NCBI GenBank assembly: GCA_900313925.1
Contig: OMTF01000012.1
Span: 44,508 to 108,507 of the forward strand
DNA length: 64,000 nt
DNA from: an uncultured Eubacteriales bacterium
GTDB lineage: Bacteria > Bacillota > Clostridia > Oscillospirales > Oscillospiraceae
Direction: 5' to 3'
Part shown: positions 1 through 64,000 of the stretch, piece after piece
How the letters are laid out: each line of letters opens with the position of its first letter
Numbering within the stretch: position 1 is the first letter of the stretch
Notes under the pieces: generated by a model
Seen by the model: only the letters and a program-made list of their open reading frames with translations
Database searches by the model: none
What the model was told of the DNA's origin: nothing
Program-made: the position numbers and the translations under genes

Positions 1-88
1 CGGGAATACAGAAACCGGCTGCGCGAAAAGCACAGCTAGCAGCCAAAGGCTCACTTCCCCCCTGCGCGGCGGGAAAGGAGGGTACTGG

Positions 89-1042
89 ATGGTCTACGTA
101 TATATCGCTCTTCTCGCAATGGCCCTTGCCGGCATTGCTACCGTAATTATTCATATTGTAAAGACAAGCAAAGGCCAGACGGAGTTCTCCCGCGTCAGCC
201 GGACCGGCCTGGTCATGCTGGTGGTCTGTGTTCTGATTGCCGGTCTGTCCGTCTACGAAATCGCATTGATACGGAGCTATTCACGCACATCGGGGCGCAC
301 GGTTCCGCAGACGCAGACGAACCGCGGCGAATCAAAGTTTCTTCCGACAAACAGCGTGCCGGTCAGAACAGCCCCTGTTCAGCTGTCAGATATTCCGGAG
401 TACTCCGGAAGCGCCTATACGGTCCTGCATGATAACGTACCGTATTTTTCCCCGGATGAGCTGGTTCCGACCGCCTTTCAGAGCTACAGCGAACTAGACA
501 GCCTGGGGCGATGCCGCACAGCGTACGCCTGCATCGGCCGGGAGAATCTTTCTTCGGTCCATAAAAGACAGACGGAGGAGATCCGCCCCACGGGATGGCA
601 GGATACCACTTATGCGCTCCTCGGAGGGCAGACGCTTTATGTACGCTGCGAGATTCTGAATTTCGATTTCTACGGCCAGAACCGGAATGAGACGAACCTG
701 ATTACCGGAACCCGCTATATGCAGGAGCAGGCGCCGCAGGCAATGGAAAACCTGGTGCAGGATTATGTGCAGGACTCCGGAAACCACGTCCTCTATCGGG
801 CTACGCCCCTTTACGAGGGACAGAACCTAGTGGCTACCGGCGTCCTGGTCGAAGCGGAATCCGTGGAGGATCTGGGTGGCTCCGTCTCCTTCTGCGTTTT
901 TTGCTACAACGTGCAGCCCGGGATCACGATTAACTATGCGGATGGCACAAGCCAGCTGGAGCAGACGGAGAGCGGAAATTCCGAAACGGCGCAGCCCAGC
1001 GCGTCCGAAGCGCTGTTTTACCCCGCCGCAGAAGAATCCTGA
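89..1042 (+). CDS. Membrane-anchored DNA/RNA non-specific nuclease-like protein, catalytic His replaced
   Basis: 317 aa with two hydrophobic segments near the N-terminus (about residues 3-25 and 41-62), then a linker and a domain of the EndA/NucA-like DNA/RNA non-specific endonuclease family. Visible family blocks are a YSELDSLGRC stretch, PTGW, NLITGTRYM, VLYRATPLYEG and YNVQPGI near the end. In this family the NLITGTRY block is preceded by an RCHL-type motif carrying the general-base His; here it reads RCEIL, with Glu at residue 188. By inference the fold is kept but nuclease activity is doubtful. It could be a binding or inhibitory paralogue. The start is supported by GGAGGG about 10 nt upstream. 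Upstream bases 1-88 hold no recognisable gene. Confidence 0.75.
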   Translation: MVYVYIALLAMALAGIATVIIHIVKTSKGQTEFSRVSRTGLVMLVVCVLIAGLSVYEIALIRSYSRTSGRTVPQTQTNRGESKFLPTNSVPVRTAPVQLSDIPEYSGSAYTVLHDNVPYFSPDELVPTAFQSYSELDSLGRCRTAYACIGRENLSSVHKRQTEEIRPTGWQDTTYALLGGQTLYVRCEILNFDFYGQNRNETNLITGTRYMQEQAPQAMENLVQDYVQDSGNHVLYRATPLYEGQNLVATGVLVEAESVEDLGGSVSFCVFCYNVQPGITINYADGTSQLEQTESGNSETAQPSASEALFYPAAEES

Positions 1043-1141
1043 AAGAATCCTGCCGTACAGGGTGAAAATCTCGCGGCAGGTTATTATAATAATGAATTAA
1101 AGGATTCCAAATCCTTGAAAAAGTTTCCGGGAGGGATAGCA

Positions 1142-1699
1142 ATGAGCATTACGATGGAAAAAGCAAAAGAGATTCTGCACAAGCACGTCCGAGAGGAATC
1201 TCTTCGGAAGCACTGCCTGGCCGTCAGCGCTGCCATGGGAGCCATGGCGGACTATTTCGGCGAGGACCGGGAGCACTGGGAAGCGGTCGGCTATCTGCAT
1301 GACGTGGATTATGAACAATACCCGGAGGAGCACTGCCTGCATGTGCGCGAAATGCTGGAGCCGGAGGGCGTAAGCGAGGAGGACATCCGCGCCATCATTT
1401 CCCACGGCTATGATCTGACAACGCAGGAATTCGAGCCGCAGAGCAATATGGAAAAAAGCCTCTACGCCGTTGATGAGCTGACCGGAATCGTGCAGGCGCT
1501 GGGGCTGATGCGGCCGGAAGGTCTGGACGGCCTTACCGTGAAAAGCCTGCGGAAAAAGTTCAAGGATCATCGATTTGCTGCCAAATGCAGCCGGGAAGCC
1601 ATTCAAAAGGGCTGCGATATGCTGGGCCTGGACCTGGCGGTGGTCATGGAACAGACGATTAAGGGCATGCAGGAACACAAAGAAGAGCTTGGATTCTGA
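1142..1699 (+). CDS. HD-domain hydrolase
   Basis: 185 aa. The start at 1142 is chosen over an upstream in-frame ATG because GGGAGG lies 7 nt before it. The HD signature appears as YLHDVDYEQ (about residues 59-67) with an upstream His (RKHCLAV) and a later SHGYD, which is the pattern of small HDIG-type metal-dependent phosphohydrolases. Substrate cannot be told; relatives act on nucleotides or are uncharacterised. The gene ends 20 nt before the glycosyltransferase start, so the two are probably co-transcribed. Confidence 0.7.
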   Translation: MSITMEKAKEILHKHVREESLRKHCLAVSAAMGAMADYFGEDREHWEAVGYLHDVDYEQYPEEHCLHVREMLEPEGVSEEDIRAIISHGYDLTTQEFEPQSNMEKSLYAVDELTGIVQALGLMRPEGLDGLTVKSLRKKFKDHRFAAKCSREAIQKGCDMLGLDLAVVMEQTIKGMQEHKEELGF

Positions 1700-1719
1700 A
1701 TTCTGTGCAGGAGAAGCGA

Positions 1720-2754
1720 ATGAAAGCAGCAACGCCCAAACCCATTGCCTGGATCGTGATTCCCTGCTATAACGAACAGGAAGTGCTTCCCATAACGGCA
1801 CCGCTCTTTCTGGGGAAAATCCGGGAACTCGCGGACACAGGAAAGATCAGCGAAAACAGCAAGGTTCTGTTTGTCAATGACGGCTCCACCGATGGAACGT
1901 GGGAAACCATCTGCAGTTTTGCCAGCACGGACTGCCATGCGCTGGGGCTGTGTCTCAGCCGGAATCGCGGCCATCAGAATGCTCTTCTGGCAGGTTTGAT
2001 GGAAGCCCGGGAAAAGTGCGATTTTACCATTTCCATAGACTGCGACGGGCAGGACGACATCAACGCGATGAACGAAATGGTGGACGCGTATCTGGGAGGC
2101 TGCGATGTCGTCTACGGCGTCCGGTCGGATCGGACTTCGGATACCCGCTTTAAGCGCCGTACAGCGCAGCAGTATTATCGGCTTCTGCGGTGGCTGGGCG
2201 GTGAAATCGTTTACAATCACGCCGACTACCGTCTCCTGAGTGCCAGAGTTCTGCAGGAGCTGGGAGATTATCAGGAAGTCAACCTGTTTCTGCGCGGCAT
2301 GGTGCCGCTCGTCGGATTTAAAAGCACACAGGTTTCCTACGTCCGCAGCGAGCGAATCGCGGGAAAAAGCCACTACGGGCTTAAAAGCATGCTGCATCTC
2401 GCCTTTAACGGAATCAGCAGCCTTTCCGCAAAGCCGTTGGACTGGATCCTGGGCACCGGAGGCGTCTTTCTTGCACTCAGCGTGATCGCCGCAATATGGC
2501 TTCTGATCCGCTGGATCGCGGGCTTTGCCAACCCAACCTGGGCACTTATCCTGTGGGCGGTTTTCCTGCTTGGAGGGCTGCAGCTGGCAGGAACGGGCAT
2601 TGTAGGGGAATACGTAGGACGTACGTATCTTGAGTCAAAGCGGCGACCTCGCTATATTGTTGCCGATCGGACTTGGGAACCCTATGAGCGGCATTACCTG
2701 GAAGAGATTGCGGATGTACCGGGCGGGAAGCCGAAGGAACAAGTTCGGAAATGA
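1720..2754 (+). CDS. Family 2 glycosyltransferase, polyprenyl-phosphate sugar transferase type (GtrB/DPM1-like)
   Basis: 344 aa. The ATG at 1720 is preferred over the GTG at 1705 because AGGAGA sits 5 nt before it. The N-terminal GT-A domain shows IPCYNEQE, FVNDGSTDGT and the metal-binding SIDCDGQDD. It is followed by YGVRSDR and FLRGMV blocks, then two C-terminal membrane segments (about residues 240-262 and 273-296) and the GEYVGRTY tail. This is the layout of enzymes that load a sugar onto undecaprenyl phosphate at the membrane. Sugar identity is not visible. A hairpin terminator follows about 100 nt downstream. Confidence 0.85.
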   Translation: MKAATPKPIAWIVIPCYNEQEVLPITAPLFLGKIRELADTGKISENSKVLFVNDGSTDGTWETICSFASTDCHALGLCLSRNRGHQNALLAGLMEAREKCDFTISIDCDGQDDINAMNEMVDAYLGGCDVVYGVRSDRTSDTRFKRRTAQQYYRLLRWLGGEIVYNHADYRLLSARVLQELGDYQEVNLFLRGMVPLVGFKSTQVSYVRSERIAGKSHYGLKSMLHLAFNGISSLSAKPLDWILGTGGVFLALSVIAAIWLLIRWIAGFANPTWALILWAVFLLGGLQLAGTGIVGEYVGRTYLESKRRPRYIVADRTWEPYERHYLEEIADVPGGKPKEQVRK

Positions 2755-2857
2755 AGCTTCGGCAGAGCCCAAAGAGAAATCTTTCCTTTGCGGAAGCTTG
2801 ACGCGGAACGGAATTTGACGAAAAGAGAAAATACATACAAAAAGAATAAAAAAGCAG

Positions 2858-2885
2858 CGCGGGAGCATTGCCCGCGTGTTTTTCT
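2858..2885. terminator. Bidirectional intrinsic terminator
   Basis: Stem CGCGGG/CCCGCG with a 7-nt loop, a T-rich run on the right and an A-rich run on the left. It can end the glycosyltransferase transcript (+) and the methyltransferase-side transcript (-). Confidence 0.75.
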
Positions 2886-2897
2886 TATTCTCAATGT

Positions 2898-3116
2898 TCA
2901 TTTATACAGAAGGTGAATCAGAAGCGCTTTATACCAGGGAATTTTCTGCAGCAGAAGAAATGCCGGCAGAAGCACGCTCATCCGGAAACGAAAGCGCTTC
3001 GGGTGCTTATTCGTGTCTTCCAGCGTGCTGAACAGCACAAACAGCGCAAGCGTACGATCCTGGGTAAGACTATCCCGATCCTTGTATTTCGCACTGAGTT
3101 TTGGAGCAAGATCCAT
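2898..3116 (-). CDS. Small hypothetical protein
   Basis: 72 aa, starting at the second in-frame ATG because GGAGAA lies 6 nt before it. The protein is basic in the middle (KHPKRFRFR) and has a hydrophobic C-terminal stretch (LLPAFLLLQK and beyond) that could be one membrane segment. It lies downstream of and in the same direction as the methyltransferase, and stops just before the shared terminator, which supports its being a real short gene. No family is recognised. Confidence 0.35.
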   Translation of the reverse strand: MDLAPKLSAKYKDRDSLTQDRTLALFVLFSTLEDTNKHPKRFRFRMSVLLPAFLLLQKIPWYKALLIHLLYK

Positions 3117-3199
3117 GCTGCATTCTCCTTCCACACCGTCCGGCGTCCCGCTCTGCTTTTATACTAACGGATAAGGACGGGGAGATCAAGGGAGAACAT

Positions 3200-3985
3200 T
3201 CAGAGGGATTCGGCACCAAGAAGCGCCGGAACCGGTTCCTCCTTCTCCGCAGCCGGTGCCTTGGAAGCCGCCAGGATAAAGTCCGTCGGGAGATATTTCC
3301 GGGAACCGTCCTTGCACTGCAGCTCGCAGGTCGTAAGGCGGCAGAGCTCTACGGTGTCGGCTCCCAGCGCGTGCAGGCACCGGATATCCCAGACGGGGCG
3401 GTGAATGCGGGAAAGCGGGAGCTTCCGGGCAATGGTGTTGATCGGAGTCGGATCGACCCCGTATAGATTCTGTGGCTCCCGATTTGCTCCCTGCTCACGG
3501 GCTGCATCATATTCCTCATCATAATAGTAAAGGTAATGATTCGCGTCCGCGACGAGAATAGTTCCGCCCGGCTTCAGCACTCGAAGCCAGTCCTGGTAGG
3601 CTCGAAGCGGATCCTCCAGATTCCAGACCAGATTGCGGGAAACAATGTAGTCGAAGCTTTCGTCCGGGAAAGGCAGCTCGGTGACGTCCGCAAGGAAGGT
3701 ATCTACCGAAACGCCGCATTCCGCAAAATTCTGGCGAGCCTGCGCAAGCATCTCCGACGATCCGTCTACGGCAACCGTTTCCAGTCCTTCCCGAGCCAGA
3801 AGAATGGAAAAAAATCCGGGGCCGCAGCCCAAGTCCAGGCAGCGGGGACAGGCGGCCGGCGGAAGGCATTCCCGCAGAACTTTGGAAAAGTACACGGATT
3901 CACTGCCGGCAAGGTGGCAGTGCACAATTTTGCTGTACCCTTCGGCTCTTGTATTCCAGTATTGTTCGATCTGCTGAAATGTCAT
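3200..3985 (-). CDS. Class I SAM-dependent methyltransferase
   Basis: 261 aa. SAM-binding motif I is LDLGCGPGFFS (about residues 49-59), followed by the acidic VAVDGS strand, DVTELPFPDESFDYI and the LKPGGTILV motif, i.e. a UbiE/BioC-like Rossmann methyltransferase. The acceptor substrate is unknown; the C-terminal 100 residues do not match a family I can name. The gene is transcribed away from the ECF gene at 4507 across a region that holds a perfect palindrome at 4168-4190. Confidence 0.8.
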   Translation of the reverse strand: MTFQQIEQYWNTRAEGYSKIVHCHLAGSESVYFSKVLRECLPPAACPRCLDLGCGPGFFSILLAREGLETVAVDGSSEMLAQARQNFAECGVSVDTFLADVTELPFPDESFDYIVSRNLVWNLEDPLRAYQDWLRVLKPGGTILVADANHYLYYYDEEYDAAREQGANREPQNLYGVDPTPINTIARKLPLSRIHRPVWDIRCLHALGADTVELCRLTTCELQCKDGSRKYLPTDFILAASKAPAAEKEEPVPALLGAESL

Positions 3986-4167
3986 GTTCTGCGCCCTCCT
4001 GCGGAAAGCCTGCCTCGGCTTGCCCGAGATGCATTCTTTTTTAGAATTTTAAGGAAAGAAGAATTTGCGCACAAGCCCCCCTGGGGGATATGAACGGAGG
4101 GGAGCAATTCTTCCGGATTTTCCGCAGGCGGCGGTGATTTTGCTGGAAGGGAAAAGGACAGGTTAAA

Positions 4168-4190
4168 ATTTTGTAAGATAATTACAAAAT
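4168..4190. promoter_or_regulatory. Perfect palindrome, candidate operator
   Basis: ATTTTGTAA, 5-nt spacer (GATAA), TTACAAAAT: a perfect 9-5-9 inverted repeat in the divergent region between the methyltransferase and the ECF transporter gene. The AT-rich sequence and position suggest a repressor site; the cognate regulator is unknown. Confidence 0.45.
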
Positions 4191-4506
4191 TATCAGGTGG
4201 AATTTGAGCAAAAAAGCCCTTGTAACAGAGCTTTCCAAGTGTTATTAAATAAATCGAGCATTATTCCTGCGGAAAATGCATCAGAAACGGAACAGAATAG
4301 AGAAAATCCGAAACTGGAGATTATGGAAGACCGATGCCGGCTTCCAATAAGAACAGGCTTCGAGCTGGATTTTCCTCCGCTTTTGCTGCATGGACGCATC
4401 GGCCCTGCGGTTTTTTTATATCCGCGGGACGGAACCAAGGCTCCAAATCTGAGAGGACCGAATGTTAAAAACTGAAGTTTTGCCGTATCGGTCGAAGGAG
4501 GAAATC
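4191..4506 (+). promoter_or_regulatory. Long leader of the ECF transporter gene with possible attenuator
   Basis: About 315 nt without a convincing gene. CCGATGC near 4331 can pair with GCATCGG near 4396, and the second arm is followed within a few bases by GCGG and a run of seven T, so alternative structures ending in a terminator are possible. No known riboswitch class was recognised. Bases 3986-4167 hold only the upstream region of the methyltransferase. Confidence 0.3.
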
Positions 4507-5163
4507 ATGAACGCGAAGAAAAAATCGAGTACGGCCTACTTAACCAAACTGGCCGTCATGGTCGCCATTATTCTGGTCATGTCCTTTACCCCTCTGGGAT
4601 ATCTGAAGACGCCCGGCCTTTCCATTACGCTTCTGACGGTTCCGGTCGCCGTTGCCGCCGCAACGCTGGGGCCTCTGGGGGGCGCGGTAGCCGGTCTGAC
4701 ATTCGGTCTGACCAGTTTCTATCAGGCGATGACTTCAGGCGGGTTTGCAACCATGCTGATGGCAATCAGCCCCTTCTATACGTTTGTTACCTGCGTGGTA
4801 ACCCGGGTGCTGGAAGGATGGCTGAGCGGCCTTATCTTCAAGGCTCTGTATACGCATGAAAAGAGCCGCAGGATCTCCTACTACGTAGCCGGCCTTGCGA
4901 CCCCGATTCTCAATACGATCCTTTTCATGAGCTCGCTGTGCCTGTTTTTCTACAACACGGATGCGATTCAGCAGTTTGTCGTAAAACTGGGCGTCAGCAA
5001 TCCGCTCGCCTTTGTCTTTGCTTTTGTCGGTGCGCAGGGCGCGATTGAAGCCGGCATCTGCTTTATCCTTGCAAGCGCCATTATCCGGGCGCTGTTTGCG
5101 GCGATCGATCACAACGCGGCAAAGAAAAAGAAACAGGCATCTCAGGCGAAGGCGGCTGCCTGA
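4507..5163 (+). CDS. ECF-type vitamin transporter S component
   Basis: 218 aa hydrophobic protein with about six membrane segments. The N-terminal KLAVMVAIILVMSFTPLG, the G-rich LGPLGGAVAGLTFGLTS segment and the basic Lys/Ala tail fit the PF12822-like substrate-binding (S) components of energy-coupling factor transporters, in the group that includes pantothenate, folate and riboflavin carriers. It needs a shared EcfA/A'/T module encoded elsewhere. AAGGAGG 6 nt upstream fixes the start. Substrate unknown; leader analysis may help assign it. Confidence 0.75.
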   Translation: MNAKKKSSTAYLTKLAVMVAIILVMSFTPLGYLKTPGLSITLLTVPVAVAAATLGPLGGAVAGLTFGLTSFYQAMTSGGFATMLMAISPFYTFVTCVVTRVLEGWLSGLIFKALYTHEKSRRISYYVAGLATPILNTILFMSSLCLFFYNTDAIQQFVVKLGVSNPLAFVFAFVGAQGAIEAGICFILASAIIRALFAAIDHNAAKKKKQASQAKAAA

Positions 5164-5185
5164 AGCGGCAGATTCAAAAAATTAA

Positions 5186-5219
5186 AAAACGCGGGATCGT
5201 CAGGATTCCGCGTTTTTTT
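5186..5219 (+). terminator. Intrinsic terminator
   Basis: Stem AACGCGG/CCGCGTT with an inner ATC/GAT pairing, followed by T7. Located 25 nt after the ECF S-component stop. Confidence 0.85.
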
Positions 5220-5431
5220 AGTGAAGCTTCCGAGGCGGCAAAGGTCTGTGACCCGGACCGGAGAAAGCCGATTGCGGAACGCAGACAACCCGGATGCGAA
5301 ATCCAAGGAGGATATGCCGGTACGGGATACCGGGACGTATCGGTTCCATAAAAAACTCTTATGTCTACATAAAACTTATTAATAGGATTGTGAATTAGTG
5401 CCAAAACCGGACGAGCAGGCGCTATTTCACC

Positions 5432-5460
5432 TTGTATACTGTGCGCAAAACTGCTATACT
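5432..5460 (+). promoter_or_regulatory. Sigma-A promoter for the DUF1810 gene
   Basis: TTGTAT (5432-5437), 17 nt, TATACT (5455-5460), 64 nt before the start codon. The rest of the 5220-5523 gap holds only a short hairpin (CCGGTA/TACCGG near 5320) and no credible gene. Confidence 0.6.
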
Positions 5461-5523
5461 CATAGCAGAGGAAAAACAAAGCTGCGGTCCGGATGCTTGC
5501 AAGCAGGGAAGCGGGGAATCGGT

Positions 5524-5949
5524 ATGGACGCAAAAGGATTAGATCGGTTTTATTCTGCACAGGAAAAGAGCTATGCCACAGCGCTCAGCGAGGTAAAAAA
5601 CGGCAGAAAGCGCAGCCACTGGATGTGGTATATCTTTCCGCAGATTCAGGGACTGGGGTTCAGCTCTATTTCCCAGTATTATTCGATTCGCGATCTGGAG
5701 GAAGCGGAGGCGTATCTGAATGATCCGGTTCTGGGAGAGCGGCTGAAAGAGATCTCACAGGCTCTGCTGGATTTGGATACCAGCGATCCGTATGAAGTTT
5801 TCGGATCCCCGGATGATATGAAGCTTCGATCCAGCATGACACTTTTTGCCATTCTGCCGGATGCGGATCCGGTGTTCCAGAAAGTGCTGGACAAGTTTTA
5901 CGGCGGAAAGAAAGACAAGCTCACACTGCGCAAGGTGGGCAAGGAATAA
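5524..5949 (+). CDS. DUF1810 family protein
   Basis: 141 aa, whole-length match to the DUF1810 pattern: an N-terminal RFYSAQEKSYATALSEV helix, the conserved HWMWYIFPQIQGLG core, the SISQYYSI segment and GSPDDMKLRSSMTLF near the end. The fold is known but its biochemical role is not firmly established; it is sometimes grouped with ADP-ribose-related NADAR proteins. The start follows a purine-rich GCGGGGAA stretch. Single-gene unit with its own promoter and terminator. Confidence 0.85.
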   Translation: MDAKGLDRFYSAQEKSYATALSEVKNGRKRSHWMWYIFPQIQGLGFSSISQYYSIRDLEEAEAYLNDPVLGERLKEISQALLDLDTSDPYEVFGSPDDMKLRSSMTLFAILPDADPVFQKVLDKFYGGKKDKLTLRKVGKE

Positions 5950-5970
5950 GCGGAATCGGATACAGGCGGA

Positions 5971-6002
5971 AAGCCCTCCCCGACGGGAGGGCTTGATTTT
6001 TT
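5971..6002 (+). terminator. Intrinsic terminator
   Basis: Ten-base-pair stem AAGCCCTCCC/GGGAGGGCTT with a 4-nt loop, then GATTTTTTT. Confidence 0.9.
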
Positions 6003-6030
6003 GCAGATTTTCGGACAGGCGTGGTATACT
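6001..6030 (+). promoter_or_regulatory. Sigma-A promoter of the M20-like gene
   Basis: TTGCAG, 18 nt, TATACT, 46 nt before the ATG at 6077; it abuts the preceding terminator. Confidence 0.55.
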
Positions 6031-6076
6031 TAAAAAAGATGCGGCATCGCCGAAAAAAAGAAGGAAAGGATTTTCT

Positions 6077-7159
6077 ATGGAACGAATGGCGCTGGAAAAT
6101 AAGATTCGGGAGCTGCGGCGAATTCTTCATGAAAATCCGGAGCCTTCGGGCAGGGAGGAAGGAACCAAAGCGCTTCTGATGCGCTTTATAAAGCGCAATA
6201 CCCTTCTGGAAGTGGAAGATTTTGACGGCGGCTTTTACGCACTGCAAAAGACAAAAAAGGAAGAGCAGCCGGGCATCGTCTTCCGTGCGGCCTGCTGTGC
6301 TGTGCGGACAGCGGAGGATCGGGCGGAGCACCGCTTTGGAAACGACGGCCATGCGGCGGCGCTGTGTGCGCTGGGACTGCTGGCGGGAAGAGAAACCTTC
6401 GGCCGCGATGTCTACTATCTGTTTGAAACCGGGTCGGACTCCGGCCGGGGCGGCCGTGCCTGCGCGCAGGCGCTGAAGGGAAAGAATATCTCGGAAATTT
6501 ATGCTGTACGGAATATTCCGGGACTGGAACGGGGAAGAATCGCTTTGCGGCAGGGAAGCTTCTGCTGCGGGAAGCGGAATCTGGTTGTGCGATTTTCCGG
6601 AAGTCCTGCCGATCTGGCCTATCCGGAAACAGGGAAAAATCCGGCGGAAGCGCTTGGATTTCTTCTCGAGGGGCTTCCGGGGCTTTGCGCGACGGGGCAG
6701 CATGCTTTTGTAAACCAGTATTCGGTGGCGGGCGTGAAGGCGGGAAAACCGGGACTCCGGGCAGCGGCGGATACGGCGGAAGTATGGATTTCCCTGCGAT
6801 CGGAACGAACGGCGGATTTGGAGCGAATCGCCGGAAAGATCTCCGAGCGAGCCGGCGGCCTGGGCCTCCGTTTCGGCCTGACCGTCCGCTGCGATACAGA
6901 GACGGATTTTCCTGCGGTGGAAAATACGGTGGAGCTCATGCCGCGGCTGCAGAAGCTCGGCGCCTACAGTCTGCTGAAGACTCCCATGCGCTGGGACGAT
7001 GATTTCGGCTGGCTGCTGAAAAATTTCCGGGGCGCCATGCTGGGCATCGGAGCCGGAACGGAAACCCCGGCCCTGGGTACGGCGGACTACCAGTATCCGG
7101 ATGCACTGCTTCTGCCGACGGCGGAACTCTGCAAACGCCTGATTGGCCAGACCTTGTAA
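6077..7159 (+). CDS. Diverged M20-family amidohydrolase/peptidase, metal ligands partly lost
   Basis: 360 aa. The opening ELRRILHENPEPSGREEGT and the block GNDGHAAALCALGLL align with M20D aminoacylase/hippurate-hydrolase enzymes. The usual HDGH pair is NDGH here (Asn89), and the region that normally carries the tandem acidic ligand (FQPAEE) reads YLFETGSDSGRGG. By inference metal binding is weakened and the protein may be inactive or have a changed function. Its length is slightly short for the family (about 390). Own promoter and terminator. SD AAGGAAAGGA upstream. The Arg/Gly-rich composition suggests relaxed selection, but the frame is intact over 1 kb. Confidence 0.65.
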   Translation: MERMALENKIRELRRILHENPEPSGREEGTKALLMRFIKRNTLLEVEDFDGGFYALQKTKKEEQPGIVFRAACCAVRTAEDRAEHRFGNDGHAAALCALGLLAGRETFGRDVYYLFETGSDSGRGGRACAQALKGKNISEIYAVRNIPGLERGRIALRQGSFCCGKRNLVVRFSGSPADLAYPETGKNPAEALGFLLEGLPGLCATGQHAFVNQYSVAGVKAGKPGLRAAADTAEVWISLRSERTADLERIAGKISERAGGLGLRFGLTVRCDTETDFPAVENTVELMPRLQKLGAYSLLKTPMRWDDDFGWLLKNFRGAMLGIGAGTETPALGTADYQYPDALLLPTAELCKRLIGQTL

Positions 7160-7180
7160 TCAGGCTGCCGGAAGGAAAAA

Positions 7181-7217
7181 AATTCCTGAAGTCGTACAGG
7201 CTTCAGGAACTTCTTTT
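7181..7217. terminator. Bidirectional intrinsic terminator
   Basis: TTCCTGAAG/CTTCAGGAA stem, with CTTCTTTT on the right and A6 on the left; it serves the converging M20-like gene (+) and DUF1858 gene (-). Confidence 0.8.
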
Positions 7218-7239
7218 CACCGCACCGCTTCCGCGGGGA

Positions 7240-7464
7240 TCAGACACCGAGGGAAAGCCCGGAGAGCAGCTCATCGAGGATGGTATCCGGATCTAAGCCG
7301 TGCACGATACATGCTTCGGCCAGGGTTTCTCCGGCGGCGGCCATGCAGCCGACGCAGTGCATTCCGCAGTTCATGAGAATCTCCGCGGAAGCGGGATACT
7401 GCTCCAGAATATCATTGATAAGCATATCGGTGTCGATATTGATTGCATTGGTATTGCTATCCAT
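7240..7464 (-). CDS. DUF1858 redox-disulfide domain protein
   Basis: 74 aa, almost entirely one DUF1858 domain: a DMLINDILEQYP helix followed by CGMHCVGC (residues 33-40), then GETLAEACIVHGLDPD. This domain is found alone or beside hybrid-cluster proteins and is thought to carry a redox-active disulfide or bind a metal. SD AAGGAGCC lies just before the ATG. It is divergent from the helicase gene. Confidence 0.85.
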   Translation of the reverse strand: MDSNTNAINIDTDMLINDILEQYPASAEILMNCGMHCVGCMAAAGETLAEACIVHGLDPDTILDELLSGLSLGV

Positions 7465-7582
7465 CTGACTGGCTCCTTTTCTGAAAGTACATTAAATTAT
7501 ACCCGCTTTGGGCGGCGAGAGCAACGGATAATTGCGGAATTCTGCCGGATAATCCGGAGCCCACGCCGCGGAAGGAGGAAAT

Positions 7583-9760
7583 ATGGGCGAGCTGCTGGAA
7601 GGACTCAATGAAGCCCAGCGCCAGGCGGTTACCACGACGGAAGGATATGTGCGCGTGATTGCCGGCGCGGGATCGGGAAAAACGCGGGCGCTAACGAGAC
7701 GCTTCGCGTATCTTGTAAATGAACTGGGAATTCTCCCGGGCAATATTCTGTGCGTCACGTTCACAAACAAGGCCGCAAATGAAATGCGGCAGCGGATCCA
7801 CAATCTGACCGGCGACAATGACACCGGCTATATCAATACTTTTCACGGCTTCTGCGTCAGCGTCCTGCAGGAGGATTCGTACGCGGTCCGGTATCCCAGA
7901 AGCTTTCTGGTCCTGGACAATGCGGACATTGACACGATGCTGGTGGATATATATACGGAACGCGGCCTTACGCTGCGGGACATGACCTATTCCGACGCCC
8001 GGGACATGATCGAGATCCAAAAGCTTTTTAAGACGCCGGAGTACTACCTGGATCTGCTGAATCTTTCGCCGCAGCAGCTGCATGAACGCTATGCGCAGGC
8101 AACCCGGGCGGAAGATATCATTTTCCGCGGCTATCTCTATCAGGAACGCAAATGCTTTGCATTTGACTACAACGACCTTATCAAGGTTACGCTGTATATT
8201 TTTCAGCAGCGCCCGGAAATCCGCGAGAAATGGCAGCAGCGGCTGCAGTATATTCTTATTGATGAGTTTCAGGATATCGATCTTCTGCAGTATCAGCTGA
8301 TGGAAGCGCTGTGCGGATACCATCAGAATCTGTTTGTTGTCGGGGATCCGGATCAGACGATCTATACCTGGCGTGGAGCGGACATCCGGTATCTGCTGAA
8401 TTTTGACCGGAAATTTCCCGGCACGAAAACCATCCTGATGAACCAGAATTACCGTTCCACTCCGGAAATCGCGGCGGTTTGCAACAGTTTGATTGCGGCA
8501 AACCGGAACCGCATCGAAAAGAACCTTGCGGCGATGCGCCCTTCGGGGCAAAAGGTACTCTGCCACTACGCGGACGATGCGAAATCGGAAGCGTCCTGGA
8601 TCGCGGACCAAATGGAGCGGCTTCATGCGGAAGGCTGCGCCTACCGGACCATGGCAGTCCTCTATCGGGCACATTACGTGACCCGCACAATAGAAACCGT
8701 ATTTCTTGAGCGGAAAATTCCGTACGTCATCTACAGCGGCGTGCCGTTTTTCGGGCGCCGGGAAATCAAAGATGCTCTAAGCTACCTTCGCATGATTGTC
8801 TATAAGGATGATCTCTCCTTCCGCCGCATTGCAAACGTACCCCGGCGGAACCTGGGGAAACGGCGGATGGAATTTCTGGAGGAAAAAGCGCAGAAAAGGG
8901 GCGGAACGCTGTACGAGGCACTGGTGGCGGAGCAGGAGGACCCGATTTTCCGAAATACCGGGGCAGGAAAATTTATACGATTCGTGGAGGAGTTTGCGGA
9001 AAGCTATGAGGGGCGTCCGGTTTCCGAGGTTCTGACGGAAATCCTGGAGCGCAGCGGCTACGAGAAGCTTCTCCGTACAGAGGGAAGTCAGGAAAGATTG
9101 GATAATCTGGCGGAACTGAAGCAGGCGGTACGGGAATATGAGATCACCTGCGGTGAAGAAAGCTCGCTTCCGGACTACCTTCGGCATGTGGCATTGTTTA
9201 CGAACGCGGACGCGGGCGACCCCGGCGATAAAGTAAAGCTCATGACCGTACATGCGGCAAAGGGGCTTGAATTTCCGAATGTTTTTCTCTGTGCAATGAA
9301 CGAGGGGATTTTCCCGTCACGAAAAACGCGCACCCGCCCGGGCATGGAGGAAGAGCGGCGGCTTGCCTTCGTCGCAATGACGCGGGCCGAGGATCGACTG
9401 TTTCTCTCCGAATCGCAGGGCCGGACCTTTGACGGAACACCCAAATACCCCTCCCGTTTTCTGCTGGATATCGATCCGGCGCTTCTGGAGAGGGACGTAG
9501 AGCCGAACGACGCACTGATTCGGGAAACGCGGGAATACTTGACGCTGTCGGAAAAATACCTGGTTGATCAGGAACAGAAACCGAAATTCTCCGTTGATGA
9601 CCGCGTGCGCCATTCCATGCTGGGAGAAGGTACGGTACTCACGGTAAATACAGACAGAAAATTCTATCGGATTCAATTTGACGCCCTGAAGACGCCAAGG
9701 GACATTTCATTCCGCATCGAGCTTGCACCCGCCGAAGAAAAAGAGGAGAAAAAGCCGTGA
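7583..9760 (+). CDS. pcrA: UvrD/PcrA-family ATP-dependent DNA helicase
   Basis: 725 aa superfamily 1A 3'-5' helicase. Motifs seen: Q-motif LNEAQRQAV, Walker A AGAGSGKT (residues 28-35), FTNKAANEM (Ia), DEFQDID (II), VGDPDQTIYTWRGAD (III), NYRSTPEI (IV), MTVHAAKGLEF (V) and AMTRAEDRL (VI). The C-terminus holds DRVRHSMLGEGTVL, the Tudor-like RNA-polymerase-binding module of PcrA/UvrD. Role: repair and clearing of replication/transcription conflicts. AAGGAGG 6 nt before the ATG. Its stop overlaps the next gene's GTG by 4 nt, so translation is coupled. Confidence 0.9.
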   Translation: MGELLEGLNEAQRQAVTTTEGYVRVIAGAGSGKTRALTRRFAYLVNELGILPGNILCVTFTNKAANEMRQRIHNLTGDNDTGYINTFHGFCVSVLQEDSYAVRYPRSFLVLDNADIDTMLVDIYTERGLTLRDMTYSDARDMIEIQKLFKTPEYYLDLLNLSPQQLHERYAQATRAEDIIFRGYLYQERKCFAFDYNDLIKVTLYIFQQRPEIREKWQQRLQYILIDEFQDIDLLQYQLMEALCGYHQNLFVVGDPDQTIYTWRGADIRYLLNFDRKFPGTKTILMNQNYRSTPEIAAVCNSLIAANRNRIEKNLAAMRPSGQKVLCHYADDAKSEASWIADQMERLHAEGCAYRTMAVLYRAHYVTRTIETVFLERKIPYVIYSGVPFFGRREIKDALSYLRMIVYKDDLSFRRIANVPRRNLGKRRMEFLEEKAQKRGGTLYEALVAEQEDPIFRNTGAGKFIRFVEEFAESYEGRPVSEVLTEILERSGYEKLLRTEGSQERLDNLAELKQAVREYEITCGEESSLPDYLRHVALFTNADAGDPGDKVKLMTVHAAKGLEFPNVFLCAMNEGIFPSRKTRTRPGMEEERRLAFVAMTRAEDRLFLSESQGRTFDGTPKYPSRFLLDIDPALLERDVEPNDALIRETREYLTLSEKYLVDQEQKPKFSVDDRVRHSMLGEGTVLTVNTDRKFYRIQFDALKTPRDISFRIELAPAEEKEEKKP

Positions 9761-10626
9761 AGAAATCCCGCATTTCTGAAAGCAAATCCGAACTGGAAAG
9801 AGAAGAGTATGAAGTGTGGCGCGATGGCCTTGCAATACGCGGCACGCTGCTGCGGAAACCCGGATCAGCGCCGAAACCGATTGCGATTGCCTGCCATGAA
9901 TTTATGCTGGACCGGACAAGCCAATATTCATATGCAGCGCTTCTGGCGGAAAACGGATACGCCGTTTTTACCTTCGATTTTACCGGAGACAATGTCAAGG
10001 GAAAAAGTGACGGAGCATCCCGGAACCTTTCCATTCTAACCCAGATGGCGGACATTGCGGCGGTTCTGCACTATGCGCAGGCGCGGACGGATACCCTAAC
10101 GGATCAGACGCTGCTCCTGGGATGCAGCGAAGGAGGCCTTGCGGCTGCGCTGGAAGCACCCCGCCTTGTTCCGGGAGAAATTCGGAACCTTGTTCTTATC
10201 TATGCGGGATTTTCCATGCCCGGAAACGGCAGAATGGGCACCATGCTCGGCGCACGCTTCGATCCCGAACATATTCCGGATTCGTTTTCCATCGGGGAGA
10301 TCACGCTCGGGCCGGCGTACGCCGCGGATGTCCAGCCGATGTACCTTTCGGATTGTCTTCGAGGCTATTGGGGAAATGTGCTTCTGGTTCACGGCTCGGA
10401 CGACCGGATTGTTTCCGCAGCGCTGGCGCGGGAGGCAGAGCAGATCTACCGGGATGAAGATCGAAGAGCGCTGCAGGAAGGGAAAATTTCTCAGCTGCCC
10501 CTGGTCCGGCTTCGGGTACTTCCGGGAGCGCGGCATCTGTTTCTCCGGCCTGAAGATCAGGCGGCGACACGAGAAGAACTGCAGCACTTTCTGGATGCAG
10601 TTTGTTTGCATCAAAATTTGCTTTAG
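9757..10626 (+). CDS. Alpha/beta hydrolase
   Basis: 289 aa serine hydrolase fold. The nucleophile elbow is GCSEGG (about residues 119-124), with a likely catalytic Asp in HGSDDRIVS and a His in GARHLF. HEFMLDRTSQY near the N-terminus would form the oxyanion region. It resembles cytoplasmic esterases/acylaminoacyl-peptidase-like proteins of Clostridia; substrate unknown. No signal peptide. GTG start overlapping the helicase stop (GTGA), with GAGGAG 10 nt upstream. Confidence 0.8.
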   Translation: MKKSRISESKSELEREEYEVWRDGLAIRGTLLRKPGSAPKPIAIACHEFMLDRTSQYSYAALLAENGYAVFTFDFTGDNVKGKSDGASRNLSILTQMADIAAVLHYAQARTDTLTDQTLLLGCSEGGLAAALEAPRLVPGEIRNLVLIYAGFSMPGNGRMGTMLGARFDPEHIPDSFSIGEITLGPAYAADVQPMYLSDCLRGYWGNVLLVHGSDDRIVSAALAREAEQIYRDEDRRALQEGKISQLPLVRLRVLPGARHLFLRPEDQAATREELQHFLDAVCLHQNLL

Positions 10627-10719
10627 CAATATTTTTTCGCTTTGCCATCCGTTTTTTTCGGAATTTTGCTTCAATATTTAGTAGTCTTCATTCAATTATT
10701 ACAAATTTCAGACTAGATA

Positions 10720-10749
10720 TTGACGCAAAACAAAATCTGTGCGTATAAT
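10720..10749 (+). promoter_or_regulatory. Strong sigma-A promoter
   Basis: TTGACG, 18 nt, TATAAT. Transcription would start near 10756, so any coding start upstream of about 10760 is unlikely. Confidence 0.8.
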
Positions 10750-10794
10750 AGGCTAAGTCCGGCCCGGACGAAAAACAGAATGGAGACTAAGCGG

Positions 10795-10959
10795 ATGGAT
10801 TTGAACGAACTTGCAAACGCACAGGATGAGGCTTACATTGAGGAGCAGTTCATGCTGGCGACTTATATGCCGTTCTTCATGTCGCAGTATATTATCCTCC
10901 CCACGAAAGCTCCGGAGTCCGAGCAAAGACACAGCCGGACATATCCAATTCCTTCCTGA
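10795..10959 (+). CDS. Small hypothetical protein
   Basis: 54 aa placed 45 nt after a strong promoter -10 box and preceded by GGAG with 9-nt spacing. The N-terminal half is acidic and helical (MDLNELANAQDEAYIEEQF), then a short hydrophobic patch (MPFFMSQYIILP) and a polar tail. It is followed by a terminator-like hairpin and then the glycerol-1-phosphate dehydrogenase gene, so it could be a free-standing small protein or a leader peptide. No family recognised. Confidence 0.45.
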   Translation: MDLNELANAQDEAYIEEQFMLATYMPFFMSQYIILPTKAPESEQRHSRTYPIPS

Positions 10960-11012
10960 AGGCTGCGCAGGAAGACCGCACTTTCCGCCGCCAGTGCAAT
11001 TTCAGACGGCGT

Positions 11013-11067
11013 GCTCCCAGATCCCCAGGCGGATTTGTTCCGACCGGAGAATTTTGGGAGCTTTTTT
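11013..11067 (+). terminator. Intrinsic terminator or attenuator upstream of egsA
   Basis: GCTCCCA/TGGGAGC with an inner CGGA/TCCG pair, followed by T6. It lies between the small gene and the dehydrogenase gene, so it either ends the small transcript or attenuates read-through. Confidence 0.6.
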
Positions 11068-11199
11068 GACGAATCGGCGCAGCACGCCCTTCTTGCGGGA
11101 TTCCTCCGTGCTATAATAAAAAAGCAAGCTATACGGTGCAAGAGAAAAAGAAAACGGAAAGGGGAGAGCCGCCCGGTACGCCGGGGGCTTGAAACGAGT

Positions 11200-12441
11200 A
11201 TGATCATGGATTGCACTCCCTACGTGGGAAAATGTGTCTGCGGCAGGGAACACACCCTGGAAACCAAAAAGGTCGCAGTGGAATACGGAGCTCTTTCGAA
11301 TTTCGAGCAGTATATGCGGGAAGTAGGACTGGAGGGCCTCCGTAGGACGGTTATCTACGATTCCAATATATACGCCCTTACCGAGGGAAAACATGTCCGG
11401 GCGGATCAGGAAATCGTTCTGCCCGCCGATGGTCTTCGCTCAGAGGATGTTCTGATCGAAGACATGATGAAAAAGCTCGATCACCCGGAAGTACTTGTTG
11501 CCTTCGGCGCCGGAACGATTATGGATTTCGGACGCTACCCGGCATACAAGCTGGGGCTCCCCTTTGTAGCTGTACCGACGCTGGCAAGTTCCGACGGGTT
11601 TACAGCCAATATCTGCTCCGTAATTATTGACGGACAGAAGAAATCCATTCCTATGAAAGCGCCGACGCTGGTTGTTGCCGATCTGGACATTATAAAGGGC
11701 GCTCCGAAGCGTCTGGTTGTCAGCGGGGTTAATGATATTCTTTCCAAGTACATTTCCCTTGCCGACTGGAAAATTGCAAAAATTGCAGCCGATGAGTACT
11801 ACTGCCCCATGGTGGCGGATCTTTCTCTGGAGGCACTGCACATCATGCGGCAGGCTGCCGATAAAATGGCGGAAACCGGAGAAATTGACGTGGAGGCTAT
11901 GACGATGGCGCAGATGAAGAGCGGCCTTACCATGCAGCTCCTGAACCATTCCCGAGCGGCTTCCGGCGCAGAGCACCTGATTGCCCACCTTGTGGAGATG
12001 AAGCCGCCGCGGTTTGAAAATGCAGCCGGTATTCACGGAGAATGCGTAGGCGTCGGAACGTTCCTCTGTGTCCGGAAATATCATGAAATCGCGAGGAAAA
12101 CACCCAAGGCAAAGCCGTTTGAGCCGCTCTCTTCCGACTGGGTTATGGAGAAATTCGGCCCCCGGCTTTACGACGGCATTATGAAGGAAAACAAAGACGA
12201 TGTTCTGGGAACTTTCGATCCGCAGAACATCGTAGATCACTGGAAGGATATCTGCGAAGTCATCGCAGAAATTCCCTCGGCGGAAGAGATGGAGCATCTG
12301 TACCGCAGCATCGGGGCAAAATACCGCCCGGAGGATATCGGCATTGCTCCTTCTTTGAGCGATGAGATTCTTCCGATATCTGCAGCGATCCGGAACCGGC
12401 TGACACTGGTGCGGATGCTGCGGGTGCTCGACTTCGGCTGA
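11200..12441 (+). CDS. egsA: sn-glycerol-1-phosphate dehydrogenase (EgsA/AraM family)
   Basis: 413 aa of the iron-type alcohol dehydrogenase superfamily. Seen: the nucleotide-binding GAGTIMDFGRY, PTLASSDGFTAN, and the metal ligands Asp in GVNDILSKY, His in GAEHLIAHL and His in GIHGECVG. Family knowledge: it reduces dihydroxyacetone phosphate to sn-glycerol-1-phosphate, the archaeal-type enantiomer; Bacillus AraM/EgsA feeds heptaprenylglyceryl phosphate synthesis. The start is set at ATGATCATG after a weak purine-rich stretch; six bases later is an alternative. Followed by a terminator. Confidence 0.85.
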   Translation: MIMDCTPYVGKCVCGREHTLETKKVAVEYGALSNFEQYMREVGLEGLRRTVIYDSNIYALTEGKHVRADQEIVLPADGLRSEDVLIEDMMKKLDHPEVLVAFGAGTIMDFGRYPAYKLGLPFVAVPTLASSDGFTANICSVIIDGQKKSIPMKAPTLVVADLDIIKGAPKRLVVSGVNDILSKYISLADWKIAKIAADEYYCPMVADLSLEALHIMRQAADKMAETGEIDVEAMTMAQMKSGLTMQLLNHSRAASGAEHLIAHLVEMKPPRFENAAGIHGECVGVGTFLCVRKYHEIARKTPKAKPFEPLSSDWVMEKFGPRLYDGIMKENKDDVLGTFDPQNIVDHWKDICEVIAEIPSAEEMEHLYRSIGAKYRPEDIGIAPSLSDEILPISAAIRNRLTLVRMLRVLDFG

Positions 12442-12467
12442 AGCATTCGCCGAATAGCTTACGATGG

Positions 12468-12500
12468 AAAGGGCCTGCATCTGCGGATGCGGCCCTTTTT
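12468..12500 (+). terminator. Intrinsic terminator
   Basis: AAAGGGCC and GCAT pair with ATGC and GGCCCTTTTT around a 6-nt loop. Confidence 0.85.
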
Positions 12501-12530
12501 ATGATCCGCAGCCTTCCGGAAAGGCTGAGA

Positions 12531-14027
12531 TTAAAGTTTCACTGCAGACTCTTCGGGAGCCGGGTGCAGGATGAGTCTGGCATCTTCTGGAATGCGAATA
12601 TATTCCTTGCTGCAGAAATATTCTTCCAGAACATTCTTGGTGTTGGTGCAGATGAGCCTGGGCTTTGCAAGAGCGGAGGCCTCTTCCGGCGTAATGCCGA
12701 GAGAGGTTTCCATATTTTCGTAATGGAATCCCTGTATACCGACACGGAAGGTATCTTCATCCTGAATCGGCTTGCCCTGGTAGGAAAAATCCAGAAGGCG
12801 GTGGCTTTTGCGGTCATATTCGATCCGCATTCCATGGGAAAACTGGAAAAACTCCGTATGATCGCCTTCGTACGCCTCGTCGCGGAGAATATACAGAACC
12901 ATCTTCCGCAGAAGGCTTCCGGATACAGTCAGAAGGTGGCCGGTTTCTTCATAAGGGTACGTTTCCATCAGCGCCCGGAGAGTGAAAATCGGGCCTGCTT
13001 CAAAGGTGCGAAGACTTCCGGACCCGACAAGCATGATATCGACGCCAAGCATTTCCATCAGCGCGTCGGAAAAGACTCTTCCCATTGTTGTTTCTTGATT
13101 GCGGGCGGGATGCGTGCATTTTTCACTGAAGCGCGTTAGGATTCGCTCATACTTTCTGTCTGTCCCGGTCTTATACTCCTGAACCAGCTTTGTCAGCGCC
13201 TTATCCTCCGGGCAGTGTTCCGCATCGATGGGTATCAGCTGCCAGCGGAAGCTGTCAATGGCATTTCGATCGGTGTCGACAACAATATCAAAGCGGCCGA
13301 TTTGGTCGGTTCCGCATGCAGCCTGAACAATGGGAATTCCATTCACAATTTCCGGCTTTTCTAACAGCGTATGAGAATGCCCGCCGATGATGAGATCAAC
13401 GCCCCAGTCGGGATTCAGGAGTTCCGCAAGGCGCTTGTCTTCTTCAAAACCGATGTGTGTCAGCAGTACGGTAAAGTCGATGTCCTCCGTACGGTAGGCG
13501 TCGCATATTTTTCCTACTTCAAGACTGGCTTCTTCAACGTTCACCAGGGTTCCGACCAGCTTGTCATTTGCCCGGGTCTGCTGCAGCACAGTTTCCGTCA
13601 GAATGCCGATAAACAGGATCCTCATTCCACCGACTTCCTTAATCAGGTGGGAACGGAAGAGCCGATTGTAGTTCGTAGTCAGGTAGAGATTGGCGTTGAT
13701 AATCGGGAACTGAGCGCATTTCTCGAGGAAAAGAAGATGCCCCAGACCGTAATCCACTTCATGATTCCCCAGCGTTACCACGTCCGGCGCAAGCAGATTG
13801 ACAAGCTCGATGGTTGAAATGCCTTTATAGTCACTGTCAATCAATGAGCCGCAGAACATATCACCTGAAATGACATACAGTGTGTTCGGTTCTTTTCTCC
13901 GTACACTGTTTACATAGCCGGACAGCCTTGAAATGCCGCCCATTAAGCGACCGTCCAGATCCTCTGCAAGAAAATCCCCATGCATGTCATTCGAATGGAG
14001 AAGGATCAGGTTCTTAAGATTTTTCAT
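12531..14027 (-). CDS. Bifunctional UshA/CpdB-like metallophosphoesterase/5'-nucleotidase, cytoplasmic
   Basis: 498 aa. The N-terminal calcineurin-like domain shows LLHSNDMHG (metal site), SGDMFCG, LGNHEVDYG, LLTHIG and GGHSH, all expected di-metal ligands. The C-terminal 5'-nucleotidase domain (about residues 300-480) has GRVFSDALMEMLGVD and LRTFEAGP. No signal peptide or membrane segment is present, unlike periplasmic UshA, so an intracellular role resembling Bacillus YunD is likely. Substrate unproven. A TTG/ATG-rich AT leader precedes it. Confidence 0.85.
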   Translation of the reverse strand: MKNLKNLILLHSNDMHGDFLAEDLDGRLMGGISRLSGYVNSVRRKEPNTLYVISGDMFCGSLIDSDYKGISTIELVNLLAPDVVTLGNHEVDYGLGHLLFLEKCAQFPIINANLYLTTNYNRLFRSHLIKEVGGMRILFIGILTETVLQQTRANDKLVGTLVNVEEASLEVGKICDAYRTEDIDFTVLLTHIGFEEDKRLAELLNPDWGVDLIIGGHSHTLLEKPEIVNGIPIVQAACGTDQIGRFDIVVDTDRNAIDSFRWQLIPIDAEHCPEDKALTKLVQEYKTGTDRKYERILTRFSEKCTHPARNQETTMGRVFSDALMEMLGVDIMLVGSGSLRTFEAGPIFTLRALMETYPYEETGHLLTVSGSLLRKMVLYILRDEAYEGDHTEFFQFSHGMRIEYDRKSHRLLDFSYQGKPIQDEDTFRVGIQGFHYENMETSLGITPEEASALAKPRLICTNTKNVLEEYFCSKEYIRIPEDARLILHPAPEESAVKL

Positions 14028-14308
14028 AATATTTTTTGTTTCCCCCTTCCAGACATTTTTCTCTCGATAACTAATATTACCATAGGTTGTTCCTTTTTTG
14101 TAAGTATAAGAAGAGCGTTCGTGTGCTCCGCAGCGTACGGATGCGCTGCACGTGCCAGAGCGCGTGAATTAGGGGAAGAAGATTCGGAAGAAAATGTTTG
14201 TAATGCTTGCAGGGATGGAATAATATCAGAACAAGATTTTGCGCCCGACATCGGTTGGCCGCAGGCAGGAAGCAGAAAAGGATGCTGCAGCTCGAAGAGG
14301 AGGAAGAC

Positions 14309-14923
14309 ATGGATTCAAAATTGATCAACACTTTAAAAGACAATCTGGAGAAAAGACATTTTAGAGTCAGCGTATTTGATACGAAGGAAGAAGCGGCAGG
14401 CTACCTCCAAGATCAGATTCAGGACTCCACAGTAGGAATCGGTGGTTCCGTTACGGCACAGCAGATGGATCTGTATAACAAATTGTCAGAAAAAAATAAG
14501 GTGGTTTGGCACTGGATGCCGCCGGAAGGAAAAACGCCGGACGATGTGCGGGTCATGGCTATGACAACGGAAAACTATATCTGTTCGGTTAACGGGGCGG
14601 CAGCGACAGGAGAACTTATTTTCATTGATGGTGCCGGCAATCGAGTAGGAGCTGTTGCTTACGGGCACAAAAAGGTGTGGCTTGTTATCGGTGAGAATAA
14701 GATTGCAGAAGACTTCGATAAGGCTCTCTGGCGGGCGCGGAATATTGCGGCCCCGAAAAACACACAGCGGCTTAAACCCAAAACACCCTGCGCCATCAAA
14801 GGCGACCACTGCTATAACTGCAGCAGCCCCGAACGGATCTGCAATATTCTACAGGTCCTCTGGAATAAACCCATGGGAATGGATTATGAAATCATACTGA
14901 TCCGGGAGGAACTTGGATACTGA
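14309..14923 (+). CDS. LUD-domain (LutC/DUF162) protein
   Basis: 204 aa. Matches the stand-alone LUD-domain proteins annotated 'lactate utilization protein' in Clostridia: GIGGSVTAQQMDLY, the VNGAAATGELIFIDGAGNRVGA core and the C-terminal Cys cluster DHCYNCSSPERIC. It is not beside lutA/lutB homologues, so the lactate link is only by family name. GAGGAGGAAG precedes the ATG at 14309. The 281-nt gap before it holds no clear element beyond AT-rich promoter-like sequence. Confidence 0.8.
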   Translation: MDSKLINTLKDNLEKRHFRVSVFDTKEEAAGYLQDQIQDSTVGIGGSVTAQQMDLYNKLSEKNKVVWHWMPPEGKTPDDVRVMAMTTENYICSVNGAAATGELIFIDGAGNRVGAVAYGHKKVWLVIGENKIAEDFDKALWRARNIAAPKNTQRLKPKTPCAIKGDHCYNCSSPERICNILQVLWNKPMGMDYEIILIREELGY

Positions 14924-14953
14924 TTCCCGGTGCAAGGAAAGAAACATAAGCAG

Positions 14954-15002
14954 TCCCGCGATACCTGCCGGCGTTCGCCTGATATCGCGGGATTTTTCTT
15001 TT
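14954..15002. terminator. Bidirectional intrinsic terminator
   Basis: TCCCGCGATA/TATCGCGGGA stem with an inner GCCGGCG hairpin, then TTTTTCTTTT; converging genes on both sides. Confidence 0.8.
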
Positions 15003-15028
15003 CCGAAGAAGCACCGTTTTTGGAACTT

Positions 15029-16912
15029 TCAAATATTTAGTGCTCGGGTTGCATTCAGAACGTCGATAATCATGACGCCGACATCCCCGAAGACCGCGAT
15101 CCACATCGGCGCAATTCCCATTGCGGCTAAAATCAGGATCCCGACTTTCACAACGATGGCGAAAGTGGTGTTTTCCCTTGCAATCTTCATCGTCTTCCGG
15201 GAAGCGCGAATGGCCAGAGCGATCTTGGAGGGCTTGTCATCCATTAAAACGACATCCGCGGCTTCAATTGCCGCATCGGAGCCCAACGCGCCCATGGCGA
15301 TTCCGATGTCCGCCCGCATCAGAACCGGTGCGTCATTAATCCCGTCTCCAACAAAGGCAAGATTCTCATTTTCTTTCTGCTCCGCTAGAAGAGCCTCGAC
15401 CCGGCAGACTTTGTCTGCGGGGAGAAGACCGGCATGGTATTCGTCCAGATGTACGGAATCTGCGACCTCCTTTGCGACCGCCTCACTGTCTCCGGTGAGC
15501 ATTACCGTCTTTTTTACACCGACGGCCTTCAGTTCCGATATCGCCTTGGCAGCATCCGGCTTCAGCTTGTCGGCAATTACAATATGGCCGGCGTAGACAC
15601 CGTCAATGGAAACGTGCACGATGGTACCGGCGTGCTGACAGGGTTTCCAGGCGGCGCCGACCGCCTCCATCATTTTCGCATTACCGACGCAGACGGTCTG
15701 TTCGTTTACGACTGCGCGGATCCCCTGGCCGGAAATTTCCTCTATATCTTCCACAGAACAGTCATCCGCCACGTTTGGATAGGCTTCCCGGAGCGATTGA
15801 GCGATGGGATGGGTAGAAAACCGCTCCACGTGCGCGGCAAGGTGCAGTAGGTGATTTTCACTGCAGAGGTCCGGGTGCACGGCGGTCACGATAAAGACGC
15901 CCTGCGTGAGGGTTCCGGTTTTATCAAAAACAATGGTGCTGGTTCGGGAAAGCGCCTCAATATAGTTTGACCCTTTGACCAGAATGCCTTTCCGGCTCAT
16001 ACCTCCGATGCCACTGAAGAAGCTCAGAGGCACGGAAATGACAAAAGCGCAGGGACAGGACACGACCAGGAAAATCAGAGCACGGCTGAGCCAAATCGGA
16101 AAAACGGCGGAGAAATTTCCAAGAATCAAAGGCGGTATAAAAGCAAGGGCTGCCGCAGAGAATACGACAGCAGGGGTATAGACTTTGGCGAATTTCGTGA
16201 TAAAGTTTTCACTTCGCGATTTGTTCTCCCGCGCATTTTCCACGAGGTCCAAAATCCTGGAAGCGGTAGAATCGCCAAAGCTCTTTGTCACCCGAACCCG
16301 CAGCACACCGCTTAGATTTACGCAGCCGGCCAGAACGTCGTCCTCCTCCTGCACATCCCGCGGCAGGCTTTCTCCGGTAAGCGCGACCGTATTGAGACTG
16401 GACGTCCCTTCCAGAATGATGCCATCCATCGGGACTTTTTCTCCCGGCTTAATGAAAATAATATCTCCGATCTGCACATCTTCCGGCGAAACGGCCACGA
16501 CGTCCCCGTCCTTTTCCAGATTGGCCGTATCCGGTCGAATGTCCATCAGCTCCTGAATGGAACGGCGACTACGGCCTTCCGCGGCCTCCTCAAAAAGCTC
16601 TCCGACCTGGAAGAACAGCATTACGAAGACTGCTTCACTGAAACTGTTGTCCATATTCGGAAGAAATCCGATGACAAGCGCCCCGATTGTGGCAACGGAC
16701 ATCAGAAAATCCTCATCAAAAATCTGACCATGCCCGATGTGCTCCACGGACTCCAGAAGCACGTCGTAACCGGCACCAAAATAGGGAACCAGGTAAATAA
16801 GAAGCAGCTGCCAGGTTTTCATCGGAATATACTTTTCTACCAGCATCGCTGCGACGAGAAGCATTGCGCATATAATTATGCGGATGAGTTTTGCCTTCCA
16901 TTCCTTGTCCAT
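15029..16912 (-). CDS. Heavy-metal translocating P-type ATPase (Zn/Cd/Pb type)
   Basis: 627 aa; the start at 16912 follows GGAGG by 7 nt. P1B-ATPase features: TGES actuator loop (TGESLPRD), membrane CPC motif SCPCAFVIS, phosphorylation site DKTGTLT, the HP dipeptide in STHPIAQ, and GDGINDAP. The N-terminal metal-binding HMA domain is absent; the protein begins directly with membrane helices. The CPC plus SVPLSFFSGIG context is typical of Firmicute Zn/Cd exporters rather than copper pumps. An ArsR/SmtB-like operator and a consensus promoter precede it, but no regulator gene is adjacent. Confidence 0.9.
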   Translation of the reverse strand: MDKEWKAKLIRIIICAMLLVAAMLVEKYIPMKTWQLLLIYLVPYFGAGYDVLLESVEHIGHGQIFDEDFLMSVATIGALVIGFLPNMDNSFSEAVFVMLFFQVGELFEEAAEGRSRRSIQELMDIRPDTANLEKDGDVVAVSPEDVQIGDIIFIKPGEKVPMDGIILEGTSSLNTVALTGESLPRDVQEEDDVLAGCVNLSGVLRVRVTKSFGDSTASRILDLVENARENKSRSENFITKFAKVYTPAVVFSAAALAFIPPLILGNFSAVFPIWLSRALIFLVVSCPCAFVISVPLSFFSGIGGMSRKGILVKGSNYIEALSRTSTIVFDKTGTLTQGVFIVTAVHPDLCSENHLLHLAAHVERFSTHPIAQSLREAYPNVADDCSVEDIEEISGQGIRAVVNEQTVCVGNAKMMEAVGAAWKPCQHAGTIVHVSIDGVYAGHIVIADKLKPDAAKAISELKAVGVKKTVMLTGDSEAVAKEVADSVHLDEYHAGLLPADKVCRVEALLAEQKENENLAFVGDGINDAPVLMRADIGIAMGALGSDAAIEAADVVLMDDKPSKIALAIRASRKTMKIARENTTFAIVVKVGILILAAMGIAPMWIAVFGDVGVMIIDVLNATRALNI

Positions 16913-16935
16913 TACAGACCTCCATATTATTGAAC

Positions 16936-16955
16936 ATATGAGCATTTGTTCATAT
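16936..16955. promoter_or_regulatory. ArsR/SmtB-family (CzrA/CadC-like) operator
   Basis: Imperfect dyad ATATGAGCA-TT-TGTTCATAT, 18 of 20 positions symmetric, placed at or just downstream of the expected transcription start of the metal ATPase. TGAACA/TGTTCA-type dyads are the known sites of Zn/Cd-sensing ArsR repressors. Confidence 0.65.
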
Positions 16956-16965
16956 TAACAAAATA

Positions 16966-16994
16966 AGAATAGCGCCTACATAGGGCGTTGTCAA
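16966..16994 (-). promoter_or_regulatory. Consensus sigma-A promoter of the metal ATPase
   Basis: On the minus strand TTGACA (16994-16989), 17 nt, TATTCT (16971-16966). Confidence 0.8.
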
Positions 16995-17061
16995 GGGCTG
17001 CCGGAAGATTTTCTGCTCGGAGGCGCCGCCTTGCTTACGCCGGAGAGCACTGCGCAGGGAA

Positions 17062-17092
17062 GGAACCGGAAACGGCTTCGTTTCCGGTTTCC
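17062..17092. repeat. Strong hairpin without T-tract
   Basis: GGAACCGGAAAC pairs with GTTTCCGGTTTCC around GGCTTC. It lies downstream of the ferredoxin fragment (minus direction) and may end its transcript, but no U-run follows. Confidence 0.4.
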
Positions 17093-17182
17093 TGGCCCGG
17101 CTTTTTCCTCGTAATGGAACGGCGCGCGGGGGTTCGCCGAGGCAGGACAGCCATGAAAATCATCCGGAGGGGGATTCTCCGC

Positions 17183-17569
17183 TCAGCTTATAAGAAGAGT
17201 GATATCACTGATTGGATAAGTGACGCAGGGGTGAATGTATCCAAAACGCATATCGGCCTTTCGAAGCATCTCCGTTCCGGGGTGGAACACCTTGCCGCCC
17301 ACAAGCTTAGTCCGGCAGGTACTGCATTCGCCGCTGCGGCAGGAATTGTGAACGACAATGCCGTTTTTTTCCAGCGCCTGCAGGATGGTGTCCGCTGCAC
17401 ATGCCCGGAAGCTTCGTCCGTCGGTCAGTGTAATGGTGTACAGAATATCGGAGCTTACATTCTTAGGCCATCCTGCAAACTGGGTCGGATCTTCCGGGAT
17501 GACTTCCTGGCGGATGGATCGGCGCGGAATGCCGAGACCTTCCAGTGCGCTGCGTACAAAGCGGTACAT
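17183..17569 (-). pseudogene. Truncated ferredoxin-NAD(P)H reductase: C-terminal [2Fe-2S] domain fragment
   Basis: 128 codons. The C-terminal part is a plant-type [2Fe-2S] domain with Cys ligands in SCRSGECSTC (residues 74-83) and a fourth in IHPCV. The first 35 residues (MYRFVRSALEGLGIPRR) match the last helix of the NAD-binding domain of FNR-like flavodoxin reductases, which normally precedes this domain in a protein of nearly 400 aa. The FAD- and NAD-binding parts are missing; reading upstream in frame the similarity stops at once, and no good ribosome binding site is seen. Probably a deletion remnant, possibly still expressed as a small ferredoxin. Confidence 0.6.
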
Positions 17570-17897
17570 TACCGAAGAACGCTGTAAAGCCCCTTATTTT
17601 AGCTATGGGGATTGCTTGATTTGGCACACATGGGGTTCGTCCGCATTACTCCGAGACACGGCGTAACGGTCGGCGATTAGGAAATAAACGGGAATCCGGA
17701 CACACGGGTTGCGCTTTTGAATTTCCAATAATTGCGGAGGATCGGAAAAAGAGAGGATTACTGGAGTTTCGTGGGAAACGGCGGGATGTCCGGGGGAAGA
17801 GAAAAAGGAAACGCTTTTCATTTCAGACAGAAGAGCAGCTATGAAGGATAGAGGCAGAACGCACCCGTACGGCTGCAGGAGGAACAGGTCCGAAATT
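17570..17897. other. Intergenic, no gene seen
   Basis: 328 nt between the ferredoxin-domain fragment and the ABC ATPase. Neither strand shows recognisable FNR domains or a credible gene; consistent with the deletion that truncated its neighbour. Confidence 0.4.
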
Positions 17898-18662
17898 TCA
17901 GGTATTCCAAGGAGCGTACAATGTCTTCATCCATTGTACGACGTCCATACCGTAAACACGGCAAAGGAGCTCCCGCTGAAGGACGTTCTCCGGACTCCCG
18001 AAGGCAACCTGCCGCCCGCCGGAAAGCAGAAGAGCCCTTGCGCCGTAGCAGCGGGCAAGGCTCAGATCGTGGACAACGGACAGGATTGCGCCCTTTCGCC
18101 GGGCGATCCACTGCTCCAAAAGCTCGAATGTCTGCTTCTGGTAAACGGGATCCAAGTGGTTTGCCGGCTCGTCCAGAACGGGAATATCCGGATTCTGATT
18201 CAGAAGCTGTGCGAGAAAAACACGCTGCAGCTCCCCGCCGGAAAGTGTGCGCACCGACTGGTGAAGGAGCGGCTTAAGACCGGTCTGCGCGATGGCGCTT
18301 TCGAAAAAGTCTTCCGGGTGTCCCGCCGGGTGAAAGTTTCCCTCCTCCCGACTGTAGCCGCCCATGCGCACTACCTCTTCCACGGTAAAATCGTAGGTTA
18401 CGGAATGGCTCTGGAAGAGAACGCCCAGCTTCCGCGCAAATTCTCTTCGCGGAATGGAAGCGGCATTCCGGCCCTGGATGCGGATTTGTCCGCTGTAGGA
18501 TACGCCTTGGGAAAGCGCACGGATCAGCGTGGATTTTCCGGCACCGTTGGGACCGAGGATCATGAGCCACTGCCCGGGCTCAACGGAGAAGGAAATGTCT
18601 TGAAGAATGTCTTTCCCGTTCAGATGAACGCCAAGATTTTCCACTTCCAGCAGCGGCATCAT
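17898..18662 (-). CDS. ABC transporter ATPase, BtuD/FecE type, orphan
   Basis: 254 aa. Walker A GPNGAGKST (about residues 38-46), Q-loop LFQSHSVTYDF, signature LSGGELQRV, Walker B IPVLDEP and switch VVHDLSLA. The sequence type is that of ATPases energising FecCD/BtuC permeases for siderophores, heme or corrinoids. In Walker B the residue before Asp is Leu as usual. No permease or binding protein lies beside it; the only candidates in the window are at 24427-26492 on the other strand. Starts at tandem ATG codons after AGGAA. Confidence 0.85.
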   Translation of the reverse strand: MMPLLEVENLGVHLNGKDILQDISFSVEPGQWLMILGPNGAGKSTLIRALSQGVSYSGQIRIQGRNAASIPRREFARKLGVLFQSHSVTYDFTVEEVVRMGGYSREEGNFHPAGHPEDFFESAIAQTGLKPLLHQSVRTLSGGELQRVFLAQLLNQNPDIPVLDEPANHLDPVYQKQTFELLEQWIARRKGAILSVVHDLSLARCYGARALLLSGGRQVAFGSPENVLQRELLCRVYGMDVVQWMKTLYAPWNT

Positions 18663-18774
18663 TCAGTTCCTTTCCGCGGCGGGGCGCCTGCCTGGCCGCA
18701 ATCCATGACTTCGCTTGTATTTTATGCTATAATTTCTCCCGTAGCAAGGCAGCACCGGCAAGGAGGAGTGGACG

Positions 18775-19203
18775 GTGGCAAAACAGGAAAACAGCGCCAA
18801 AGCGGAAGCGATCGTCGAGCGGCTGAAGGAATTGGTCAAAAAGGGATCCGTAAACCGCATCCGCATGCTGAAAAACGGAAAAGTAATTCTGAATATTCCC
18901 GTGAACGCGGGCATTGTCGGCGCCGTGGTGGGCATGGTCTATGTTCCCTGGGCGCTGATTTTGGCAGCAATCACAACGTACGGCTTGGACTGCCGATTTG
19001 AACTGGAAAAAGCGAATGGAGAAGTCGTTGCCCTGGACGGCACGTTTTTTACAAAAAAAGCCGTGGATCTGGGAAGCGACCTGGCCGGGCAGATCCTGGA
19101 TCGGCAATCGAAACGGGAAGAGGAAGAAAAAAATGCAGCCGATGTGTACATTGATGCCGATGAGGACGATTTGATCTGGGACGGAGAGAAGTGGAAAAAA
19201 TAG
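18775..19203 (+). CDS. DUF4342 domain protein
   Basis: 142 aa. The N-terminal part VERLKELVKKGSVNRIRML followed by the hydrophobic LNIPVNAGIVGAVVGM and an Ile/Ala-rich segment matches the DUF4342 pattern (one or two short membrane helices). The C-terminal half is charged and ends with an acidic DADEDDLIWDGEKW motif. Function unknown. GTG start chosen 8 nt after AAGGAGG; TATAAT at 18728-18733 is its likely -10 box. Confidence 0.7.
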   Translation: MAKQENSAKAEAIVERLKELVKKGSVNRIRMLKNGKVILNIPVNAGIVGAVVGMVYVPWALILAAITTYGLDCRFELEKANGEVVALDGTFFTKKAVDLGSDLAGQILDRQSKREEEEKNAADVYIDADEDDLIWDGEKWKK

Positions 19204-19243
19204 CGAAGAAAAAGAAAGGGCCTCTTCCCGAAGGAAGAGGCCC
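19204..19243 (-). terminator. Intrinsic terminator of the small membrane protein gene
   Basis: GGGCCTCTTCC/GGAAGAGGCCC perfect 11-bp stem with a CGAA loop. The T-rich side faces the minus direction (TTTCTTTTTCTTC); on the plus strand no U-run follows. Confidence 0.75.
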
Positions 19244-19269
19244 TGCAGTATCTTTGCAAGAAATTGAAA

Positions 19270-19482
19270 TCAGGCGCGGCTGTGTACTTTATGGCTGCTG
19301 TCATACTGGGATTCCGGCACCACGAAGGACATGACGGTTCCGACAAGAACGATGCCGACAGCGACGATTCCTGCAAGCAGGTTAAGACCGGCCAGGGAAA
19401 TCAGGCTGTACGCAAGGACTGCCAGTACGAAAAAGGCGATAAAGCTTAACACGTTTTCCCAGAGAGCTTCAGATTTTTTCAT
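19270..19482 (-). CDS. Small two-helix membrane protein
   Basis: 70 aa with two hydrophobic segments (about residues 10-30 and 33-54) and a polar C-terminus rich in His/Ser. AAGGAGG precedes the ATG by 8 nt, and a terminator follows, so this is a convincing short gene. No family recognised. Confidence 0.7.
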   Translation of the reverse strand: MKKSEALWENVLSFIAFFVLAVLAYSLISLAGLNLLAGIVAVGIVLVGTVMSFVVPESQYDSSHKVHSRA

Positions 19483-19735
19483 TTTAAATGCCTCCTTACC
19501 TGTTTATCCTTTTTCCGAAACGGAAGTTCGTTAAATATTTATCTTTCTTACTCTGACATTATTTTAACACTCTGCGTTTGTGTGTAAAGAGCAATAATGT
19601 ACAAAATTAACATATAATTTTGATGCAATTTGTTAGAAGCGCAGACATGTGCGCATCATACGGGCAAAATCGCGCACAATGTTCTTCATATAAGGACATT
19701 TATTTCCGATGCACATCTTCGGAGAGAATTGTATC

Positions 19736-19763
19736 TTGAGAGACTGGAAGAATAAACTATAAT
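19736..19763 (+). promoter_or_regulatory. Promoter in the 19483-19824 gap
   Basis: TTGAGA, 16 nt, TATAAT, 61 nt before the ATG at 19825. The rest of the gap (about 340 nt) is AT-rich and shows no gene or named element. Confidence 0.6.
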
Positions 19764-19824
19764 AAACTGTAAGTGAAGCATGCATTCGAAAACAAGGGCG
19801 TTCTGCCCCGAAGGAGGAAATATA

Positions 19825-20154
19825 ATGAAGGTAGAATCCGGCAACGATTATACCTGCGAACTGCAGGTCAAGGCTCCGGTCATAGGAAAAGTAAAAATCA
19901 AGGCCGTAATCACGGTGGACAGCGATACAACGTTCTACGGTACAGGAGAATTATTGGGGAAAACAGTGCGTTTCCATGATGGAGCGATCCGCGGAAACGA
20001 TTTTGTATTTTCGGTGATGATCAAAAATGTTCGGATAGATATTATCGCGCAGCTTCTGGATGATGGATCGATTCAGGGAAAAGCGACCGCGGCGAAGCAT
20101 AAGCCGATGACGGTTACAGGCCATCTTCTCCGCACGGAAGCGACGCCGGTGTGA
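19825..20154 (+). CDS. Hypothetical protein, beta-rich
   Basis: 109 aa with alternating hydrophobic strands (LQVKAPVIGKVKIKAVITVD and similar repeats), no signal peptide and no Cys, suggesting a small cytoplasmic beta-sandwich. GGAGG 8 nt before ATG and a good promoter support it as a real gene. I do not recognise the family. Confidence 0.65.
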   Translation: MKVESGNDYTCELQVKAPVIGKVKIKAVITVDSDTTFYGTGELLGKTVRFHDGAIRGNDFVFSVMIKNVRIDIIAQLLDDGSIQGKATAAKHKPMTVTGHLLRTEATPV

Positions 20155-20164
20155 CGGAAGAAAG

Positions 20165-20209
20165 GGAAGAAAGAAAAGACCGCTGGAACGCAAGCGCGTG
20201 ACAGCGGTT
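20165..20209 (-). terminator. Intrinsic terminator of the TetR gene
   Basis: On the minus strand ACCGCTG/CAGCGGT with an inner hairpin, followed by TCTTTTCTTTC. Confidence 0.65.
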
Positions 20210-20225
20210 ATTTAACGGGTCGGGG

Positions 20226-20798
20226 TCATTGATCGGGAGCCTGCCCCAGGGAGTTATAGATTCCTTCCGTTGCCAGATCGTCCATTCTTGCCATCAGAGC
20301 GACCGGTGTTTTCATTCCGTCCAGAGCCCAACGGATAATCATGTTGCCGATGGCCTGCGAAGTATAGCGCAGAAAGAAATCCAGCGTTTCCGGATCGCAT
20401 TTCTTTCCGGTGTCTTCCATATAGCGGCGGATAAGAAGCTGCCAGCTCTCCAGATTTTTCCGAAGAAGATAGTCCCGCAGACAGTTCTGGCCGTCATACC
20501 GGATGGCTTTGCAGTAGAAATCCTTTTCATCATACATTTTCTGCAGGCAGTATCGCGTGATGCCGTGCCACCCTCCCATGGAATGGGTTCGTATGTGGCG
20601 CTGCAGCGGCTCCACGACGTCGGTTTCCAGGGTCCAGTTGATCAGGTCGTAGATATCCATGAAATGGTTGTAGAAGGTGCTTCGACTTATGCCGCATTCC
20701 CGGCACAGGGACAGAACCGTGATCGAAGAAAAATCGCGGTTTTTAGCCATCTGCTTGATTGTCTGGGAAAGCTCCTTTTTCACAAGATCTTTTTTCAC
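20226..20798 (-). CDS. TetR/AcrR-family transcriptional regulator
   Basis: 190 aa. N-terminal HTH with the recognition helix region LCRECGISRSTFYNHFMDIYDLI (residues about 31-53), as in DhaS-like TetR proteins. The C-terminal ligand domain carries RYTSQAIGNMIIRW, typical of this Firmicute subgroup. Divergently oriented from the SDR and BaiCD-like reductase genes, it is the obvious candidate to control them. Ligand unknown. Confidence 0.85.
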   Translation of the reverse strand: MKKDLVKKELSQTIKQMAKNRDFSSITVLSLCRECGISRSTFYNHFMDIYDLINWTLETDVVEPLQRHIRTHSMGGWHGITRYCLQKMYDEKDFYCKAIRYDGQNCLRDYLLRKNLESWQLLIRRYMEDTGKKCDPETLDFFLRYTSQAIGNMIIRWALDGMKTPVALMARMDDLATEGIYNSLGQAPDQ

Positions 20799-21152
20799 GG
20801 CCAGTCCTCCCCAACGGGTAAATCAGCGTCTTTGCCCCGACGCCCTGCGGAACTTCATGCTGCGGCAGATACAGAGAAAGAGAAAACGGAACGGCTCAAT
20901 CCGATTATAAAAAATCGGAAGGCAGAATACAATGGCCGCCGAAAGCCGTACTGGGAAGAAATCTTCCGGCTCCGCGATACGATGCCGTATACGGACAGAT
21001 CCCCATTCCATGTCCAATTGATGGACAGACCTACCACGGGTGTCAATTGCATCCTTCTCTTTTCGTTATAAGATTAACACAAGATTAAATTTACCAACTG
21101 GTCAGAAACCGACTGAATGCAATGGAAAACAAACGGAATGGAGGAGCATACT

Positions 21153-22094
21153 ATGAAGGATTACAGCGGGAAAGTCGTGGTTATTACCGGAGGAACTTCC
21201 GGCCTTGGTTTTGCCCTGGCCTCTCTTCTCGGAAAAGCCGGAGCAACGGTCCTGATTACAGGGCGCCGTGAGGAAAAAGGCAGGGAGGCGCTGGAAAAAC
21301 TGCAGGCGGAAGGAATTAATGCCACTTATTTCCAGCAGGATGTCACGGAGCCGCAAAGCTGGGCAGACCTTGCAAAGAAGATTCTGCAGCAGGAAGGCCG
21401 CATTGATTATGCGTTTAACAATGCGGGGGTCATGGCCCGTCCGAAATCGGCGATGGAACTGCCTCTGGAGGACTGGAACTGGGTCCTCGATACAAATCTG
21501 TACGGCGTTCTATACGGGCTGCGTACCTTTACCGGTATGATGCTCAAACAGGAAAACGGCGGTACGATAGTAACCACTTCCTCCACAGGGGCGATAGCAC
21601 CGTTCTCCATGTGGGGTCCCTATTCGGTTTCCAAGGCGGCCTCCACACGGCTGGTTGAGACATTTGCAGGGGAAATGAAATTGGGAAAGATTACAAAAAT
21701 TCATTATTCGGTCGTGCTGCCCGGCGTTTTCGAATCGGATATCGCCAACAGCACGCTGCACCGCCCGAGCAAATACGCCCGGAAACCGGGGGAGGAAGAC
21801 AAGCCGATGCCGGTATCCAAAGCCCATACGCCGGACGGAGATAAACTCGGCATGATTACGGCGGAGGAAACGGCGAAGGCGCTGATTGAGGGCATGGAGA
21901 AGGGCCTGTTTTATATCTATCCGCATGAGGACCTCAGCATGGCCCTGCTTCCGGAGCAGTTTAAGGCGATGCGCAATGAGGAAGCGACGGCCGATCAGGC
22001 AATCTTCGACTTCGCGTTCTATGCCAAGAAGCTGAAGGCACAGGGCATTGACGCCGGAGCCTCCAATCTGCAGAACATGTCGCAGGATGTCTGA
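21153..22094 (+). CDS. Short-chain dehydrogenase/reductase
   Basis: 313 aa. Classical SDR features: cofactor motif TGGTSGLG (residues 12-19), NNAG, and the catalytic YSVSK with an upstream Ser in TTSSTGA. The Arg-rich GRREEK after beta-2 suggests NADP preference. The C-terminal 80 residues extend beyond a minimal SDR. GGAGG 7 nt before ATG fixes the start. 36 nt upstream of the BaiCD-like gene; the pair probably reduces and oxidises one small hydrophobic substrate. Confidence 0.85.
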   Translation: MKDYSGKVVVITGGTSGLGFALASLLGKAGATVLITGRREEKGREALEKLQAEGINATYFQQDVTEPQSWADLAKKILQQEGRIDYAFNNAGVMARPKSAMELPLEDWNWVLDTNLYGVLYGLRTFTGMMLKQENGGTIVTTSSTGAIAPFSMWGPYSVSKAASTRLVETFAGEMKLGKITKIHYSVVLPGVFESDIANSTLHRPSKYARKPGEEDKPMPVSKAHTPDGDKLGMITAEETAKALIEGMEKGLFYIYPHEDLSMALLPEQFKAMRNEEATADQAIFDFAFYAKKLKAQGIDAGASNLQNMSQDV

Positions 22095-22130
22095 AAGAAG
22101 TAAAACGGACGGAGAAAAGGAAGGCTGCTG

Positions 22131-24176
22131 ATGAATACAAAATATGCAAAGCTGTATGAACCATACCAGCTTGGAGATCTCCAGCTGAAAAACCGATTTG
22201 TCATGGCTCCGATGTCTACCTGCGATAATATCGGCTTTCATATGACGGATACACTGATCCGTTTTGTCCAGGAGCGTGCCCGGGGCGGCGTAGGGCTCAT
22301 AATGACGGAGTGCCAGGCGGTAGATAAAATCGATACGATGACATCGAACTATAAAACGGCAGGAACCCCGCAGCAGGAAAAGGAATGGACCAATTACAAC
22401 CGGCAGGTAAAAAGCTGCGGCGTAAAAACCTGCGTGCAGCTAGGTAGCGGCGCCGGGCAGAATACAATTGTGCCCCCCTTTGTCAAGGCGCTTTCCGCCA
22501 GCCGGCTCCCCCTGTACTTCAACCCTAAGAAATATACGACGCCGATGACGGTTTCGCAGATTCACAGCCTCGTAAATTCCTATGGGAAAGCGGCGGCTTC
22601 CGCGAAAAGATCCGGCTTTGACGCCATTGAAATCCATGCGCATACCGGCTATCTGCTGGACCAGTTCATGTCCGAATGCTGGAATCACCGCACGGACGAG
22701 TATGGAGGCAGCGTGGAAAACCGCGCCCGGATTGTCTGCGAAATCATTGAAGCGATTCGGAAGAATGTGGGGGAGGGCTACCCGATTATTCTCCGCATTT
22801 CCATGGATCATATGGTGCCGAACCAGCGAACCCCGCAGGAGAGCCAGGAACTCATCCGTGTCATCGATAAAACCAGTGTAACCGCATACGATGTGGACCT
22901 GGGCTGCTACGGATCCGGTTCCTGGGGCGTTACGCCGGATTATTATGGCGACGCTGCGTTCCTGCCCGCGGTCCACACCATCCGCGAAGTGACGAAAAAG
23001 CCCGTTATGTGCGCCGGCGCGCTCACTCCGGATACAGCGCTGAAAGCCATTGAAGACGGAGACATCTGCCTTGCCATGATGGGGCGGGCCCTGATTGCCG
23101 ATCCGCAGTATATTAATAAACTTGCCGAAGACAGACAGGAGGATATCCGTCCCTGTCTGCGCTGCAACAACTACTGCATCTGCCACTTCTTCAAGCTGTC
23201 TCCGGTCAGCTGCGCCGTAAATCCGCAGGCCGGACAGGAAGATATGCTGGAGATTCGCAAAACCGCCCGCCCGCAGCGCGTTGCAGTTGTCGGCGGCGGC
23301 CCCGGAGGAATGGAAGCGGCGCTTCTGGCTGCGCAGGCCGGGCATCAGGTAGATCTATACGACAGCGCAGAAAAACTGGGAGGACAGATGAACGCGGCTG
23401 CTACGCCCCCCTTCAAGGGACAGATGCGGAAGCTTCTCGCATATCTAAAGCGGGAAGTGGATAAAAGCGGCGTCCGGGTTCATCTGAATACGAAGATTAC
23501 GCCGGATTCCGTGGAATTGAAAAACGCAGATCAAATTGTTCTGGCGCTGGGAGCCACTCCAATCCACCCCAACATACCCGGAATCAAAAGAGAAAACGTG
23601 ATTGAAATCATGGATGCCCACCTGTCCCGTAAAAGCGATGTCAAAGGAGACAATATCGTTGTTCTGGGCGGCGGACTTTCCGGCTGTGAATATGCACTGG
23701 AAAAGGCTATGGAAGGAAAGAACGCTACGGTGGTCGAGATGACCGGAGAGCTTGCCGTGCGATGCAACATGGAAAACCGGAAAGCGCTTCATTTGCTGAT
23801 GAAAAAATACGGAGTCCGACAGCTGGTCAATACGAAGTGCGTCGGCTTTAATGAAAACGGCGTTGTCGTCGAGAGCCAGGACGGTACGCAGCAGACGCTT
23901 CCTGCAGATACGGCGATCGTCGCTTTGGGAACCAAAAGCAATTCCGCTGCGGCAATTGCAATTAAAAACCGCTATCCGAACGCTTTTCTCGTGGGGGACT
24001 GCACCGGGGAGGTCGCTCTCGTGGGCGACGCAATGCATGACGCCTATCGTGCAGTCTGGCTGATGGATGGCGATCGAAAGGAAAAAGAAAAATACCTGAA
24101 ACGCAGGGACCGCACTTCGGCTGCACGCCAAAAGCTGGCCTCCTATCTGATGCCGCAGCCGAAACTGGAGGTCTGA
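22131..24176 (+). CDS. FMN/FAD/[4Fe-4S] NADH:flavin oxidoreductase, BaiCD/2,4-dienoyl-CoA reductase type
   Basis: 681 aa, three domains. The N-terminal OYE-like TIM barrel (about 1-340) has NRFVMAPMSTC and HAHTGYLLDQF. A [4Fe-4S] Cys motif C-x2-C-x3-C-x11-C follows in CLRCNNYC...C. The C-terminal FAD/NAD Rossmann part has VVGGGPGGMEAAL and LGGGLSGCEYAL. Family members reduce conjugated double bonds (dienoyl-CoA, bile-acid intermediates, cinnamates). Substrate here is unknown; the SDR partner and TetR control suggest an inducible pathway for an environmental enone or enoate. Confidence 0.85.
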   Translation: MNTKYAKLYEPYQLGDLQLKNRFVMAPMSTCDNIGFHMTDTLIRFVQERARGGVGLIMTECQAVDKIDTMTSNYKTAGTPQQEKEWTNYNRQVKSCGVKTCVQLGSGAGQNTIVPPFVKALSASRLPLYFNPKKYTTPMTVSQIHSLVNSYGKAAASAKRSGFDAIEIHAHTGYLLDQFMSECWNHRTDEYGGSVENRARIVCEIIEAIRKNVGEGYPIILRISMDHMVPNQRTPQESQELIRVIDKTSVTAYDVDLGCYGSGSWGVTPDYYGDAAFLPAVHTIREVTKKPVMCAGALTPDTALKAIEDGDICLAMMGRALIADPQYINKLAEDRQEDIRPCLRCNNYCICHFFKLSPVSCAVNPQAGQEDMLEIRKTARPQRVAVVGGGPGGMEAALLAAQAGHQVDLYDSAEKLGGQMNAAATPPFKGQMRKLLAYLKREVDKSGVRVHLNTKITPDSVELKNADQIVLALGATPIHPNIPGIKRENVIEIMDAHLSRKSDVKGDNIVVLGGGLSGCEYALEKAMEGKNATVVEMTGELAVRCNMENRKALHLLMKKYGVRQLVNTKCVGFNENGVVVESQDGTQQTLPADTAIVALGTKSNSAAAIAIKNRYPNAFLVGDCTGEVALVGDAMHDAYRAVWLMDGDRKEKEKYLKRRDRTSAARQKLASYLMPQPKLEV

Positions 24177-24253
24177 GAAGGAGCAGGCAACTGCATTTTG
24201 ACAGAAAAGAAAACCCGCCCATTCCACTGAATCCTGTTCTATACCTATCCCTT

Positions 24254-24302
24254 TTGCCGCCGCCGGCGCAAATTGGCTTCCAATGCGCGCCGCCGGCGGC
24301 AA
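24254..24302. repeat. Long GC-rich hairpin
   Basis: TTGCCGCCGCCGGCGC pairs with GCGCCGCCGGCGGCAA with one mismatch, closed inside by ATTGG-CTT-CCAAT: about 21 bp in all. It lies between the reductase gene and the next promoter; no T-run follows, so it may be a Rho-independent-like barrier or a dispersed palindromic element. Confidence 0.6.
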
Positions 24303-24337
24303 TCTACTCGGCAGACGGGAAGAAAACCCGATCCGCC

Positions 24338-24366
24338 TTGCCAAACACCAGAGGAACCGCTATAAT
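24338..24366 (+). promoter_or_regulatory. Sigma-A promoter of the binding-protein/permease operon
   Basis: TTGCCA, 17 nt, TATAAT, 60 nt before the ATG. Confidence 0.75.
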
Positions 24367-24426
24367 AGCGTTATTACAGAACGAACGGAAAACGAGAAGA
24401 TTCCGACTCGGATACAGGAGGAGAAC

Positions 24427-25386
24427 ATGAAAAAGAAATTCAAACGGACGGCAGCGGTACTTGCTGTGATTTTTAGTTTAAGCTTTATTGCTGGCTGCGG
24501 GTCACAGAATACGGAAACACAGCCGTCTGCGGAAGAAGCACCGAGCGGATCGATTACAGTGACGGACATGACAGGGCAGACCATCACGCTGGATGCACCG
24601 GCGACAAAAGTTGTAGCACTCACGGCGGCGGACTGCGAAATCGTCTATGCCCTTGGAGCCGGCGACGCCGTCGTAGGCCGCGGTGCTTACTGCGATTACC
24701 CGCCCGACGCGCAGAATGTCACGGCGGTACAGTCTGGCGCGGAGACGAATCTTGAGGAAATCATTGCCTTGGAGCCACAGGTGGTTTTCATGGACACAAT
24801 GGCACAGACGGAGGAACAGGTAAAAGGTCTGCAGGACGCCGGCATTCAGGTCGTAGTCAGCAATGCGACGGATATTGAAGGAGTTTATCAGTCCATCAAC
24901 ATTATTGGAAAAGTTCTTGGAAAAGAACCCGAGGCGGAAAGCCTGATCCAGGAAATGAAGGATACTTTTGAAGCATTGAAGAGCCAGGTCCCCGCAGAAA
25001 GCGGAGGAACGATTTATTTTGAAGTCTCGCCGCTGCAGTATGGACTTTGGACCGCAGGCTCGGGAACCTTTATGGATGAAATGGCTTCGATGCTTGGTCT
25101 GCAGAATATTTTTTCCGATGTGTCCGGTTGGGCGGAAATCTCCGAAGAACAGGTTCTGCAGCGCAACCCGGACTATATCGTTACGATCACGATGGACGGA
25201 TCGGGAACCGATCCCGCCGCGGAAATTCTTTCCCGCAGCGGCTGGGAGGACATAACAGCAATTAAGGAACAGCGTGTTCTGGCGGCAGGAAATGAAATGT
25301 CCCGGCCCGGACCGCGGCTGGCGGACGCAGCCCAGGAACTGTATACGTTTGTCTATGAAAGCGCTGCCGAAAATAAGGCGGCCTAA
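24427..25386 (+). CDS. ABC transporter substrate-binding lipoprotein, BtuF/FecB type
   Basis: 319 aa. Signal peptide with lipobox FIAGC (Cys near residue 23), then a class III binding-protein domain: TDMTGQTITLDAPATKVVAL, GRGAYCDYP and ILSRSGWEDI near the end, matching the PF01497 pattern for siderophore, heme or corrinoid capture. AGGAGG before ATG. First gene of a two-gene unit with the FecCD permease; the third component, an ATPase, is missing here and may be the orphan at 17898-18662. Confidence 0.85.
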   Translation: MKKKFKRTAAVLAVIFSLSFIAGCGSQNTETQPSAEEAPSGSITVTDMTGQTITLDAPATKVVALTAADCEIVYALGAGDAVVGRGAYCDYPPDAQNVTAVQSGAETNLEEIIALEPQVVFMDTMAQTEEQVKGLQDAGIQVVVSNATDIEGVYQSINIIGKVLGKEPEAESLIQEMKDTFEALKSQVPAESGGTIYFEVSPLQYGLWTAGSGTFMDEMASMLGLQNIFSDVSGWAEISEEQVLQRNPDYIVTITMDGSGTDPAAEILSRSGWEDITAIKEQRVLAAGNEMSRPGPRLADAAQELYTFVYESAAENKAA

Positions 25387-25463
25387 TCGTTTTGCAGTTT
25401 TCCGGCCGTACGGACGGGAGAACGCGAACGGGAATATGAGCATTCGAACAGGGGGGGGAGACT

Positions 25464-26492
25464 ATGCGGAAATCGGGAACCGGGGCCGAACGGGGAAGCA
25501 TCGGCGCCTGGACGGCTCTCGCACTGCTGACCGTACTGGTTTTTCTCCTCTGCCTCTGCGTTGGCAGCGTGACGGTACCGCTGAAGGAGATCCTGCGGAT
25601 TTTTTTCGGTGCGGCTACGAATCCAGCTGCGGAAAAAATAGTCCTCACGGTGCGGCTTCCCCGCGTACTGTGTGCGGCGCTGGTCGGTGCAGGTCTCAGC
25701 CTTTGCGGGGCGGCCATGCAGGGACTTTTGAAAAATCCGCTCGCTGACGGATACACGCTTGGAATTTCTTCCGGAGCGTCCCTCGGAGCCATTCTTGCGT
25801 TTCTGTTTCAGGTTTCCTTTGAAACCCTGCCTTTTTCCGGCACGATGGTTATGGCAAGTCTGTTTGCATTCCTGTCGCTTTTGGTGATTCTGGGCCTTGC
25901 CTACCGAGTGGATCGATCGCTTGCAACAAACACCATTATTTTAATCGGGATTATCTTTTCCATGTTTGCTTCCGCTCTTTCGAGCCTCCTGATTACCTTC
26001 GCAGGAGAAAAGATCCGCTCCATCACATTCTGGACACTGGGATCGCTTTCCGGAAGCACACTTGCGGACGCGGCAGCCCTGGGAGGAACCTTGCTGGTTT
26101 GCGGAGGGATTCTGATCGGGCAGGCAGAAGAATTGAACGCTTTTGCCATCGGGGAAGACAACGCACGTTCGATCGGAGTCAATATCCGGAAAAGCAGGCT
26201 TCTTGTTTTGGGTGCTTCCAGCGTTCTTGTCGGCGTAAGCGTCGCCGTCGGCGGAACGATCGGCTTTGTCGGCCTGGTCATTCCGCATATTCTGCGTCTG
26301 CTGGTCGGGCCTAACCACCGCAGGCTCCTGCCTGCATGCATTTTCGGGGGCATGTGCTTTCTCATGCTGGCCGATCTGGCGGCCAGAACCATTGTGCGTC
26401 CGGTAGAGCTTCCCATTGGTGTTGTGACTTCGATTATCGGAGCAATACTCTTTGTTGTAATCCTCTACCGCAGCCGCCGGCCAGCCGGGTAG
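25464..26492 (+). CDS. FecCD-family ABC transporter permease
   Basis: 342 aa, about nine to ten membrane segments. Family hallmarks: RLPRVLCAALVGAGLSLCGA, LLKNPLADGYTLGISSGAS, the coupling segment GFVGLVIPHILRL and PVELPIGVVTSIIGA. Transports iron-siderophore, heme or B12 with the upstream binding protein. A G-rich ribosome binding site precedes ATG; a terminator follows at once, so no ATPase gene is in the operon. Confidence 0.9.
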   Translation: MRKSGTGAERGSIGAWTALALLTVLVFLLCLCVGSVTVPLKEILRIFFGAATNPAAEKIVLTVRLPRVLCAALVGAGLSLCGAAMQGLLKNPLADGYTLGISSGASLGAILAFLFQVSFETLPFSGTMVMASLFAFLSLLVILGLAYRVDRSLATNTIILIGIIFSMFASALSSLLITFAGEKIRSITFWTLGSLSGSTLADAAALGGTLLVCGGILIGQAEELNAFAIGEDNARSIGVNIRKSRLLVLGASSVLVGVSVAVGGTIGFVGLVIPHILRLLVGPNHRRLLPACIFGGMCFLMLADLAARTIVRPVELPIGVVTSIIGAILFVVILYRSRRPAG

Positions 26493-26507
26493 AAATACCG
26501 CAAAACG

Positions 26508-26541
26508 AAAGAATCCCCGGCTCATGGCCGGGGATTCTTTT
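26508..26541. terminator. Bidirectional intrinsic terminator
   Basis: AAAGAATCCCCGGC/GCCGGGGATTCTTT, 14 bp, between converging genes. Confidence 0.9.
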
Positions 26542-26568
26542 GATTACAAAGGAACCTGTCAGCATAAA

Positions 26569-27651
26569 TCAGAGGGAAGGGGCATTGGGATCCATCGGAT
26601 CGGGACGCGGAGGGGCAACCTCATCATCCCGGATGGAAACATCCATATCAATGGCGGCCGTAGTTGCAGCGGCATCCTTCCCGCCGGCGCTGGTGTCTTC
26701 ATCGACACAGGCGTCCAGCTTCGGTTTCGGAGCGGGAGCAGCGGTTTTATCGACCGGTGTGGCGTCGCCAATCCCAAGAGACTCTCCGACAACACCCAGC
26801 GTGGAGACTACGTTCGCAATATCCGACGGCATAAAGATCTTCGTTGCGCGGCCGTTGGCTACATCCTTCAGCGCTTCTATCCCGCGCAGGCGCAGAACAC
26901 TTTCATCAATATTTGCTTTTTTCAGGGACTCGAGGCCTTGAGCCTGTGCCTGATAGACCATAGTTATTGACTTGGAGCGGCCTTCTGCCAGCGCAATCTG
27001 CGCATCACGCTCGGCTTCCGCAGCCAGAATCTTGGCCTGCTTATCGCCTTCGGCACGGCTGACGACGGCTTCCTGGTGCGCCTTGGCTTCCAGTACGGTC
27101 TGCCGGCGCTCACGTTCGGCCTTCATCTGCGTCGTCATGACACGTTCAATTTCCGCGGGCGGCTGAATGTTCTTGATTTCCACGCGCGTGACCTTAATGC
27201 CCCAGGGATCCGTCGCTTCATCCAGAACGGCCTGCATTTTGGAGTTGATAACCTCCCGACCGGTCAGGGTCTGGTCAAGTTCCATGGCGCCGATAACGCT
27301 TCGAAGCGTAGTCGCTGCAAGATTCTGCAGGCCGCTGACCGGGCGCTCAACGCCGTAAGCGTATAGCTGCGGGTCAAAGACGCGGCAGAACACAACCGAG
27401 TCGATTTGCATCGTGACGTTATCCTTCGTGATAACGGGCTGCGGCGGGAAATCCAGAACCTGTTCCTTCAGAGAGACCTTCTTCGCGATCCTGTCGATGA
27501 ACGGAACCTTTACATGGATACCGGCCGACCAGATGGTTTGAAATTTGCCAAGACGTTCCACTACATAGGCAGCAGCCTGCGGGACAATGTGAACATTGGC
27601 AAAGATGAGTACAAGGATAACCGCAAGTAAAATCCACAGTCCAGTGCTCAT
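26569..27651 (-). CDS. SPFH/Band 7 membrane protein (stomatin/QmcA-like)
   Basis: 360 aa. One N-terminal membrane segment (residues 5-20), then a prohibitin-homology domain: VVERLGKFQTIWSAG, RTVFDP-like FCRVFDPQLYAYG, and LRSVIGAMELDQTLT. A charged coiled coil (about residues 185-250) carries QEAVVSRAEGDKQAK. The acidic, Pro/Ala-rich tail is low complexity. Such proteins scaffold membrane microdomains, usually next to an NfeD protein, which is not seen here. Role unproven. Confidence 0.85.
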   Translation of the reverse strand: MSTGLWILLAVILVLIFANVHIVPQAAAYVVERLGKFQTIWSAGIHVKVPFIDRIAKKVSLKEQVLDFPPQPVITKDNVTMQIDSVVFCRVFDPQLYAYGVERPVSGLQNLAATTLRSVIGAMELDQTLTGREVINSKMQAVLDEATDPWGIKVTRVEIKNIQPPAEIERVMTTQMKAERERRQTVLEAKAHQEAVVSRAEGDKQAKILAAEAERDAQIALAEGRSKSITMVYQAQAQGLESLKKANIDESVLRLRGIEALKDVANGRATKIFMPSDIANVVSTLGVVGESLGIGDATPVDKTAAPAPKPKLDACVDEDTSAGGKDAAATTAAIDMDVSIRDDEVAPPRPDPMDPNAPSL

Positions 27652-28220
27652 AAATGTATTTTCTCCTTCCTGCTTTCTGCGACCGCAGAAAAATATTCTC
27701 TTACATCAATGCAGGGTCCGAAAGAATTTTCGGACACTTTGCATAGTTTGTAATCACTATATACCAAATTGGAAAAAAACTCACACTGAAATTGAAATAG
27801 CGAAAAATGCTCCTTGTGAAATTGCACAATCGGAAAAGGAAAAATTTTCTCATTTTTGCAGTAAGAAAGGGAAAATTCAAAAAAACGGGATTAGATCACA
27901 ATCCCGGAGAACTGTGCCGGTTTCGGAGGAAAACATTGTAAATTTATAAACAATTGGATAAAATGGAAACTGACTGTAGGTGCAAAAGCAATGTTTGGAG
28001 GCTAAAAAAACGCCGGAAAACCAAACTTTAACGGTCAAAAAAGGGGTAAAGAAAAATTTTGTCGCATTGAACAAAAAAGACGGACATTTCTTCAAAGAAC
28101 ATTTACGGCTTTCTTACCGAACCTTTACAAGCCGCTGCAGCGGAGGAAGAAAAGGGTTCGGCAACCGCGACAACAATGCTGCTGGTACGACCGGCAGGCC
28201 TTGAGGGGGGCTATTCGAAC
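27652..28220. other. AT-rich divergent intergenic region
   Basis: 569 nt holding no convincing gene. Small hairpins include GTCCGAAA/TTTTCGGAC near 27717 and CGGGATT/AATCCCG near 27886. It should contain the promoters of the stomatin-like gene (-) and of the large Fe-S flavoprotein (+), but no consensus pair stood out. Confidence 0.4.
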
Positions 28221-30953
28221 ATGGCACAAGAACGGGAACTCATTCTGAAGCTGGGCAAAAAGCTTACAGATCGCGCGGATGTCAAGCTGGGTCTTACGAA
28301 ACTGGATGCCAATTCACCGGAATATTACGGCCTGAACGTCATGGTAACCGATGAAATGGCGGAACTTGCGCTCAAAATGGATATCCGGAAACCATACACG
28401 CCGGCGGAACTTGCGAAGAAGGCGCACAAGCCGGAGGCATATGTGGAAGACGTCCTGGAAAAAATGGCGAAAATCGGCCTCGTAGAGTACAACTGGGAAA
28501 ACGAGGATCACCACAAGCAGTATGATCTTCCCTGCTTTATTCCCGGCAGTGCGGAATTTATGACCATGCATACGGAAGTTTCCGATGAACACACGGAGAT
28601 CGGAAAATTCTTCAAAACAATGGGAAGACTGCCGCTGGAAAAAGTGACGAAGATGGTTCCTCCCGGCGGAGCCGGCATCGGAATGCATGTAGTTCCGGTG
28701 GAGAAAGCGATTCCAAGCGATCAGATGAGCGTGGATCTGGAACACCTTTCCCATTGGCTCGATAAATACAAAGGACAGCAGTTTGCTGTGGGCATCTGTT
28801 CCTGCCGCCGCATGGAACGGCAGCAGAACAACGGCTGCGGGGAACTGGAAGACGAATGCTGCATTGGCGTCGGGGATCTGGCGACATACCTCATCGAGAC
28901 GGGCCTCGGCCGCTCTGCGACGCTGGAAGAAGTAAAAGACATACTCCAGCGCTGCGAAGACAACGGCTATGTTCATCAGATTACGAACATTGACGGACCA
29001 GACAAAATCATCGGCATCTGCAACTGCTGCTTGGGATCCTGCGTTGCGCTGCGGACTTCCCAGCTCTTTAATACGCCCAATATGTCCGCTTCCTCGTTCC
29101 GCGCGCATGTAACGAAGGAAAACTGCGTGGCCTGCGGAAAATGCGTGGAAGTCTGCCCGTCCGGTGCTGCCAAGCTGGGGCAGAAGCTCTGCTCCTCCAA
29201 GGGCCCCATTGAATATCCCGTGCAGCCGCTTCCCGATGACCTGCCCTGGGACGAAGGAAACTGGAACCCGAACTATATTCAGGACAATATGGAAAACTGC
29301 CACAAAACCGGAACGGCACCCTGCAAGACTGCCTGCCCGGCGCATATCGCCATGCAGGGCTATATCCGCATGGCGGCGGAAGGCCGATATATGGATGCTC
29401 TGAAGCTGATTAAGCTGGACAATCCGTTCCCGGCGGTATGCGGAAGCATCTGCAACCGCCCGTGCGAGTCGGCATGCACAAGAGGCCTTGTGGACGAACC
29501 GCTGGCGATCGATGAGATAAAGAAATTCATTGCCGAGCAGGAACTGAATGCGGACACGCGCTATATTCCGAAACGGAAACTGCGCAAAGGCACAACCGAT
29601 CCGTATCCGGAAAAGATTGCAATTATTGGAGCAGGCCCAGCCGGAATGACCTGCGCCTACTGGCTTGCCAATATGGGCTATGACAACGTAACCGTGTTTG
29701 AAAAGAATCCCACCCCGGGCGGCATGCTGACAATGGGCATTCCGAGCTTCCGACTGAATAAGGAAGTTGTCAACGCGGAAATAGATGTTCTGCGTCAAAT
29801 GGGAGTTCAGTTCCAGTGCGGAACTGAAGTCGGCAAGGACATTACGCTGGGAGAACTTCGGAAGCAGGGCTATAAGGCATTTTATATCGCCATCGGCGCA
29901 CAGAAATCAGCCCCGCTGCATGTTCCCGGGGAAAATCTGCACGGCGTATACGGCGGCGTGGAGTTTCTGCGGAAGGTCAACCAAGGAACCAAGCCGCGGA
30001 TCGGAAAGAAGTGCGCGGTGATCGGCGGCGGAAATGTGGCAATGGATGTCTGCCGCACCGCGGCGCGCCTGGGAGCGGAAACGACGGTAATCTACCGCCG
30101 CAGCGAGGAAGAAATGCCGGCGGACAGAGAAGAACTGGAAGAAGCGAAAGCAGAAGGAATCCGCTTTGCCTTCCTGCGGGCTCCTGCAGAAATTATCGGA
30201 GAAAAAGACCGTGTAAAGGCTATCAAGGTGGAAATTATGGAATTGGGAGAACCGGATTCCAAGGGACGCCGGAAACCGATAGGCACCGGGAAATTTGAAA
30301 CGATAGAAGTCGATTCCGTAATCGGTGCGATTGGACAGAAAGTCGACTGGGGAAAACTGGATACGGGAAAAATGACAAGAACGCAGAAGGATCTTGCGGC
30401 TGCGGACGGCATTACCTATCAGACGGGGGAGCCGGATATCTTTGTGGGCGGCGATGTGTTCTCCGGACCGAAGTTTGCCATCAACGCCATAGCCGCAGGA
30501 CGGGAAGGCGCGGAATCGATCCATCGCTATGTTCATTGGGGACAGAGCCTCACGCTGGCGCGCAATCTGCGCAACTTTACGGAAATGGATAAGGAAAATG
30601 CGCTTGTTCCTCTTGGATTTGACAACGCGCACAGGCAGAAAGTGCGTCATGATACAGCCAAGGCGAAAACCTTTGAAAATGACCGCGTAACGTTTACGGA
30701 GGAACAGGTTAAGAAGGAAGCCGCCCGCTGCCTTGGATGCGGGGCCTGTGTAGTGGATCAGAATAAATGCATAGGCTGCGGCCTGTGCACGACACGCTGC
30801 GAGTTTGACGCCATTCATTTGCGTCGGGATCACCCGGAAGCAACGCGCATGGTCCGTACGGAGGACAAATTCAAGGAAATACTGCCCTACGCAGCGAAAC
30901 GTGCCATGAAGATTAAGATTCGTCAAATGAGGGAAAAACACAGCGGGAAATAA
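28221..30953 (+). CDS. Large Fe-S FAD-dependent oxidoreductase (GltD-like with ferredoxin domains)
   Basis: 910 aa. Residues 1-110 look like a winged-helix segment. A Cys-rich region follows (CSCRRMERQQ...CC and CNCCLGSC), then a ferredoxin motif CVACGKCVEVCP (about 301-312). The glutamate-synthase-beta-like unit starts with its own Cys clusters (CPAHIAMQGYI, CGSICNRPCESAC) and has FAD motif IIGAGPAGMT (about 468) and NAD(P) motif IGGGNVAMD (about 600). The tail carries CIGCGLCTTRC. It is likely an NAD(P)H:ferredoxin-type electron-transfer enzyme; the exact donor and acceptor are unknown. 12 nt upstream of hypA. Confidence 0.75.
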   Translation: MAQERELILKLGKKLTDRADVKLGLTKLDANSPEYYGLNVMVTDEMAELALKMDIRKPYTPAELAKKAHKPEAYVEDVLEKMAKIGLVEYNWENEDHHKQYDLPCFIPGSAEFMTMHTEVSDEHTEIGKFFKTMGRLPLEKVTKMVPPGGAGIGMHVVPVEKAIPSDQMSVDLEHLSHWLDKYKGQQFAVGICSCRRMERQQNNGCGELEDECCIGVGDLATYLIETGLGRSATLEEVKDILQRCEDNGYVHQITNIDGPDKIIGICNCCLGSCVALRTSQLFNTPNMSASSFRAHVTKENCVACGKCVEVCPSGAAKLGQKLCSSKGPIEYPVQPLPDDLPWDEGNWNPNYIQDNMENCHKTGTAPCKTACPAHIAMQGYIRMAAEGRYMDALKLIKLDNPFPAVCGSICNRPCESACTRGLVDEPLAIDEIKKFIAEQELNADTRYIPKRKLRKGTTDPYPEKIAIIGAGPAGMTCAYWLANMGYDNVTVFEKNPTPGGMLTMGIPSFRLNKEVVNAEIDVLRQMGVQFQCGTEVGKDITLGELRKQGYKAFYIAIGAQKSAPLHVPGENLHGVYGGVEFLRKVNQGTKPRIGKKCAVIGGGNVAMDVCRTAARLGAETTVIYRRSEEEMPADREELEEAKAEGIRFAFLRAPAEIIGEKDRVKAIKVEIMELGEPDSKGRRKPIGTGKFETIEVDSVIGAIGQKVDWGKLDTGKMTRTQKDLAAADGITYQTGEPDIFVGGDVFSGPKFAINAIAAGREGAESIHRYVHWGQSLTLARNLRNFTEMDKENALVPLGFDNAHRQKVRHDTAKAKTFENDRVTFTEEQVKKEAARCLGCGACVVDQNKCIGCGLCTTRCEFDAIHLRRDHPEATRMVRTEDKFKEILPYAAKRAMKIKIRQMREKHSGK

Positions 30954-30965
30954 GGAAGCAAAAAA

Positions 30966-31310
30966 ATGCACGAACTTGGAACAGTGTTTTATATCATTGA
31001 CGAACTTGAAAAGGTCTGCAAGGAAAACAGTCTTACGAAAGTGGGCAGCGTCACGCTGGAAATCGGAGAAGTCAGCGGAATAATTCCAGATTACCTGAGT
31101 AAATGCTGGGATTGGGCTGTGGAACGGACGGATTTCATGAAAGGTGCAAAGCTCAAGATCGAAACGCTTCCGGCTGTTACCTACTGCCAGAACTGCGAAA
31201 AGACATATCCGACAATGGAATACGGGAAAACCTGTCCCTATTGTCAAAGCGGCGACACTTATCTTCTGACAGGAAACGAGTATAATATCCGGGAAATTGA
31301 GGCAATGTAG
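30966..31310 (+). CDS. hypA: HypA-like nickel metallochaperone
   Basis: 114 aa. Begins MHELG, carrying the His2/Glu3 nickel site of HypA, and has the zinc site CQNCEKTYP...CPYC (residues about 74-96). Family role: delivers nickel for [NiFe] hydrogenase or urease maturation together with HypB. No hypB, hydrogenase large subunit or urease gene lies in the window. Placed 12 nt after the Fe-S flavoprotein gene, so it is probably co-expressed with it, which is an association worth testing. Confidence 0.85.
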   Translation: MHELGTVFYIIDELEKVCKENSLTKVGSVTLEIGEVSGIIPDYLSKCWDWAVERTDFMKGAKLKIETLPAVTYCQNCEKTYPTMEYGKTCPYCQSGDTYLLTGNEYNIREIEAM

Positions 31311-31346
31311 CGAAGTTTACGACGGAAAATCCGAAAGGCAAAGACC

Positions 31347-31391
31347 GTAAAGCCACACCGGGCGGTGAAGACCGCTTTGGTGTGGCTTTAC
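31347..31391 (+). terminator. Large hairpin after hypA, possible terminator
   Basis: GTAAAGCCACACC/GGTGTGGCTTTAC perfect 13-bp stem with an inner GCGGT/ACCGC stem. No U-run follows immediately. The remaining gap to 31637 is AT-rich and shows no gene. Confidence 0.5.
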
Positions 31392-31637
31392 GAGCAAATT
31401 TAATATGCCGTATTGTAATATTCTTAATAATAATTTAAAGAAAAAACCAAATTTATTTTAAGAATAATTCAACACAGAGGGATATCATAAACCTCAACAC
31501 CGCAGACGAGACGGAGTGCGAGGAGAGAGCATGTATTTACTTTTTCCTTTTTTATGCTAGTATGTATACCTGCTGTGCGCGCCGGTCCTGTGCGGAAGGT
31601 TTGTGAAACAGTATATTATCCCGAGGAGTATTCATTC

Positions 31638-32213
31638 ATGCGTTGCGAAGATCACTATATGCTGGGCTGCTTTCTTTTAGAGCAGAGCAGCGTTCCTATA
31701 CGCCCGGCCTGCCGTCGTATGTTTCTCATGGGCTGCGTAGAGCCGGATATCAACCTTTTGACATTCATTAGAGGAACAAATAAAAAGCGTTTTTTACGAG
31801 GGCATTGCGCACAGAGTTCCGAAAAACATCTCAAAAAGCTGCTGAACAAGTTCACCGATGCGGGAGTCAGCACGCCGATGCAGTGGTTCCTTCTTGGAAC
31901 GGCGATGCATTATCTGGCGGACAGCTTCGTATATGTCCATAATGACTATGTCCGAGTCCGCCACAGCGAACACAGAAACTATGAAATACGCCTGCATGAA
32001 ACGCTCCGTGTATGCCTTGCCAAGTGGAAGCCGGGGACCGGAAAGTCGCTTCCCTTCGCGGAAGGGCTGGAGGCATGGCATGAGAAATACAGAAGCGAAG
32101 CGCCGTCTATCCGCACAGACTGCCAATACGTCATAGCAGCGGCGGTCCTGGTGTATACGCAACTGAGAAAAGACGCCCGTCGTCCGATGCCGGGAATTCC
32201 GCAGCTGGCTTAA
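31638..32213 (+). CDS. Zinc-dependent phospholipase C family protein
   Basis: 191 aa. The start at 31638 is preferred (GAGGAG 9 nt upstream); an in-frame ATG at 31554 is possible. Matches the S1-P1/zinc phospholipase C fold found in Clostridia: HYMLGCFLLE, MGCVEPDIN, and the metal-binding GTAMHYLADSFVYVHND block with conserved His and Asp. No signal peptide if the internal start is right, so an intracellular or atypically exported enzyme. Function beyond family unknown. Confidence 0.7.
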   Translation: MRCEDHYMLGCFLLEQSSVPIRPACRRMFLMGCVEPDINLLTFIRGTNKKRFLRGHCAQSSEKHLKKLLNKFTDAGVSTPMQWFLLGTAMHYLADSFVYVHNDYVRVRHSEHRNYEIRLHETLRVCLAKWKPGTGKSLPFAEGLEAWHEKYRSEAPSIRTDCQYVIAAAVLVYTQLRKDARRPMPGIPQLA

Positions 32214-32350
32214 TGCCGCAGAAAAGAAGGGGCGCCGGCATAAAGCGAAAATCCGGGAAAACCGAGTCTGCCGCTCCTTTGAGTTCCGAAATTCGACCGC
32301 GATTTCCGTTTCCGCACATTTTCGTTTTCTGTTTCATTTTTAAATAACAG

Positions 32351-32378
32351 CAGCCCAGCTAAAATTTTAGCTGGGCTG
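32351..32378 (-). terminator. Perfect palindromic terminator
   Basis: 28-nt perfect inverted repeat, half-site CAGCCCAGCTAAAA, followed in the minus direction by a T-rich stretch; ends the acyl-CoA dehydrogenase transcript. Confidence 0.7.
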
Positions 32379-32415
32379 TATGGATCGATTCCGGTCTGGA
32401 GATGGACAGACGTTT

Positions 32416-33582
32416 TCAGTACAGCATCTCCGGCGGGTTATTGTATAGCGCATTGGAAATAATGATCTTGCAGATTTGCGAAGTACCCTCCATCGTTGTA
32501 AACAGGAGACTGTCCCGCAGACGCCGCTCATTATTTACTCTCTTATCATAGCCGATGGCACCATGCAGCTGGGCTGCGCTTGTGCAGGTACTCTGGCACA
32601 TCTCGCAGGAGAAAAGTTTCAGTTCGGCAATATCCACGGAAGCAGGGTCGCCGGCTTCATAGATGTCTGCAGTATGGTACAGCATATGCCGGGCGAGGCT
32701 GATATTCGTCATCATTTCTGCAATGGGGAAGGAAACTCCCTGATACCCGGAAATGCGCCGGCCCAAATAAGACCTGTTTTTCGTATAACTTACCACATCC
32801 TCCAGCGCACCCTGCGCAAGCCCGATGGCGACGGCGGATAAGGCCAGCCGGCCGGAATTAAGGGCCCTTTTTATCAGGTGATATCCGCTGTCCGGAACAT
32901 CCGGGTTGCTGATAAGCGCCTTCGGAGGCAAATGGCAGTCATGAAAGAAAATGTTGCTGGTCGGATCGTTGTTCATTCCGACCAGGTTTGCCCGTTCGCT
33001 GTCATCGACCCCCGGTGTATGGGAATCGACAAAGAAAAGACTGATATCATGGCTTCTGCCATGCGGAGTCGTACGGGCGGCGACGATATAACCGTCCGCA
33101 ACGCCGGCATTGGAAATCCAGCACTTGCTCCCGTTGAGGATCCAGCCGTCACCGTGCCACTGCGCGTAGGTATTGATTGCGAAAGCGTCGGACCCGCCGG
33201 CATCTTCACTCAGGGCAAGCGTCAGGATCTTTTCCCCCTGGATGGCGGGCATGAGCCATTCCTGTTTCTGCTGCTCCGTAACAGCATCCACCAGGGAATA
33301 GCACACCTGCATGGTATTTGCCGTATATACGAGTCCCAGGGAAGCAAGACCGCGGGAAATTTCCTCAAGAAAAATCATACAGCTCCGGAGACTTTTTCCC
33401 TGCCCTCCCAATTCTTTTGGAAAAGAAAGGGCCGGATAGCCGGCCTCGCGGATTTTACGGACAAGCTCCACCGGATATATTTTTGATGCGTCAAGCTCTG
33501 TTGCCCCGGGCAGGATCTCCCGATCCGTAAATTCCCGGATTTCTTTCCGCAGAGCAAGTTCCTCTTCTGTCAGACAATACAT
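32416..33582 (-). CDS. Acyl-CoA dehydrogenase (first of two)
   Basis: 388 aa; the start at 33582 follows GGAGT. FAD/substrate signatures: LALSEDAGGSDA, WISNAGVADGYIVAA, and the catalytic Glu in TTMEGTSQI. It is more diverged than the copy at 35505 (Met instead of Tyr before EGT) and lies on the opposite strand, separated by the HTH-DRTGG-CBS-hotdog regulator. Oxidises an acyl-CoA to the enoyl-CoA using an electron-transfer flavoprotein not encoded nearby. Chain preference unknown. Confidence 0.85.
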   Translation of the reverse strand: MYCLTEEELALRKEIREFTDREILPGATELDASKIYPVELVRKIREAGYPALSFPKELGGQGKSLRSCMIFLEEISRGLASLGLVYTANTMQVCYSLVDAVTEQQKQEWLMPAIQGEKILTLALSEDAGGSDAFAINTYAQWHGDGWILNGSKCWISNAGVADGYIVAARTTPHGRSHDISLFFVDSHTPGVDDSERANLVGMNNDPTSNIFFHDCHLPPKALISNPDVPDSGYHLIKRALNSGRLALSAVAIGLAQGALEDVVSYTKNRSYLGRRISGYQGVSFPIAEMMTNISLARHMLYHTADIYEAGDPASVDIAELKLFSCEMCQSTCTSAAQLHGAIGYDKRVNNERRLRDSLLFTTMEGTSQICKIIISNALYNNPPEMLY

Positions 33583-33704
33583 TATGAAAGGACTCCTTCC
33601 TGCTGTGTGCGGCGCCCTCATAACGCCCTGCCCACACGTCCATCATTCTAACACTTTTCTCTAAAAACATGCAGAGAAAATATTACTTTTCCGGCGCAAA
33701 TTCT

Positions 33705-35033
33705 TTACTTCGCCGCATCCGGATCGCCTATCGGTGCAAAATCGAGCGTCAGACTGACCAGGGCATAGCGGGCTGTGTCATCATACATTTCGGCTTCTAT
33801 CACGCAGCCGGTGGTACTGCTGCGCCGGATAGTGCTGTCAATCATCACGTCCCCGCTGAGCCCCTTTTCCTCCAGAGTATAGAAGGAGCCGGTAGAGTAG
33901 CTGATATTCCTGTTGAAGGCTTTCCGGCAGTGCCTTTCCGCGGCGGCCAGCAGGCAGGGCAGCAGAAGAGACGAAGAGATCTGCGTTTCCGTTGTAACAT
34001 CCGGAAGGTGAACGGAATAGGTAATGATCTGCTTTTCCTCATTCTGATCAATTTCCGACATGGATTTTGTATAGCGATCCAGCGGCTTGCCTGCAGAGCT
34101 GCTGCTGTACAGGCTGTAGCGAAGAATATCGTCGGAATTGACGATGCCGCTCAGCTTTCCGCCCGTTTCTACGAATGCGGAGCTGCAGCCCGTGGCAAGC
34201 ATTTTTTCCATGACGTCCTGCATGTTGTCATTTTCCGTGACGGTGCAGGGATATGGCCCCTGCCGGTAGACCTGGGCGATTTTCTGCGAGAGCTGCGCAG
34301 AGGTTGCCTGCTCGACGCTGATCGACCCGCAGATGCTCAGATCCTGTTCCACAACCGGCTGGACCAGCAGCTGTGAAAGTTCTTTCTGATGAAACCGATA
34401 CCAGTCGGTGATGTAATCGTTGTAAAAGAGATACTGCGGCGTGCGCATCCAGTTTCGAACGCAGTCCGTTCCCTGCTGCGTTGGCCCTTTTCGATTTCCC
34501 AGAAGGCAGTCGTAAGAGGACAGCAGCATGGAGGCATCCTGCGATGACGAAAGGATGCAAAGATGCTTTGCCTGAGCGAGTCGAAGCACCGCATCCGAAG
34601 GAAGTGTCCCCATCGTGAGCAGCAGATGTACGCCGCATTCCAACGCACAGTTCTGAATCTCAGTCTGATCTCCGCACAGGCAGAAGCTGTTGGGAGGACA
34701 TTCCTGGAGGAGCTTTCGGATCTGGTCCGTACTTCCGCAGGCGGAAAGAAGCCTCGTCGGTTCAAAATGCAGATGCGTTTCCCCGCAGATCACCCGAAGT
34801 CCCAGACGCTGCACGACCTCCGAAGCCATAACGCCGCCGGTGCACCCGGCAATGCGGACACTGCCGACTTTGCTCTTCGTCGCAACAAGTCCGGTGCTTT
34901 CCGCGGCTTTAATGGCTTTATAGGCGGTTCCCTCACTGATTTGAAGCTTTGCCGCAAGAGAGCGGATGGAAAACGAAGTCCCCGGAGACATTTTCCGAAT
35001 ATAGTCCAGAATCTTTTCCTGCTTGCTTACCAT
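33705..35033 (-). CDS. HTH-DRTGG-CBS-hotdog regulator (YtoI-like)
   Basis: 442 aa; start after AGGAAAGGGG. Domain order: GntR-like winged helix (KQEKILDYIRK, LAAKLQISEGTAYKAIKA), DRTGG-like domain (about 80-190), CBS pair (about 240-300, ending GIVNSDDILRYSL) and a C-terminal hotdog thioesterase-like domain (about 315-440). Family members such as Bacillus YtoI are uncharacterised regulators. The hotdog fold and the acyl-CoA gene neighbourhood suggest sensing of an acyl-CoA, with adenine nucleotide input at CBS. Divergent from the 35505-38995 operon. Confidence 0.75.
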   Translation of the reverse strand: MVSKQEKILDYIRKMSPGTSFSIRSLAAKLQISEGTAYKAIKAAESTGLVATKSKVGSVRIAGCTGGVMASEVVQRLGLRVICGETHLHFEPTRLLSACGSTDQIRKLLQECPPNSFCLCGDQTEIQNCALECGVHLLLTMGTLPSDAVLRLAQAKHLCILSSSQDASMLLSSYDCLLGNRKGPTQQGTDCVRNWMRTPQYLFYNDYITDWYRFHQKELSQLLVQPVVEQDLSICGSISVEQATSAQLSQKIAQVYRQGPYPCTVTENDNMQDVMEKMLATGCSSAFVETGGKLSGIVNSDDILRYSLYSSSSAGKPLDRYTKSMSEIDQNEEKQIITYSVHLPDVTTETQISSSLLLPCLLAAAERHCRKAFNRNISYSTGSFYTLEEKGLSGDVMIDSTIRRSSTTGCVIEAEMYDDTARYALVSLTLDFAPIGDPDAAK

Positions 35034-35158
35034 GCGAACCCCTTTCCTTCCCAGCACCGGAAACCATCCCATTGCAGCGTTCCTGCTCCTTTGTGGATTG
35101 CGATACGATGAGAATTTATCAATTTATGAACTTTCTTCGACAAGAAACTATAACAGAT

Positions 35159-35386
35159 CTGCTACAAAATGCAATAATAAAATGAAATACAAAATGAACT
35201 GCTATATATGAATGAAGATGTAAATTTTTATTTTGGTATAAAAATAACGAACTTTTCTTGAAACCCTCCAAGAGTATTGAAAAAAATACATTCTGTAACT
35301 AAAATTCATAATAAGTGATGGAAGTGTCTAAACACTGTTTGACAGATTTATATCAGAAAAGCAACTGCTATAAATCTGCTATAAAT
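35159..35386. promoter_or_regulatory. Repeated CTGCTA motif in the divergent regulatory region
   Basis: CTGCTATAAAT occurs twice in exact tandem (35365-35375, 35376-35386), i.e. one DNA turn apart. Related copies are CTGCTACAAAAT at 35159 and CTGCTATATAT at 35199. The 471-nt region (35034-35504) is AT-rich, lies between the regulator and the acyl-CoA operon, and has TTGACA at 35339 but no well-spaced -10. Candidate operator for the adjacent regulator. Confidence 0.5.
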
Positions 35387-35504
35387 TAAAAGCCTCGAAT
35401 GAGAATAGCACTTCCGAAGCATCTCTTTCGTGGAAGAGCCTGAATGTGGATAAGCCCTGCAGTACGCAGGACAGAGTTGTATTTTACGACAGGAGGATAC
35501 AGAT

Positions 35505-36641
35505 ATGTTAATCAAATTCACAGAAGCGCAGGAACTGTTGCGGGACACGGCACGTGAGTTTACAAAAAACGAAGTGGAACCGCGCGATCGTGCCATGGAT
35601 GAGAACGGATTTGACTGGGATCTGTTCCATAAAATCGCGGAGAACGGCTTTATGGGCGTGCAAATTCCTGAAGAATACGGCGGTGGCGGCGGCAACTTCG
35701 TCGACGGAACCATTGTTGTGCATGAAATAGCAAAGGGAAGTGCAAGCGCGGCTACGTTCCTTGGAGCGCACTGGCTGGGCGCGAACCTGATTCTGGATAA
35801 CGGCACGGAAGAACAGAAAAAGAAATATCTGCCCCTGGCGGCGCAGGATAAGATCTTCGCTTTCGGCCTGACGGAAGCATCTGCCGGTTCGGATGCGGCC
35901 GGCATCAAGTCGGTTTGCGAAAAGCAGGCAGACGGAAGCTGGATTCTGAACGGCGGCAAGGCCTGGATTACAAACTCCGGCATTGCGGACTACTATATTA
36001 TTCTTGCGCTGACGGATCCGAGTGCGGGCACGCACGGCATTTCCGCATTCATTCTTCCGAAGGACACCGAAGGTCTGACCGTCGGCAAATTTGAAAAGAA
36101 GATGGGAATGCGCGGAACTGCAACCTGCGAGCTTGCCTTTGATAACATCCATCTGCCGGCGGACGCTCTTCTGGGACAGGAAGGCAAAGGCTTCATGATG
36201 GCCATGCAGACGCTGGATATCGGGCGTTTCAATGCGGCTGCCATATGCGCGGGCATCTGCGAGCACGCGATGGAAATAGCAAAGAAATACGCCAATGAGA
36301 GAAAAACCTTCGGCAAGCCGATTAAAGCCTACCAGGGAATCTCTTTCCGGTTCGCCGATATGGTTGCCGAAACGAAGGCAATGGAATTCCTTGCTTATGA
36401 CGCAGCTTATGTGAAAGACGCCGGCAAGCGCTGCACGGTGGAAGCCGCCTGCGCAAAGCTGTTCGCATCGGAGCACGGTCTGCAGATCTGCATTGATGCC
36501 CAGCAGGTCCTCGGCGGCAACGGATACAGCGCGGAATACGATGTGGAGCGCTTTGTCCGCGACATCCGCTTGTGGGGCGTAGGCGAAGGCAGCACCGAAA
36601 TTCTGCGCATGGTTGTCAGCGGCAGCTATCTCAATTCCTGA
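35505..36641 (+). CDS. Acyl-CoA dehydrogenase (second of two)
   Basis: 378 aa, canonical family length. FGLTEASAGSDAAG, WITNSGIADYYIILA, the QVLGGNGYSAEY block and the tail VGEGSTEILRMVV are the expected FAD and substrate motifs; the catalytic base is the Glu in GEGSTEI. This resembles short-chain butyryl-CoA-type dehydrogenases of Clostridia. First gene of the operon with a crotonase and CoA-transferase; AGGAGG upstream of ATG. No etfAB within the window. Confidence 0.9.
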   Translation: MLIKFTEAQELLRDTAREFTKNEVEPRDRAMDENGFDWDLFHKIAENGFMGVQIPEEYGGGGGNFVDGTIVVHEIAKGSASAATFLGAHWLGANLILDNGTEEQKKKYLPLAAQDKIFAFGLTEASAGSDAAGIKSVCEKQADGSWILNGGKAWITNSGIADYYIILALTDPSAGTHGISAFILPKDTEGLTVGKFEKKMGMRGTATCELAFDNIHLPADALLGQEGKGFMMAMQTLDIGRFNAAAICAGICEHAMEIAKKYANERKTFGKPIKAYQGISFRFADMVAETKAMEFLAYDAAYVKDAGKRCTVEAACAKLFASEHGLQICIDAQQVLGGNGYSAEYDVERFVRDIRLWGVGEGSTEILRMVVSGSYLNS

Positions 36642-36767
36642 GGCGAAAGCGTAAAGAAAAGCCGCAGCGCGCGGCGGAAGTCAAGTTAATAAAGAGGGGG
36701 AAAGAGACATCTGCCCACCTCCGACCCCAGCACTCTATATACTCATATGCTTTAAGGAGGCAACATT

Positions 36768-37562
36768 ATGGAGTATCAGAAACTACATTATGCAGTAGCG
36801 GATTCGGTAGCCACAATTACGATGGACTTTCCGAAAAACCTGAATGCCATCGATGAGCAGATGGCAGACGAGCTGATTGCGGCAATTGATCAGGCTGAGC
36901 ACGATGCGGCAGCCAAGGTCATTGTCCTCAAGAGCGCCGGCAGAGCATTCTCCGCAGGCGGCGACATCGGCTATTTCTACAAACTCATTCAGGCAGGCGG
37001 AGAAATTAACATGGACGGCCTGATCAACAAGGTCGGCAAAGTCACAAATGGTCTGAAAGCAAGCTCCAAGATCGTTATTGCAGAAGTCAACGGCGCTGCA
37101 GCGGGCGCGGGATTCCCTCTTGCCCTCAGCGCAGACTTCGTCGTAGCGGCAGAGAATGCGAAGTTCATCATGGCCTTCATTAACCTCGGCCTTGTTCCGG
37201 ACACTGGCGGAACGTATCTGCTTGCCAAGGAAATCGGCGAAAAGAGAGCGATGGAAATGTGCGCGACCGGCCGTCCGGTAACGGCGCAGGAAGGCAAGGA
37301 TCTCGGCTTTGTCTATGAAGTCGTCCCTCTGGAGCAGCTGGATGAAGCGACCAACAAGCTCGCACAGAAATTCGTGCGCGGCCCGCTGGTAGCGTATAAG
37401 AATGTGAAAAAGCAGATGTATGCCGCGGCGTTTTCGGACTATGTGCACTATCTGGACGATGTCGAGAACCCGACGCAGCATGAGTGCTCCAACACGACGG
37501 ACTTTGTAGAAGGATGCAAAGCCTTTATGGAAAAACGCAAAGCGGAATTCCAGGGCAAGTAA
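36768..37562 (+). CDS. Crotonase-family enoyl-CoA isomerase (PaaG-like), not a standard hydratase
   Basis: 264 aa. Oxyanion-hole blocks SAGGDIGYF and NGAAAGAGFPLALSADFV are present. At the two positions that hold the catalytic Glu pair of enoyl-CoA hydratases this protein has Pro (GFPLAL) and Phe (AFINLG), while LVPDTGGTYLLAK offers an Asp as in PaaG-type isomerases. By family logic it shifts a double bond rather than adding water. SD AAGGAGG. 126 nt after the dehydrogenase and 33 nt before the CoA-transferase genes. Confidence 0.75.
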   Translation: MEYQKLHYAVADSVATITMDFPKNLNAIDEQMADELIAAIDQAEHDAAAKVIVLKSAGRAFSAGGDIGYFYKLIQAGGEINMDGLINKVGKVTNGLKASSKIVIAEVNGAAAGAGFPLALSADFVVAAENAKFIMAFINLGLVPDTGGTYLLAKEIGEKRAMEMCATGRPVTAQEGKDLGFVYEVVPLEQLDEATNKLAQKFVRGPLVAYKNVKKQMYAAAFSDYVHYLDDVENPTQHECSNTTDFVEGCKAFMEKRKAEFQGK

Positions 37563-37595
37563 TTATCGAACAATGCTGAGAAGGGGGCATTTGCT

Positions 37596-38324
37596 TTGAA
37601 ACAGAAAATAGCGACATTGGACCAAGTACTTGATCAGATCCATGATGGAATGACCATAATGTTCGGCGATCTTCACGGAGAAATTTCTCCGGAAGAGATT
37701 ATCACCGGCATGATAGAAAAGGGCGTTAAAGATATTACGGCGGTCTCTGTTGCAGCAGGTCAGCCGGATATGGGCGTCGGCAGACTGATTGCCAATCACC
37801 AGGTAAAGAAAGTCCTTACCAGCCATATCGGATTGAACCCCATAGCCCGCGATCAGATGTTCGCCGGCGAACTGGAAGTGGAGTTCATTCCGCAGGGAAC
37901 CTTTGCCGAACGCATCCGCGCCGGCGGCTACGGCCTTGGCGGCGTGCTGACCCCGACCGGTGTCGGCACGGACGTGGAAAAAGGAAAACAGGTAATGCAC
38001 CTCAACGGCAAGGATTACCTGCTGGAGATGCCGATTCATGCGGATCTGGCCCTTCTGAAAGCCACAAAGGCGGATAAAGCAGGAAACCTTTATTTCCGTC
38101 TGACCTCCATTTGCTGCCAGGATTACATGGCCATGGCTGCGGATACCGTAATCGCAGAAGTTGAAGACGTTGTTGAAATTGGTGAGCTTGGTCCGGAAGA
38201 CATTGATGTACCGGCTCCGATCGTAGATTTCGTATATCCGCGTCAGGGCGAAAAGCGGCCGATGTATCCCAGCTGGGCAAGACAGAAGGCTAAAGCAGAA
38301 GCCAAGGCCAAGGCGAAAGGGTAA
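37596..38324 (+). CDS. CoA-transferase family I, alpha subunit
   Basis: 242 aa. N-terminal TIMFGDLHGEISPEEII corresponds to the glycine loop of 3-oxoacid/acetate-type CoA-transferase alpha subunits; FIPQGTFAERIRAGGYGLGG and GKDYLLEMPIHADLALLKA are conserved. TTG start, supported by AAGGGGGC 8 nt upstream. The Lys/Ala-rich C-terminus (KAEAKAKAKG) is unusual. The 14-nt gap to the beta subunit gene indicates a heteromeric enzyme that activates the pathway acid with CoA. Confidence 0.85.
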   Translation: MKQKIATLDQVLDQIHDGMTIMFGDLHGEISPEEIITGMIEKGVKDITAVSVAAGQPDMGVGRLIANHQVKKVLTSHIGLNPIARDQMFAGELEVEFIPQGTFAERIRAGGYGLGGVLTPTGVGTDVEKGKQVMHLNGKDYLLEMPIHADLALLKATKADKAGNLYFRLTSICCQDYMAMAADTVIAEVEDVVEIGELGPEDIDVPAPIVDFVYPRQGEKRPMYPSWARQKAKAEAKAKAKG

Positions 38325-38338
38325 AGGAGGCAGGACAT

Positions 38339-38995
38339 ATGGCTTATACCGGACGTGAATTAATTGCTGCTCGCTGCGCTAAGTTCTTTAAAGACGGCGA
38401 CTTTGTAAACCTTGGAATCGGCGTACCGCTGATGTGCGTTAACTATCTGCCGGAAGGCGTGGATCTTTGGCTTGAAGCCGAGATTGGCATAGTCGGCAGC
38501 GGTCCTTCCCCGAAGTGGGACGATGTGGATATTGATCTGGCGGATGCCGGCGGACAGCCGACAACCATCATCCCCGGCGGCAGCGTTGTTCCTCATGACA
38601 AATCCTTTGGATTTATTCGCGGCGGACATATCGACGGAACCGTTCTCGGAACCCTGCAGGTTGACCAGGAAGGCAACATTGCGAACTGGGAGATCCCCGG
38701 CAAGCTGGCTCCGGGCATGGGCGGCGCCATGGATCTTTGCTCCGGCGTCAAGAAAATTATTGTCGCAACCGATCACTGCGATAAGAGCGGACACTCCAAG
38801 ATCCTGAAAAAATGCACACTTCCGCTGACAGGTGCAAAGTGCGTTACGGATATTGTGACGGAGCGCTGCTATTTCGCCGTGACGCCCGATGGGCTGGTTC
38901 TGAAGGAGCTGGCACCGGGATACACCGTAGAAGATATCCGCGCCTGCACGGATGCGGACTTTACGGTTGCCGATAAGGTCGGTGTAATGGAATAA
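38339..38995 (+). CDS. CoA-transferase family I, beta subunit
   Basis: 218 aa. FVNLGIGVPLMC and the active-site block EAEIGIVGSGP hold the Glu that forms the glutamyl-CoA intermediate (the family has SENG or similar here). PGGSVVPHD, GHIDGTVLGTLQVD and ITERCYFAV-like VTERCYFAV follow. Matches the ScoB/AtoA size. AAGGAGG before ATG. The acid handled is unknown; the operon composition suggests a small carboxylate fermented through its CoA ester. Confidence 0.85.
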   Translation: MAYTGRELIAARCAKFFKDGDFVNLGIGVPLMCVNYLPEGVDLWLEAEIGIVGSGPSPKWDDVDIDLADAGGQPTTIIPGGSVVPHDKSFGFIRGGHIDGTVLGTLQVDQEGNIANWEIPGKLAPGMGGAMDLCSGVKKIIVATDHCDKSGHSKILKKCTLPLTGAKCVTDIVTERCYFAVTPDGLVLKELAPGYTVEDIRACTDADFTVADKVGVME

Positions 38996-39060
38996 TCCCC
39001 TCTCTATATTGTTTCCGGGAGGCTTAGGCTTCCCGGAAGCAACTCCGAACCTTAATAACG

Positions 39061-39362
39061 AAAGAGGAGTTTTCGCCGTTGCTCGGATCGCTCTCCGGCG
39101 CGTTCGCACCGTATCTCGGCGGCGGTCGAATAGGCGCTGTGCCCGGTACTGCTGATATGACTCCGAAGCAATGGATTGACGCGGCTTTGCTTGGCTTCGT
39201 TCGCTCGACATGGAGCTGACAGAACCGATGCTCCGCGGAAGCCCTGGAGCTCGTCCTGGCGGACTGAGCCCGGCCCCGTGCAGAGCCTGCCACCCGGGCG
39301 GAACAGCGGCGAAAAACTCCTCGCTTCCTTACCCCCAGTCTATTTCGGACTGGGGATTTTGC
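39061..39362 (+). ncRNA. Probable structured non-coding RNA with its own terminator
   Basis: GAGGAGTTTTCGCCG at 39064-39078 pairs with CGGCGAAAAACTCCTC ending at 39322, closing a roughly 240-nt domain with a 16-17 bp stem (one bulge). Inside are GCCCGG/CCGGGC (39268-39273/39294-39299), GGAGC/GCTCC near 39212/39229 and CGAAGC/GCTTCG pairings. A clean terminator CCCCAGTC/GACTGGGG plus ATTTTG (39333-39361) follows. No protein reading is convincing in any frame. Not tmRNA, SRP RNA or RNase P RNA by their conserved motifs. The raiA-motif RNA of Firmicutes is my first guess, by size and style only. A further hairpin TTCCGGGA/TCCCGGAA lies at 39013-39038. Bases 39363-39591 hold no gene and presumably the promoter of the next one. 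Confidence 0.6.
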
Positions 39363-39591
39363 TGCCTGGAACGCGGCGGCAGAAGCCCTAAAGTCCCGGG
39401 TGCATTCTTCGATTCTGAAAGGAATAATTTTGCGGGCACGGGTTGAAATCCGCATTAAAATGTGAGATAAAGGAAGGAGCAGCATATTGATAAAAGTTTA
39501 GCAAAGTTTTTCGCAAGAAAGAATACAAAATAATGATCCGGAGGAAGAAGACCCGCAGGGCAGCCCTTTCGGAAGAAAGCAGAGGTACGGC

Positions 39592-41151
39592 ATGAGAGGA
39601 CTCGAAAACGGCAAGACCAGGATTCGCCATTCCGTTTTTACAGAGATCGCAAAGGCAGCGTATGAAAACAGAGATTTGAAACAGGCACTGGAGGAACTTC
39701 CCTATAAAATTGTCCCCGGGGAAATCGCGAACTACCGGGACAGCATATTCGAAGAGAGGGCTGTTGTAGGAGAGCGGCTTCGGCTGGCCCTGGGCATGCC
39801 GGTCCGGGAAGTGACCCGATACTCGACCATTTCCGATGGCGTTAACGAGGCGAATCTGGAAGAAAAGTACTATGAAAAGCCTCTCGTCAACATAGTAAAG
39901 TTCGCCTGCAACCGCTGCCCGGACAACGTGGTTACGGTAACGAATCTGTGCCAGTCCTGCATTGAGCATCCCTGCGAGGAGGTCTGCCCGACCAAGGCAC
40001 TGGTACGCGTCAACGGAAAGCCCGTAATTGACGATAAGAAGTGTATCCGGTGCGGACGCTGCACCCGGGAGTGCAAATACCACGCCCTGCAGCTTGAGAA
40101 AAGACCCTGCAAGGAAGCCTGCGGCGTGAATGCCATAGGAATGGACGACTACGGACGGGCCGAAATCAATTACGATCTCTGCACCTCCTGCGGACAGTGC
40201 CTTGTGAACTGCCCGTTCGGAGCCATTTCGGATAAAAGCCAGATTTACCAGGTTATTAAGGCCATACAAAGCGGTACGCCGGTCTATGTCGCCCTGGCGC
40301 CGTCCTATGTAGGACAATTCGGATCCGGCGCTACGCCGGAAAAAATGGTGGCAGCTTTTAAGCGGCTTGGATTTCGGGATGTATACGAGGTTGCCATCGG
40401 TGCAGACCTGACCGTCATCGAGGAAGCAAAGGATTATCTGGAAGAAGTTCCGTCCAAGCATAAATTCATGGTTACTTCCTGCTGCCCCTCCTGGATTGCC
40501 ATGGTGGAGACTGCTTTTCCGGAGTTTAAAAATAACATCTCCATCGCACTGACGCCGATGGTACTGACCGCCCGGGTAATTAAAAAGCTCCATCCGGGCT
40601 GCAAGACCGTTTTTGTCGGTCCCTGCGATGCGAAGAAACTGGAGGCTCGGCGCCCCAGTGTCCGCGGCGATGTGGACTATGTCCTGACGTTCGAAGAGGT
40701 GCTGGGTATGTTTGATGCCAAAGGAGTGGACGTGGCGGAAATACCCGAAAGCGAGACCGAGCCGCTGACAGGATCGAGCGCGTCCGGAAGGGGATTCGCC
40801 TATTCCGGAGGCGTTGCGGAAGCGGTTGTGCAGACAATTCACGAAAAAGATCCCGGCGTAGAAGTCAAGGTCGCGCATGCTGACGGCCTGGCGGAATGCA
40901 AGAAACTCCTGCTGATGGCTCGCGCCGGACATTACGACGGATACCTCCTGGAGGGCATGGCCTGTCCCGGCGGCTGCGTTGCCGGAGCAGGAACCCTGCA
41001 GCCGGTGAATCAGTCACGGGCTGCGGTGGAACGCTATGCCAAGACGGCAAAGTTTGTCTGCAGTGCGGACTCGGAATACGGAAAATACCTTCCGGAATTG
41101 GAGGTAAAAAAGGAGTCTGCAGACTCGAACGAAGCGTCCGAAGAAAATTAG
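39592..41151 (+). CDS. Monomeric [FeFe] hydrogenase, group-B-like
   Basis: 519 aa. All three H-cluster signatures are present: TSCCPSW (295-301), GPCDAKK with Pro344-Cys345 and EGMACPGGC (454-462). Three N-terminal Cys clusters (CQSCIEHPCEEVCP, CIRCGRCTREC, CTSCGQCLVNCP) bind several [4Fe-4S] centres. The L2 motif starts Gly-Pro-Cys rather than Met-Pro-Cys, as in group B rather than group A enzymes. Expected role: ferredoxin-linked H2 formation or sensing in the cytoplasm. HydEFG maturases are not in the window. Confidence 0.85.
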   Translation: MRGLENGKTRIRHSVFTEIAKAAYENRDLKQALEELPYKIVPGEIANYRDSIFEERAVVGERLRLALGMPVREVTRYSTISDGVNEANLEEKYYEKPLVNIVKFACNRCPDNVVTVTNLCQSCIEHPCEEVCPTKALVRVNGKPVIDDKKCIRCGRCTRECKYHALQLEKRPCKEACGVNAIGMDDYGRAEINYDLCTSCGQCLVNCPFGAISDKSQIYQVIKAIQSGTPVYVALAPSYVGQFGSGATPEKMVAAFKRLGFRDVYEVAIGADLTVIEEAKDYLEEVPSKHKFMVTSCCPSWIAMVETAFPEFKNNISIALTPMVLTARVIKKLHPGCKTVFVGPCDAKKLEARRPSVRGDVDYVLTFEEVLGMFDAKGVDVAEIPESETEPLTGSSASGRGFAYSGGVAEAVVQTIHEKDPGVEVKVAHADGLAECKKLLLMARAGHYDGYLLEGMACPGGCVAGAGTLQPVNQSRAAVERYAKTAKFVCSADSEYGKYLPELEVKKESADSNEASEEN

Positions 41152-41182
41152 ACAATTTTGCAATTCTGCGAAAAACTAACCA

Positions 41183-41223
41183 AAAAATCGCTATCTTTCC
41201 GTGCGAAATATAGCGATTTTTTT
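41183..41223 (+). terminator. Intrinsic terminator
   Basis: ATCGCTAT/ATAGCGAT stem flanked by an A-run and T8, 32 nt after the hydrogenase stop. Confidence 0.85.
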
Positions 41224-41346
41224 CACGTTATGGTAAACTGAAAAAGCAATGGTCCGACGAATTTCCGCCCCGAACGCAGGAGAGCTGTGAGGCAGAAATC
41301 CGATCGGACAAGGAAGGCCGGATCGCGGTGGTAAGGAGGGTGAAAG

Positions 41347-42582
41347 GTGAAGAGGGCGGCGTCTATTCTGCTGGTGTTTTTCCTGCTTCTGGCAATGTCC
41401 GGATGCGCGGAAAAAAGCACGGCATCGGTTTCGTCTCCGGTGCAGGCTTCCTATCAGCAGAGTGCGGTGGAAACAGCCCAGATCGGTCTTCCGGCAGTAT
41501 TCGGTATCTACCGGAATATCGTAGAAACCAATGAGAGCACCATTCGTGCCTGCGAACAGAAAATTCGGCAGTTATCAGCGGAACTTTCCAATTCCAACCA
41601 GATTGCTTCCTGCGACCTTGATGGAGATGATCTTCCGGAACTGGCCTTCGCCCGGATGAGCGGGGACGGCGCAGCGGAAAATTCGGTCCGGATCTCAATT
41701 TACAAGATCATCGGTCAGACGCCCACACAAATTTATACCCGAGATTTTTCCATGAACGGCGAAGGATGCAGCTACGCCCTTTTCCAGGAAAACGGCAGCG
41801 ACAGCCTGTATTTGTATGAATCCGATGCGGGGCAGGGAAGTGCAACGCGCGTAGCCTGCCTGAGTGCCCGGTCCGACGGAACGCTGTCGGAGAGCTATGA
41901 GCTGCAGTGCTCCGAACTTCCTGCGGAGGATTCGGAGACGGAGGAAGAAAACTACCTGGAGAATGGCGTGAAGATTACAGCCTCGCAATATGCAGAAAAG
42001 CTGCTGCAGCTCCAAAACAATATATCGAACGTTCTCTTCTGGGATTTCCTTCGGAACGGTGACGACTTTGAAGCACATCTTTCGACCTTCCCGATATTCG
42101 GGATGAATTATGATACCGCCATTCGCTACCTGCAGCAGCAGGCACAGGAAGGCGGCGCCACGGATACGGGGTACGGCATACGGATGTGTGATCTCACAGC
42201 GGTTTCCTCCGGGGACGAATTTACGCTGCTGAACGACGCAGCGAAGGATACCGCCGGCACTTCCTATGAAGTCGGAAATGTGTTCAGCGTTCTGGCTTCT
42301 GCCGGCAATCTGGGATACGCGAACTTCGATATCGGGGGAAAATACTCAAATCTCCAATTTACGCTGGCGGTCAGCAGCTCCAACCGGGACCGTACCGGCA
42401 GGCTGCAGCTTCGGGATGAAAAAGGGAAAGTGCTCTATGATTCCGGGGAGCTTAGCCGGCAGTCAGAGCCGGATAATGTAAATATCGGGATCCGGAATGT
42501 GGAAACGCTGCAGTGGAGTGCAAGCGGAAATTCCGCCGATGGACTGTGGCTTCTGATTGCAAACCCCGTATTAAGCGAATAG
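41347..42582 (+). CDS. Secreted lipoprotein of unknown function
   Basis: 411 aa. Signal peptide MKRAASILLVFFLLLAMSGC with a lipobox ending at Cys20. The middle holds an EF-hand-like DLDGDDLPEL loop (a VCBS/dockerin-like calcium motif), and the last 140 residues resemble an NPCBM/sugar-binding-like beta-sandwich (GNLGYANFDIGGKY, LQFTLAVSSSNRD). GTG start, 6 nt after GGAGG. No catalytic motif seen. Stand-alone gene between the hydrogenase and a GNAT gene; a cell-surface role is inferred. Confidence 0.65.
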   Translation: MKRAASILLVFFLLLAMSGCAEKSTASVSSPVQASYQQSAVETAQIGLPAVFGIYRNIVETNESTIRACEQKIRQLSAELSNSNQIASCDLDGDDLPELAFARMSGDGAAENSVRISIYKIIGQTPTQIYTRDFSMNGEGCSYALFQENGSDSLYLYESDAGQGSATRVACLSARSDGTLSESYELQCSELPAEDSETEEENYLENGVKITASQYAEKLLQLQNNISNVLFWDFLRNGDDFEAHLSTFPIFGMNYDTAIRYLQQQAQEGGATDTGYGIRMCDLTAVSSGDEFTLLNDAAKDTAGTSYEVGNVFSVLASAGNLGYANFDIGGKYSNLQFTLAVSSSNRDRTGRLQLRDEKGKVLYDSGELSRQSEPDNVNIGIRNVETLQWSASGNSADGLWLLIANPVLSE

Positions 42583-42646
42583 AGGAAACGGAACCAAAAA
42601 ACTCCGGAAGAGGATCGACGGCCGATCCCCTCCCGGGATTTTCTTT

Positions 42647-43210
42647 CTACTCGCTTTGCGTATGCTCCCCGCGTGCGGGGGCCCAGCGGTCCGCAGGGAT
42701 GACGGTTTCCACTTCCGGCAGCGTGTAGCCAAGAAGTGTCTCCCCCTTCGGATCCGTGCGAACATAGGAAAAACCAAGCTTCTGCGTTACCCGTTCCGAT
42801 TTTCGGTTTCCTTCGTAATAGCAGCACCAGACCTTCGGACAATGCAGTTCCCCGAAGGCACACGCCAGCAGAGCGGCTGCAGCTTCCGGTGCGTATCCGT
42901 TCCCCCAATACGGCCGGCCGATCCAATACCCGAGCTCCGGCTCCGCTTCTTTTCCGGAACAGGAGTCTTTTCCGAAGCGAAGCCCCGTGCTGCCGACCAG
43001 CAGCCCGTCGGATCTGCGGATCACGGCATATGTGCCGTCCCGGTCCAGAACGTCCCGGATGATGGAGAGACTGTTTTCTACCGATGTGTGCACCGGCCAG
43101 CCTGCGGCAGGTCCGATTTCCGGATCGGAGGCGAGCTGGTAAAGTGTCTGCGCATCTTCCGGAGTCCAGCGGCGGAGAAGCAGGCGCTCTGTTTTCAACT
43201 GCTCTTTCAT
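42647..43210 (-). CDS. GNAT acetyltransferase, RimJ/RimL type
   Basis: 187 aa. N-terminal TERLLLRRWTPEDAQTLY, the GYWIGRPYWGNGYAPEA acetyl-CoA region (Q/RxxGxG/A-like) and WCCYYEGNRKSERVTQKLGF near the end are the family blocks for N-alpha or antibiotic acetylation. The start at 43210 follows GGAGG by 8 nt. Substrate unknown. The 293-nt gap before 43503 shows no gene. Confidence 0.85.
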   Translation of the reverse strand: MKEQLKTERLLLRRWTPEDAQTLYQLASDPEIGPAAGWPVHTSVENSLSIIRDVLDRDGTYAVIRRSDGLLVGSTGLRFGKDSCSGKEAEPELGYWIGRPYWGNGYAPEAAAALLACAFGELHCPKVWCCYYEGNRKSERVTQKLGFSYVRTDPKGETLLGYTLPEVETVIPADRWAPARGEHTQSE

Positions 43211-43503
43211 ACGGATTCCTCCATGAAAATTTCTCTGCACTGTTCCCGCAGGTTCGGGAGGGGGAGAATAACTGCGGACTTCAGATCCGAGGATACTGCA
43301 ACTGCGGGGAAAGTACAAGCCGGAACGCGTTCTGCGGAGAAAAAGTGCCGAGAAAATTGCAGTTTGTATTGAGTTTGTATGAGATTTTTAAAATTTTTGA
43401 AATTTTTCCTTCTTCACGCTTGCTTTAAATCGCTAAAAGGTCTACCATGGATTCATAGAGATGTATGGAAATTGGACCGGGAAAGGGTCTATAGGTAAAT
43501 ATC

Positions 43504-44202
43504 TTGAATGAACTCTGGCGAAAATTTGCAAAGAGAGTAGAAGAATGCCGGAGAAACTTGGAGAACGGTGCGCTGTGCCGCAATTTGTGGCTTCTTGCAT
43601 TCCATGAAATGATAATGGCTCTGGAAACGGAGCGCAAAATCGACGGAAATTTCGGACGGGAGCTTTCAGAGCTGGACGAGGAAACGGATTATCAATTCTT
43701 ATTCTATGACTTTATTCTGGATCTCATCTACGTTCTGGACAGCAGCCGGGACTGCCGGGATCTGCTGAGCGTCTGTGAAACACTCCTGGAAACCTTTGAC
43801 TGGGCGAAAAACGATCCGACGGATATTCTGACCTGCTACAGCGAGTGCCTGGAAAATACGGGATCGGCGGATAAGGCGATCGAATTCTGCCGGCAGTGGT
43901 ACGAAAAATCCAAAGGGGATCAGAGCGCCGGTGCGTCTCTGGTGTATCTGTTTACGCGCGCCAGAAGGTTCAAGGAAGCCGAAAAAGTGGTGGGCGACTT
44001 TATCATGGACGATGAATGCGACTGCTGTGAGGAAAATGAGCACATCTTCTGTGCGGCTTCTTCACTGTACCAGGCAGAAGGAGACCGGGTTCGAATGGAC
44101 TGGGTCAATCGAAAGATTGATGAATACGAGCAGCAGGAGGGAAACTTCGGAGACGGAGGGGATCTTTCTCCGGACGGAGATTCCTATGACGACCCGGATT
44201 AG
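43504..44202 (+). CDS. Hypothetical protein, helical TPR-like
   Basis: 232 aa with a TTG start. Almost entirely alpha-helical, with repeated ~34-residue units typical of degenerate TPRs (for example DILTCYSECLENTGSADKAIEF and SLVYLFTRARRFKEAEKVV). A Cys/Glu cluster DDECDCCEENEH and a strongly acidic tail (GDLSPDGDSYDDPD) are distinctive. Cytoplasmic, likely a protein-interaction scaffold. No family named. The weak ribosome binding site makes the exact start uncertain. Followed by a terminator. Confidence 0.6.
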   Translation: MNELWRKFAKRVEECRRNLENGALCRNLWLLAFHEMIMALETERKIDGNFGRELSELDEETDYQFLFYDFILDLIYVLDSSRDCRDLLSVCETLLETFDWAKNDPTDILTCYSECLENTGSADKAIEFCRQWYEKSKGDQSAGASLVYLFTRARRFKEAEKVVGDFIMDDECDCCEENEHIFCAASSLYQAEGDRVRMDWVNRKIDEYEQQEGNFGDGGDLSPDGDSYDDPD

Positions 44203-44247
44203 GCTGGGAAGTTTGATGGAAGCGTTCGTCCGCTTCGCCTGCGGCGG

Positions 44248-44276
44248 GCTATCCGGTCCGGATAGCGTCCGTTTTT
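44248..44276 (+). terminator. Intrinsic terminator
   Basis: GCTATCCG/CGGATAGC stem with a 3-nt loop, then GTCCGTTTTT. Confidence 0.75.
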
Positions 44277-44492
44277 GCCAAAATAAAATAATTCGAAATT
44301 TTCCCCGAAAGCTCGGCTGGAAGGCCGGCTGGAAGGGTTTTTTCATGCTTTCGGCGGGTGCGGGCGGCTTTTTTCGCCGGCAATTCCCAAAAGAATCAAA
44401 AAAAATTCACAACAAGCGTCTCCGCGTCTGCTATAATAACGAGCGGCATGCGCCGACGGACCGGCGCATCGGGAAATGGAGATACATACACC

Positions 44493-45845
44493 ATGTCAAA
44501 ATATTTTGGAACGGACGGCTTCCGCGGCGAAGCCAATAAAGATCTTACAGCGGACCATGCCTTTCAGATCGGACGGTATCTGGGGTGGCTGTACGGCCAG
44601 AACCGGCGGGCAAGAGTCGTAATCGGAAAAGATACGCGGCGCTCCAGCTACATGTTGGAAACGGCTCTGGCTGCGGGACTGACGGCGTCCGGTGCGGACG
44701 CCTATCTTATGCATGTAACGACGACCCCAAGCGTTTCCTATATTGCCCGTGCGGATGATTTCGACTGCGGCATCATGATTTCGGCAAGCCATAATCCCTA
44801 TTATGACAATGGAATCAAACTGCTTAACGCGCAGGGCGAAAAAATGGAAGAAGACGTACTGGACGGCATCGAGGAATACATTGACGGGCATGAGGCGCTT
44901 CCTCTTGCTCAGCGGGACGGCATCGGAAGAACAGTGGACTATTCCGCGGGACGGAACCGCTATATCGGCTATCTCATTTCGCAGGCGACGCGCTCCTACA
45001 AAGATCACCGCATCGGCCTGGACTGTGCCAATGGCTCCACCTGGCAGATGGCGAAGAGCATTTTTGACGCCCTTGGAGCGGACACGTTTGTAACCGGCAA
45101 CGCACCGGACGGGCTGAATATAAATGTGGACTGCGGCTCCACGCATCTGGGGCATCTGCAGGATTTTGTCGTCCAGAACCACCTGGATGTGGGATTCGCT
45201 TTCGACGGCGACGCGGATCGGTGCCTCGCGGTGGATGAAAAGGGCAACGCCATTACCGGCGACCATATTCTTTATGTGTGCGGAAAATACATGAAGGACG
45301 CCGGGACGCTGGGACACTCCAAGATAGTTACGACAGTCATGAGCAACATGGGTCTGTACAAGGCACTGGACGCAGAAGGCATCGGCTACGAGAAAACCGC
45401 CGTTGGAGACAAATATGTTGCCGAATGCATGCGCAAGAACGATTATTTCCTGGGCGGGGAACAATCCGGACACATTATTTTCGGACGTCTTGCGAACACG
45501 GGCGACGGACTGCTGACGGCGATAAAATTGATGGAAGCCATTACGGAAACGAAGCTGCCGCTTTCCACGCTTGCGGCCCCGGTAACGATCTATCCGCAGG
45601 TTCTGAAAAACGTCGTGGTTACGGATAAGCGCGAAACGCTGGAATGCGAGGAAGTCCGGACAGCGGTTGCTGAGGCGGAGGCAAAGCTTGGCTCCGCCGG
45701 CCGGGTTTTGCTCCGCGCGAGCGGCACGGAGCCGGTACTGCGCGTGATGAGCGAAGCAGAAACGCAGGAGCAGTGCCTGCAGGCGGTTGACTCCATCATT
45801 GACTGCATGCGCCGCTGCGGCCGACTTGTGAGGGTAAAGGAATGA
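44493..45845 (+). CDS. glmM: Phosphoglucosamine mutase
   Basis: 450 aa. Opens MSKYFGTDGFRGEAN, the phosphohexomutase start typical of GlmM. The phosphoserine loop is ISASHNPYYDNGIK (about 98-111), the metal loop DGDADR, the sugar loop GGEQSGHI and the phosphate loop RASGTEPVLRVM. It converts glucosamine-6-phosphate to glucosamine-1-phosphate for peptidoglycan. A TATAAT box lies at 44432. Its stop overlaps the ATG of the next gene by 4 nt, so expression is coupled to a GlmU-like left-handed-helix protein. Confidence 0.95.
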   Translation: MSKYFGTDGFRGEANKDLTADHAFQIGRYLGWLYGQNRRARVVIGKDTRRSSYMLETALAAGLTASGADAYLMHVTTTPSVSYIARADDFDCGIMISASHNPYYDNGIKLLNAQGEKMEEDVLDGIEEYIDGHEALPLAQRDGIGRTVDYSAGRNRYIGYLISQATRSYKDHRIGLDCANGSTWQMAKSIFDALGADTFVTGNAPDGLNINVDCGSTHLGHLQDFVVQNHLDVGFAFDGDADRCLAVDEKGNAITGDHILYVCGKYMKDAGTLGHSKIVTTVMSNMGLYKALDAEGIGYEKTAVGDKYVAECMRKNDYFLGGEQSGHIIFGRLANTGDGLLTAIKLMEAITETKLPLSTLAAPVTIYPQVLKNVVVTDKRETLECEEVRTAVAEAEAKLGSAGRVLLRASGTEPVLRVMSEAETQEQCLQAVDSIIDCMRRCGRLVRVKE

Positions 45846-46516
45846 CAGCGAGTGTTCAGATTTCCGATCTGCTCGATTTGGAGCAGACGCTGGCGGCGCC
45901 CCTGTTTCAGGAAAAACAGTATCCCTGGCAGGTTCTGGAAGAAATTGAGACGTTTATCCGGGGCTTGGGGCCAAGGCTTTCCGCCGATGAATTCATCCAT
46001 CCTCAGCCGGAAGTCTGGGTAGCTAAGGATGCGGAGGTGTTTCCGTCCGCGTACCTGGGAGCGCCATGCATTATCGATCATGGCGCACAGGTGCGGCACT
46101 GCGCGTTTATACGCGGCAGCGCCATCGTCGGAAAGGGCGCAGTCGTGGGAAACTCTGTGGAATTGAAAAATGTTGTGCTTTTCAACAAGGTGGAAACGCC
46201 GCATTATAACTATGTGGGAGATTCTATTCTTGGATTTCACGCGCATATGGGGGCGGGTTCCATTACCTCCAATGTAAAAAGCGATCGAAGCCTGGTAACA
46301 GTCAAAGCGGACCCGGCCATCCCGACCGGGAGAAAGAAATTCGGAGCCGTGCTGGGCGACTATGTGGAAGTCGGCTGCAACAGCGTTCTTAACCCGGGCA
46401 CCGTTATCGGCCGGCACACGACGGTATATCCGGTATCGAGCGTGCGGGGCGTAATTCCGGCGTATGCGATTTTCAAGGACGCCGGGAGAATCGTGCCGAA
46501 AGAGGAAAGCCGATAA
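45842..46516 (+). CDS. GlmU-like left-handed beta-helix protein lacking the nucleotidyltransferase domain
   Basis: 224 aa. Hexapeptide repeats from about residue 65 (AYLGAPCIIDHGAQVRHC, GSAIVGKGAVVGNS, GAGSITSNVK, GCNSVLNPGTVIG) form a left-handed beta helix as in the acetyltransferase half of GlmU; the pyrophosphorylase half is absent. ATGA overlap with glmM argues for a joint role: acetylation of glucosamine-1-phosphate by a stand-alone enzyme is the simplest reading. It would then need a separate uridylyltransferase. Catalytic residues cannot be confirmed by eye. Confidence 0.7.
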   Translation: MTASVQISDLLDLEQTLAAPLFQEKQYPWQVLEEIETFIRGLGPRLSADEFIHPQPEVWVAKDAEVFPSAYLGAPCIIDHGAQVRHCAFIRGSAIVGKGAVVGNSVELKNVVLFNKVETPHYNYVGDSILGFHAHMGAGSITSNVKSDRSLVTVKADPAIPTGRKKFGAVLGDYVEVGCNSVLNPGTVIGRHTTVYPVSSVRGVIPAYAIFKDAGRIVPKEESR

Positions 46517-46538
46517 GAAAAGTCCGAAACGGAAATGA

Positions 46539-46572
46539 AACGCTCTGCTTCAGCGGCAGAGCGTTATTTCTA
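46539..46572. terminator. Bidirectional terminator overlapping a gene end
   Basis: AACGCTCTGC/GCAGAGCGTT, 10 bp. The stop codon of the minus-strand phosphoesterase lies inside the hairpin. Confidence 0.75.
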
Positions 46573-47404
46573 TAATCTCCGGCCGGTTGTGCACCCGGGG
46601 CAGACCGGGACGGACGCACAGCCCGCGGCTGACGACCATGGCCGTTCCCCCTTCCCGGTAGAGCCCGGAAGTATAGTGCGGCAGAAGGCCCTGATTTGGT
46701 GCGAAAAGGCCGTCCGTGCCGTACAGGCGCACCTGTCCGCCGTGCGCATGGCCGCTCAGCACCAGATCAAAGCCGGCCTGCGCATAAAGCGGAAGAAGCT
46801 CCGGCCGGTGCGAAAGCAGAATGGAGTAGCAGCGGGGAACTCGGGACAGCGCGGAAAGACTTCTGCGCATGGCAGCGGCGGATTTCCGGTGGGAAAAGCC
46901 GGCTCCGGAAAAACGGGGATCCAGCGTCCCGGAGATTGCAATTTTATCCCCCTCCCGTTCCAGGAGGGCGGTCTCATTTTCCAGAACGGTTACGCCGCAG
47001 GCGATCATCCGGCTGCGGGCGCGCACATAAGCCCGCGGCATGCGTGCTTCATGATTTCCGGGGATGTAAAAAACGGGCGCAAGGGAAGAAAGCTCTTCCA
47101 TGAGATGCAGGGAGCGGTCGACAGCCGGATGATAGGAATCCAGCAGGTCTCCGGTATAGGCAATGCAGTCCGGGTGGAGCCGCTGGACTTTCCGAAGCAG
47201 GCGGCGGTTGTTTTTGCCGAAAGAGGAACTATGCGTATCCGACAGATGCGCGATCCGGAACCCGTCAAAGCCGACAGGCAGCCGGGAGCTTTGCACGCGA
47301 AGGCGGGTAGTCTGCAGCGCTGTATTTTCAAAACCCAGATACAGAAATCCGGCAGCCGCTCCGACCGTTCCGACCTGCAGAAGGTACGATTTCGCTTTCG
47401 CCAT
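46550..47404 (-). CDS. Membrane-anchored metallophosphoesterase (YkuE/YaeI-like)
   Basis: 284 aa. An N-terminal hydrophobic segment or Tat-like anchor (residues 8-25) precedes a calcineurin-like phosphoesterase domain: IAHLSDTHSSSFG, AYTGDLLDS, IPGNHE, LLSHRPE and SGHAHGGQVR supply the di-metal ligands. It resembles Bacillus YkuE, a cell-wall-associated phosphoesterase, and E. coli YaeI. The start follows AGGAGG. Convergent with the glmM unit. Confidence 0.85.
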   Translation of the reverse strand: MAKAKSYLLQVGTVGAAAGFLYLGFENTALQTTRLRVQSSRLPVGFDGFRIAHLSDTHSSSFGKNNRRLLRKVQRLHPDCIAYTGDLLDSYHPAVDRSLHLMEELSSLAPVFYIPGNHEARMPRAYVRARSRMIACGVTVLENETALLEREGDKIAISGTLDPRFSGAGFSHRKSAAAMRRSLSALSRVPRCYSILLSHRPELLPLYAQAGFDLVLSGHAHGGQVRLYGTDGLFAPNQGLLPHYTSGLYREGGTAMVVSRGLCVRPGLPRVHNRPEIIEITLCR

Positions 47405-47587
47405 GGAAGACTCCTCCTAAAAATCTTTTCTCTATTTTAGTACAGAACCGGGCGGATCGTCTACCGCGGAAGGAAGAACGGATCCAAACCCGCGGCTCCA
47501 TGCGGAAAAAAGAGCGGGTTCCAAAAAGAAGTGGAAATTTTCTGCAATTTTCGTGCAGGTTTTTCTCTGCGTACGGCTTTCGATCCA

Positions 47588-47617
47588 TTGACAGCGTCTC
47601 CTTCTGTCTGCTATATT
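47588..47617 (+). promoter_or_regulatory. Promoter of the pyrimidine operon
   Basis: TTGACA, 18 nt, TATATT; the predicted start near 47624 gives a leader of about 160 nt before pyrC. The rest of the 47405-47587 gap holds only the phosphoesterase upstream region. Confidence 0.8.
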
Positions 47618-47623
47618 CTATGC

Positions 47624-47731
47624 GGTTCTTTAAGGCGGTGCGGGACACCGACAAGAGGGAAACTGGATAAAAAGGCGCGCACTGCGCGCCGATTCACGGC
47701 GCCTTGCAGAACGCAGAGGCGTCCTTTTTTT
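47624..47731 (+). promoter_or_regulatory. pyr leader attenuator, PyrR-like
   Basis: The leader begins TTCTTTAA, then a hairpin CGGTG/CACCG, AAGAGGGAAACTGGATA and a GC-rich segment, as in PyrR-bound anti-antiterminators of Bacillus pyr leaders (which start UUCUUUAA and end GGAUA). An intrinsic terminator follows at 47698-47731: GGCGCCTTGC pairs with GCAGAGGCGTCC (two bulges), then T7. Upstream AAAAAGGCGC could form the antiterminator. UMP-dependent termination is inferred; no pyrR gene is in the window. Confidence 0.65.
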
Positions 47732-47782
47732 AGAACCGTTCGTAAAAGCAGGAAACACAGGCAGAGAAAGGGGAAAAGACTG

Positions 47783-49000
47783 ATGAGCGTGCGGGCGAAT
47801 ATCCAGACTCTGGCAGGATGGCCGGAATTGTATTCCTATGTGAAATCGCAGCTATCCGATCCGGACGGCGGGCTTACCGCTTTCAATACAGAGGAATTTG
47901 CAGTTTTTCCCGGCTTCTGTGATGTACATGTACATCTCAGAGAGCCGGGTTTTTCATATAAGGAAACCGTTGCAACCGGATCGTACGCCGGCGCGCACGG
48001 CGGATATACGGATCTCTGCGCTATGCCCAACCTGGATCCGGTCCCGGACAGCCTGACAAACCTTGCCTATGAGCAGGAGATTATCCGCAGAGACTCCGTG
48101 GTTCATGTCCATCCTTATGGAGCGGTAACGGTCGGACAGCAGGGCGAAACGCTGGCGGAACTGGAATCTCTGGCACCGGCAGTTGTCGCTTTTTCGGATG
48201 ACGGTCACGGCATTGCCAGGGAAGAGATTATGCGCCGCGCCATGGAGGTGGTTGCCGGAACCGGAAAAATTCTGGCTGACCATTGCGAGGATCTGTCATT
48301 GACGAACGGGGGCGTTATACAGGAGGGCGTATTTGCGCGGGAGCACGGCCTGAGGGGAATTTCCAAGGAAAGTGAATGGAAAGCCGTTGCGCGCGACCTG
48401 CAGCTGGCGCGGGAAACGGGGTGCCGCTTCCATGTCTGTCATGTTTCCTGCAAAGAGAGCGTCGAGCAGATTCGTGCGGCAAAAGCGGAAGGTGTGGATG
48501 TGACCTGCGAAACAGCGCCGCACTATCTTCTCCTGGATACGGAGGATCTGCAGGACGACGGCGCATTCAAGATGAATCCGCCGCTGCGGACGAAAGAGGA
48601 TCGGCGTGCCCTTCTGGAAGGACTGAAAGACGGCACAATTGATATGATCGCGACGGATCACGCCCCCCACAGTGCGGAAGAGAAGTCCAAAGGGCTGCGG
48701 GATTCCGCTTTCGGGATTACCGGGCTGGAAACGGCGTTCTCCGTATTGTATACCCGGCTGGTGGAGGAAAAGATACTTACGCTTCCGCAACTGATTGATC
48801 GGATGGCGATCCGGCCGCGGGAACGGTTCGGGCTGTCCCTGGGAAAATCCTTTACGATCTGGAACCTCCGGGCCGAGCGGACGATTGATCCGGAAAGCTT
48901 CTTCTCCCTGGGCCATTGCACGCCGTTTGCAGGCTGGAAAGTGCATGGGCGCTGCTGTCTTACAGTCTGCGACGGCCGGATTATGTACCGGCACGCCTGA
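47783..49000 (+). CDS. pyrC: Dihydroorotase
   Basis: 405 aa. Zinc-binding HVHLREPG (the first two His ligands), HPYGAVT, DHCEDL, HVCHVSC and the ATDHAPHS loop with catalytic Asp. Forms dihydroorotate from carbamoyl aspartate. It is the class I enzyme common in Firmicutes, with a shorter N-terminal sheet than most and no obvious carbamylated-Lys block that I could place with confidence (the family often uses one). First gene of pyrC-K-D-F-E-B-I. Start after GGGGAAAAG. Confidence 0.9.
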   Translation: MSVRANIQTLAGWPELYSYVKSQLSDPDGGLTAFNTEEFAVFPGFCDVHVHLREPGFSYKETVATGSYAGAHGGYTDLCAMPNLDPVPDSLTNLAYEQEIIRRDSVVHVHPYGAVTVGQQGETLAELESLAPAVVAFSDDGHGIAREEIMRRAMEVVAGTGKILADHCEDLSLTNGGVIQEGVFAREHGLRGISKESEWKAVARDLQLARETGCRFHVCHVSCKESVEQIRAAKAEGVDVTCETAPHYLLLDTEDLQDDGAFKMNPPLRTKEDRRALLEGLKDGTIDMIATDHAPHSAEEKSKGLRDSAFGITGLETAFSVLYTRLVEEKILTLPQLIDRMAIRPRERFGLSLGKSFTIWNLRAERTIDPESFFSLGHCTPFAGWKVHGRCCLTVCDGRIMYRHA

Positions 49001-49169
49001 AACGAAATTCCTCCCGCAGTGCCCGAACTGTGCGAAAGCGGGCAACGCGCCGTGCTTCCCGCAGAATCCTCCATATAAAATTCGTGCAACTGCCCGTTAC
49101 TTATGATATAGTACCTTTAAATTGCAGGACACGGCCGCTGCTCGTACGGCGGAAAAAGGAGGAAACGGG

Positions 49170-49898
49170 ATGCAGGAGGGAATCTTCACCATTGCAGAAA
49201 ACCATGCCCTTACCGGAAGCATCATGCGCATGAAACTGCTTGGTGACACGGAGGCGATACAGCGTCCGGGACAGTTTGTCAATATTCGTCTGCCGGATCG
49301 ATATCTGCGCCGCCCGCTTTCCGTCTGCGACGTGGACAGCATGTCCTTCAGCGTCATTTACAAGACGGTCGGCGAAGGCACCTATTATATGAGTACGCTG
49401 CAGAAAGGCCTGCGGCTGGATATCCTGACCGGGCTCGGCAACGGGTTCAATCTGGATCGTGCCGGACGCAATCCGCTTCTGATCGGCGGCGGAACCGGCG
49501 TAGCACCTTTGTATTATCTGGCGAAAGCCCTGCACCGGCGCCCGGCGCATGTTACGGCGCTGCTGGGATTTCAGAATGCGGATCAGGCGATTCTCATCAA
49601 GGAATTTGAGCAGCTGTGCGACCATGTCATTGTCACAACGGAAGACGGGAGCCTCGGACGCAGGGGCGTGGTCACCGATGTCATTCCGGAAGAATACAGT
49701 TTCTTCTATACCTGCGGTCCGGAAGCCATGATGGAGGACGTCTACGGAAAGACCGACACTGACGGCGAATTCAGCTTTGAAGCCCGCATGGGATGCGGTT
49801 TCGGTGTCTGCATGGGCTGCACAAAGCGGACGCTTCTGGGCTATAAGCGCATCTGCCGGGACGGTCCGGTCCTGGAGAAGGGAGAGCTTATATGGTAA
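49170..49898 (+). CDS. pyrK: Dihydroorotate dehydrogenase electron-transfer subunit
   Basis: 242 aa FNR-like protein. FAD-binding RRPLSVCD, NAD site GGGTGVAPLYYLA, and the C-terminal [2Fe-2S] Cys motif RMGCGFGVCMGC plus a later Cys. Passes electrons from PyrD flavin to NAD+. AAGGAGG upstream; its stop overlaps pyrD by 7 nt, as usual for this heterotetramer. The 169-nt gap after pyrC may hold an internal promoter (TATGATATAG near 49103). Confidence 0.95.
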   Translation: MQEGIFTIAENHALTGSIMRMKLLGDTEAIQRPGQFVNIRLPDRYLRRPLSVCDVDSMSFSVIYKTVGEGTYYMSTLQKGLRLDILTGLGNGFNLDRAGRNPLLIGGGTGVAPLYYLAKALHRRPAHVTALLGFQNADQAILIKEFEQLCDHVIVTTEDGSLGRRGVVTDVIPEEYSFFYTCGPEAMMEDVYGKTDTDGEFSFEARMGCGFGVCMGCTKRTLLGYKRICRDGPVLEKGELIW

Positions 49899-50809
49899 AT
49901 ACTAAGATCGACCTCTGCGGCATTCCTATTGACAACCCCATTATTGCCGCATCCGGAACTTTCGGCTACGGCTATGAATTTGCGGAACTCTATGATATAA
50001 ACCGGCTGGGGACCTTTTCCTTCAAGGGAACAACCCGGGAACCCCGCATCGGTAACATGCCGCCCCGGATCGCGGAGGCCTCCGCGGCGATTCTCAATTC
50101 CATCGGTCTGCAGAATCCCGGAATCGATGCCGTAATCAAGGAGGAGCTGCCGAAAATGCGGGCCGTTTTCCGCAAGCCGGTCATGGCCAATGTGTGCGGA
50201 TTTTCCATTGCGGATTACCGATACCTCTGCGAGCGCCTGGATAAGTGCCCGGAAGTCGGATGGCTGGAAGTCAACATCAGCTGCCCGAATGTACATGGCG
50301 GCGGGATGGCGTTCGGCACGGATCCCCGTACGGCGGCAGCGGTGACGAAGACCGTGAAGACGGTTACGCACAAGCCGGTTATTATGAAACTCAGCCCCAA
50401 TGTAACGGACATTGTGGAAATTGCCCGGACCTGCGAGGATGCGGGAGCAGACGGAATCAGCCTGATAAATACCATTCTTGCGATGCGGATCGACGTAAAA
50501 ACCCGGCGGCCGGTTCTGAGCAACGGAACCGGGGGAATGTCCGGCGACGCGGTTTTCCCCATTGCACTGCGCATGGTCTATGAGGTTGCCCATGCGGTCC
50601 ACATTCCGGTGATCGGCATCGGCGGCGTCAACAGCCCCGAGCGGGTCCTGGAAATGATGCTGGCGGGAGCTACGGCCGTCGAAGTCGGAACGGCCTCCCT
50701 GATTAACCCTTACGCCTGCTGGGACATCGTGCTGGGTCTTCCGGAGACCATGAGGAAGTATGGCATAGAAGATATTCGGGACATCATCGGAGGTGCGCCC
50801 CTTGCCTAA
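49892..50809 (+). CDS. pyrD: Dihydroorotate dehydrogenase, NAD-dependent class 1B
   Basis: 305 aa FMN TIM barrel. ASGTFGYG at the start, ILNSIGLQNPG, NISCPNVHGGG (catalytic region; class 1 enzymes use Cys as base), MKLSPNVTDI and the phosphate loop GIGGV. Oxidises dihydroorotate to orotate with PyrK. Overlaps pyrK upstream and pyrF downstream. Confidence 0.95.
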   Translation: MVNTKIDLCGIPIDNPIIAASGTFGYGYEFAELYDINRLGTFSFKGTTREPRIGNMPPRIAEASAAILNSIGLQNPGIDAVIKEELPKMRAVFRKPVMANVCGFSIADYRYLCERLDKCPEVGWLEVNISCPNVHGGGMAFGTDPRTAAAVTKTVKTVTHKPVIMKLSPNVTDIVEIARTCEDAGADGISLINTILAMRIDVKTRRPVLSNGTGGMSGDAVFPIALRMVYEVAHAVHIPVIGIGGVNSPERVLEMMLAGATAVEVGTASLINPYACWDIVLGLPETMRKYGIEDIRDIIGGAPLA

Positions 50810-51515
50810 AGATGTAATTGTTGCCTGCGACTTTCCAACGGCGGAGGAAACGCTTCGTTTCCTCGACCGTTTTGATGGTCGCAGGCCTTTTGTAAAAATC
50901 GGAATGGAACTGTTCTACGCAGCCGGACCGGAAATCGTAAAGGAGCTCAGGCGCAGGCAGCACCGGATTTTTCTGGATCTGAAGCTTCATGATATTCCCA
51001 ATACGGTGGGACGCACGGTGCGCGTTCTGGCGGATCTGGGCGTGGAGATGATGAATGTGCACGCCTTGGGCACGGTCCGCATGATGCGGGCAGCGCGGGA
51101 GGCGCTGGATACAGGGGGCGGCCCGCGGCCGCTTTTGATTGCGGTGACCCAGCTGACATCCATCACCCAGGAGGAAATGGAAGCAGAGCTTCTGATTTCC
51201 GCTCCGATTGAAGAGGTCGTGAAGACCTACGCGCGAAACGCCCGCGATGCGGGGCTTGACGGAGTCGTCTGCTCACCGAGGGAGGCTGCCGGGGTTCATG
51301 CCGTTTGCGGTGCGGATTTTCTGACTGTAACGCCCGGCATCCGCTTTGCGGACAGCGAAGCCGGAGATCAGCGGCGGATTATGACGCCGGCGCAGGCTCG
51401 CCGGGAAGGTTCCGACTATATTGTAGTCGGACGGCCCATTACCGGAGCTTCGGACCCGGCGGAAGCTTATACGCGCTGCTGTCGGGAATTTTTGGGAGAA
51501 GGAAGAGAGATATGA
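50802..51515 (+). CDS. pyrF: Orotidine 5'-phosphate decarboxylase
   Basis: 237 aa. The TTG at 50802 is chosen because GGAGG lies 8 nt upstream and VIVACDF then sits at the family N-terminus; a GTG at 50793 is the alternative. The active site DLKLHDIPNT carries the Asp-Lys-Asp network, with FVKIGMEL before it and TPGIR and VVGRPIT near the end. Last step to UMP. Overlaps pyrD by 8 nt and pyrE by 4 nt. Confidence 0.95.
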   Translation: MPKDVIVACDFPTAEETLRFLDRFDGRRPFVKIGMELFYAAGPEIVKELRRRQHRIFLDLKLHDIPNTVGRTVRVLADLGVEMMNVHALGTVRMMRAAREALDTGGGPRPLLIAVTQLTSITQEEMEAELLISAPIEEVVKTYARNARDAGLDGVVCSPREAAGVHAVCGADFLTVTPGIRFADSEAGDQRRIMTPAQARREGSDYIVVGRPITGASDPAEAYTRCCREFLGEGREI

Positions 51516-52147
51516 CCGAAAACCTTGTGCTTGCCCGCCGGATCGCGGGTGATCTTCTGAAAATACAGGCGGTTTTTCTGCGCCCCAAGGACCCCTTTAC
51601 CTGGGCGAGCGGGATTCAGAGCCCTATCTACTGCGATAACCGCCTTACCCTCACCGCGCCGGCGGTGCGCACCGATGTGGAACAGGGGCTTGCCGAACTT
51701 ATCCGGAAAAACTATCCGGAAGCGCAGCTTCTCATGGGAACGTCCACAGCCGGAATCGCGCACGCGGCCATTACTGCGCATCTCCTGAATCTTCCCATGG
51801 GTTATGTTCGCTCCGGCGCCAAGGATCATGGTCGAAAAAACCGGATTGAGGGTAGTCTCCATCCGGGGGAGAAGACGGTCGTTGTGGAGGATCTGATTTC
51901 CACCGGCGGCAGTGCCCTGGACACCGTGGAAGCCCTGCGGGAAGCCGGCGCCGACGTACGGGGCATCGTATGCATTTTCACATACGGCATGCGCCGCGGC
52001 GTGCAGCGTCTGGAGGAAGCACAGACGCCCTGGGTGAGCCTGACGGATTTCGATACCGTTGTACAGGTCGCGGAAGAGCAGGGCTATATTCAGCCGGAGG
52101 ATCGGGAAATTCTTCAGGCCTTCCGGCAGCAGGTACTGGACCGATAG
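51512..52147 (+). CDS. pyrE: Orotate phosphoribosyltransferase
   Basis: 211 aa. [15 protein letters not shown] substrate hood, [29 protein letters not shown] flexible loop with catalytic Lys, and the PRPP motif [13 protein letters not shown]. Joins orotate and PRPP to OMP. ATGA overlap with pyrF gives translational coupling. Confidence 0.95.
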
Positions 52148-52161
52148 AAAAAGGAGGCTCC

Positions 52162-53088
52162 ATGGTACGCAGCGTTATCAATATTTTGGATCTTTCCGTG
52201 GAAGAAATACAGGACCTGATTCAAACCGCCTGTGACATTATTGACCATCCGAGAGATTACGATCAGCTCTGCCGGGGAAAAAAGCTGGCAACGCTGTTCT
52301 ATGAACCCTCCACCCGGACCCGCCTCAGCTTTGAGGCAGCCATGTACGAACTGGGGGGCAATGTTCTGGGATTTTCCTCCGGGCAGAACTCCTCCGCCTC
52401 CAAGGGGGAGAGCGTTGCGGACACGGCCCGTACGGTCAGCTGCTACGCGGATATCATCGCCATGCGGCATCCCAAGGAGGGCGCTCCGTATGTTGCAAGC
52501 CTGCATTCTACGGTTCCGGTCATCAACGCCGGCGACGGCGGGCACAATCATCCGACCCAGACGCTGGCGGATCTGCTGACGATCTACCGGGAGAAGGGAA
52601 GCTTCAACAACCTGACGGTCGGGTTCTGCGGCGACTTGAAATTCGGCCGGACTGTCCACTCGCTGATCGCCGCGCTCAGCAGGCAGGCGGGGCTGCGCGT
52701 CGTTCTTATTTCCCCGGTGGAACTGAAACTTCCGAGCTATGTGAAAAAGGATATCCTCAAGGCGCAGAATATTCCCTACGAACAGACAACGGACCTGCAG
52801 GCAGCCCTTCCGGAGCTGGACATTCTCTATATGACCCGTGTGCAGAGAGAGCGCTTTTTTAACGAGGAAGACTACCTGCGGCTCAAGGACAGCTACATTC
52901 TTACGCCGGGAAAACTGAAAAACGCCCGCCCGGACCTCTGCATCATGCATCCGCTGCCCCGTGTCAATGAGATCAGCGTCGCGATTGACTCCGATCCCCG
53001 CGCCTGCTATTTCAAGCAGGTTCTGAACGGAAAATACATGCGCATGGCCCTGATACTGAAACTTCTGCGGGAGGCAGGAACCCTATGA
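52162..53088 (+). CDS. pyrB: Aspartate carbamoyltransferase catalytic subunit
   Basis: 308 aa. Carbamoyl-phosphate loop [13 protein letters not shown], the 80s loop [39 protein letters not shown] and HPLPRVNEI. First committed pyrimidine step. AAGGAGG before ATG. It is of the type that assembles with PyrI, whose gene follows with ATGA overlap, so the enzyme is expected to be CTP/ATP-regulated. Confidence 0.95.
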
Positions 53089-53504
53089 ATATCGACGCAA
53101 TTTTCAACGGAATCGTAATCGACCACATTACCGCCGGCCGCGGCATGCGGCTTTACGATCTCCTGGGACTGGATAAACTGGACTGCTCGGTGGCCATTAT
53201 TAAAAATGTCGTCAGCAGCAAAATGGGCCGGAAGGACATCATCAAGATTGACGCAGACATCCCCATCAACTTTGACGCAATCGGCTATGTGGATCCGGAC
53301 GCGACCATCAATATCATCCGAAACGGCGTGTTGGTGGAAAAGAAGACTGTCGGCCTGCCGGAAACGCTGACGAATGTCATCTACTGTAAAAACCCCCGCT
53401 GCATTACGTCCGTGGAGCAGGAGCTGGATCATGTATTTAAGCTGACCGACCGGAAAAACAAAATTTACCGCTGCATCTATTGTGAGACCAAAGCGACGGC
53501 GTAA
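53085..53504 (+). CDS. pyrI: Aspartate carbamoyltransferase regulatory subunit
   Basis: 139 aa, slightly shorter than E. coli PyrI (153). N-terminal allosteric domain [16 protein letters not shown] and the C-terminal zinc site CKNPRC...CIYC (four Cys). Binds CTP/ATP and holds the catalytic trimers together. Last gene of the operon, followed by a strong terminator. Confidence 0.95.
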
Positions 53505-53540
53505 TAAATTAGAAATTAACGCAAATACGCAGATGGAAAA

Positions 53541-53580
53541 GCCGCCTGCCGGGCCTTGAAGGCCCGACAGACGGTTTTTC
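53541..53580 (+). terminator. Terminator of the pyr operon
   Basis: CCGCCTGCCGGGCC/GGCCCGACAGACGG stem with two mismatches, TTGAA loop, then TTTTTC. Confidence 0.85.
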
Positions 53581-53604
53581 TTGTCTGCCGCCGGATCCGG
53601 CGCG

Positions 53605-53946
53605 TCAGGATCCACGGGATGTCCGGCCTGTTTCCTTGTACTCCCGGATCATGCGGTGAAGAATCCGCACATCGTCTGCCGTCAGCGACTCAGCGGCGTC
53701 CGGTTCCGTGCGGAAGAATTCCGCCGTGGTGATCTGCAGCGCTTCGCAGATGCGCTCGATTGTATCCACGGAAAGCTGGTTTCCCCGCCGCCGGGCGGAA
53801 GTGAGAGTGGAGCGGTTCATGCCGCACATGCGGCTGAGTTTCGAAAGGGTCAGGCCCCGAACCTGGGCCAGTTCCTCCGCGCGCTTGAATGTATCCAAAG
53901 TCTGACGCCTGCTGCTCAAAATAGGATTAAATATACTTATCCACAT
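53605..53946 (-). CDS. XRE-family HTH regulator
   Basis: 113 aa. HTH core AEELAQVRGLTLSKLSRMCGMNRSTLTSARRRGNQLSVDTIERI with the recognition helix around NRSTLTS, then a helix-rich tail (DDVRILHRMIREYKE). The start is placed at 53946, after AGGAA; the same frame stays open further upstream, but that part derives from the decayed transposon. Phage- or element-type repressor; target unknown. Confidence 0.7.
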   Translation of the reverse strand: MWISIFNPILSSRRQTLDTFKRAEELAQVRGLTLSKLSRMCGMNRSTLTSARRRGNQLSVDTIERICEALQITTAEFFRTEPDAAESLTADDVRILHRMIREYKETGRTSRGS

Positions 53947-54101
53947 CGAGATGATTTCCTGCGATCTTACGATCGGCAGCAGCTGCTTCATCGTGTATGC
54001 TTCTGCAATCTGTAAACAGATATCCTGCTTGCCAGGTTTGCACACTTCCCAGCCGTTAATTCCCGACCAGCCATCGGTACACACTTGCGGCCGCATTTTT
54101 G

Positions 54102-54660
54102 TTATGCGATTTCGCAAGTCGGAGCGTCTTTCAAATTCAGCACCGCATGGAGCTCGCGGTCTTCCATATAACCGCAGTTCCATTTGTAAATCCTATCCGA
54201 AAGCGTCAAGTCTTTCGTGATCATTCCGCCATGGCGGCATAGTTCAGAATACGGATACCCTCTGTCCGCCACGCTGCGTTCGATTCCTTTTTCGTGACAT
54301 TTTGGCTGGAGCTTTATTCTGAACTCATAGAATTTCTGCAAGGCGACAGCTTTTGAAAGATGCCTGTTCTTCCTCATCCCGGATACATTCAAATCCTCAA
54401 CCGTTATATATGAAGGCTTGACTTTCACGATCTCCGCGATTGTTTCACTGATATAATCAGTACGGACAGTATCCAGCTCAGGAGGAAGCCTTTGTACCTT
54501 AAGCGCTTGTTTCTGTATATTTGATCTCTAAGCAGTTTCTCCTTTCTTTAAATTTTTGTATTTGCGGGAAAGACATCTCTGCTCTCGGCAAAGCCGCTTT
54601 TCGAGCTTTACTATTTTTCCCGGCTTGCTGATGTTTTTGTGCCTATGCCTTTGAATTGAA
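54102..54660 (-). pseudogene. tnpB: Decayed IS200/IS605-family TnpB (RNA-guided nuclease relic)
   Basis: Three pieces in different frames give a TnpB C-terminal two-thirds. First, near 54640-54540: SKPGKIVKLEKRL and LSRKYKNLKKGETA, then a stop. Next: IQKQALKVQRLPPELDTVRT. Last, an open frame from 54428: ITVEDLNVSGMRKNRHLSKA, YEFRIKLQPKC, KDLTLSDR and DRELHAVLNLKD at the end. The zinc-ribbon Cys pairs are damaged (CRHGG and KWNCG), the N-terminus is gone, and there are frameshifts. Downstream, 54101-53950 reads as former tnpB tail/guide-RNA sequence. No tnpA seen. Confidence 0.75.
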
Positions 54661-54740
54661 GAGAAGGCCCGTAAGTAGAATAGCGTCTGTTAGTGAGGCT
54701 GCGGTATGCATTCAGGATTCCTTCTCGGCCGAACTCCGGA

Positions 54741-55568
54741 TCAGTGCCCCAGGACTCGGCCTACAATCCGGAATTCCGCTTCCGGTGAAACCGGGCGCGG
54801 CGGATAGGCGGGGTTATAGGAGACAAGAACCGGCTGCCGGTGCAGACTGCCATCCATATCGCGGTAGAATTCCTCCTCTTCGGGCTCCGGCATGCGCTGA
54901 CCCAGCATCTTGATATAGCCTTCCCCGTCATAGACAAAAATGCCTACTTCGCCGCATTCCAGAACGGAGCATCGCTGCACCCAGACGATCTGCCCGTCGC
55001 TGTAGACCGGCTCCATGCTGTCGCCGGAAACCCGCAGGGCGAAATCCGCTTCCGGCGGCACCGTATTGCGGGGAAAGGACCGGGACTCAAAGCTGCCCTC
55101 GTCCAGAAAGGCGCCGGAGCCGGCGGAAGCGGCCAGCGTACTGAAGGGCATTTCAATGTATTCCACATAGTCGGCCGTACCGTGCTCCCGGAGCGCGTAC
55201 TTTCCGGTATCAAGAAGATCCTGCCGGTAGGCGCGGAGCTTCCGCAGCCCTTCCTCGTTCAGGGCCGGCCGGGCCGCCTCCAGCAGAGAGGGGACCAGTT
55301 CCTCCATTTCCAGGGCTCCGCACAGAGCAATCAGCTGATAGGCGCCGGGCACCGTAGCGCCCTGTTCCCATTTGCTGATGCCGCCGGCCTGCACCGCAAC
55401 GCCGTAGCCGGCCAGCCGCCGGCTGGTCTCCCGCAGGCTCAGCCCCAGCTTTCTGCGCTGCCGGGCGATCTTTTTCCCAAGCAGATTCTCTTCCCGGGCC
55501 GCTCCGGCCTGAAAGCGGTCCGGCGTCCGGGCCGCAGGGGGCCTTTCCGGAATTCTTTTTTCCGCCAT
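54741..55568 (-). CDS. S24-family LexA/CI-like repressor
   Basis: 275 aa. An N-terminal HTH (KKIARQRRKLGLSLRETSRRL...ISKWEQG) and a C-terminal S24 peptidase domain with the nucleophile Ser in VSGDSMEPVYSDG and Lys in GYIKML. A possible Ala-Gly autocleavage site lies in AASAGSGAF (about residue 151). Such repressors self-cleave when RecA filaments form. Divergent from the Y-family polymerase, with shared 10-mers in both promoters; it most likely represses that operon until DNA damage. Confidence 0.85.
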   Translation of the reverse strand: MAEKRIPERPPAARTPDRFQAGAAREENLLGKKIARQRRKLGLSLRETSRRLAGYGVAVQAGGISKWEQGATVPGAYQLIALCGALEMEELVPSLLEAARPALNEEGLRKLRAYRQDLLDTGKYALREHGTADYVEYIEMPFSTLAASAGSGAFLDEGSFESRSFPRNTVPPEADFALRVSGDSMEPVYSDGQIVWVQRCSVLECGEVGIFVYDGEGYIKMLGQRMPEPEEEEFYRDMDGSLHRQPVLVSYNPAYPPRPVSPEAEFRIVGRVLGH

Positions 55569-55631
55569 AATGAAACCGTCCTTTCTATCCCGCGGATCCA
55601 GGGGGACTGTGCAAATTTGCTTTACGGGTAC

Positions 55632-55733
55632 AGTTTATATCTTAATAAGAGAAAAATCAAGGACAAAACAGGAAAAATATATTAAATGGCGACAAATGCG
55701 ACGTTGACATCTCCAAATAAGAGAACTCATAAT
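55632..55733. promoter_or_regulatory. Divergent promoters with identical operator-like 10-mers
   Basis: Plus: TTGACA (55704-55709), 18 nt, CATAAT (55728-55733). Minus: TTGATT (55660-55655), 17 nt, TAAACT (55637-55632). The 10-mer AATAAGAGAA occurs at 55644-55653 and 55716-55725, that is, inside the spacer of each promoter. Each sits in a partial dyad (TCTTAATAAGA; TCTC-N7-GAGA). Confidence 0.6.
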
Positions 55734-55768
55734 AGGGAGGACAGCAGACCGGAGAAGGAGGGAAACGC

Positions 55769-57046
55769 GTGGATCGGGTGATTCTGCACTCGGATATGAA
55801 CAGCTGCTACGCCAGCATTGAGATTCTGCACCATCCGCAGCTGCGGAATCGGCCGGTCGCGGTCGGCGGCGATCCGGAATCCCGGCACGGAATTGTACTG
55901 GCCAAAAACCCTTTGGCCAAGGCGGCGGGCGTCAAGACCGGCATGGCCCTCTGGGAGGCACGGCAGTGCTGCCCGGAGATTGTGTTTGTACCGCCTCATT
56001 ACGATCAGTACCTCCGGTTTTCCCGTCTGACGCGGGAAATCTACGCGGACTACACCGATCACTGCGAACCGTTCGGAATTGATGAGGCCTGGCTGGACGT
56101 CACGGACTGCGTCGGCGCCGGCAGCGGCCGGGCGGTCGCCGAGGAAATTCGGCGGCGCATCCGGCAGGAACTGGGCGTGACGGTGAGCGTGGGCGTAAGC
56201 TGGAACAAGATTTACGCCAAGTTCGGATCGGACTACCGCAAGCCGGACGCCGTGACCTGCATAACCCGGGACAACTACCGGGACATCGTCTGGAAGGCGC
56301 CGGCCGAGGACCTGCTTTTTGTCGGCCGGGCGACAAAACGGAAGCTTCTGCACTACGGAATTTCGACCATCGGCGAGCTGGCCGAGGCCGATCCGGATTT
56401 CCTGCGGGCGACGTTTGGAAAGGTGGGGCAGATCTTGAAGGTTTTCGCTTCCGGGGAAGACGCGACGCCGGTGGCGCCGACAGGGCAGCGGGCGCCCATC
56501 AAGAGTATCGGAAACGGGACGACGACGCCCCGCGATCTGGTGGATCGGGAGGATGTCCGGGCGGTGGTGCTTCTCCTTTCGGAGAGCGTGTCGGCCCGGC
56601 TGCGGGACAACGGATTTCGCTGCCGTACGGTGGAGCTCAGCATCCGGGACAAGGACCTGTGCGGGTTTACGCGGCAGACGCGCCTGCCGCGTCCGACAGA
56701 CATTACGGAGGAGATTGCGGGAGCTGCACTGGCGCTTTTCGCGGAGAATTATTCCTGGCAGCGGCCGGTCCGGAGCCTCACCGTGCGGGGCAGCATCCTG
56801 GAATCAGCGGCGCTGCCGGATCAGCCGGATCTGCTGACCGACGAAAACCGGCGGCAGAAGCGGGAAAAGCTGGATCGGACACTGGATCGCATCCGGCGCC
56901 AGTACGGCTATGGAAGCATTCAGCGCGGACCGGTTCTGCTGCGCCCGGACCTGGCGGGACTTGACGCCCGGTCGGAGAACATTATCCACCCCATGGGCTA
57001 TTTTCAGAATGGAAACCATGCCCTGACCGGAGACGGGCGGCGGTGA
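55769..57046 (+). CDS. dinB: Y-family DNA polymerase (Pol IV/UmuC-like)
   Basis: 425 aa. Catalytic carboxylates in LHSDMNSCYASIE and GIDEAWLDVT; palm/thumb blocks VSVGVSWNKIYAKFGSDYRKPD, LLFVGRATKRKL and the little-finger domain about 250-360. The C-terminus (LDRIRRQYGYGSI) is typical of the Clostridial DinB subgroup linked to small YolD-like partners. Error-prone bypass synthesis. GTG start with GGAGG upstream. It heads a tightly packed operon under the S24 repressor. Confidence 0.9.
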   Translation: MDRVILHSDMNSCYASIEILHHPQLRNRPVAVGGDPESRHGIVLAKNPLAKAAGVKTGMALWEARQCCPEIVFVPPHYDQYLRFSRLTREIYADYTDHCEPFGIDEAWLDVTDCVGAGSGRAVAEEIRRRIRQELGVTVSVGVSWNKIYAKFGSDYRKPDAVTCITRDNYRDIVWKAPAEDLLFVGRATKRKLLHYGISTIGELAEADPDFLRATFGKVGQILKVFASGEDATPVAPTGQRAPIKSIGNGTTTPRDLVDREDVRAVVLLLSESVSARLRDNGFRCRTVELSIRDKDLCGFTRQTRLPRPTDITEEIAGAALALFAENYSWQRPVRSLTVRGSILESAALPDQPDLLTDENRRQKREKLDRTLDRIRRQYGYGSIQRGPVLLRPDLAGLDARSENIIHPMGYFQNGNHALTGDGRR

Positions 57047-57061
57047 AAGGAGCGATGAACC

Positions 57062-57322
57062 GTGGAACTGTGCGACACGCCGGAAAAGCAGTATGTGGAG
57101 GTAGGCGCGGAATTTACTGCGGACGGAAGCATGCGGCCGCTGTGGATCCGCTGGACGGACGGAAGGAAATACGAAATCGACCGCATCAGTGACTGCCGGC
57201 GGGCGGCCAGTCTTCGGGCGGGCGGCGCCGGGCTGCGATACACCTGCCGCATTCAGGGTCAGACCCGGTTTCTGTTCTATGAGGAGAATTATCGATGGTT
57301 TGTAACGAAGACGCCGGACTGA
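57062..57322 (+). CDS. Small conserved partner of Clostridial DinB
   Basis: 86 aa, GTG start after GGAG. Sequence pattern: YVEVGAEFTADGSMRPLWIRW, DGRKYEIDRI, RRAASLRAGGAGLRYTC and FLFYEENYRWFV. I associate this pattern with short proteins next to dinB in Clostridia, resembling DUF6504-type small domains; function unknown. It ends 28 nt inside the next gene, so the two are translationally coupled. Confidence 0.7.
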   Translation: MELCDTPEKQYVEVGAEFTADGSMRPLWIRWTDGRKYEIDRISDCRRAASLRAGGAGLRYTCRIQGQTRFLFYEENYRWFVTKTPD

Positions 57323-58002
57323 CGGCCGGGCGCTGGCACTGCGATACGCCGGCAGGCCGGGAGGAACTGGCCGCCTGCCTTGTGCGGGATTACCGGCAGG
57401 CCTGCGGCGATGACCGGCGCACCCGCGTCGATATGGACGGTCTCATCCGGGACTATCTCCGGCTGCCGCTGCTGTATGTCCGGTTTGCGGACCAGGAGGT
57501 TCTGGGCTTCCTTTCGGACGGACGCAGGACGCTTGCCATCCGGCAGAGCGGACGGATCCGAACGGCTGTGTTTCCACGGTGTGCGGTAGTGATCAGCGCG
57601 GAACTGCACGCCGGAGGACACGCGGGGCGGGAAAACTTTACCAAAGCCCATGAAGTAGCGCATTATCTGCGCATCCGCACCGGCGCCGCGCCGGCGGCGG
57701 CCAATTGGCTCCGTCTCCGGAAAGGCGGCTCCGCCTCAGAGGCGATTCTCACCCGGGAGGAGCGCATGGCCGATCATCTGGCGGCGGCGCTGCTGATGCC
57801 GCGGGATACCGTGGAGGCGGTCCTGCAGCTTTACGGAGGCCTGGCGGCCGTTTGCGGCAATCCGGAGACACTGCGGCAGACAGTCGGCCGTCTGGGAGTC
57901 AGCCGGACGGCTTTCCTCCGGCGGCTGAAAGAACTGTTCCTCCTTCCGGGCGGGGGTGCGGTGATTCCGGAAGAAAAAAGGAAAACAGGGAGGAATCCAT
58001 GA
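57295..58002 (+). CDS. ImmA/IrrE-family zinc metallopeptidase
   Basis: 235 aa. HEVAH at residues 119-123 (preceded by NFTKA) is the HExxH zinc motif; the third ligand is probably Glu in EERMADHLAAALLMP. Family members cleave or inactivate HTH repressors (ImmA of ICEBs1, IrrE of Deinococcus). Placed in the dinB operon with an S24 repressor divergent, it could be a second route to relieve repression. The start codon overlaps the preceding gene. Confidence 0.8.
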   Translation: MVCNEDAGLTAGRWHCDTPAGREELAACLVRDYRQACGDDRRTRVDMDGLIRDYLRLPLLYVRFADQEVLGFLSDGRRTLAIRQSGRIRTAVFPRCAVVISAELHAGGHAGRENFTKAHEVAHYLRIRTGAAPAAANWLRLRKGGSASEAILTREERMADHLAAALLMPRDTVEAVLQLYGGLAAVCGNPETLRQTVGRLGVSRTAFLRRLKELFLLPGGGAVIPEEKRKTGRNP

Positions 58003-58283
58003 AAAGGAGAGAAACAGACAGTCTGCGGCAGCCGGAGCTTCCGGCCGGTACGGAGGAGCGGCTGCGGCGATCGAAGCAGGAGGTAGAGGGACTGAAGTCC
58101 CGAGTCGTCCGCTGCCCGGTCTGCGGATTTAAATGCGCCCTGGTCTACAGTGATATCCGGGGCCACATGAACCTTTACTGCCGCAAGTGCAAAAAGGAAT
58201 TTCCGGCGAATCTCAGCTATTTTCGCCGGACGCGGGCCAGACGGGCAGCTCCTGTCTCCTGCGGAAGAGAGACAGACAGATAG
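57999..58283 (+). CDS. Zinc-ribbon protein
   Basis: 94 aa, ATGA overlap with the peptidase gene. A charged N-terminal helix is followed by a CPVCGFKCALVYSD...CRKCKKEF zinc ribbon (residues about 40-66) and a basic C-terminus. Resembles Com-like phage translational regulators and conjugative-element Cys-rich proteins. Nucleic-acid binding is inferred. Confidence 0.65.
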   Translation: MKRRETDSLRQPELPAGTEERLRRSKQEVEGLKSRVVRCPVCGFKCALVYSDIRGHMNLYCRKCKKEFPANLSYFRRTRARRAAPVSCGRETDR

Positions 58284-58343
58284 ACAGCAGAAAAACAGAC
58301 TTTTATTCGAGTAAGCGGAGCCCGTCGGAAGATGGGACTGCCA

Positions 58344-58397
58344 GGCACCGTACGAAGCCGGAAGCGAGAAACTCGCCCGGAACGGACGGTGCCTTTT
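58344..58397 (+). terminator. Branched terminator hairpin
   Basis: GGCACCGT/ACGGTGCC outer stem with an inner GCGAG-AAA-CTCGC hairpin, then TTTTCC. Located between the zinc-ribbon gene and the sigma-like gene. Confidence 0.65.
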
Positions 58398-58446
58398 CCG
58401 CTTCTGCGGTTCCGCACGCTTCCCGCGGCTCCGGGAAAGGAAAACC

Positions 58447-59049
58447 ATGGAACAATTTGTATCGTTCGGAAGCCTTCGGGCAATGACGGAGGCCACGACG
58501 GGAAAGAAAACACCGCGCCCCTGCGAGCTTCGCAGAAACGGGGGAATCCCGCTCCTGTACCGCACGCTCTCCCCGGACGGCTATGTGGAGGCCTATGCGG
58601 GCGGCTTCGCCCTATACTGCAACGGGCAGCACCGTGCCGTCCTGCGCATCGACGCCTGCCGGCAGTATGTGTATGAATTCACGGACGGACGGCAGGTTCT
58701 GGATCTGCAGGCCTTGGAGAAGATGGAATGGCCGATTCCCCTGGTTCTTATCGGAGAAGACCGCATTCAGCGCTTTCGTGGCCAGAAATATGCGGGAAGG
58801 GAAACGCCGCTTTCCGACACGGAGGAGGGGCTGCCGGTTTACACGGAGGATTTTCTGCAGAAGATCCGGATTCAGCAGACTCTGGAAAACTGCGGAAAGC
58901 TCAGCCGTACGCTCCTGATTCTCCGCTATCGGCAGGGGCTGTCGCTGCAGGAAATTGCCAGGCGGTACGCCATCCGCCCGGACCGTGCGTCACGGGCGAT
59001 CCGACGCGCACGGCGGGAGTTTCAGGAGAAGCTGCATACTCGGGAATAG
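58447..59049 (+). CDS. Sigma-70 region-4-like DNA-binding protein
   Basis: 200 aa. The last 65 residues form an HTH of the sigma region 4 type: LILRYRQGLSLQEIARRYAIRPDRASRAIRRARREF. The first 130 residues have no recognised domain and no sigma region 2, so this is not a complete sigma factor. Such proteins occur in conjugative elements and phages as transcription activators. AAAGGAAA lies before the ATG. Ends the foreign-looking module. Confidence 0.65.
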   Translation: MEQFVSFGSLRAMTEATTGKKTPRPCELRRNGGIPLLYRTLSPDGYVEAYAGGFALYCNGQHRAVLRIDACRQYVYEFTDGRQVLDLQALEKMEWPIPLVLIGEDRIQRFRGQKYAGRETPLSDTEEGLPVYTEDFLQKIRIQQTLENCGKLSRTLLILRYRQGLSLQEIARRYAIRPDRASRAIRRARREFQEKLHTRE

Positions 59050-59391
59050 AAAATGCACTCGATTGCATGCATCAGTTTCGCAATGCGGAAGAAAAATCAG
59101 CGACAGTACCGGAAAAGAGACTATAATTATGTGCAGTCTGCCGAAAGAAGCGATTGCCGGTGCTCACACTGCGGTTTTTCGGCAGCCGGCGGGCTATGTA
59201 ATGAGGACCTTTTTCGGCTGCCGATCGCCTGCGGAAAATCGGGCAGAAACCCGCACTTTACACGGTGCTTACCGCAATTTTATGAAAACCGTATTGCATT
59301 TTTATTTTATTTCCCTTACACTGTTTATGAGCAAATAGCCGCGGATCAGGGTCCGCGGATGAATCTAAAGCAAAGAAAAGGATAAGAAGAA
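59050..59391. other. Intergenic leader with inverted repeat
   Basis: 342 nt. TATAAT at 59122 is a possible -10 box. CGGCAGCCG (59180-59188) and CGGCTGCCG (59215-59223) form a perfect 9-bp inverted repeat, both preceded by TTTTT. No convincing gene; a 110-codon open frame here is rejected. Confidence 0.35.
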
Positions 59392-60096
59392 ATGAAGAAA
59401 AGAATCATAGCCATTGCACTTGCCCTGGTGCTGATTGTCGCCCTGTCGGCCTGCACCTCGGACACGGATGCAATCAAAACACTGGTGCAGGGCAACATTG
59501 ATGCCATTTATCTGGGGCAGTTTGACCAGGATTATATGGAAGTGACCGGGGAAACGGAAGAGTCCTTACAGCAGGATTATGAAGACGGCCTGGATGTGGA
59601 AGCGGAATATTTCTGTTCCTACTTTAATATTTTGGATTCCAGCGTCGGAGAAACCTACGAAGACGTTCCCTCAGACATAAAGCAGCAGATTGTTGATTTG
59701 TACAAGGAAATCTACTCCTATTCAAAATTCACCATCGGGGAAATTGCTGCTACGCAGGATGGCAACTACACGGTACAGGTGACGGTAAGCCCCATCAACG
59801 TCATAAAGCTGGCGGTGGATGCCGTAGATTCGGGCGAAGAGAATCCGTATACCACGTTTGTCGAGTCTTCGTCCACCATGGACTTCGAAGCCATGACCGA
59901 TGCGCAGTACTCGGAATATGTCAAAAACTATGCCCAGGCCTGCATTGACCTCGTGAAGGCGCAGATCCCGAAACTCGGCTACGAGGAAGACAAGACGCAG
60001 AGCCTGCAGGTCCAGAAGGGAAGCGATGGCTTGTACAGCATCAATTCCGATGACTGGAGCGTCTTCGATTCCTACGTGATCGATTATCCCGTCTAA
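59392..60096 (+). CDS. DUF5105-like lipoprotein
   Basis: 234 aa. Lipoprotein signal MKKRIIAIALALVLIVALSAC with a Cys acceptor at residue 21. The mature part is acidic and helical, with repeated short motifs (VQGNIDAIYLGQF, YEDVPSDIKQQIVDLY, DAQYSEYVKNYAQAC), similar to surface lipoproteins of Clostridia annotated DUF5105. No enzymatic motif. Purine-rich AAAGGATAAGAAGA upstream; strong terminator downstream. Confidence 0.7.
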   Translation: MKKRIIAIALALVLIVALSACTSDTDAIKTLVQGNIDAIYLGQFDQDYMEVTGETEESLQQDYEDGLDVEAEYFCSYFNILDSSVGETYEDVPSDIKQQIVDLYKEIYSYSKFTIGEIAATQDGNYTVQVTVSPINVIKLAVDAVDSGEENPYTTFVESSSTMDFEAMTDAQYSEYVKNYAQACIDLVKAQIPKLGYEEDKTQSLQVQKGSDGLYSINSDDWSVFDSYVIDYPV

Positions 60097-60126
60097 GCTT
60101 CCTGAAGCCCGAAAACAGCATATACA

Positions 60127-60155
60127 GCGGTCCGGATTCCCGGACCGCTTTTTTT
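60127..60155 (+). terminator. Intrinsic terminator
   Basis: GCGGTCCGG/CCGGACCGC with a 4-nt loop and T7. Confidence 0.9.
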
Positions 60156-60468
60156 CCGCCGGACGGCGGCGGAGGGAGCACGCGGCACTGCCAATTCCTT
60201 TACATAAAAAAATGTCGTAAGTTCAACAAATAGATGCAAATTAAAAAAGAGCGTCCGAAATGGGCGCAAAAGCGCTCTGCTGTTGAAAAAACTGTGGAAA
60301 CAGTGGAAAACACGGCTCGGTCTGCTTTCCTATGAGTTGACATAACAGGATAAATCGGAGGAAAAGAAACTAAAAGTGGTGAAACAGGACCGATGTGAAC
60401 CGCAAAAACGCGCAAAGGTGGTGGCATAAGGAATATATTACACAGAATTGAGGAAAATCGGAAACGGG
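60156..60468. other. Upstream region of the adhesin gene
   Basis: AT-rich, no gene. TTGACA at 60334-60339 could be a -35 box but no good -10 follows at 17 nt. GAGCG(TCC)/GCGCTC pairing near 60250 and 60278 is the only notable structure. No c-di-GMP aptamer motif was found. Confidence 0.3.
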
Positions 60469-62790
60469 ATGAGAACGAACCGACGGAAAAGTCAGAAAGA
60501 GAGGAAATTGTTGCGGAAAACAGGATATATCATTCGCAGGCCGGCCGCATTGGTGCTGGCTTTTTTCATGCTTCTGGGCGCCTTGGCCGGCACGGCGGCA
60601 GCTGCCGAGCCGACGGACGGATTTCAGCTGACGCAGGGGGAGGGGAACCTGGGCGGTGCCTATGAATTCCACGCCTATTCCGACAGCGCCTCGGGGGGCG
60701 CAGTCTACTGCCTGGATATCTGGAAGTCGATTAAACCGGTGCCCATGAAGGGATGCGGCCGGCTTATCGATCAGGACGTTTCAGGCGCGGATGTCCGCGC
60801 CATGGCTTACGTGCTCTACCACGGATACCACCCCGGGGTCGGTTCCATTGCGGGCTTTGCCGGAACGGAAAGTCAGCTTTACGAGCTTACGCAGTGCGCC
60901 CTCTGGACGCTTACAGCGGCAGCGGAAGGCGGCACGTACGATCTGAAGGAGATGCGCTACTGCTCGGATCATATTTCCCTTCCTGCGGAACAGGAAGCGT
61001 GCAGCCGGCTTGTGGATCGGGCCCTTGCATTTTCTGCCGGCAATCCAAACACCGATGCGCCGGAACTGGAGCGCACATTTGTCTACGCTGCGGCAAACGA
61101 TCCGGAGCAGGCCTATCAGCGCATGGCCGAGGCATTTCCCGTTCGGGGAGACTTCTCCCTGCATAAAACGGATTCCGAAACGGGATCGGCCATGGCGGGC
61201 GTGCACTTTCGTCTGACGCGAAGTGCTACCGGCGAAAGCGTGGAATTTGCGACCGACGCGGAAGGAAACTACAGTTCCGCGTCGAATTACCGTTCCCACA
61301 GCGCCCCGGACGGCCTTTGGATCGGATCGGAGGACGACCCCTCGGATGCCTGGGGAGCGCTGCCGCCGGGGGAATATACGCTGGAGGAACTGCCGACGGC
61401 GGGTGTCAATGACGGCTACGAACTGTACCGGGGAAGTTTCCGCATCGCGGCGGAACAGACGCAGGTGGAGCTTTCCGTCGTAAACCGCAGAACGCCTGCA
61501 CTGCAGACGGCGCTGCACGGCGCCGGCGGGGAAAAATATATTTTCGCAGGTCCCGATACGGAACTTACGGACACCGTCCGCTGCGTCGGTCTTGACGACT
61601 GCATCGGAATGGAGCTTCGGCTGTGCGGGCAGCTTTACGATTCCGAGTCGGGCGCACTGCTGAGCGAAGCCGAAACGGTCTTTACCCCGGAGGCGGGAAC
61701 GGGAACCGTAGAGCAGAGCTTCCGACTTGACGCTTCCAAACTTTCCGGTCGCAGCGTGACGGCCGTGGAAAGCCTCTACTGCGGACAGAATAAGATCGCA
61801 GAGCATCGGGATTTTTCCGACGCAGCCCAGACGGTGCAGTTTCCGTCGCTTCACACGACAGCGTCCGACGCTGCGTCCGGGAGCCGCCTTGTCTGCGGAG
61901 CCGGTTCCATTCAGCTGACGGATACGGTCCTCTGCAGGAATCTGGAACCAGGAAAGACCTACACCCTGACGGCGGCACTGATGGACGTCGAGACCGGAGA
62001 ACCCATTCGTGACGCGGAAGGGAAAGCCGTGCAGGCCGAGCGGGAAGTGACCTGCCCCGACGACAGCACGGAATGCACAGCGGAGGTTCTGCTCCGATTT
62101 GAGGCGGCCGCAGATCTGCCCGGAAAGACTGCCGTGATTTTTGAAGGGCTTACAGCGGACGGTGTTTTGTATGCCTCGGAAGCCGATCTGCAGGAAGCAG
62201 AGCAGACCGTCCGGTTTCCGGGTCTCCGATCTTCGGCCGCGGATCGTTCCGACGGCGACCGTATTCTGCCGGCCTCCGGCACGGTTTGCATTCAGGAAAC
62301 CGTATACTACGCGAACCTGGAGCCCGGTGCGTCGTATACGCTGGAAACGCAGCTTACGGACAGCCGTACCGGAGAGGAGATCCGCCTCGCGGACGGAACC
62401 TTTGCCGTGAAGCGGACGTTTTCTCCGGAAGCTTCGGAGGGATCGATGGAAATCCTCCTTCCTGCCGCTGCGGAAGCGCTGCCGGATACGGTGCTTGTTA
62501 CGGACCGGCTTTACGATGCCGGCGGCCGCTGCCTTGCCGTGCATGCGGAGGCAGCAAACTCCGATCAGACCCTGCGAAAAGAAAGCGGAACTCCGCCGGA
62601 CACAGGCGATGAGAGCGGCCGGGGGCGGGCGCTGACATTCGGATGCACAGCGCTCGCCGCAGGCGTTTTCCTGTTCTTTGCGGCACGGAAGAAACACGCC
62701 GCCGACTCAGCGGAAGCGTCCGAGGGGGAACTGCGGCCGTCCGGGAAAAAAATACCTCGCCCCGTTGACAGCACCGAAGGAAAGGACTAA
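60469..62790 (+). CDS. Surface adhesin: thioester domain, Cna-B domain, three VaFE repeats, sortase-like tail
   Basis: 773 aa. Signal peptide with hydrophobic core LVLAFFMLLGALAGTAAAA. Thioester (TQXA) domain: Cys81 in VYCLDIW and Gln142 in ELTQCALW would form the internal thioester used to bind host amines covalently. Cna-B domain about 227-335 (HKTDSETGSAMAGVHF, GEYTLEELP). Three VaFE-type repeats at about 342-460, 460-583 and 583-703, each with a TDTV/QETV strand. The end has PPDTGD (709-714) instead of LPXTG, a membrane segment (721-741) and a long hydrophilic tail. ATG 60469 is preferred over TTG 60448. Confidence 0.85.
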   Translation: MRTNRRKSQKERKLLRKTGYIIRRPAALVLAFFMLLGALAGTAAAAEPTDGFQLTQGEGNLGGAYEFHAYSDSASGGAVYCLDIWKSIKPVPMKGCGRLIDQDVSGADVRAMAYVLYHGYHPGVGSIAGFAGTESQLYELTQCALWTLTAAAEGGTYDLKEMRYCSDHISLPAEQEACSRLVDRALAFSAGNPNTDAPELERTFVYAAANDPEQAYQRMAEAFPVRGDFSLHKTDSETGSAMAGVHFRLTRSATGESVEFATDAEGNYSSASNYRSHSAPDGLWIGSEDDPSDAWGALPPGEYTLEELPTAGVNDGYELYRGSFRIAAEQTQVELSVVNRRTPALQTALHGAGGEKYIFAGPDTELTDTVRCVGLDDCIGMELRLCGQLYDSESGALLSEAETVFTPEAGTGTVEQSFRLDASKLSGRSVTAVESLYCGQNKIAEHRDFSDAAQTVQFPSLHTTASDAASGSRLVCGAGSIQLTDTVLCRNLEPGKTYTLTAALMDVETGEPIRDAEGKAVQAEREVTCPDDSTECTAEVLLRFEAAADLPGKTAVIFEGLTADGVLYASEADLQEAEQTVRFPGLRSSAADRSDGDRILPASGTVCIQETVYYANLEPGASYTLETQLTDSRTGEEIRLADGTFAVKRTFSPEASEGSMEILLPAAAEALPDTVLVTDRLYDAGGRCLAVHAEAANSDQTLRKESGTPPDTGDESGRGRALTFGCTALAAGVFLFFAARKKHAADSAEASEGELRPSGKKIPRPVDSTEGKD

Positions 62791-62793
62791 GAT
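62764..62793 (+). promoter_or_regulatory. Promoter of the thiW leader, inside the adhesin 3' end
   Basis: TTGACA (62764-62769), 18 nt, TAAGAT (62788-62793). It overlaps the adhesin stop codon region and sits 12 nt before the TPP aptamer. Confidence 0.6.
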
Positions 62794-62804
62794 GAAAGAC
62801 GACA

Positions 62805-62881
62805 AGGGGAGCTCGGAAGGGCTGAGAGGAAGCATGGCTTCGACCTTTACCTGATCTGGATAATGCCAGCGTAGGAAAGAA
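62805..62881 (+). promoter_or_regulatory. TPP riboswitch (THI-box)
   Basis: All hallmarks of the thiamine pyrophosphate aptamer: 5' GGGGAGC (62806-62812), GGCTGAGAGG (62820-62829), P3a GAAGC/GCTTC, CGACC, and the pyrophosphate arm CTGATCTGGATAATGCCAG (62851-62869) followed by CGTAGG. Binding of TPP stabilises the aptamer and favours the terminator just downstream. Confidence 0.97.
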
Positions 62882-62890
62882 GCGTTTCAC

Positions 62891-62912
62891 ACCGCCCCCT
62901 TGGGCGGTTTTT
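62891..62912 (+). terminator. Terminator of the TPP riboswitch
   Basis: ACCGCCC/GGGCGGT stem, CCCT loop, TTTTTCC; 10 nt after the aptamer, as expected for a transcriptional OFF switch. Confidence 0.9.
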
Positions 62913-63000
62913 CCTTTCCCCTGTACAATTCCATAACTTCCGCAGCGGCGCTTCGGCGCAGCGCATGGAGGGGGAGCGCCCTGCGTGCGGCGAGGGAAGG

Positions 63001-63110
63001 ATTCAGCGATGGGAGACCATGTTCTGGCCTGAGAGGAAACCAGCAAGTTTCGACCGGCATTCAAAGGGCCTGTGTGCCCGGAATGGACCGGAAGGTGCGC
63101 TGAAGCGAAG
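63001..63110 (+). promoter_or_regulatory. Second, half thi-box-like RNA element upstream of thiW
   Basis: GGGAG (63011-63015), GGCCTGAGAGG (63026-63036), P3a GAAAC/GTTTC (63036-63040/63047-63051) and CGACC (63051-63055) match the first TPP aptamer in order and spacing. The CTGATCTGGATAATGCCAG arm is absent. Instead, a hairpin CCGG-CATTC-AAA-GGGC / GCCC-GGAATG-GA-CCGG occupies 63054-63091. By inference this RNA could recognise a thiamine-related ligand without the pyrophosphate contact. Not a known class to my knowledge. Confidence 0.55.
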
Positions 63111-63140
63111 CCAACCGGCCCAGAAGGAGGTTGGTTTTTT
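63111..63140 (+). terminator. Terminator overlapping the thiW ribosome binding site
   Basis: CCAACC (63111-63116) pairs with GGTTGG (63129-63134), followed by T6 directly before the ATG. AAGGAGG (63124-63130) lies inside the hairpin, so it can act by termination or by RBS masking. Confidence 0.7.
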
Positions 63141-63704
63141 ATGGATAATCCGGCAAAGAATACCGCGGCGCCGATCGAGGCGCCGGCAGAAACCCTTCGG
63201 ACGGAACATCGGTTCGGCGTGCGCCGACTGACGCTGACCGCAATGTTCACAGCCCTCGCGTTTGTTCTGAGTACCTTTGTGTACTTTCCGCACATGGCCC
63301 CATTCCAGCATTTCGTAGATGTGCTGGCGGAAGTCTTCGTCGGTCCCTGGTACGCCTTCGCGGCGGCGCTGATGACCGGCCTGCTGCGCATGGCCTGCGG
63401 GCGGGACATCGGATGTGTTGTCGGCGCCATATTCGGCCCGATCATCGGCGGGCTATGGTACAGAAAAACACACAAGTTCTGGTCCGCCTGGGCTGGGGAG
63501 GTCATCGGTACCGGCTTTGTCGGGGCGATGACAGCCTATCCGCTGTTCAAGACATTCTACGGTCTGGACGCGCAGTCACCGTTTTACTATGTGCCGTTCT
63601 ATACCCCGTCCGCGGCCGTGGGAGCTGCCCTGGGCGTTGCGGTGCTTGCCGGTCTGAAGAAAGCCGGCGTTTTCGAGAAACTCTGGCATCAGGTCAATCC
63701 CTGA
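63141..63704 (+). CDS. thiW: ThiW-type ECF S component (thiamine precursor uptake)
   Basis: 187 aa with about five membrane segments after a charged 30-residue N-terminus. FTALAFVLSTFVYFPHMAP, QHFVDVLAEVFVGPWYA, MTGLLRMACG, LWYRKTHKFW and EVIGTGFVGAMTAYPLFK match the ThiW family, proposed from genome context to import a thiamine precursor (thiazole) with a shared ECF module. Regulated by the TPP riboswitch and, by inference, the second thi-like element. AAGGAGG 10 nt before ATG. Confidence 0.9.
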   Translation: MDNPAKNTAAPIEAPAETLRTEHRFGVRRLTLTAMFTALAFVLSTFVYFPHMAPFQHFVDVLAEVFVGPWYAFAAALMTGLLRMACGRDIGCVVGAIFGPIIGGLWYRKTHKFWSAWAGEVIGTGFVGAMTAYPLFKTFYGLDAQSPFYYVPFYTPSAAVGAALGVAVLAGLKKAGVFEKLWHQVNP

Positions 63705-63722
63705 AGCAGAAAAAATCTTTAT

Positions 63723-63746
63723 CCCGCGGCTTCGGCCGCGGGTTTT
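63723..63746 (+). terminator. Terminator of thiW
   Basis: CCCGCGGC-TTCG-GCCGCGGG followed by TTTT. It serves as the target site of the intron that begins 4 nt later. Confidence 0.9.
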
Positions 63747-63750
63747 CTTA

Positions 63751-64000
63751 GTATGACGGGCATGCCGTCAGTCTGTGGTGAAAATCCACAAGGGGCGTAG
63801 TTGCCGACGAACCCCATAGCAACTCCCAAGGTTTGCACCGTGAGGGGCAGGCGAGAGGAAGGGATAGCGAAATCGTAACCTGACGAACAGGAACCTGATA
63901 CAAGGCGCGCTTGGCGGATGAGCTGGCTAAGGACAGCAAAGTCCCAAAGGCAACCGTAACCCAAGGGCGTAAATCAGGCAGGCAGACGAGGAAAGACTGA
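63751..64000 (+). mobile_element. Group IIC intron, 5' end (domain I), runs off the window
   Basis: Starts GTATG at 63751, four bases after the U-run of the thiW terminator; group IIC introns insert just behind terminator hairpins. Intron-like blocks: ACGGGCATGCCGT stem, CAGTCTGTGGTGAAAATCC, GGATGAGCTGGC near 63916, CAAAGTCC near 63938 and GGAAAGACTG at the edge. These correspond in order to domain I of the Oceanobacillus iheyensis IIC intron. The reverse transcriptase gene and domains V/VI would lie to the right. The 5' GTATG differs from the usual GTGYG. Confidence 0.85.

What the first reader, a model, noticed from the sequence alone, without database searches (positions are those of the whole stretch)
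62805..63140. TPP riboswitch followed by a half thi-box with its own terminator ahead of thiW
The second element repeats the pyrimidine-sensing side of the TPP aptamer (GGGAG, GGCCTGAGAGG, P3a, CGACC) but replaces the pyrophosphate arm with an unrelated 13-bp interrupted hairpin. In TPP aptamers the TGAGA turn binds the HMP ring and the CTGATCTGGATAATGCCAG arm binds the phosphates. An element with only the first could sense HMP, thiamine or another precursor, fitting a gene for precursor uptake. Together the two would give two-input control. The second terminator contains the Shine-Dalgarno sequence, so the second switch might act on transcription and translation.
Basis: partly seen in the sequence, partly recalled or inferred. 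Interest (0 to 1): 0.82.

Follow-up and report, generated by a model that had tools for sequence, protein, structure and literature searches.

The report
Half-TPP riboswitch guarding thiazole salvage
A conserved RNA element, found here ahead of genes that salvage the thiazole half of vitamin B1, has the sequence and helices of the arm that grips the pyrimidine ring in the known vitamin-B1 (TPP) riboswitch but lacks the arm that grips its phosphates, so it likely is a second, separate metabolite switch whose ligand is still unknown.

Summary
Confirmed, and larger than reported. The window has a TPP riboswitch (62795-62894) with its terminator, then a second element (62958-63105) ahead of thiW. 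Rfam has no related match (E<=10), yet the element is a conserved RNA: in 17 thiW leaders, the window's included, 97.5% of cells pair and 16 of 21 pairs change on both sides. The element keeps the TPP aptamer's pyrimidine arm; the P4/P5 phosphate-arm signature follows it in 0 of 117. In 107 elements tested, one strand can pair with an aptamer strand or with a downstream pyrimidine strand, both better than shuffled partners: a conserved two-state platform. I infer an OFF switch for a pyrimidine-bearing thiamin compound other than TPP, probably thiamin or TMP; a second HMP-PP switch is the main rival. Ligand, direction and binding are untested, and the window's copy is divergent. It differs in architecture from the published HMP-PP (thiS) riboswitch that occupies the same place elsewhere.

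The parts
62795..62894 (+). TPP riboswitch aptamer (first switch)
   Evidence: RF00059 57.9 bits, above gathering score
62892..62912 (+). intrinsic terminator of the TPP riboswitch, CCGCCC/GGGCGG plus T5
   Evidence: sequence; fold
62962..62989 (+). P0 hairpin with loop GGAGCG (62973-62978) and a 1x1 G.G internal loop
63002..63008 (+). P1 5' strand TTCAGCG
   Evidence: pairs with 63098-63104; best P1 stem in 145 distinct elements 6.92 bp against 5.78 for shuffled strands
63011..63055 (+). TPP-like pyrimidine arm: P2 (63012-63013/63054-63055), P3 (63016-63019/63025-63028) with loop TGTTC, TGAGA (63030-63034), P3a (63036-63040/63047-63051), CGACC
   Evidence: P3 and P3a covary; the 12 weak hits of model R1 that were checked are TPP aptamers
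63058..63085 (+). variable P4 hairpin in place of the TPP P4/P5 arm
   Evidence: fold; TPP P4/P5 signature present after the element in 0 of 117 relatives
63098..63104 (+). P1 3' strand CGCTGAA
63107..63138 (+). second terminator / SD-sequestering hairpin GAAGCCAACC...GGTTGGTTTT
   Evidence: fold; sequence
63141..63704 (+). thiW, substrate-binding component of an ECF transporter
   Evidence: TIGR02359 114.1 bits; PF09512 117.3 bits

Best explanation
The second element is a conserved leader RNA with the pyrimidine arm of a TPP aptamer and without its phosphate arm, and it likely works as a separate OFF riboswitch that would bind a pyrimidine-bearing thiamin compound other than TPP (probably thiamin or TMP) and would shut down thiazole uptake and phosphorylation. 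Shown here: the conserved sequence, the covarying helices P0, P1, P3 and P3a, the missing P4/P5 arm, the thiW/thiM association and the strand competition in the platform of relatives. Inferred: descent from a TPP aptamer; that the kept TGAGA turn still holds the pyrimidine; that the folded aptamer (P1 plus P4) frees the downstream pyrimidine strand to cover the ribosome-binding site, or in this window lets the terminator that contains that site form. Speculative: that the P0 loop (GAGC) docks on the P3 loop (GTTY) in the role of the lost arm.
For: 17 leaders: 97.5% of 357 cells paired, 16 of 21 pairs with changes on both sides, 0 of 500 shuffles reach it, slid versions 29-47% paired. Of 145 distinct elements 142 could be parsed; in them and in 35 representatives below 85% identity P3 and P3a keep 97-100% standard pairs per position with two or more pair types. 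In 46 places found by the model (the 30 best and the 16 of 53 bits or more; the window and the TPP-aptamer hits L114-L125 left out; 10 of the 46 were in the model): TGTT 46, TGAGA 46, GCGA(N)GGGA 45, CGACC 43, GGAGCG 42. In TPP aptamers the P2/P3 arm holds the pyrimidine and P4/P5 the pyrophosphate (PMC4775224, passages). The 12 weaker R1 matches checked are TPP aptamers. Next gene: 105 thiW and 5 thiM, starting within 500 nt, of 110 decidable; 7 of 117 cut short (ten proteins checked with NCBIfam). Platform, 107 of 145 distinct elements: P4 score 12.71 against 11.20 (sd 0.23), alternative helix P5 16.91 against 13.75 (sd 0.29) for shuffled partners, 0 of 200 shuffles as high. The ribosome site is less open with the aptamer closed than with P5, 0.41 against 0.52; 38 lower, 9 higher of 87. 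Of 40 chosen carriers 40 have ThiM, 17 ThiC and 4 a full-length ThiG.
Against: No binding data. With the linker shuffled the ribosome site is just as covered in the aptamer state (0.412 against 0.406; 22 lower, 19 higher of 87), so a specific anti-SD pairing is not shown. 38 of 145 distinct elements lack AGCG or a P1 of 5 bp and were left out of the platform test; the P1 search ran over 150 nt and picked places inside the gene in some. The window's copy is divergent: A.C at the base of P3, C instead of G before TGAGA (G in 137 of 142), no clear P5; its free RNA prefers another fold (-54.4) to P1 plus terminator (-53.3) or the full aptamer (-45.5 kcal/mol, without ligand), and P3 has a mean probability of 0.0005 in the free ensemble. 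Its direction therefore rests on relatives. Shuffles ignore relatedness. The GAGC/GTTY contact has no covariation.
Confidence: 0.45

Rival explanations
1. It is a second class of HMP-PP (or HMP, HMP-P) riboswitch and turns thiW/thiM on when the pyrimidine co-substrate is abundant, as the published thiS motif does ahead of thiW elsewhere.
For: Same place after a TPP riboswitch and ahead of thiW as the tested C. lundense tandem (PMC6478431, passages and section 6); same pathway logic; pyrimidine arm kept; most carriers checked lack thiazole synthesis.
Against: The platform leans to OFF (modest); 23 of 40 carriers lack ThiC, though HMP can also be salvaged; 16 of 109 elements stand without a TPP switch just upstream.
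Confidence: 0.3
2. It senses the thiazole side (HET or HET-P) or another signal, or is bound by a protein; the likeness to the TPP arm is inherited scaffold only.
For: 110 of 110 decidable next genes are thiW or thiM, the thiazole branch; P0 is a conserved module that the TPP aptamer lacks.
Against: TGAGA, part of the arm that holds the pyrimidine in TPP aptamers, is kept in 46 of 46 model-found places; that the thiazole ring is hardly contacted in TPP structures is recalled.
Confidence: 0.18
3. It is a decayed second TPP riboswitch left over from a tandem TPP pair.
For: Tandem TPP riboswitches are common (213 representatives in PMC9481103, section 21) and occur in related loci such as L028, L115 and L117.
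Against: Covariation in 17 leaders; P0 loop GGGAGCG, which was no part of the search pattern, in 128 of 142 elements from genomes of four classes of Bacillota; two conserved parts that TPP aptamers lack, P0 and the P5 strand.
Confidence: 0.02

Closest known systems
TPP riboswitch (RF00059)
   Same: P2-P3-P3a arm with TGAGA turn and CGACC; position in thiamin gene leaders; closing helix P1
   Different: no P4/P5 phosphate arm; added 5' hairpin P0 with GGAGCG loop; TGTTY loop on a 4-bp P3; GGGA where the window's own TPP aptamer has GGGG; not found by the Rfam model at E<=10 in the window
HMP-PP riboswitch (thiS motif), PMC6478431
   Same: follows a TPP riboswitch and its terminator, precedes thiW, thiazole branch of the pathway
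   Different: the published one is a compact terminator-embedded hairpin with a conserved loop and an ON switch; the conserved part here is about 145 nt with P0, P1, P2, P3, P3a and P4, outside the terminator. Figures are not held, so the letters could not be compared; hairpins in L053, L055-L057 and L004-L006 that I take for the thiS motif (inferred) do not resemble P0 by eye
TPP-class variants said to prefer thiamin or TMP (Breaker laboratory, unpublished, cited in PMC9481103, section 21 and a reference-list passage)
   Same: change of ligand within the TPP architecture, mentioned for tandem arrangements
   Different: those are RNAs that still classify as TPP riboswitches; this element does not

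Membership tests
TPP riboswitch RF00059 | reaches the family's gathering score | tested here: not met
   no TPP match in 62960-63160 at E<=10
TPP riboswitch RF00059 | pyrimidine arm P2/P3 with TGAGA turn | tested here: met
   sequence 63011-63055; 12 of 12 weak model hits checked are TPP aptamers
TPP riboswitch RF00059 | pyrophosphate arm P4/P5 (CTGAT...TAATxCC) | tested here: not met
   absent in the window; present within 110 nt in 0 of 117 relatives
TPP riboswitch RF00059 | binds TPP | not testable with these tools
   needs in-line probing or SHAPE
HMP-PP riboswitch (thiS motif) | aptamer embedded in one terminator hairpin | tested here: not met
   the conserved part runs from P0 to P1, 62958-63105, outside the hairpin 63107-63138
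HMP-PP riboswitch (thiS motif) | consensus letters of the terminator loop | tested here: inconclusive
   the consensus is in a figure that is not held; five short strings were not found in the text
HMP-PP riboswitch (thiS motif) | association with thiazole-branch genes | tested here: met
   thiW 105, thiM 5 of 110 decidable
riboswitch in general | conserved aptamer-like fold plus mutually exclusive platform helices | tested here: met
   relatives; not clear in the window's own platform
riboswitch in general | direct ligand binding that changes expression | not testable with these tools
   no experiment

The most novel reading that the evidence does not exclude
A widespread, uncatalogued riboswitch class of Bacillota made by cutting the TPP aptamer in half and fitting a new docking hairpin in place of the phosphate arm, so that an ancient coenzyme aptamer was re-aimed at another thiamin-pathway compound and now guards thiazole salvage, usually as the second gate behind an intact TPP riboswitch.
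Probability: 0.65. Interest if true: 0.85.

Novelty: new variant of a known kind. Interest (0 to 1): 0.8.

Why it matters
It would be a natural case of an aptamer losing half of its ligand grip and keeping the other, which makes the evolution of riboswitch specificity directly testable: add a P4/P5 arm to the element in the test tube and compare ligands. It would add a second input to the control of vitamin B1 salvage in bacteria of which most checked (36 of 40) have no full-length thiazole synthase match, and would extend the picture begun with the HMP-PP riboswitch at the same gene. It also shows that related leaders can escape Rfam's TPP model.

Tried and rejected
Rfam search of the element at E<=10: two matches, MIAT_exon1 and MIR7991, both far below their gathering scores and taken as chance. 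Folding energy alone does not mark the element (z -1.71). I asked whether the element is the published thiS motif: the architecture differs, and letters could not be compared. [quoted passage not shown] PMC4005666, passages), and what is kept here is the ligand-side arm. First-pass gene calls gave 25 of 109 frames without a ThiW match; many looked like out-of-frame readings over thiW, so genes were re-called with two profiles, thiW and thiM. The thiM profile was made from five of the tested proteins themselves, later confirmed as hydroxyethylthiazole kinases. L025 was dropped from the model alignment because of a long P3a insert. Letters imposed by my own patterns cannot count as conserved in those sets; conservation counts come from model hits, which are themselves the better-scoring ones and partly in the model. 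In 14 of 142 parsed elements the exact P0 loop string GGGAGCG was not found and they are left out of the P0 table. In one search the upstream stretches of minus-strand loci were taken from the wrong strand; corrected from then on. For ThiG, 25 of 40 carriers had some match and 20 were over the Pfam cut-off, but only four (G353, G559, G092, G276) are full-length; the others cover part of the profile, the window's genome only positions 162-205; I do not count those as ThiG. Literature searches, listings only, in which I saw no description of the element: (open-licence PMC; lists capped, for instance 30 of 2,754). PMC11109978, PMC8632094 and PMC12452182 were searched for thiamin terms (passages), without a matching motif.

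Full report
What is there. The window ends with a thiW leader and gene. A TPP aptamer over Rfam's gathering score (62795-62894, 57.9 bits) is followed by its terminator (62892-62912). Then, before thiW (63141-63704; TIGR02359), comes a second structured element. Rfam has nothing related for it at E<=10.

Is it real. I took thiW loci from relatives of the window's genome (74 of 198 genomes with a match, 35 over the family cut-off) plus five fetched stretches. Eighteen loci including the window carry the same letters in the same order before thiW. Seventeen of them (L025 dropped for an insert) gave alignment A2 and model R1. Of 357 cells 97.5% are standard pairs; 16 of 21 pairs change on both sides; no shuffle of 500 matches this, and sliding the partners by one to three columns drops pairing to 29-47%. 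The helices are P0 (62962-62989), P2, P3 and P3a. P2's two pairs never vary and so say nothing. Of 145 distinct elements 142 could be parsed; in these and in 35 representatives below 85% identity P3 and P3a pair at 97-100% per position, and P0 (in the 128, or 31, that hold its loop string) at 95-100% and 87-100%, with two or more pair types except at P0's innermost pair.

P1 and the platform. The strand before GGGA (CAGCG and its variable outer letters) pairs with a strand after the hairpin (CGCTG and complementary outer letters). In 145 distinct elements the best such stem within 150 nt averages 6.92 bp, against 5.78 (sd 0.09, highest 6.01 of 200) when 5' strands are dealt to other elements; some of the picks lie inside the gene and are surely wrong. 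In 107 elements with AGCG and a P1 of 5 bp or more, the strand just before P1's 3' half can pair backwards (P4, for example CTTCC/GGAAG) or forwards (P5, for example GGAAGCG/CGTTTCC). Both exceed shuffled partners (12.71 against 11.20, sd 0.23; 16.91 against 13.75, sd 0.29; none of 200 shuffles as high), and in examples the three strands change together (L199 TTCTCA / TGAGAACG / CGTTCTCA; L216 TTCCG / CGGAAACGT / GCGTTTCCG). That is what a two-state switch looks like. These shuffles do not allow for relatedness. The window's own copy shows no clear P5.

Relation to TPP. The 12 weaker matches of R1 that I checked (L114-L125, 34.5-41.8 bits) all overlap an RF00059 match. In 46 places found by R1 (the 30 loci and the 16 of 53 bits or more, window left out; 10 of the 46 were in the model) TGAGA is kept in 46, TGTT in 46, GCGA(N)GGGA in 45, CGACC in 43 and the P0 loop GGAGCG in 42. 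The TPP P4/P5 signature appears within 110 nt after the element in 0 of 117 pattern hits. In TPP aptamers the P2/P3 arm touches the pyrimidine ring and P4/P5 the pyrophosphate (PMC4775224, passages).

Where it occurs. With R1: 51 matches of 76 bits or more in 50 of 400 genomes of the window's family; 18 of 391 genomes of its class at 53 bits or more; both counts include the window's genome. Of two profiles, thiW and thiM, the first to match downstream is thiW in 105 and thiM in 5, always within 500 nt; in 7 the contig or stored stretch ends within 343 nt and nothing can be said. Ten of these proteins were checked with NCBIfam: five thiM, five thiW. Of 109 with room upstream, 78 have a TPP signature by my pattern and 15 more an Rfam TPP aptamer just upstream; 16 have none there at the gathering score. 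It therefore is mostly, but not always, the second of two switches.

Who carries it. I chose 40 carriers that are at least 90% complete. All have ThiM; 17 have ThiC (one only in part); four have a full-length ThiG match of over 300 bits, while partial matches put 20 over the Pfam cut-off. Most thus depend on thiazole salvage. The window's genome has ThiM twice, no ThiC and only a partial ThiG match.

How it likely works. When the aptamer is closed (P1, P4), the strand downstream of P1 is free; when P5 forms it is tied up. Folding 87 leaders in both states gives a mean unpaired fraction of the ribosome site of 0.406 with the aptamer closed and 0.524 with P5; 38 are lower and 9 higher with the aptamer closed. 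This points to an OFF switch. Against a specific anti-SD pairing: with the linker shuffled the value is 0.412. In the window the platform is different: the hairpin 63107-63138 contains the SD and runs into T6, so it can stop transcription or block translation. P1 plus this hairpin (-53.3) and a rearranged fold without either (-54.4) are nearly equal in energy, while forcing the full aptamer costs more (-45.5, without ligand or tertiary contacts). The full aptamer and the terminator are compatible in that fold, so a ligand that favours the aptamer would go with the terminator: again OFF, inferred.

Ligand. The arm that survives would hold a pyrimidine; the arm for the diphosphate is gone. An OFF switch ahead of thiazole uptake and phosphorylation would make sense for thiamin or TMP, which make thiazole import needless. 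Breaker's laboratory mentions unpublished TPP-class variants that favour thiamin or TMP (PMC9481103, section 21 and a reference-list passage). An ON switch for HMP-PP, as published for another RNA ahead of thiW (PMC6478431, passages and section 6), is the main rival. I cannot decide between them by sequence.

Novelty. The window's element matches no Rfam 15 family, and in the listings of eight searches of open-licence papers I saw no description. That does not prove it is unpublished: subscription papers and supplements were not searched, and the hairpins that I take for the published thiS motif have no Rfam match either (L053, L055-L057).

Noticed in passing
window 63834-63998: Group II intron domains (RF02001, 117.5 bits) begin about 130 bases after thiW, close to the window's end.
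   Followed up: no
window 60448-62790: Large surface protein with thioester (TED), SpaA and three T-Q ester (VaFE) stretches directly upstream of the leader.
   Followed up: no
L002 1501-1608, minus strand: The genome's other TPP-like aptamer (51.4 bits, below the gathering score) precedes an ORF that looks like thiD (by eye, recalled motif).
   Followed up: no
L053, L055, L056, L057; L004, L005, L006: thiW leaders without this element carry a hairpin with CACCACCnnnGGTG, followed by a T-run in several, presumably the published thiS (HMP-PP) motif.
   Followed up: partly
L135, L136, L159, L214: Compact members put the P1 3' strand directly against the Shine-Dalgarno sequence (CGAAAAGAGG type), a shorter platform than in the window's family.
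   Followed up: partly
element loci, P0 region and P3 loop: GAGC (anywhere in the 95 nt before the core) and GTTY in the P3 loop could pair; both present in 144 of 145 distinct elements, but GTT was part of the search pattern and there is no covariation.
   Followed up: partly
G001, G002 against G000: The two same-genus genomes searched have no ThiW match, so the thiW locus is patchy within the genus.
   Followed up: no
L157, about 376-560: In this leader the half element is followed, as well as preceded, by a TPP-aptamer-like sequence.
   Followed up: no
L028, L115, L117: Pairs of tandem TPP aptamers in related thiamin-gene leaders.
   Followed up: no
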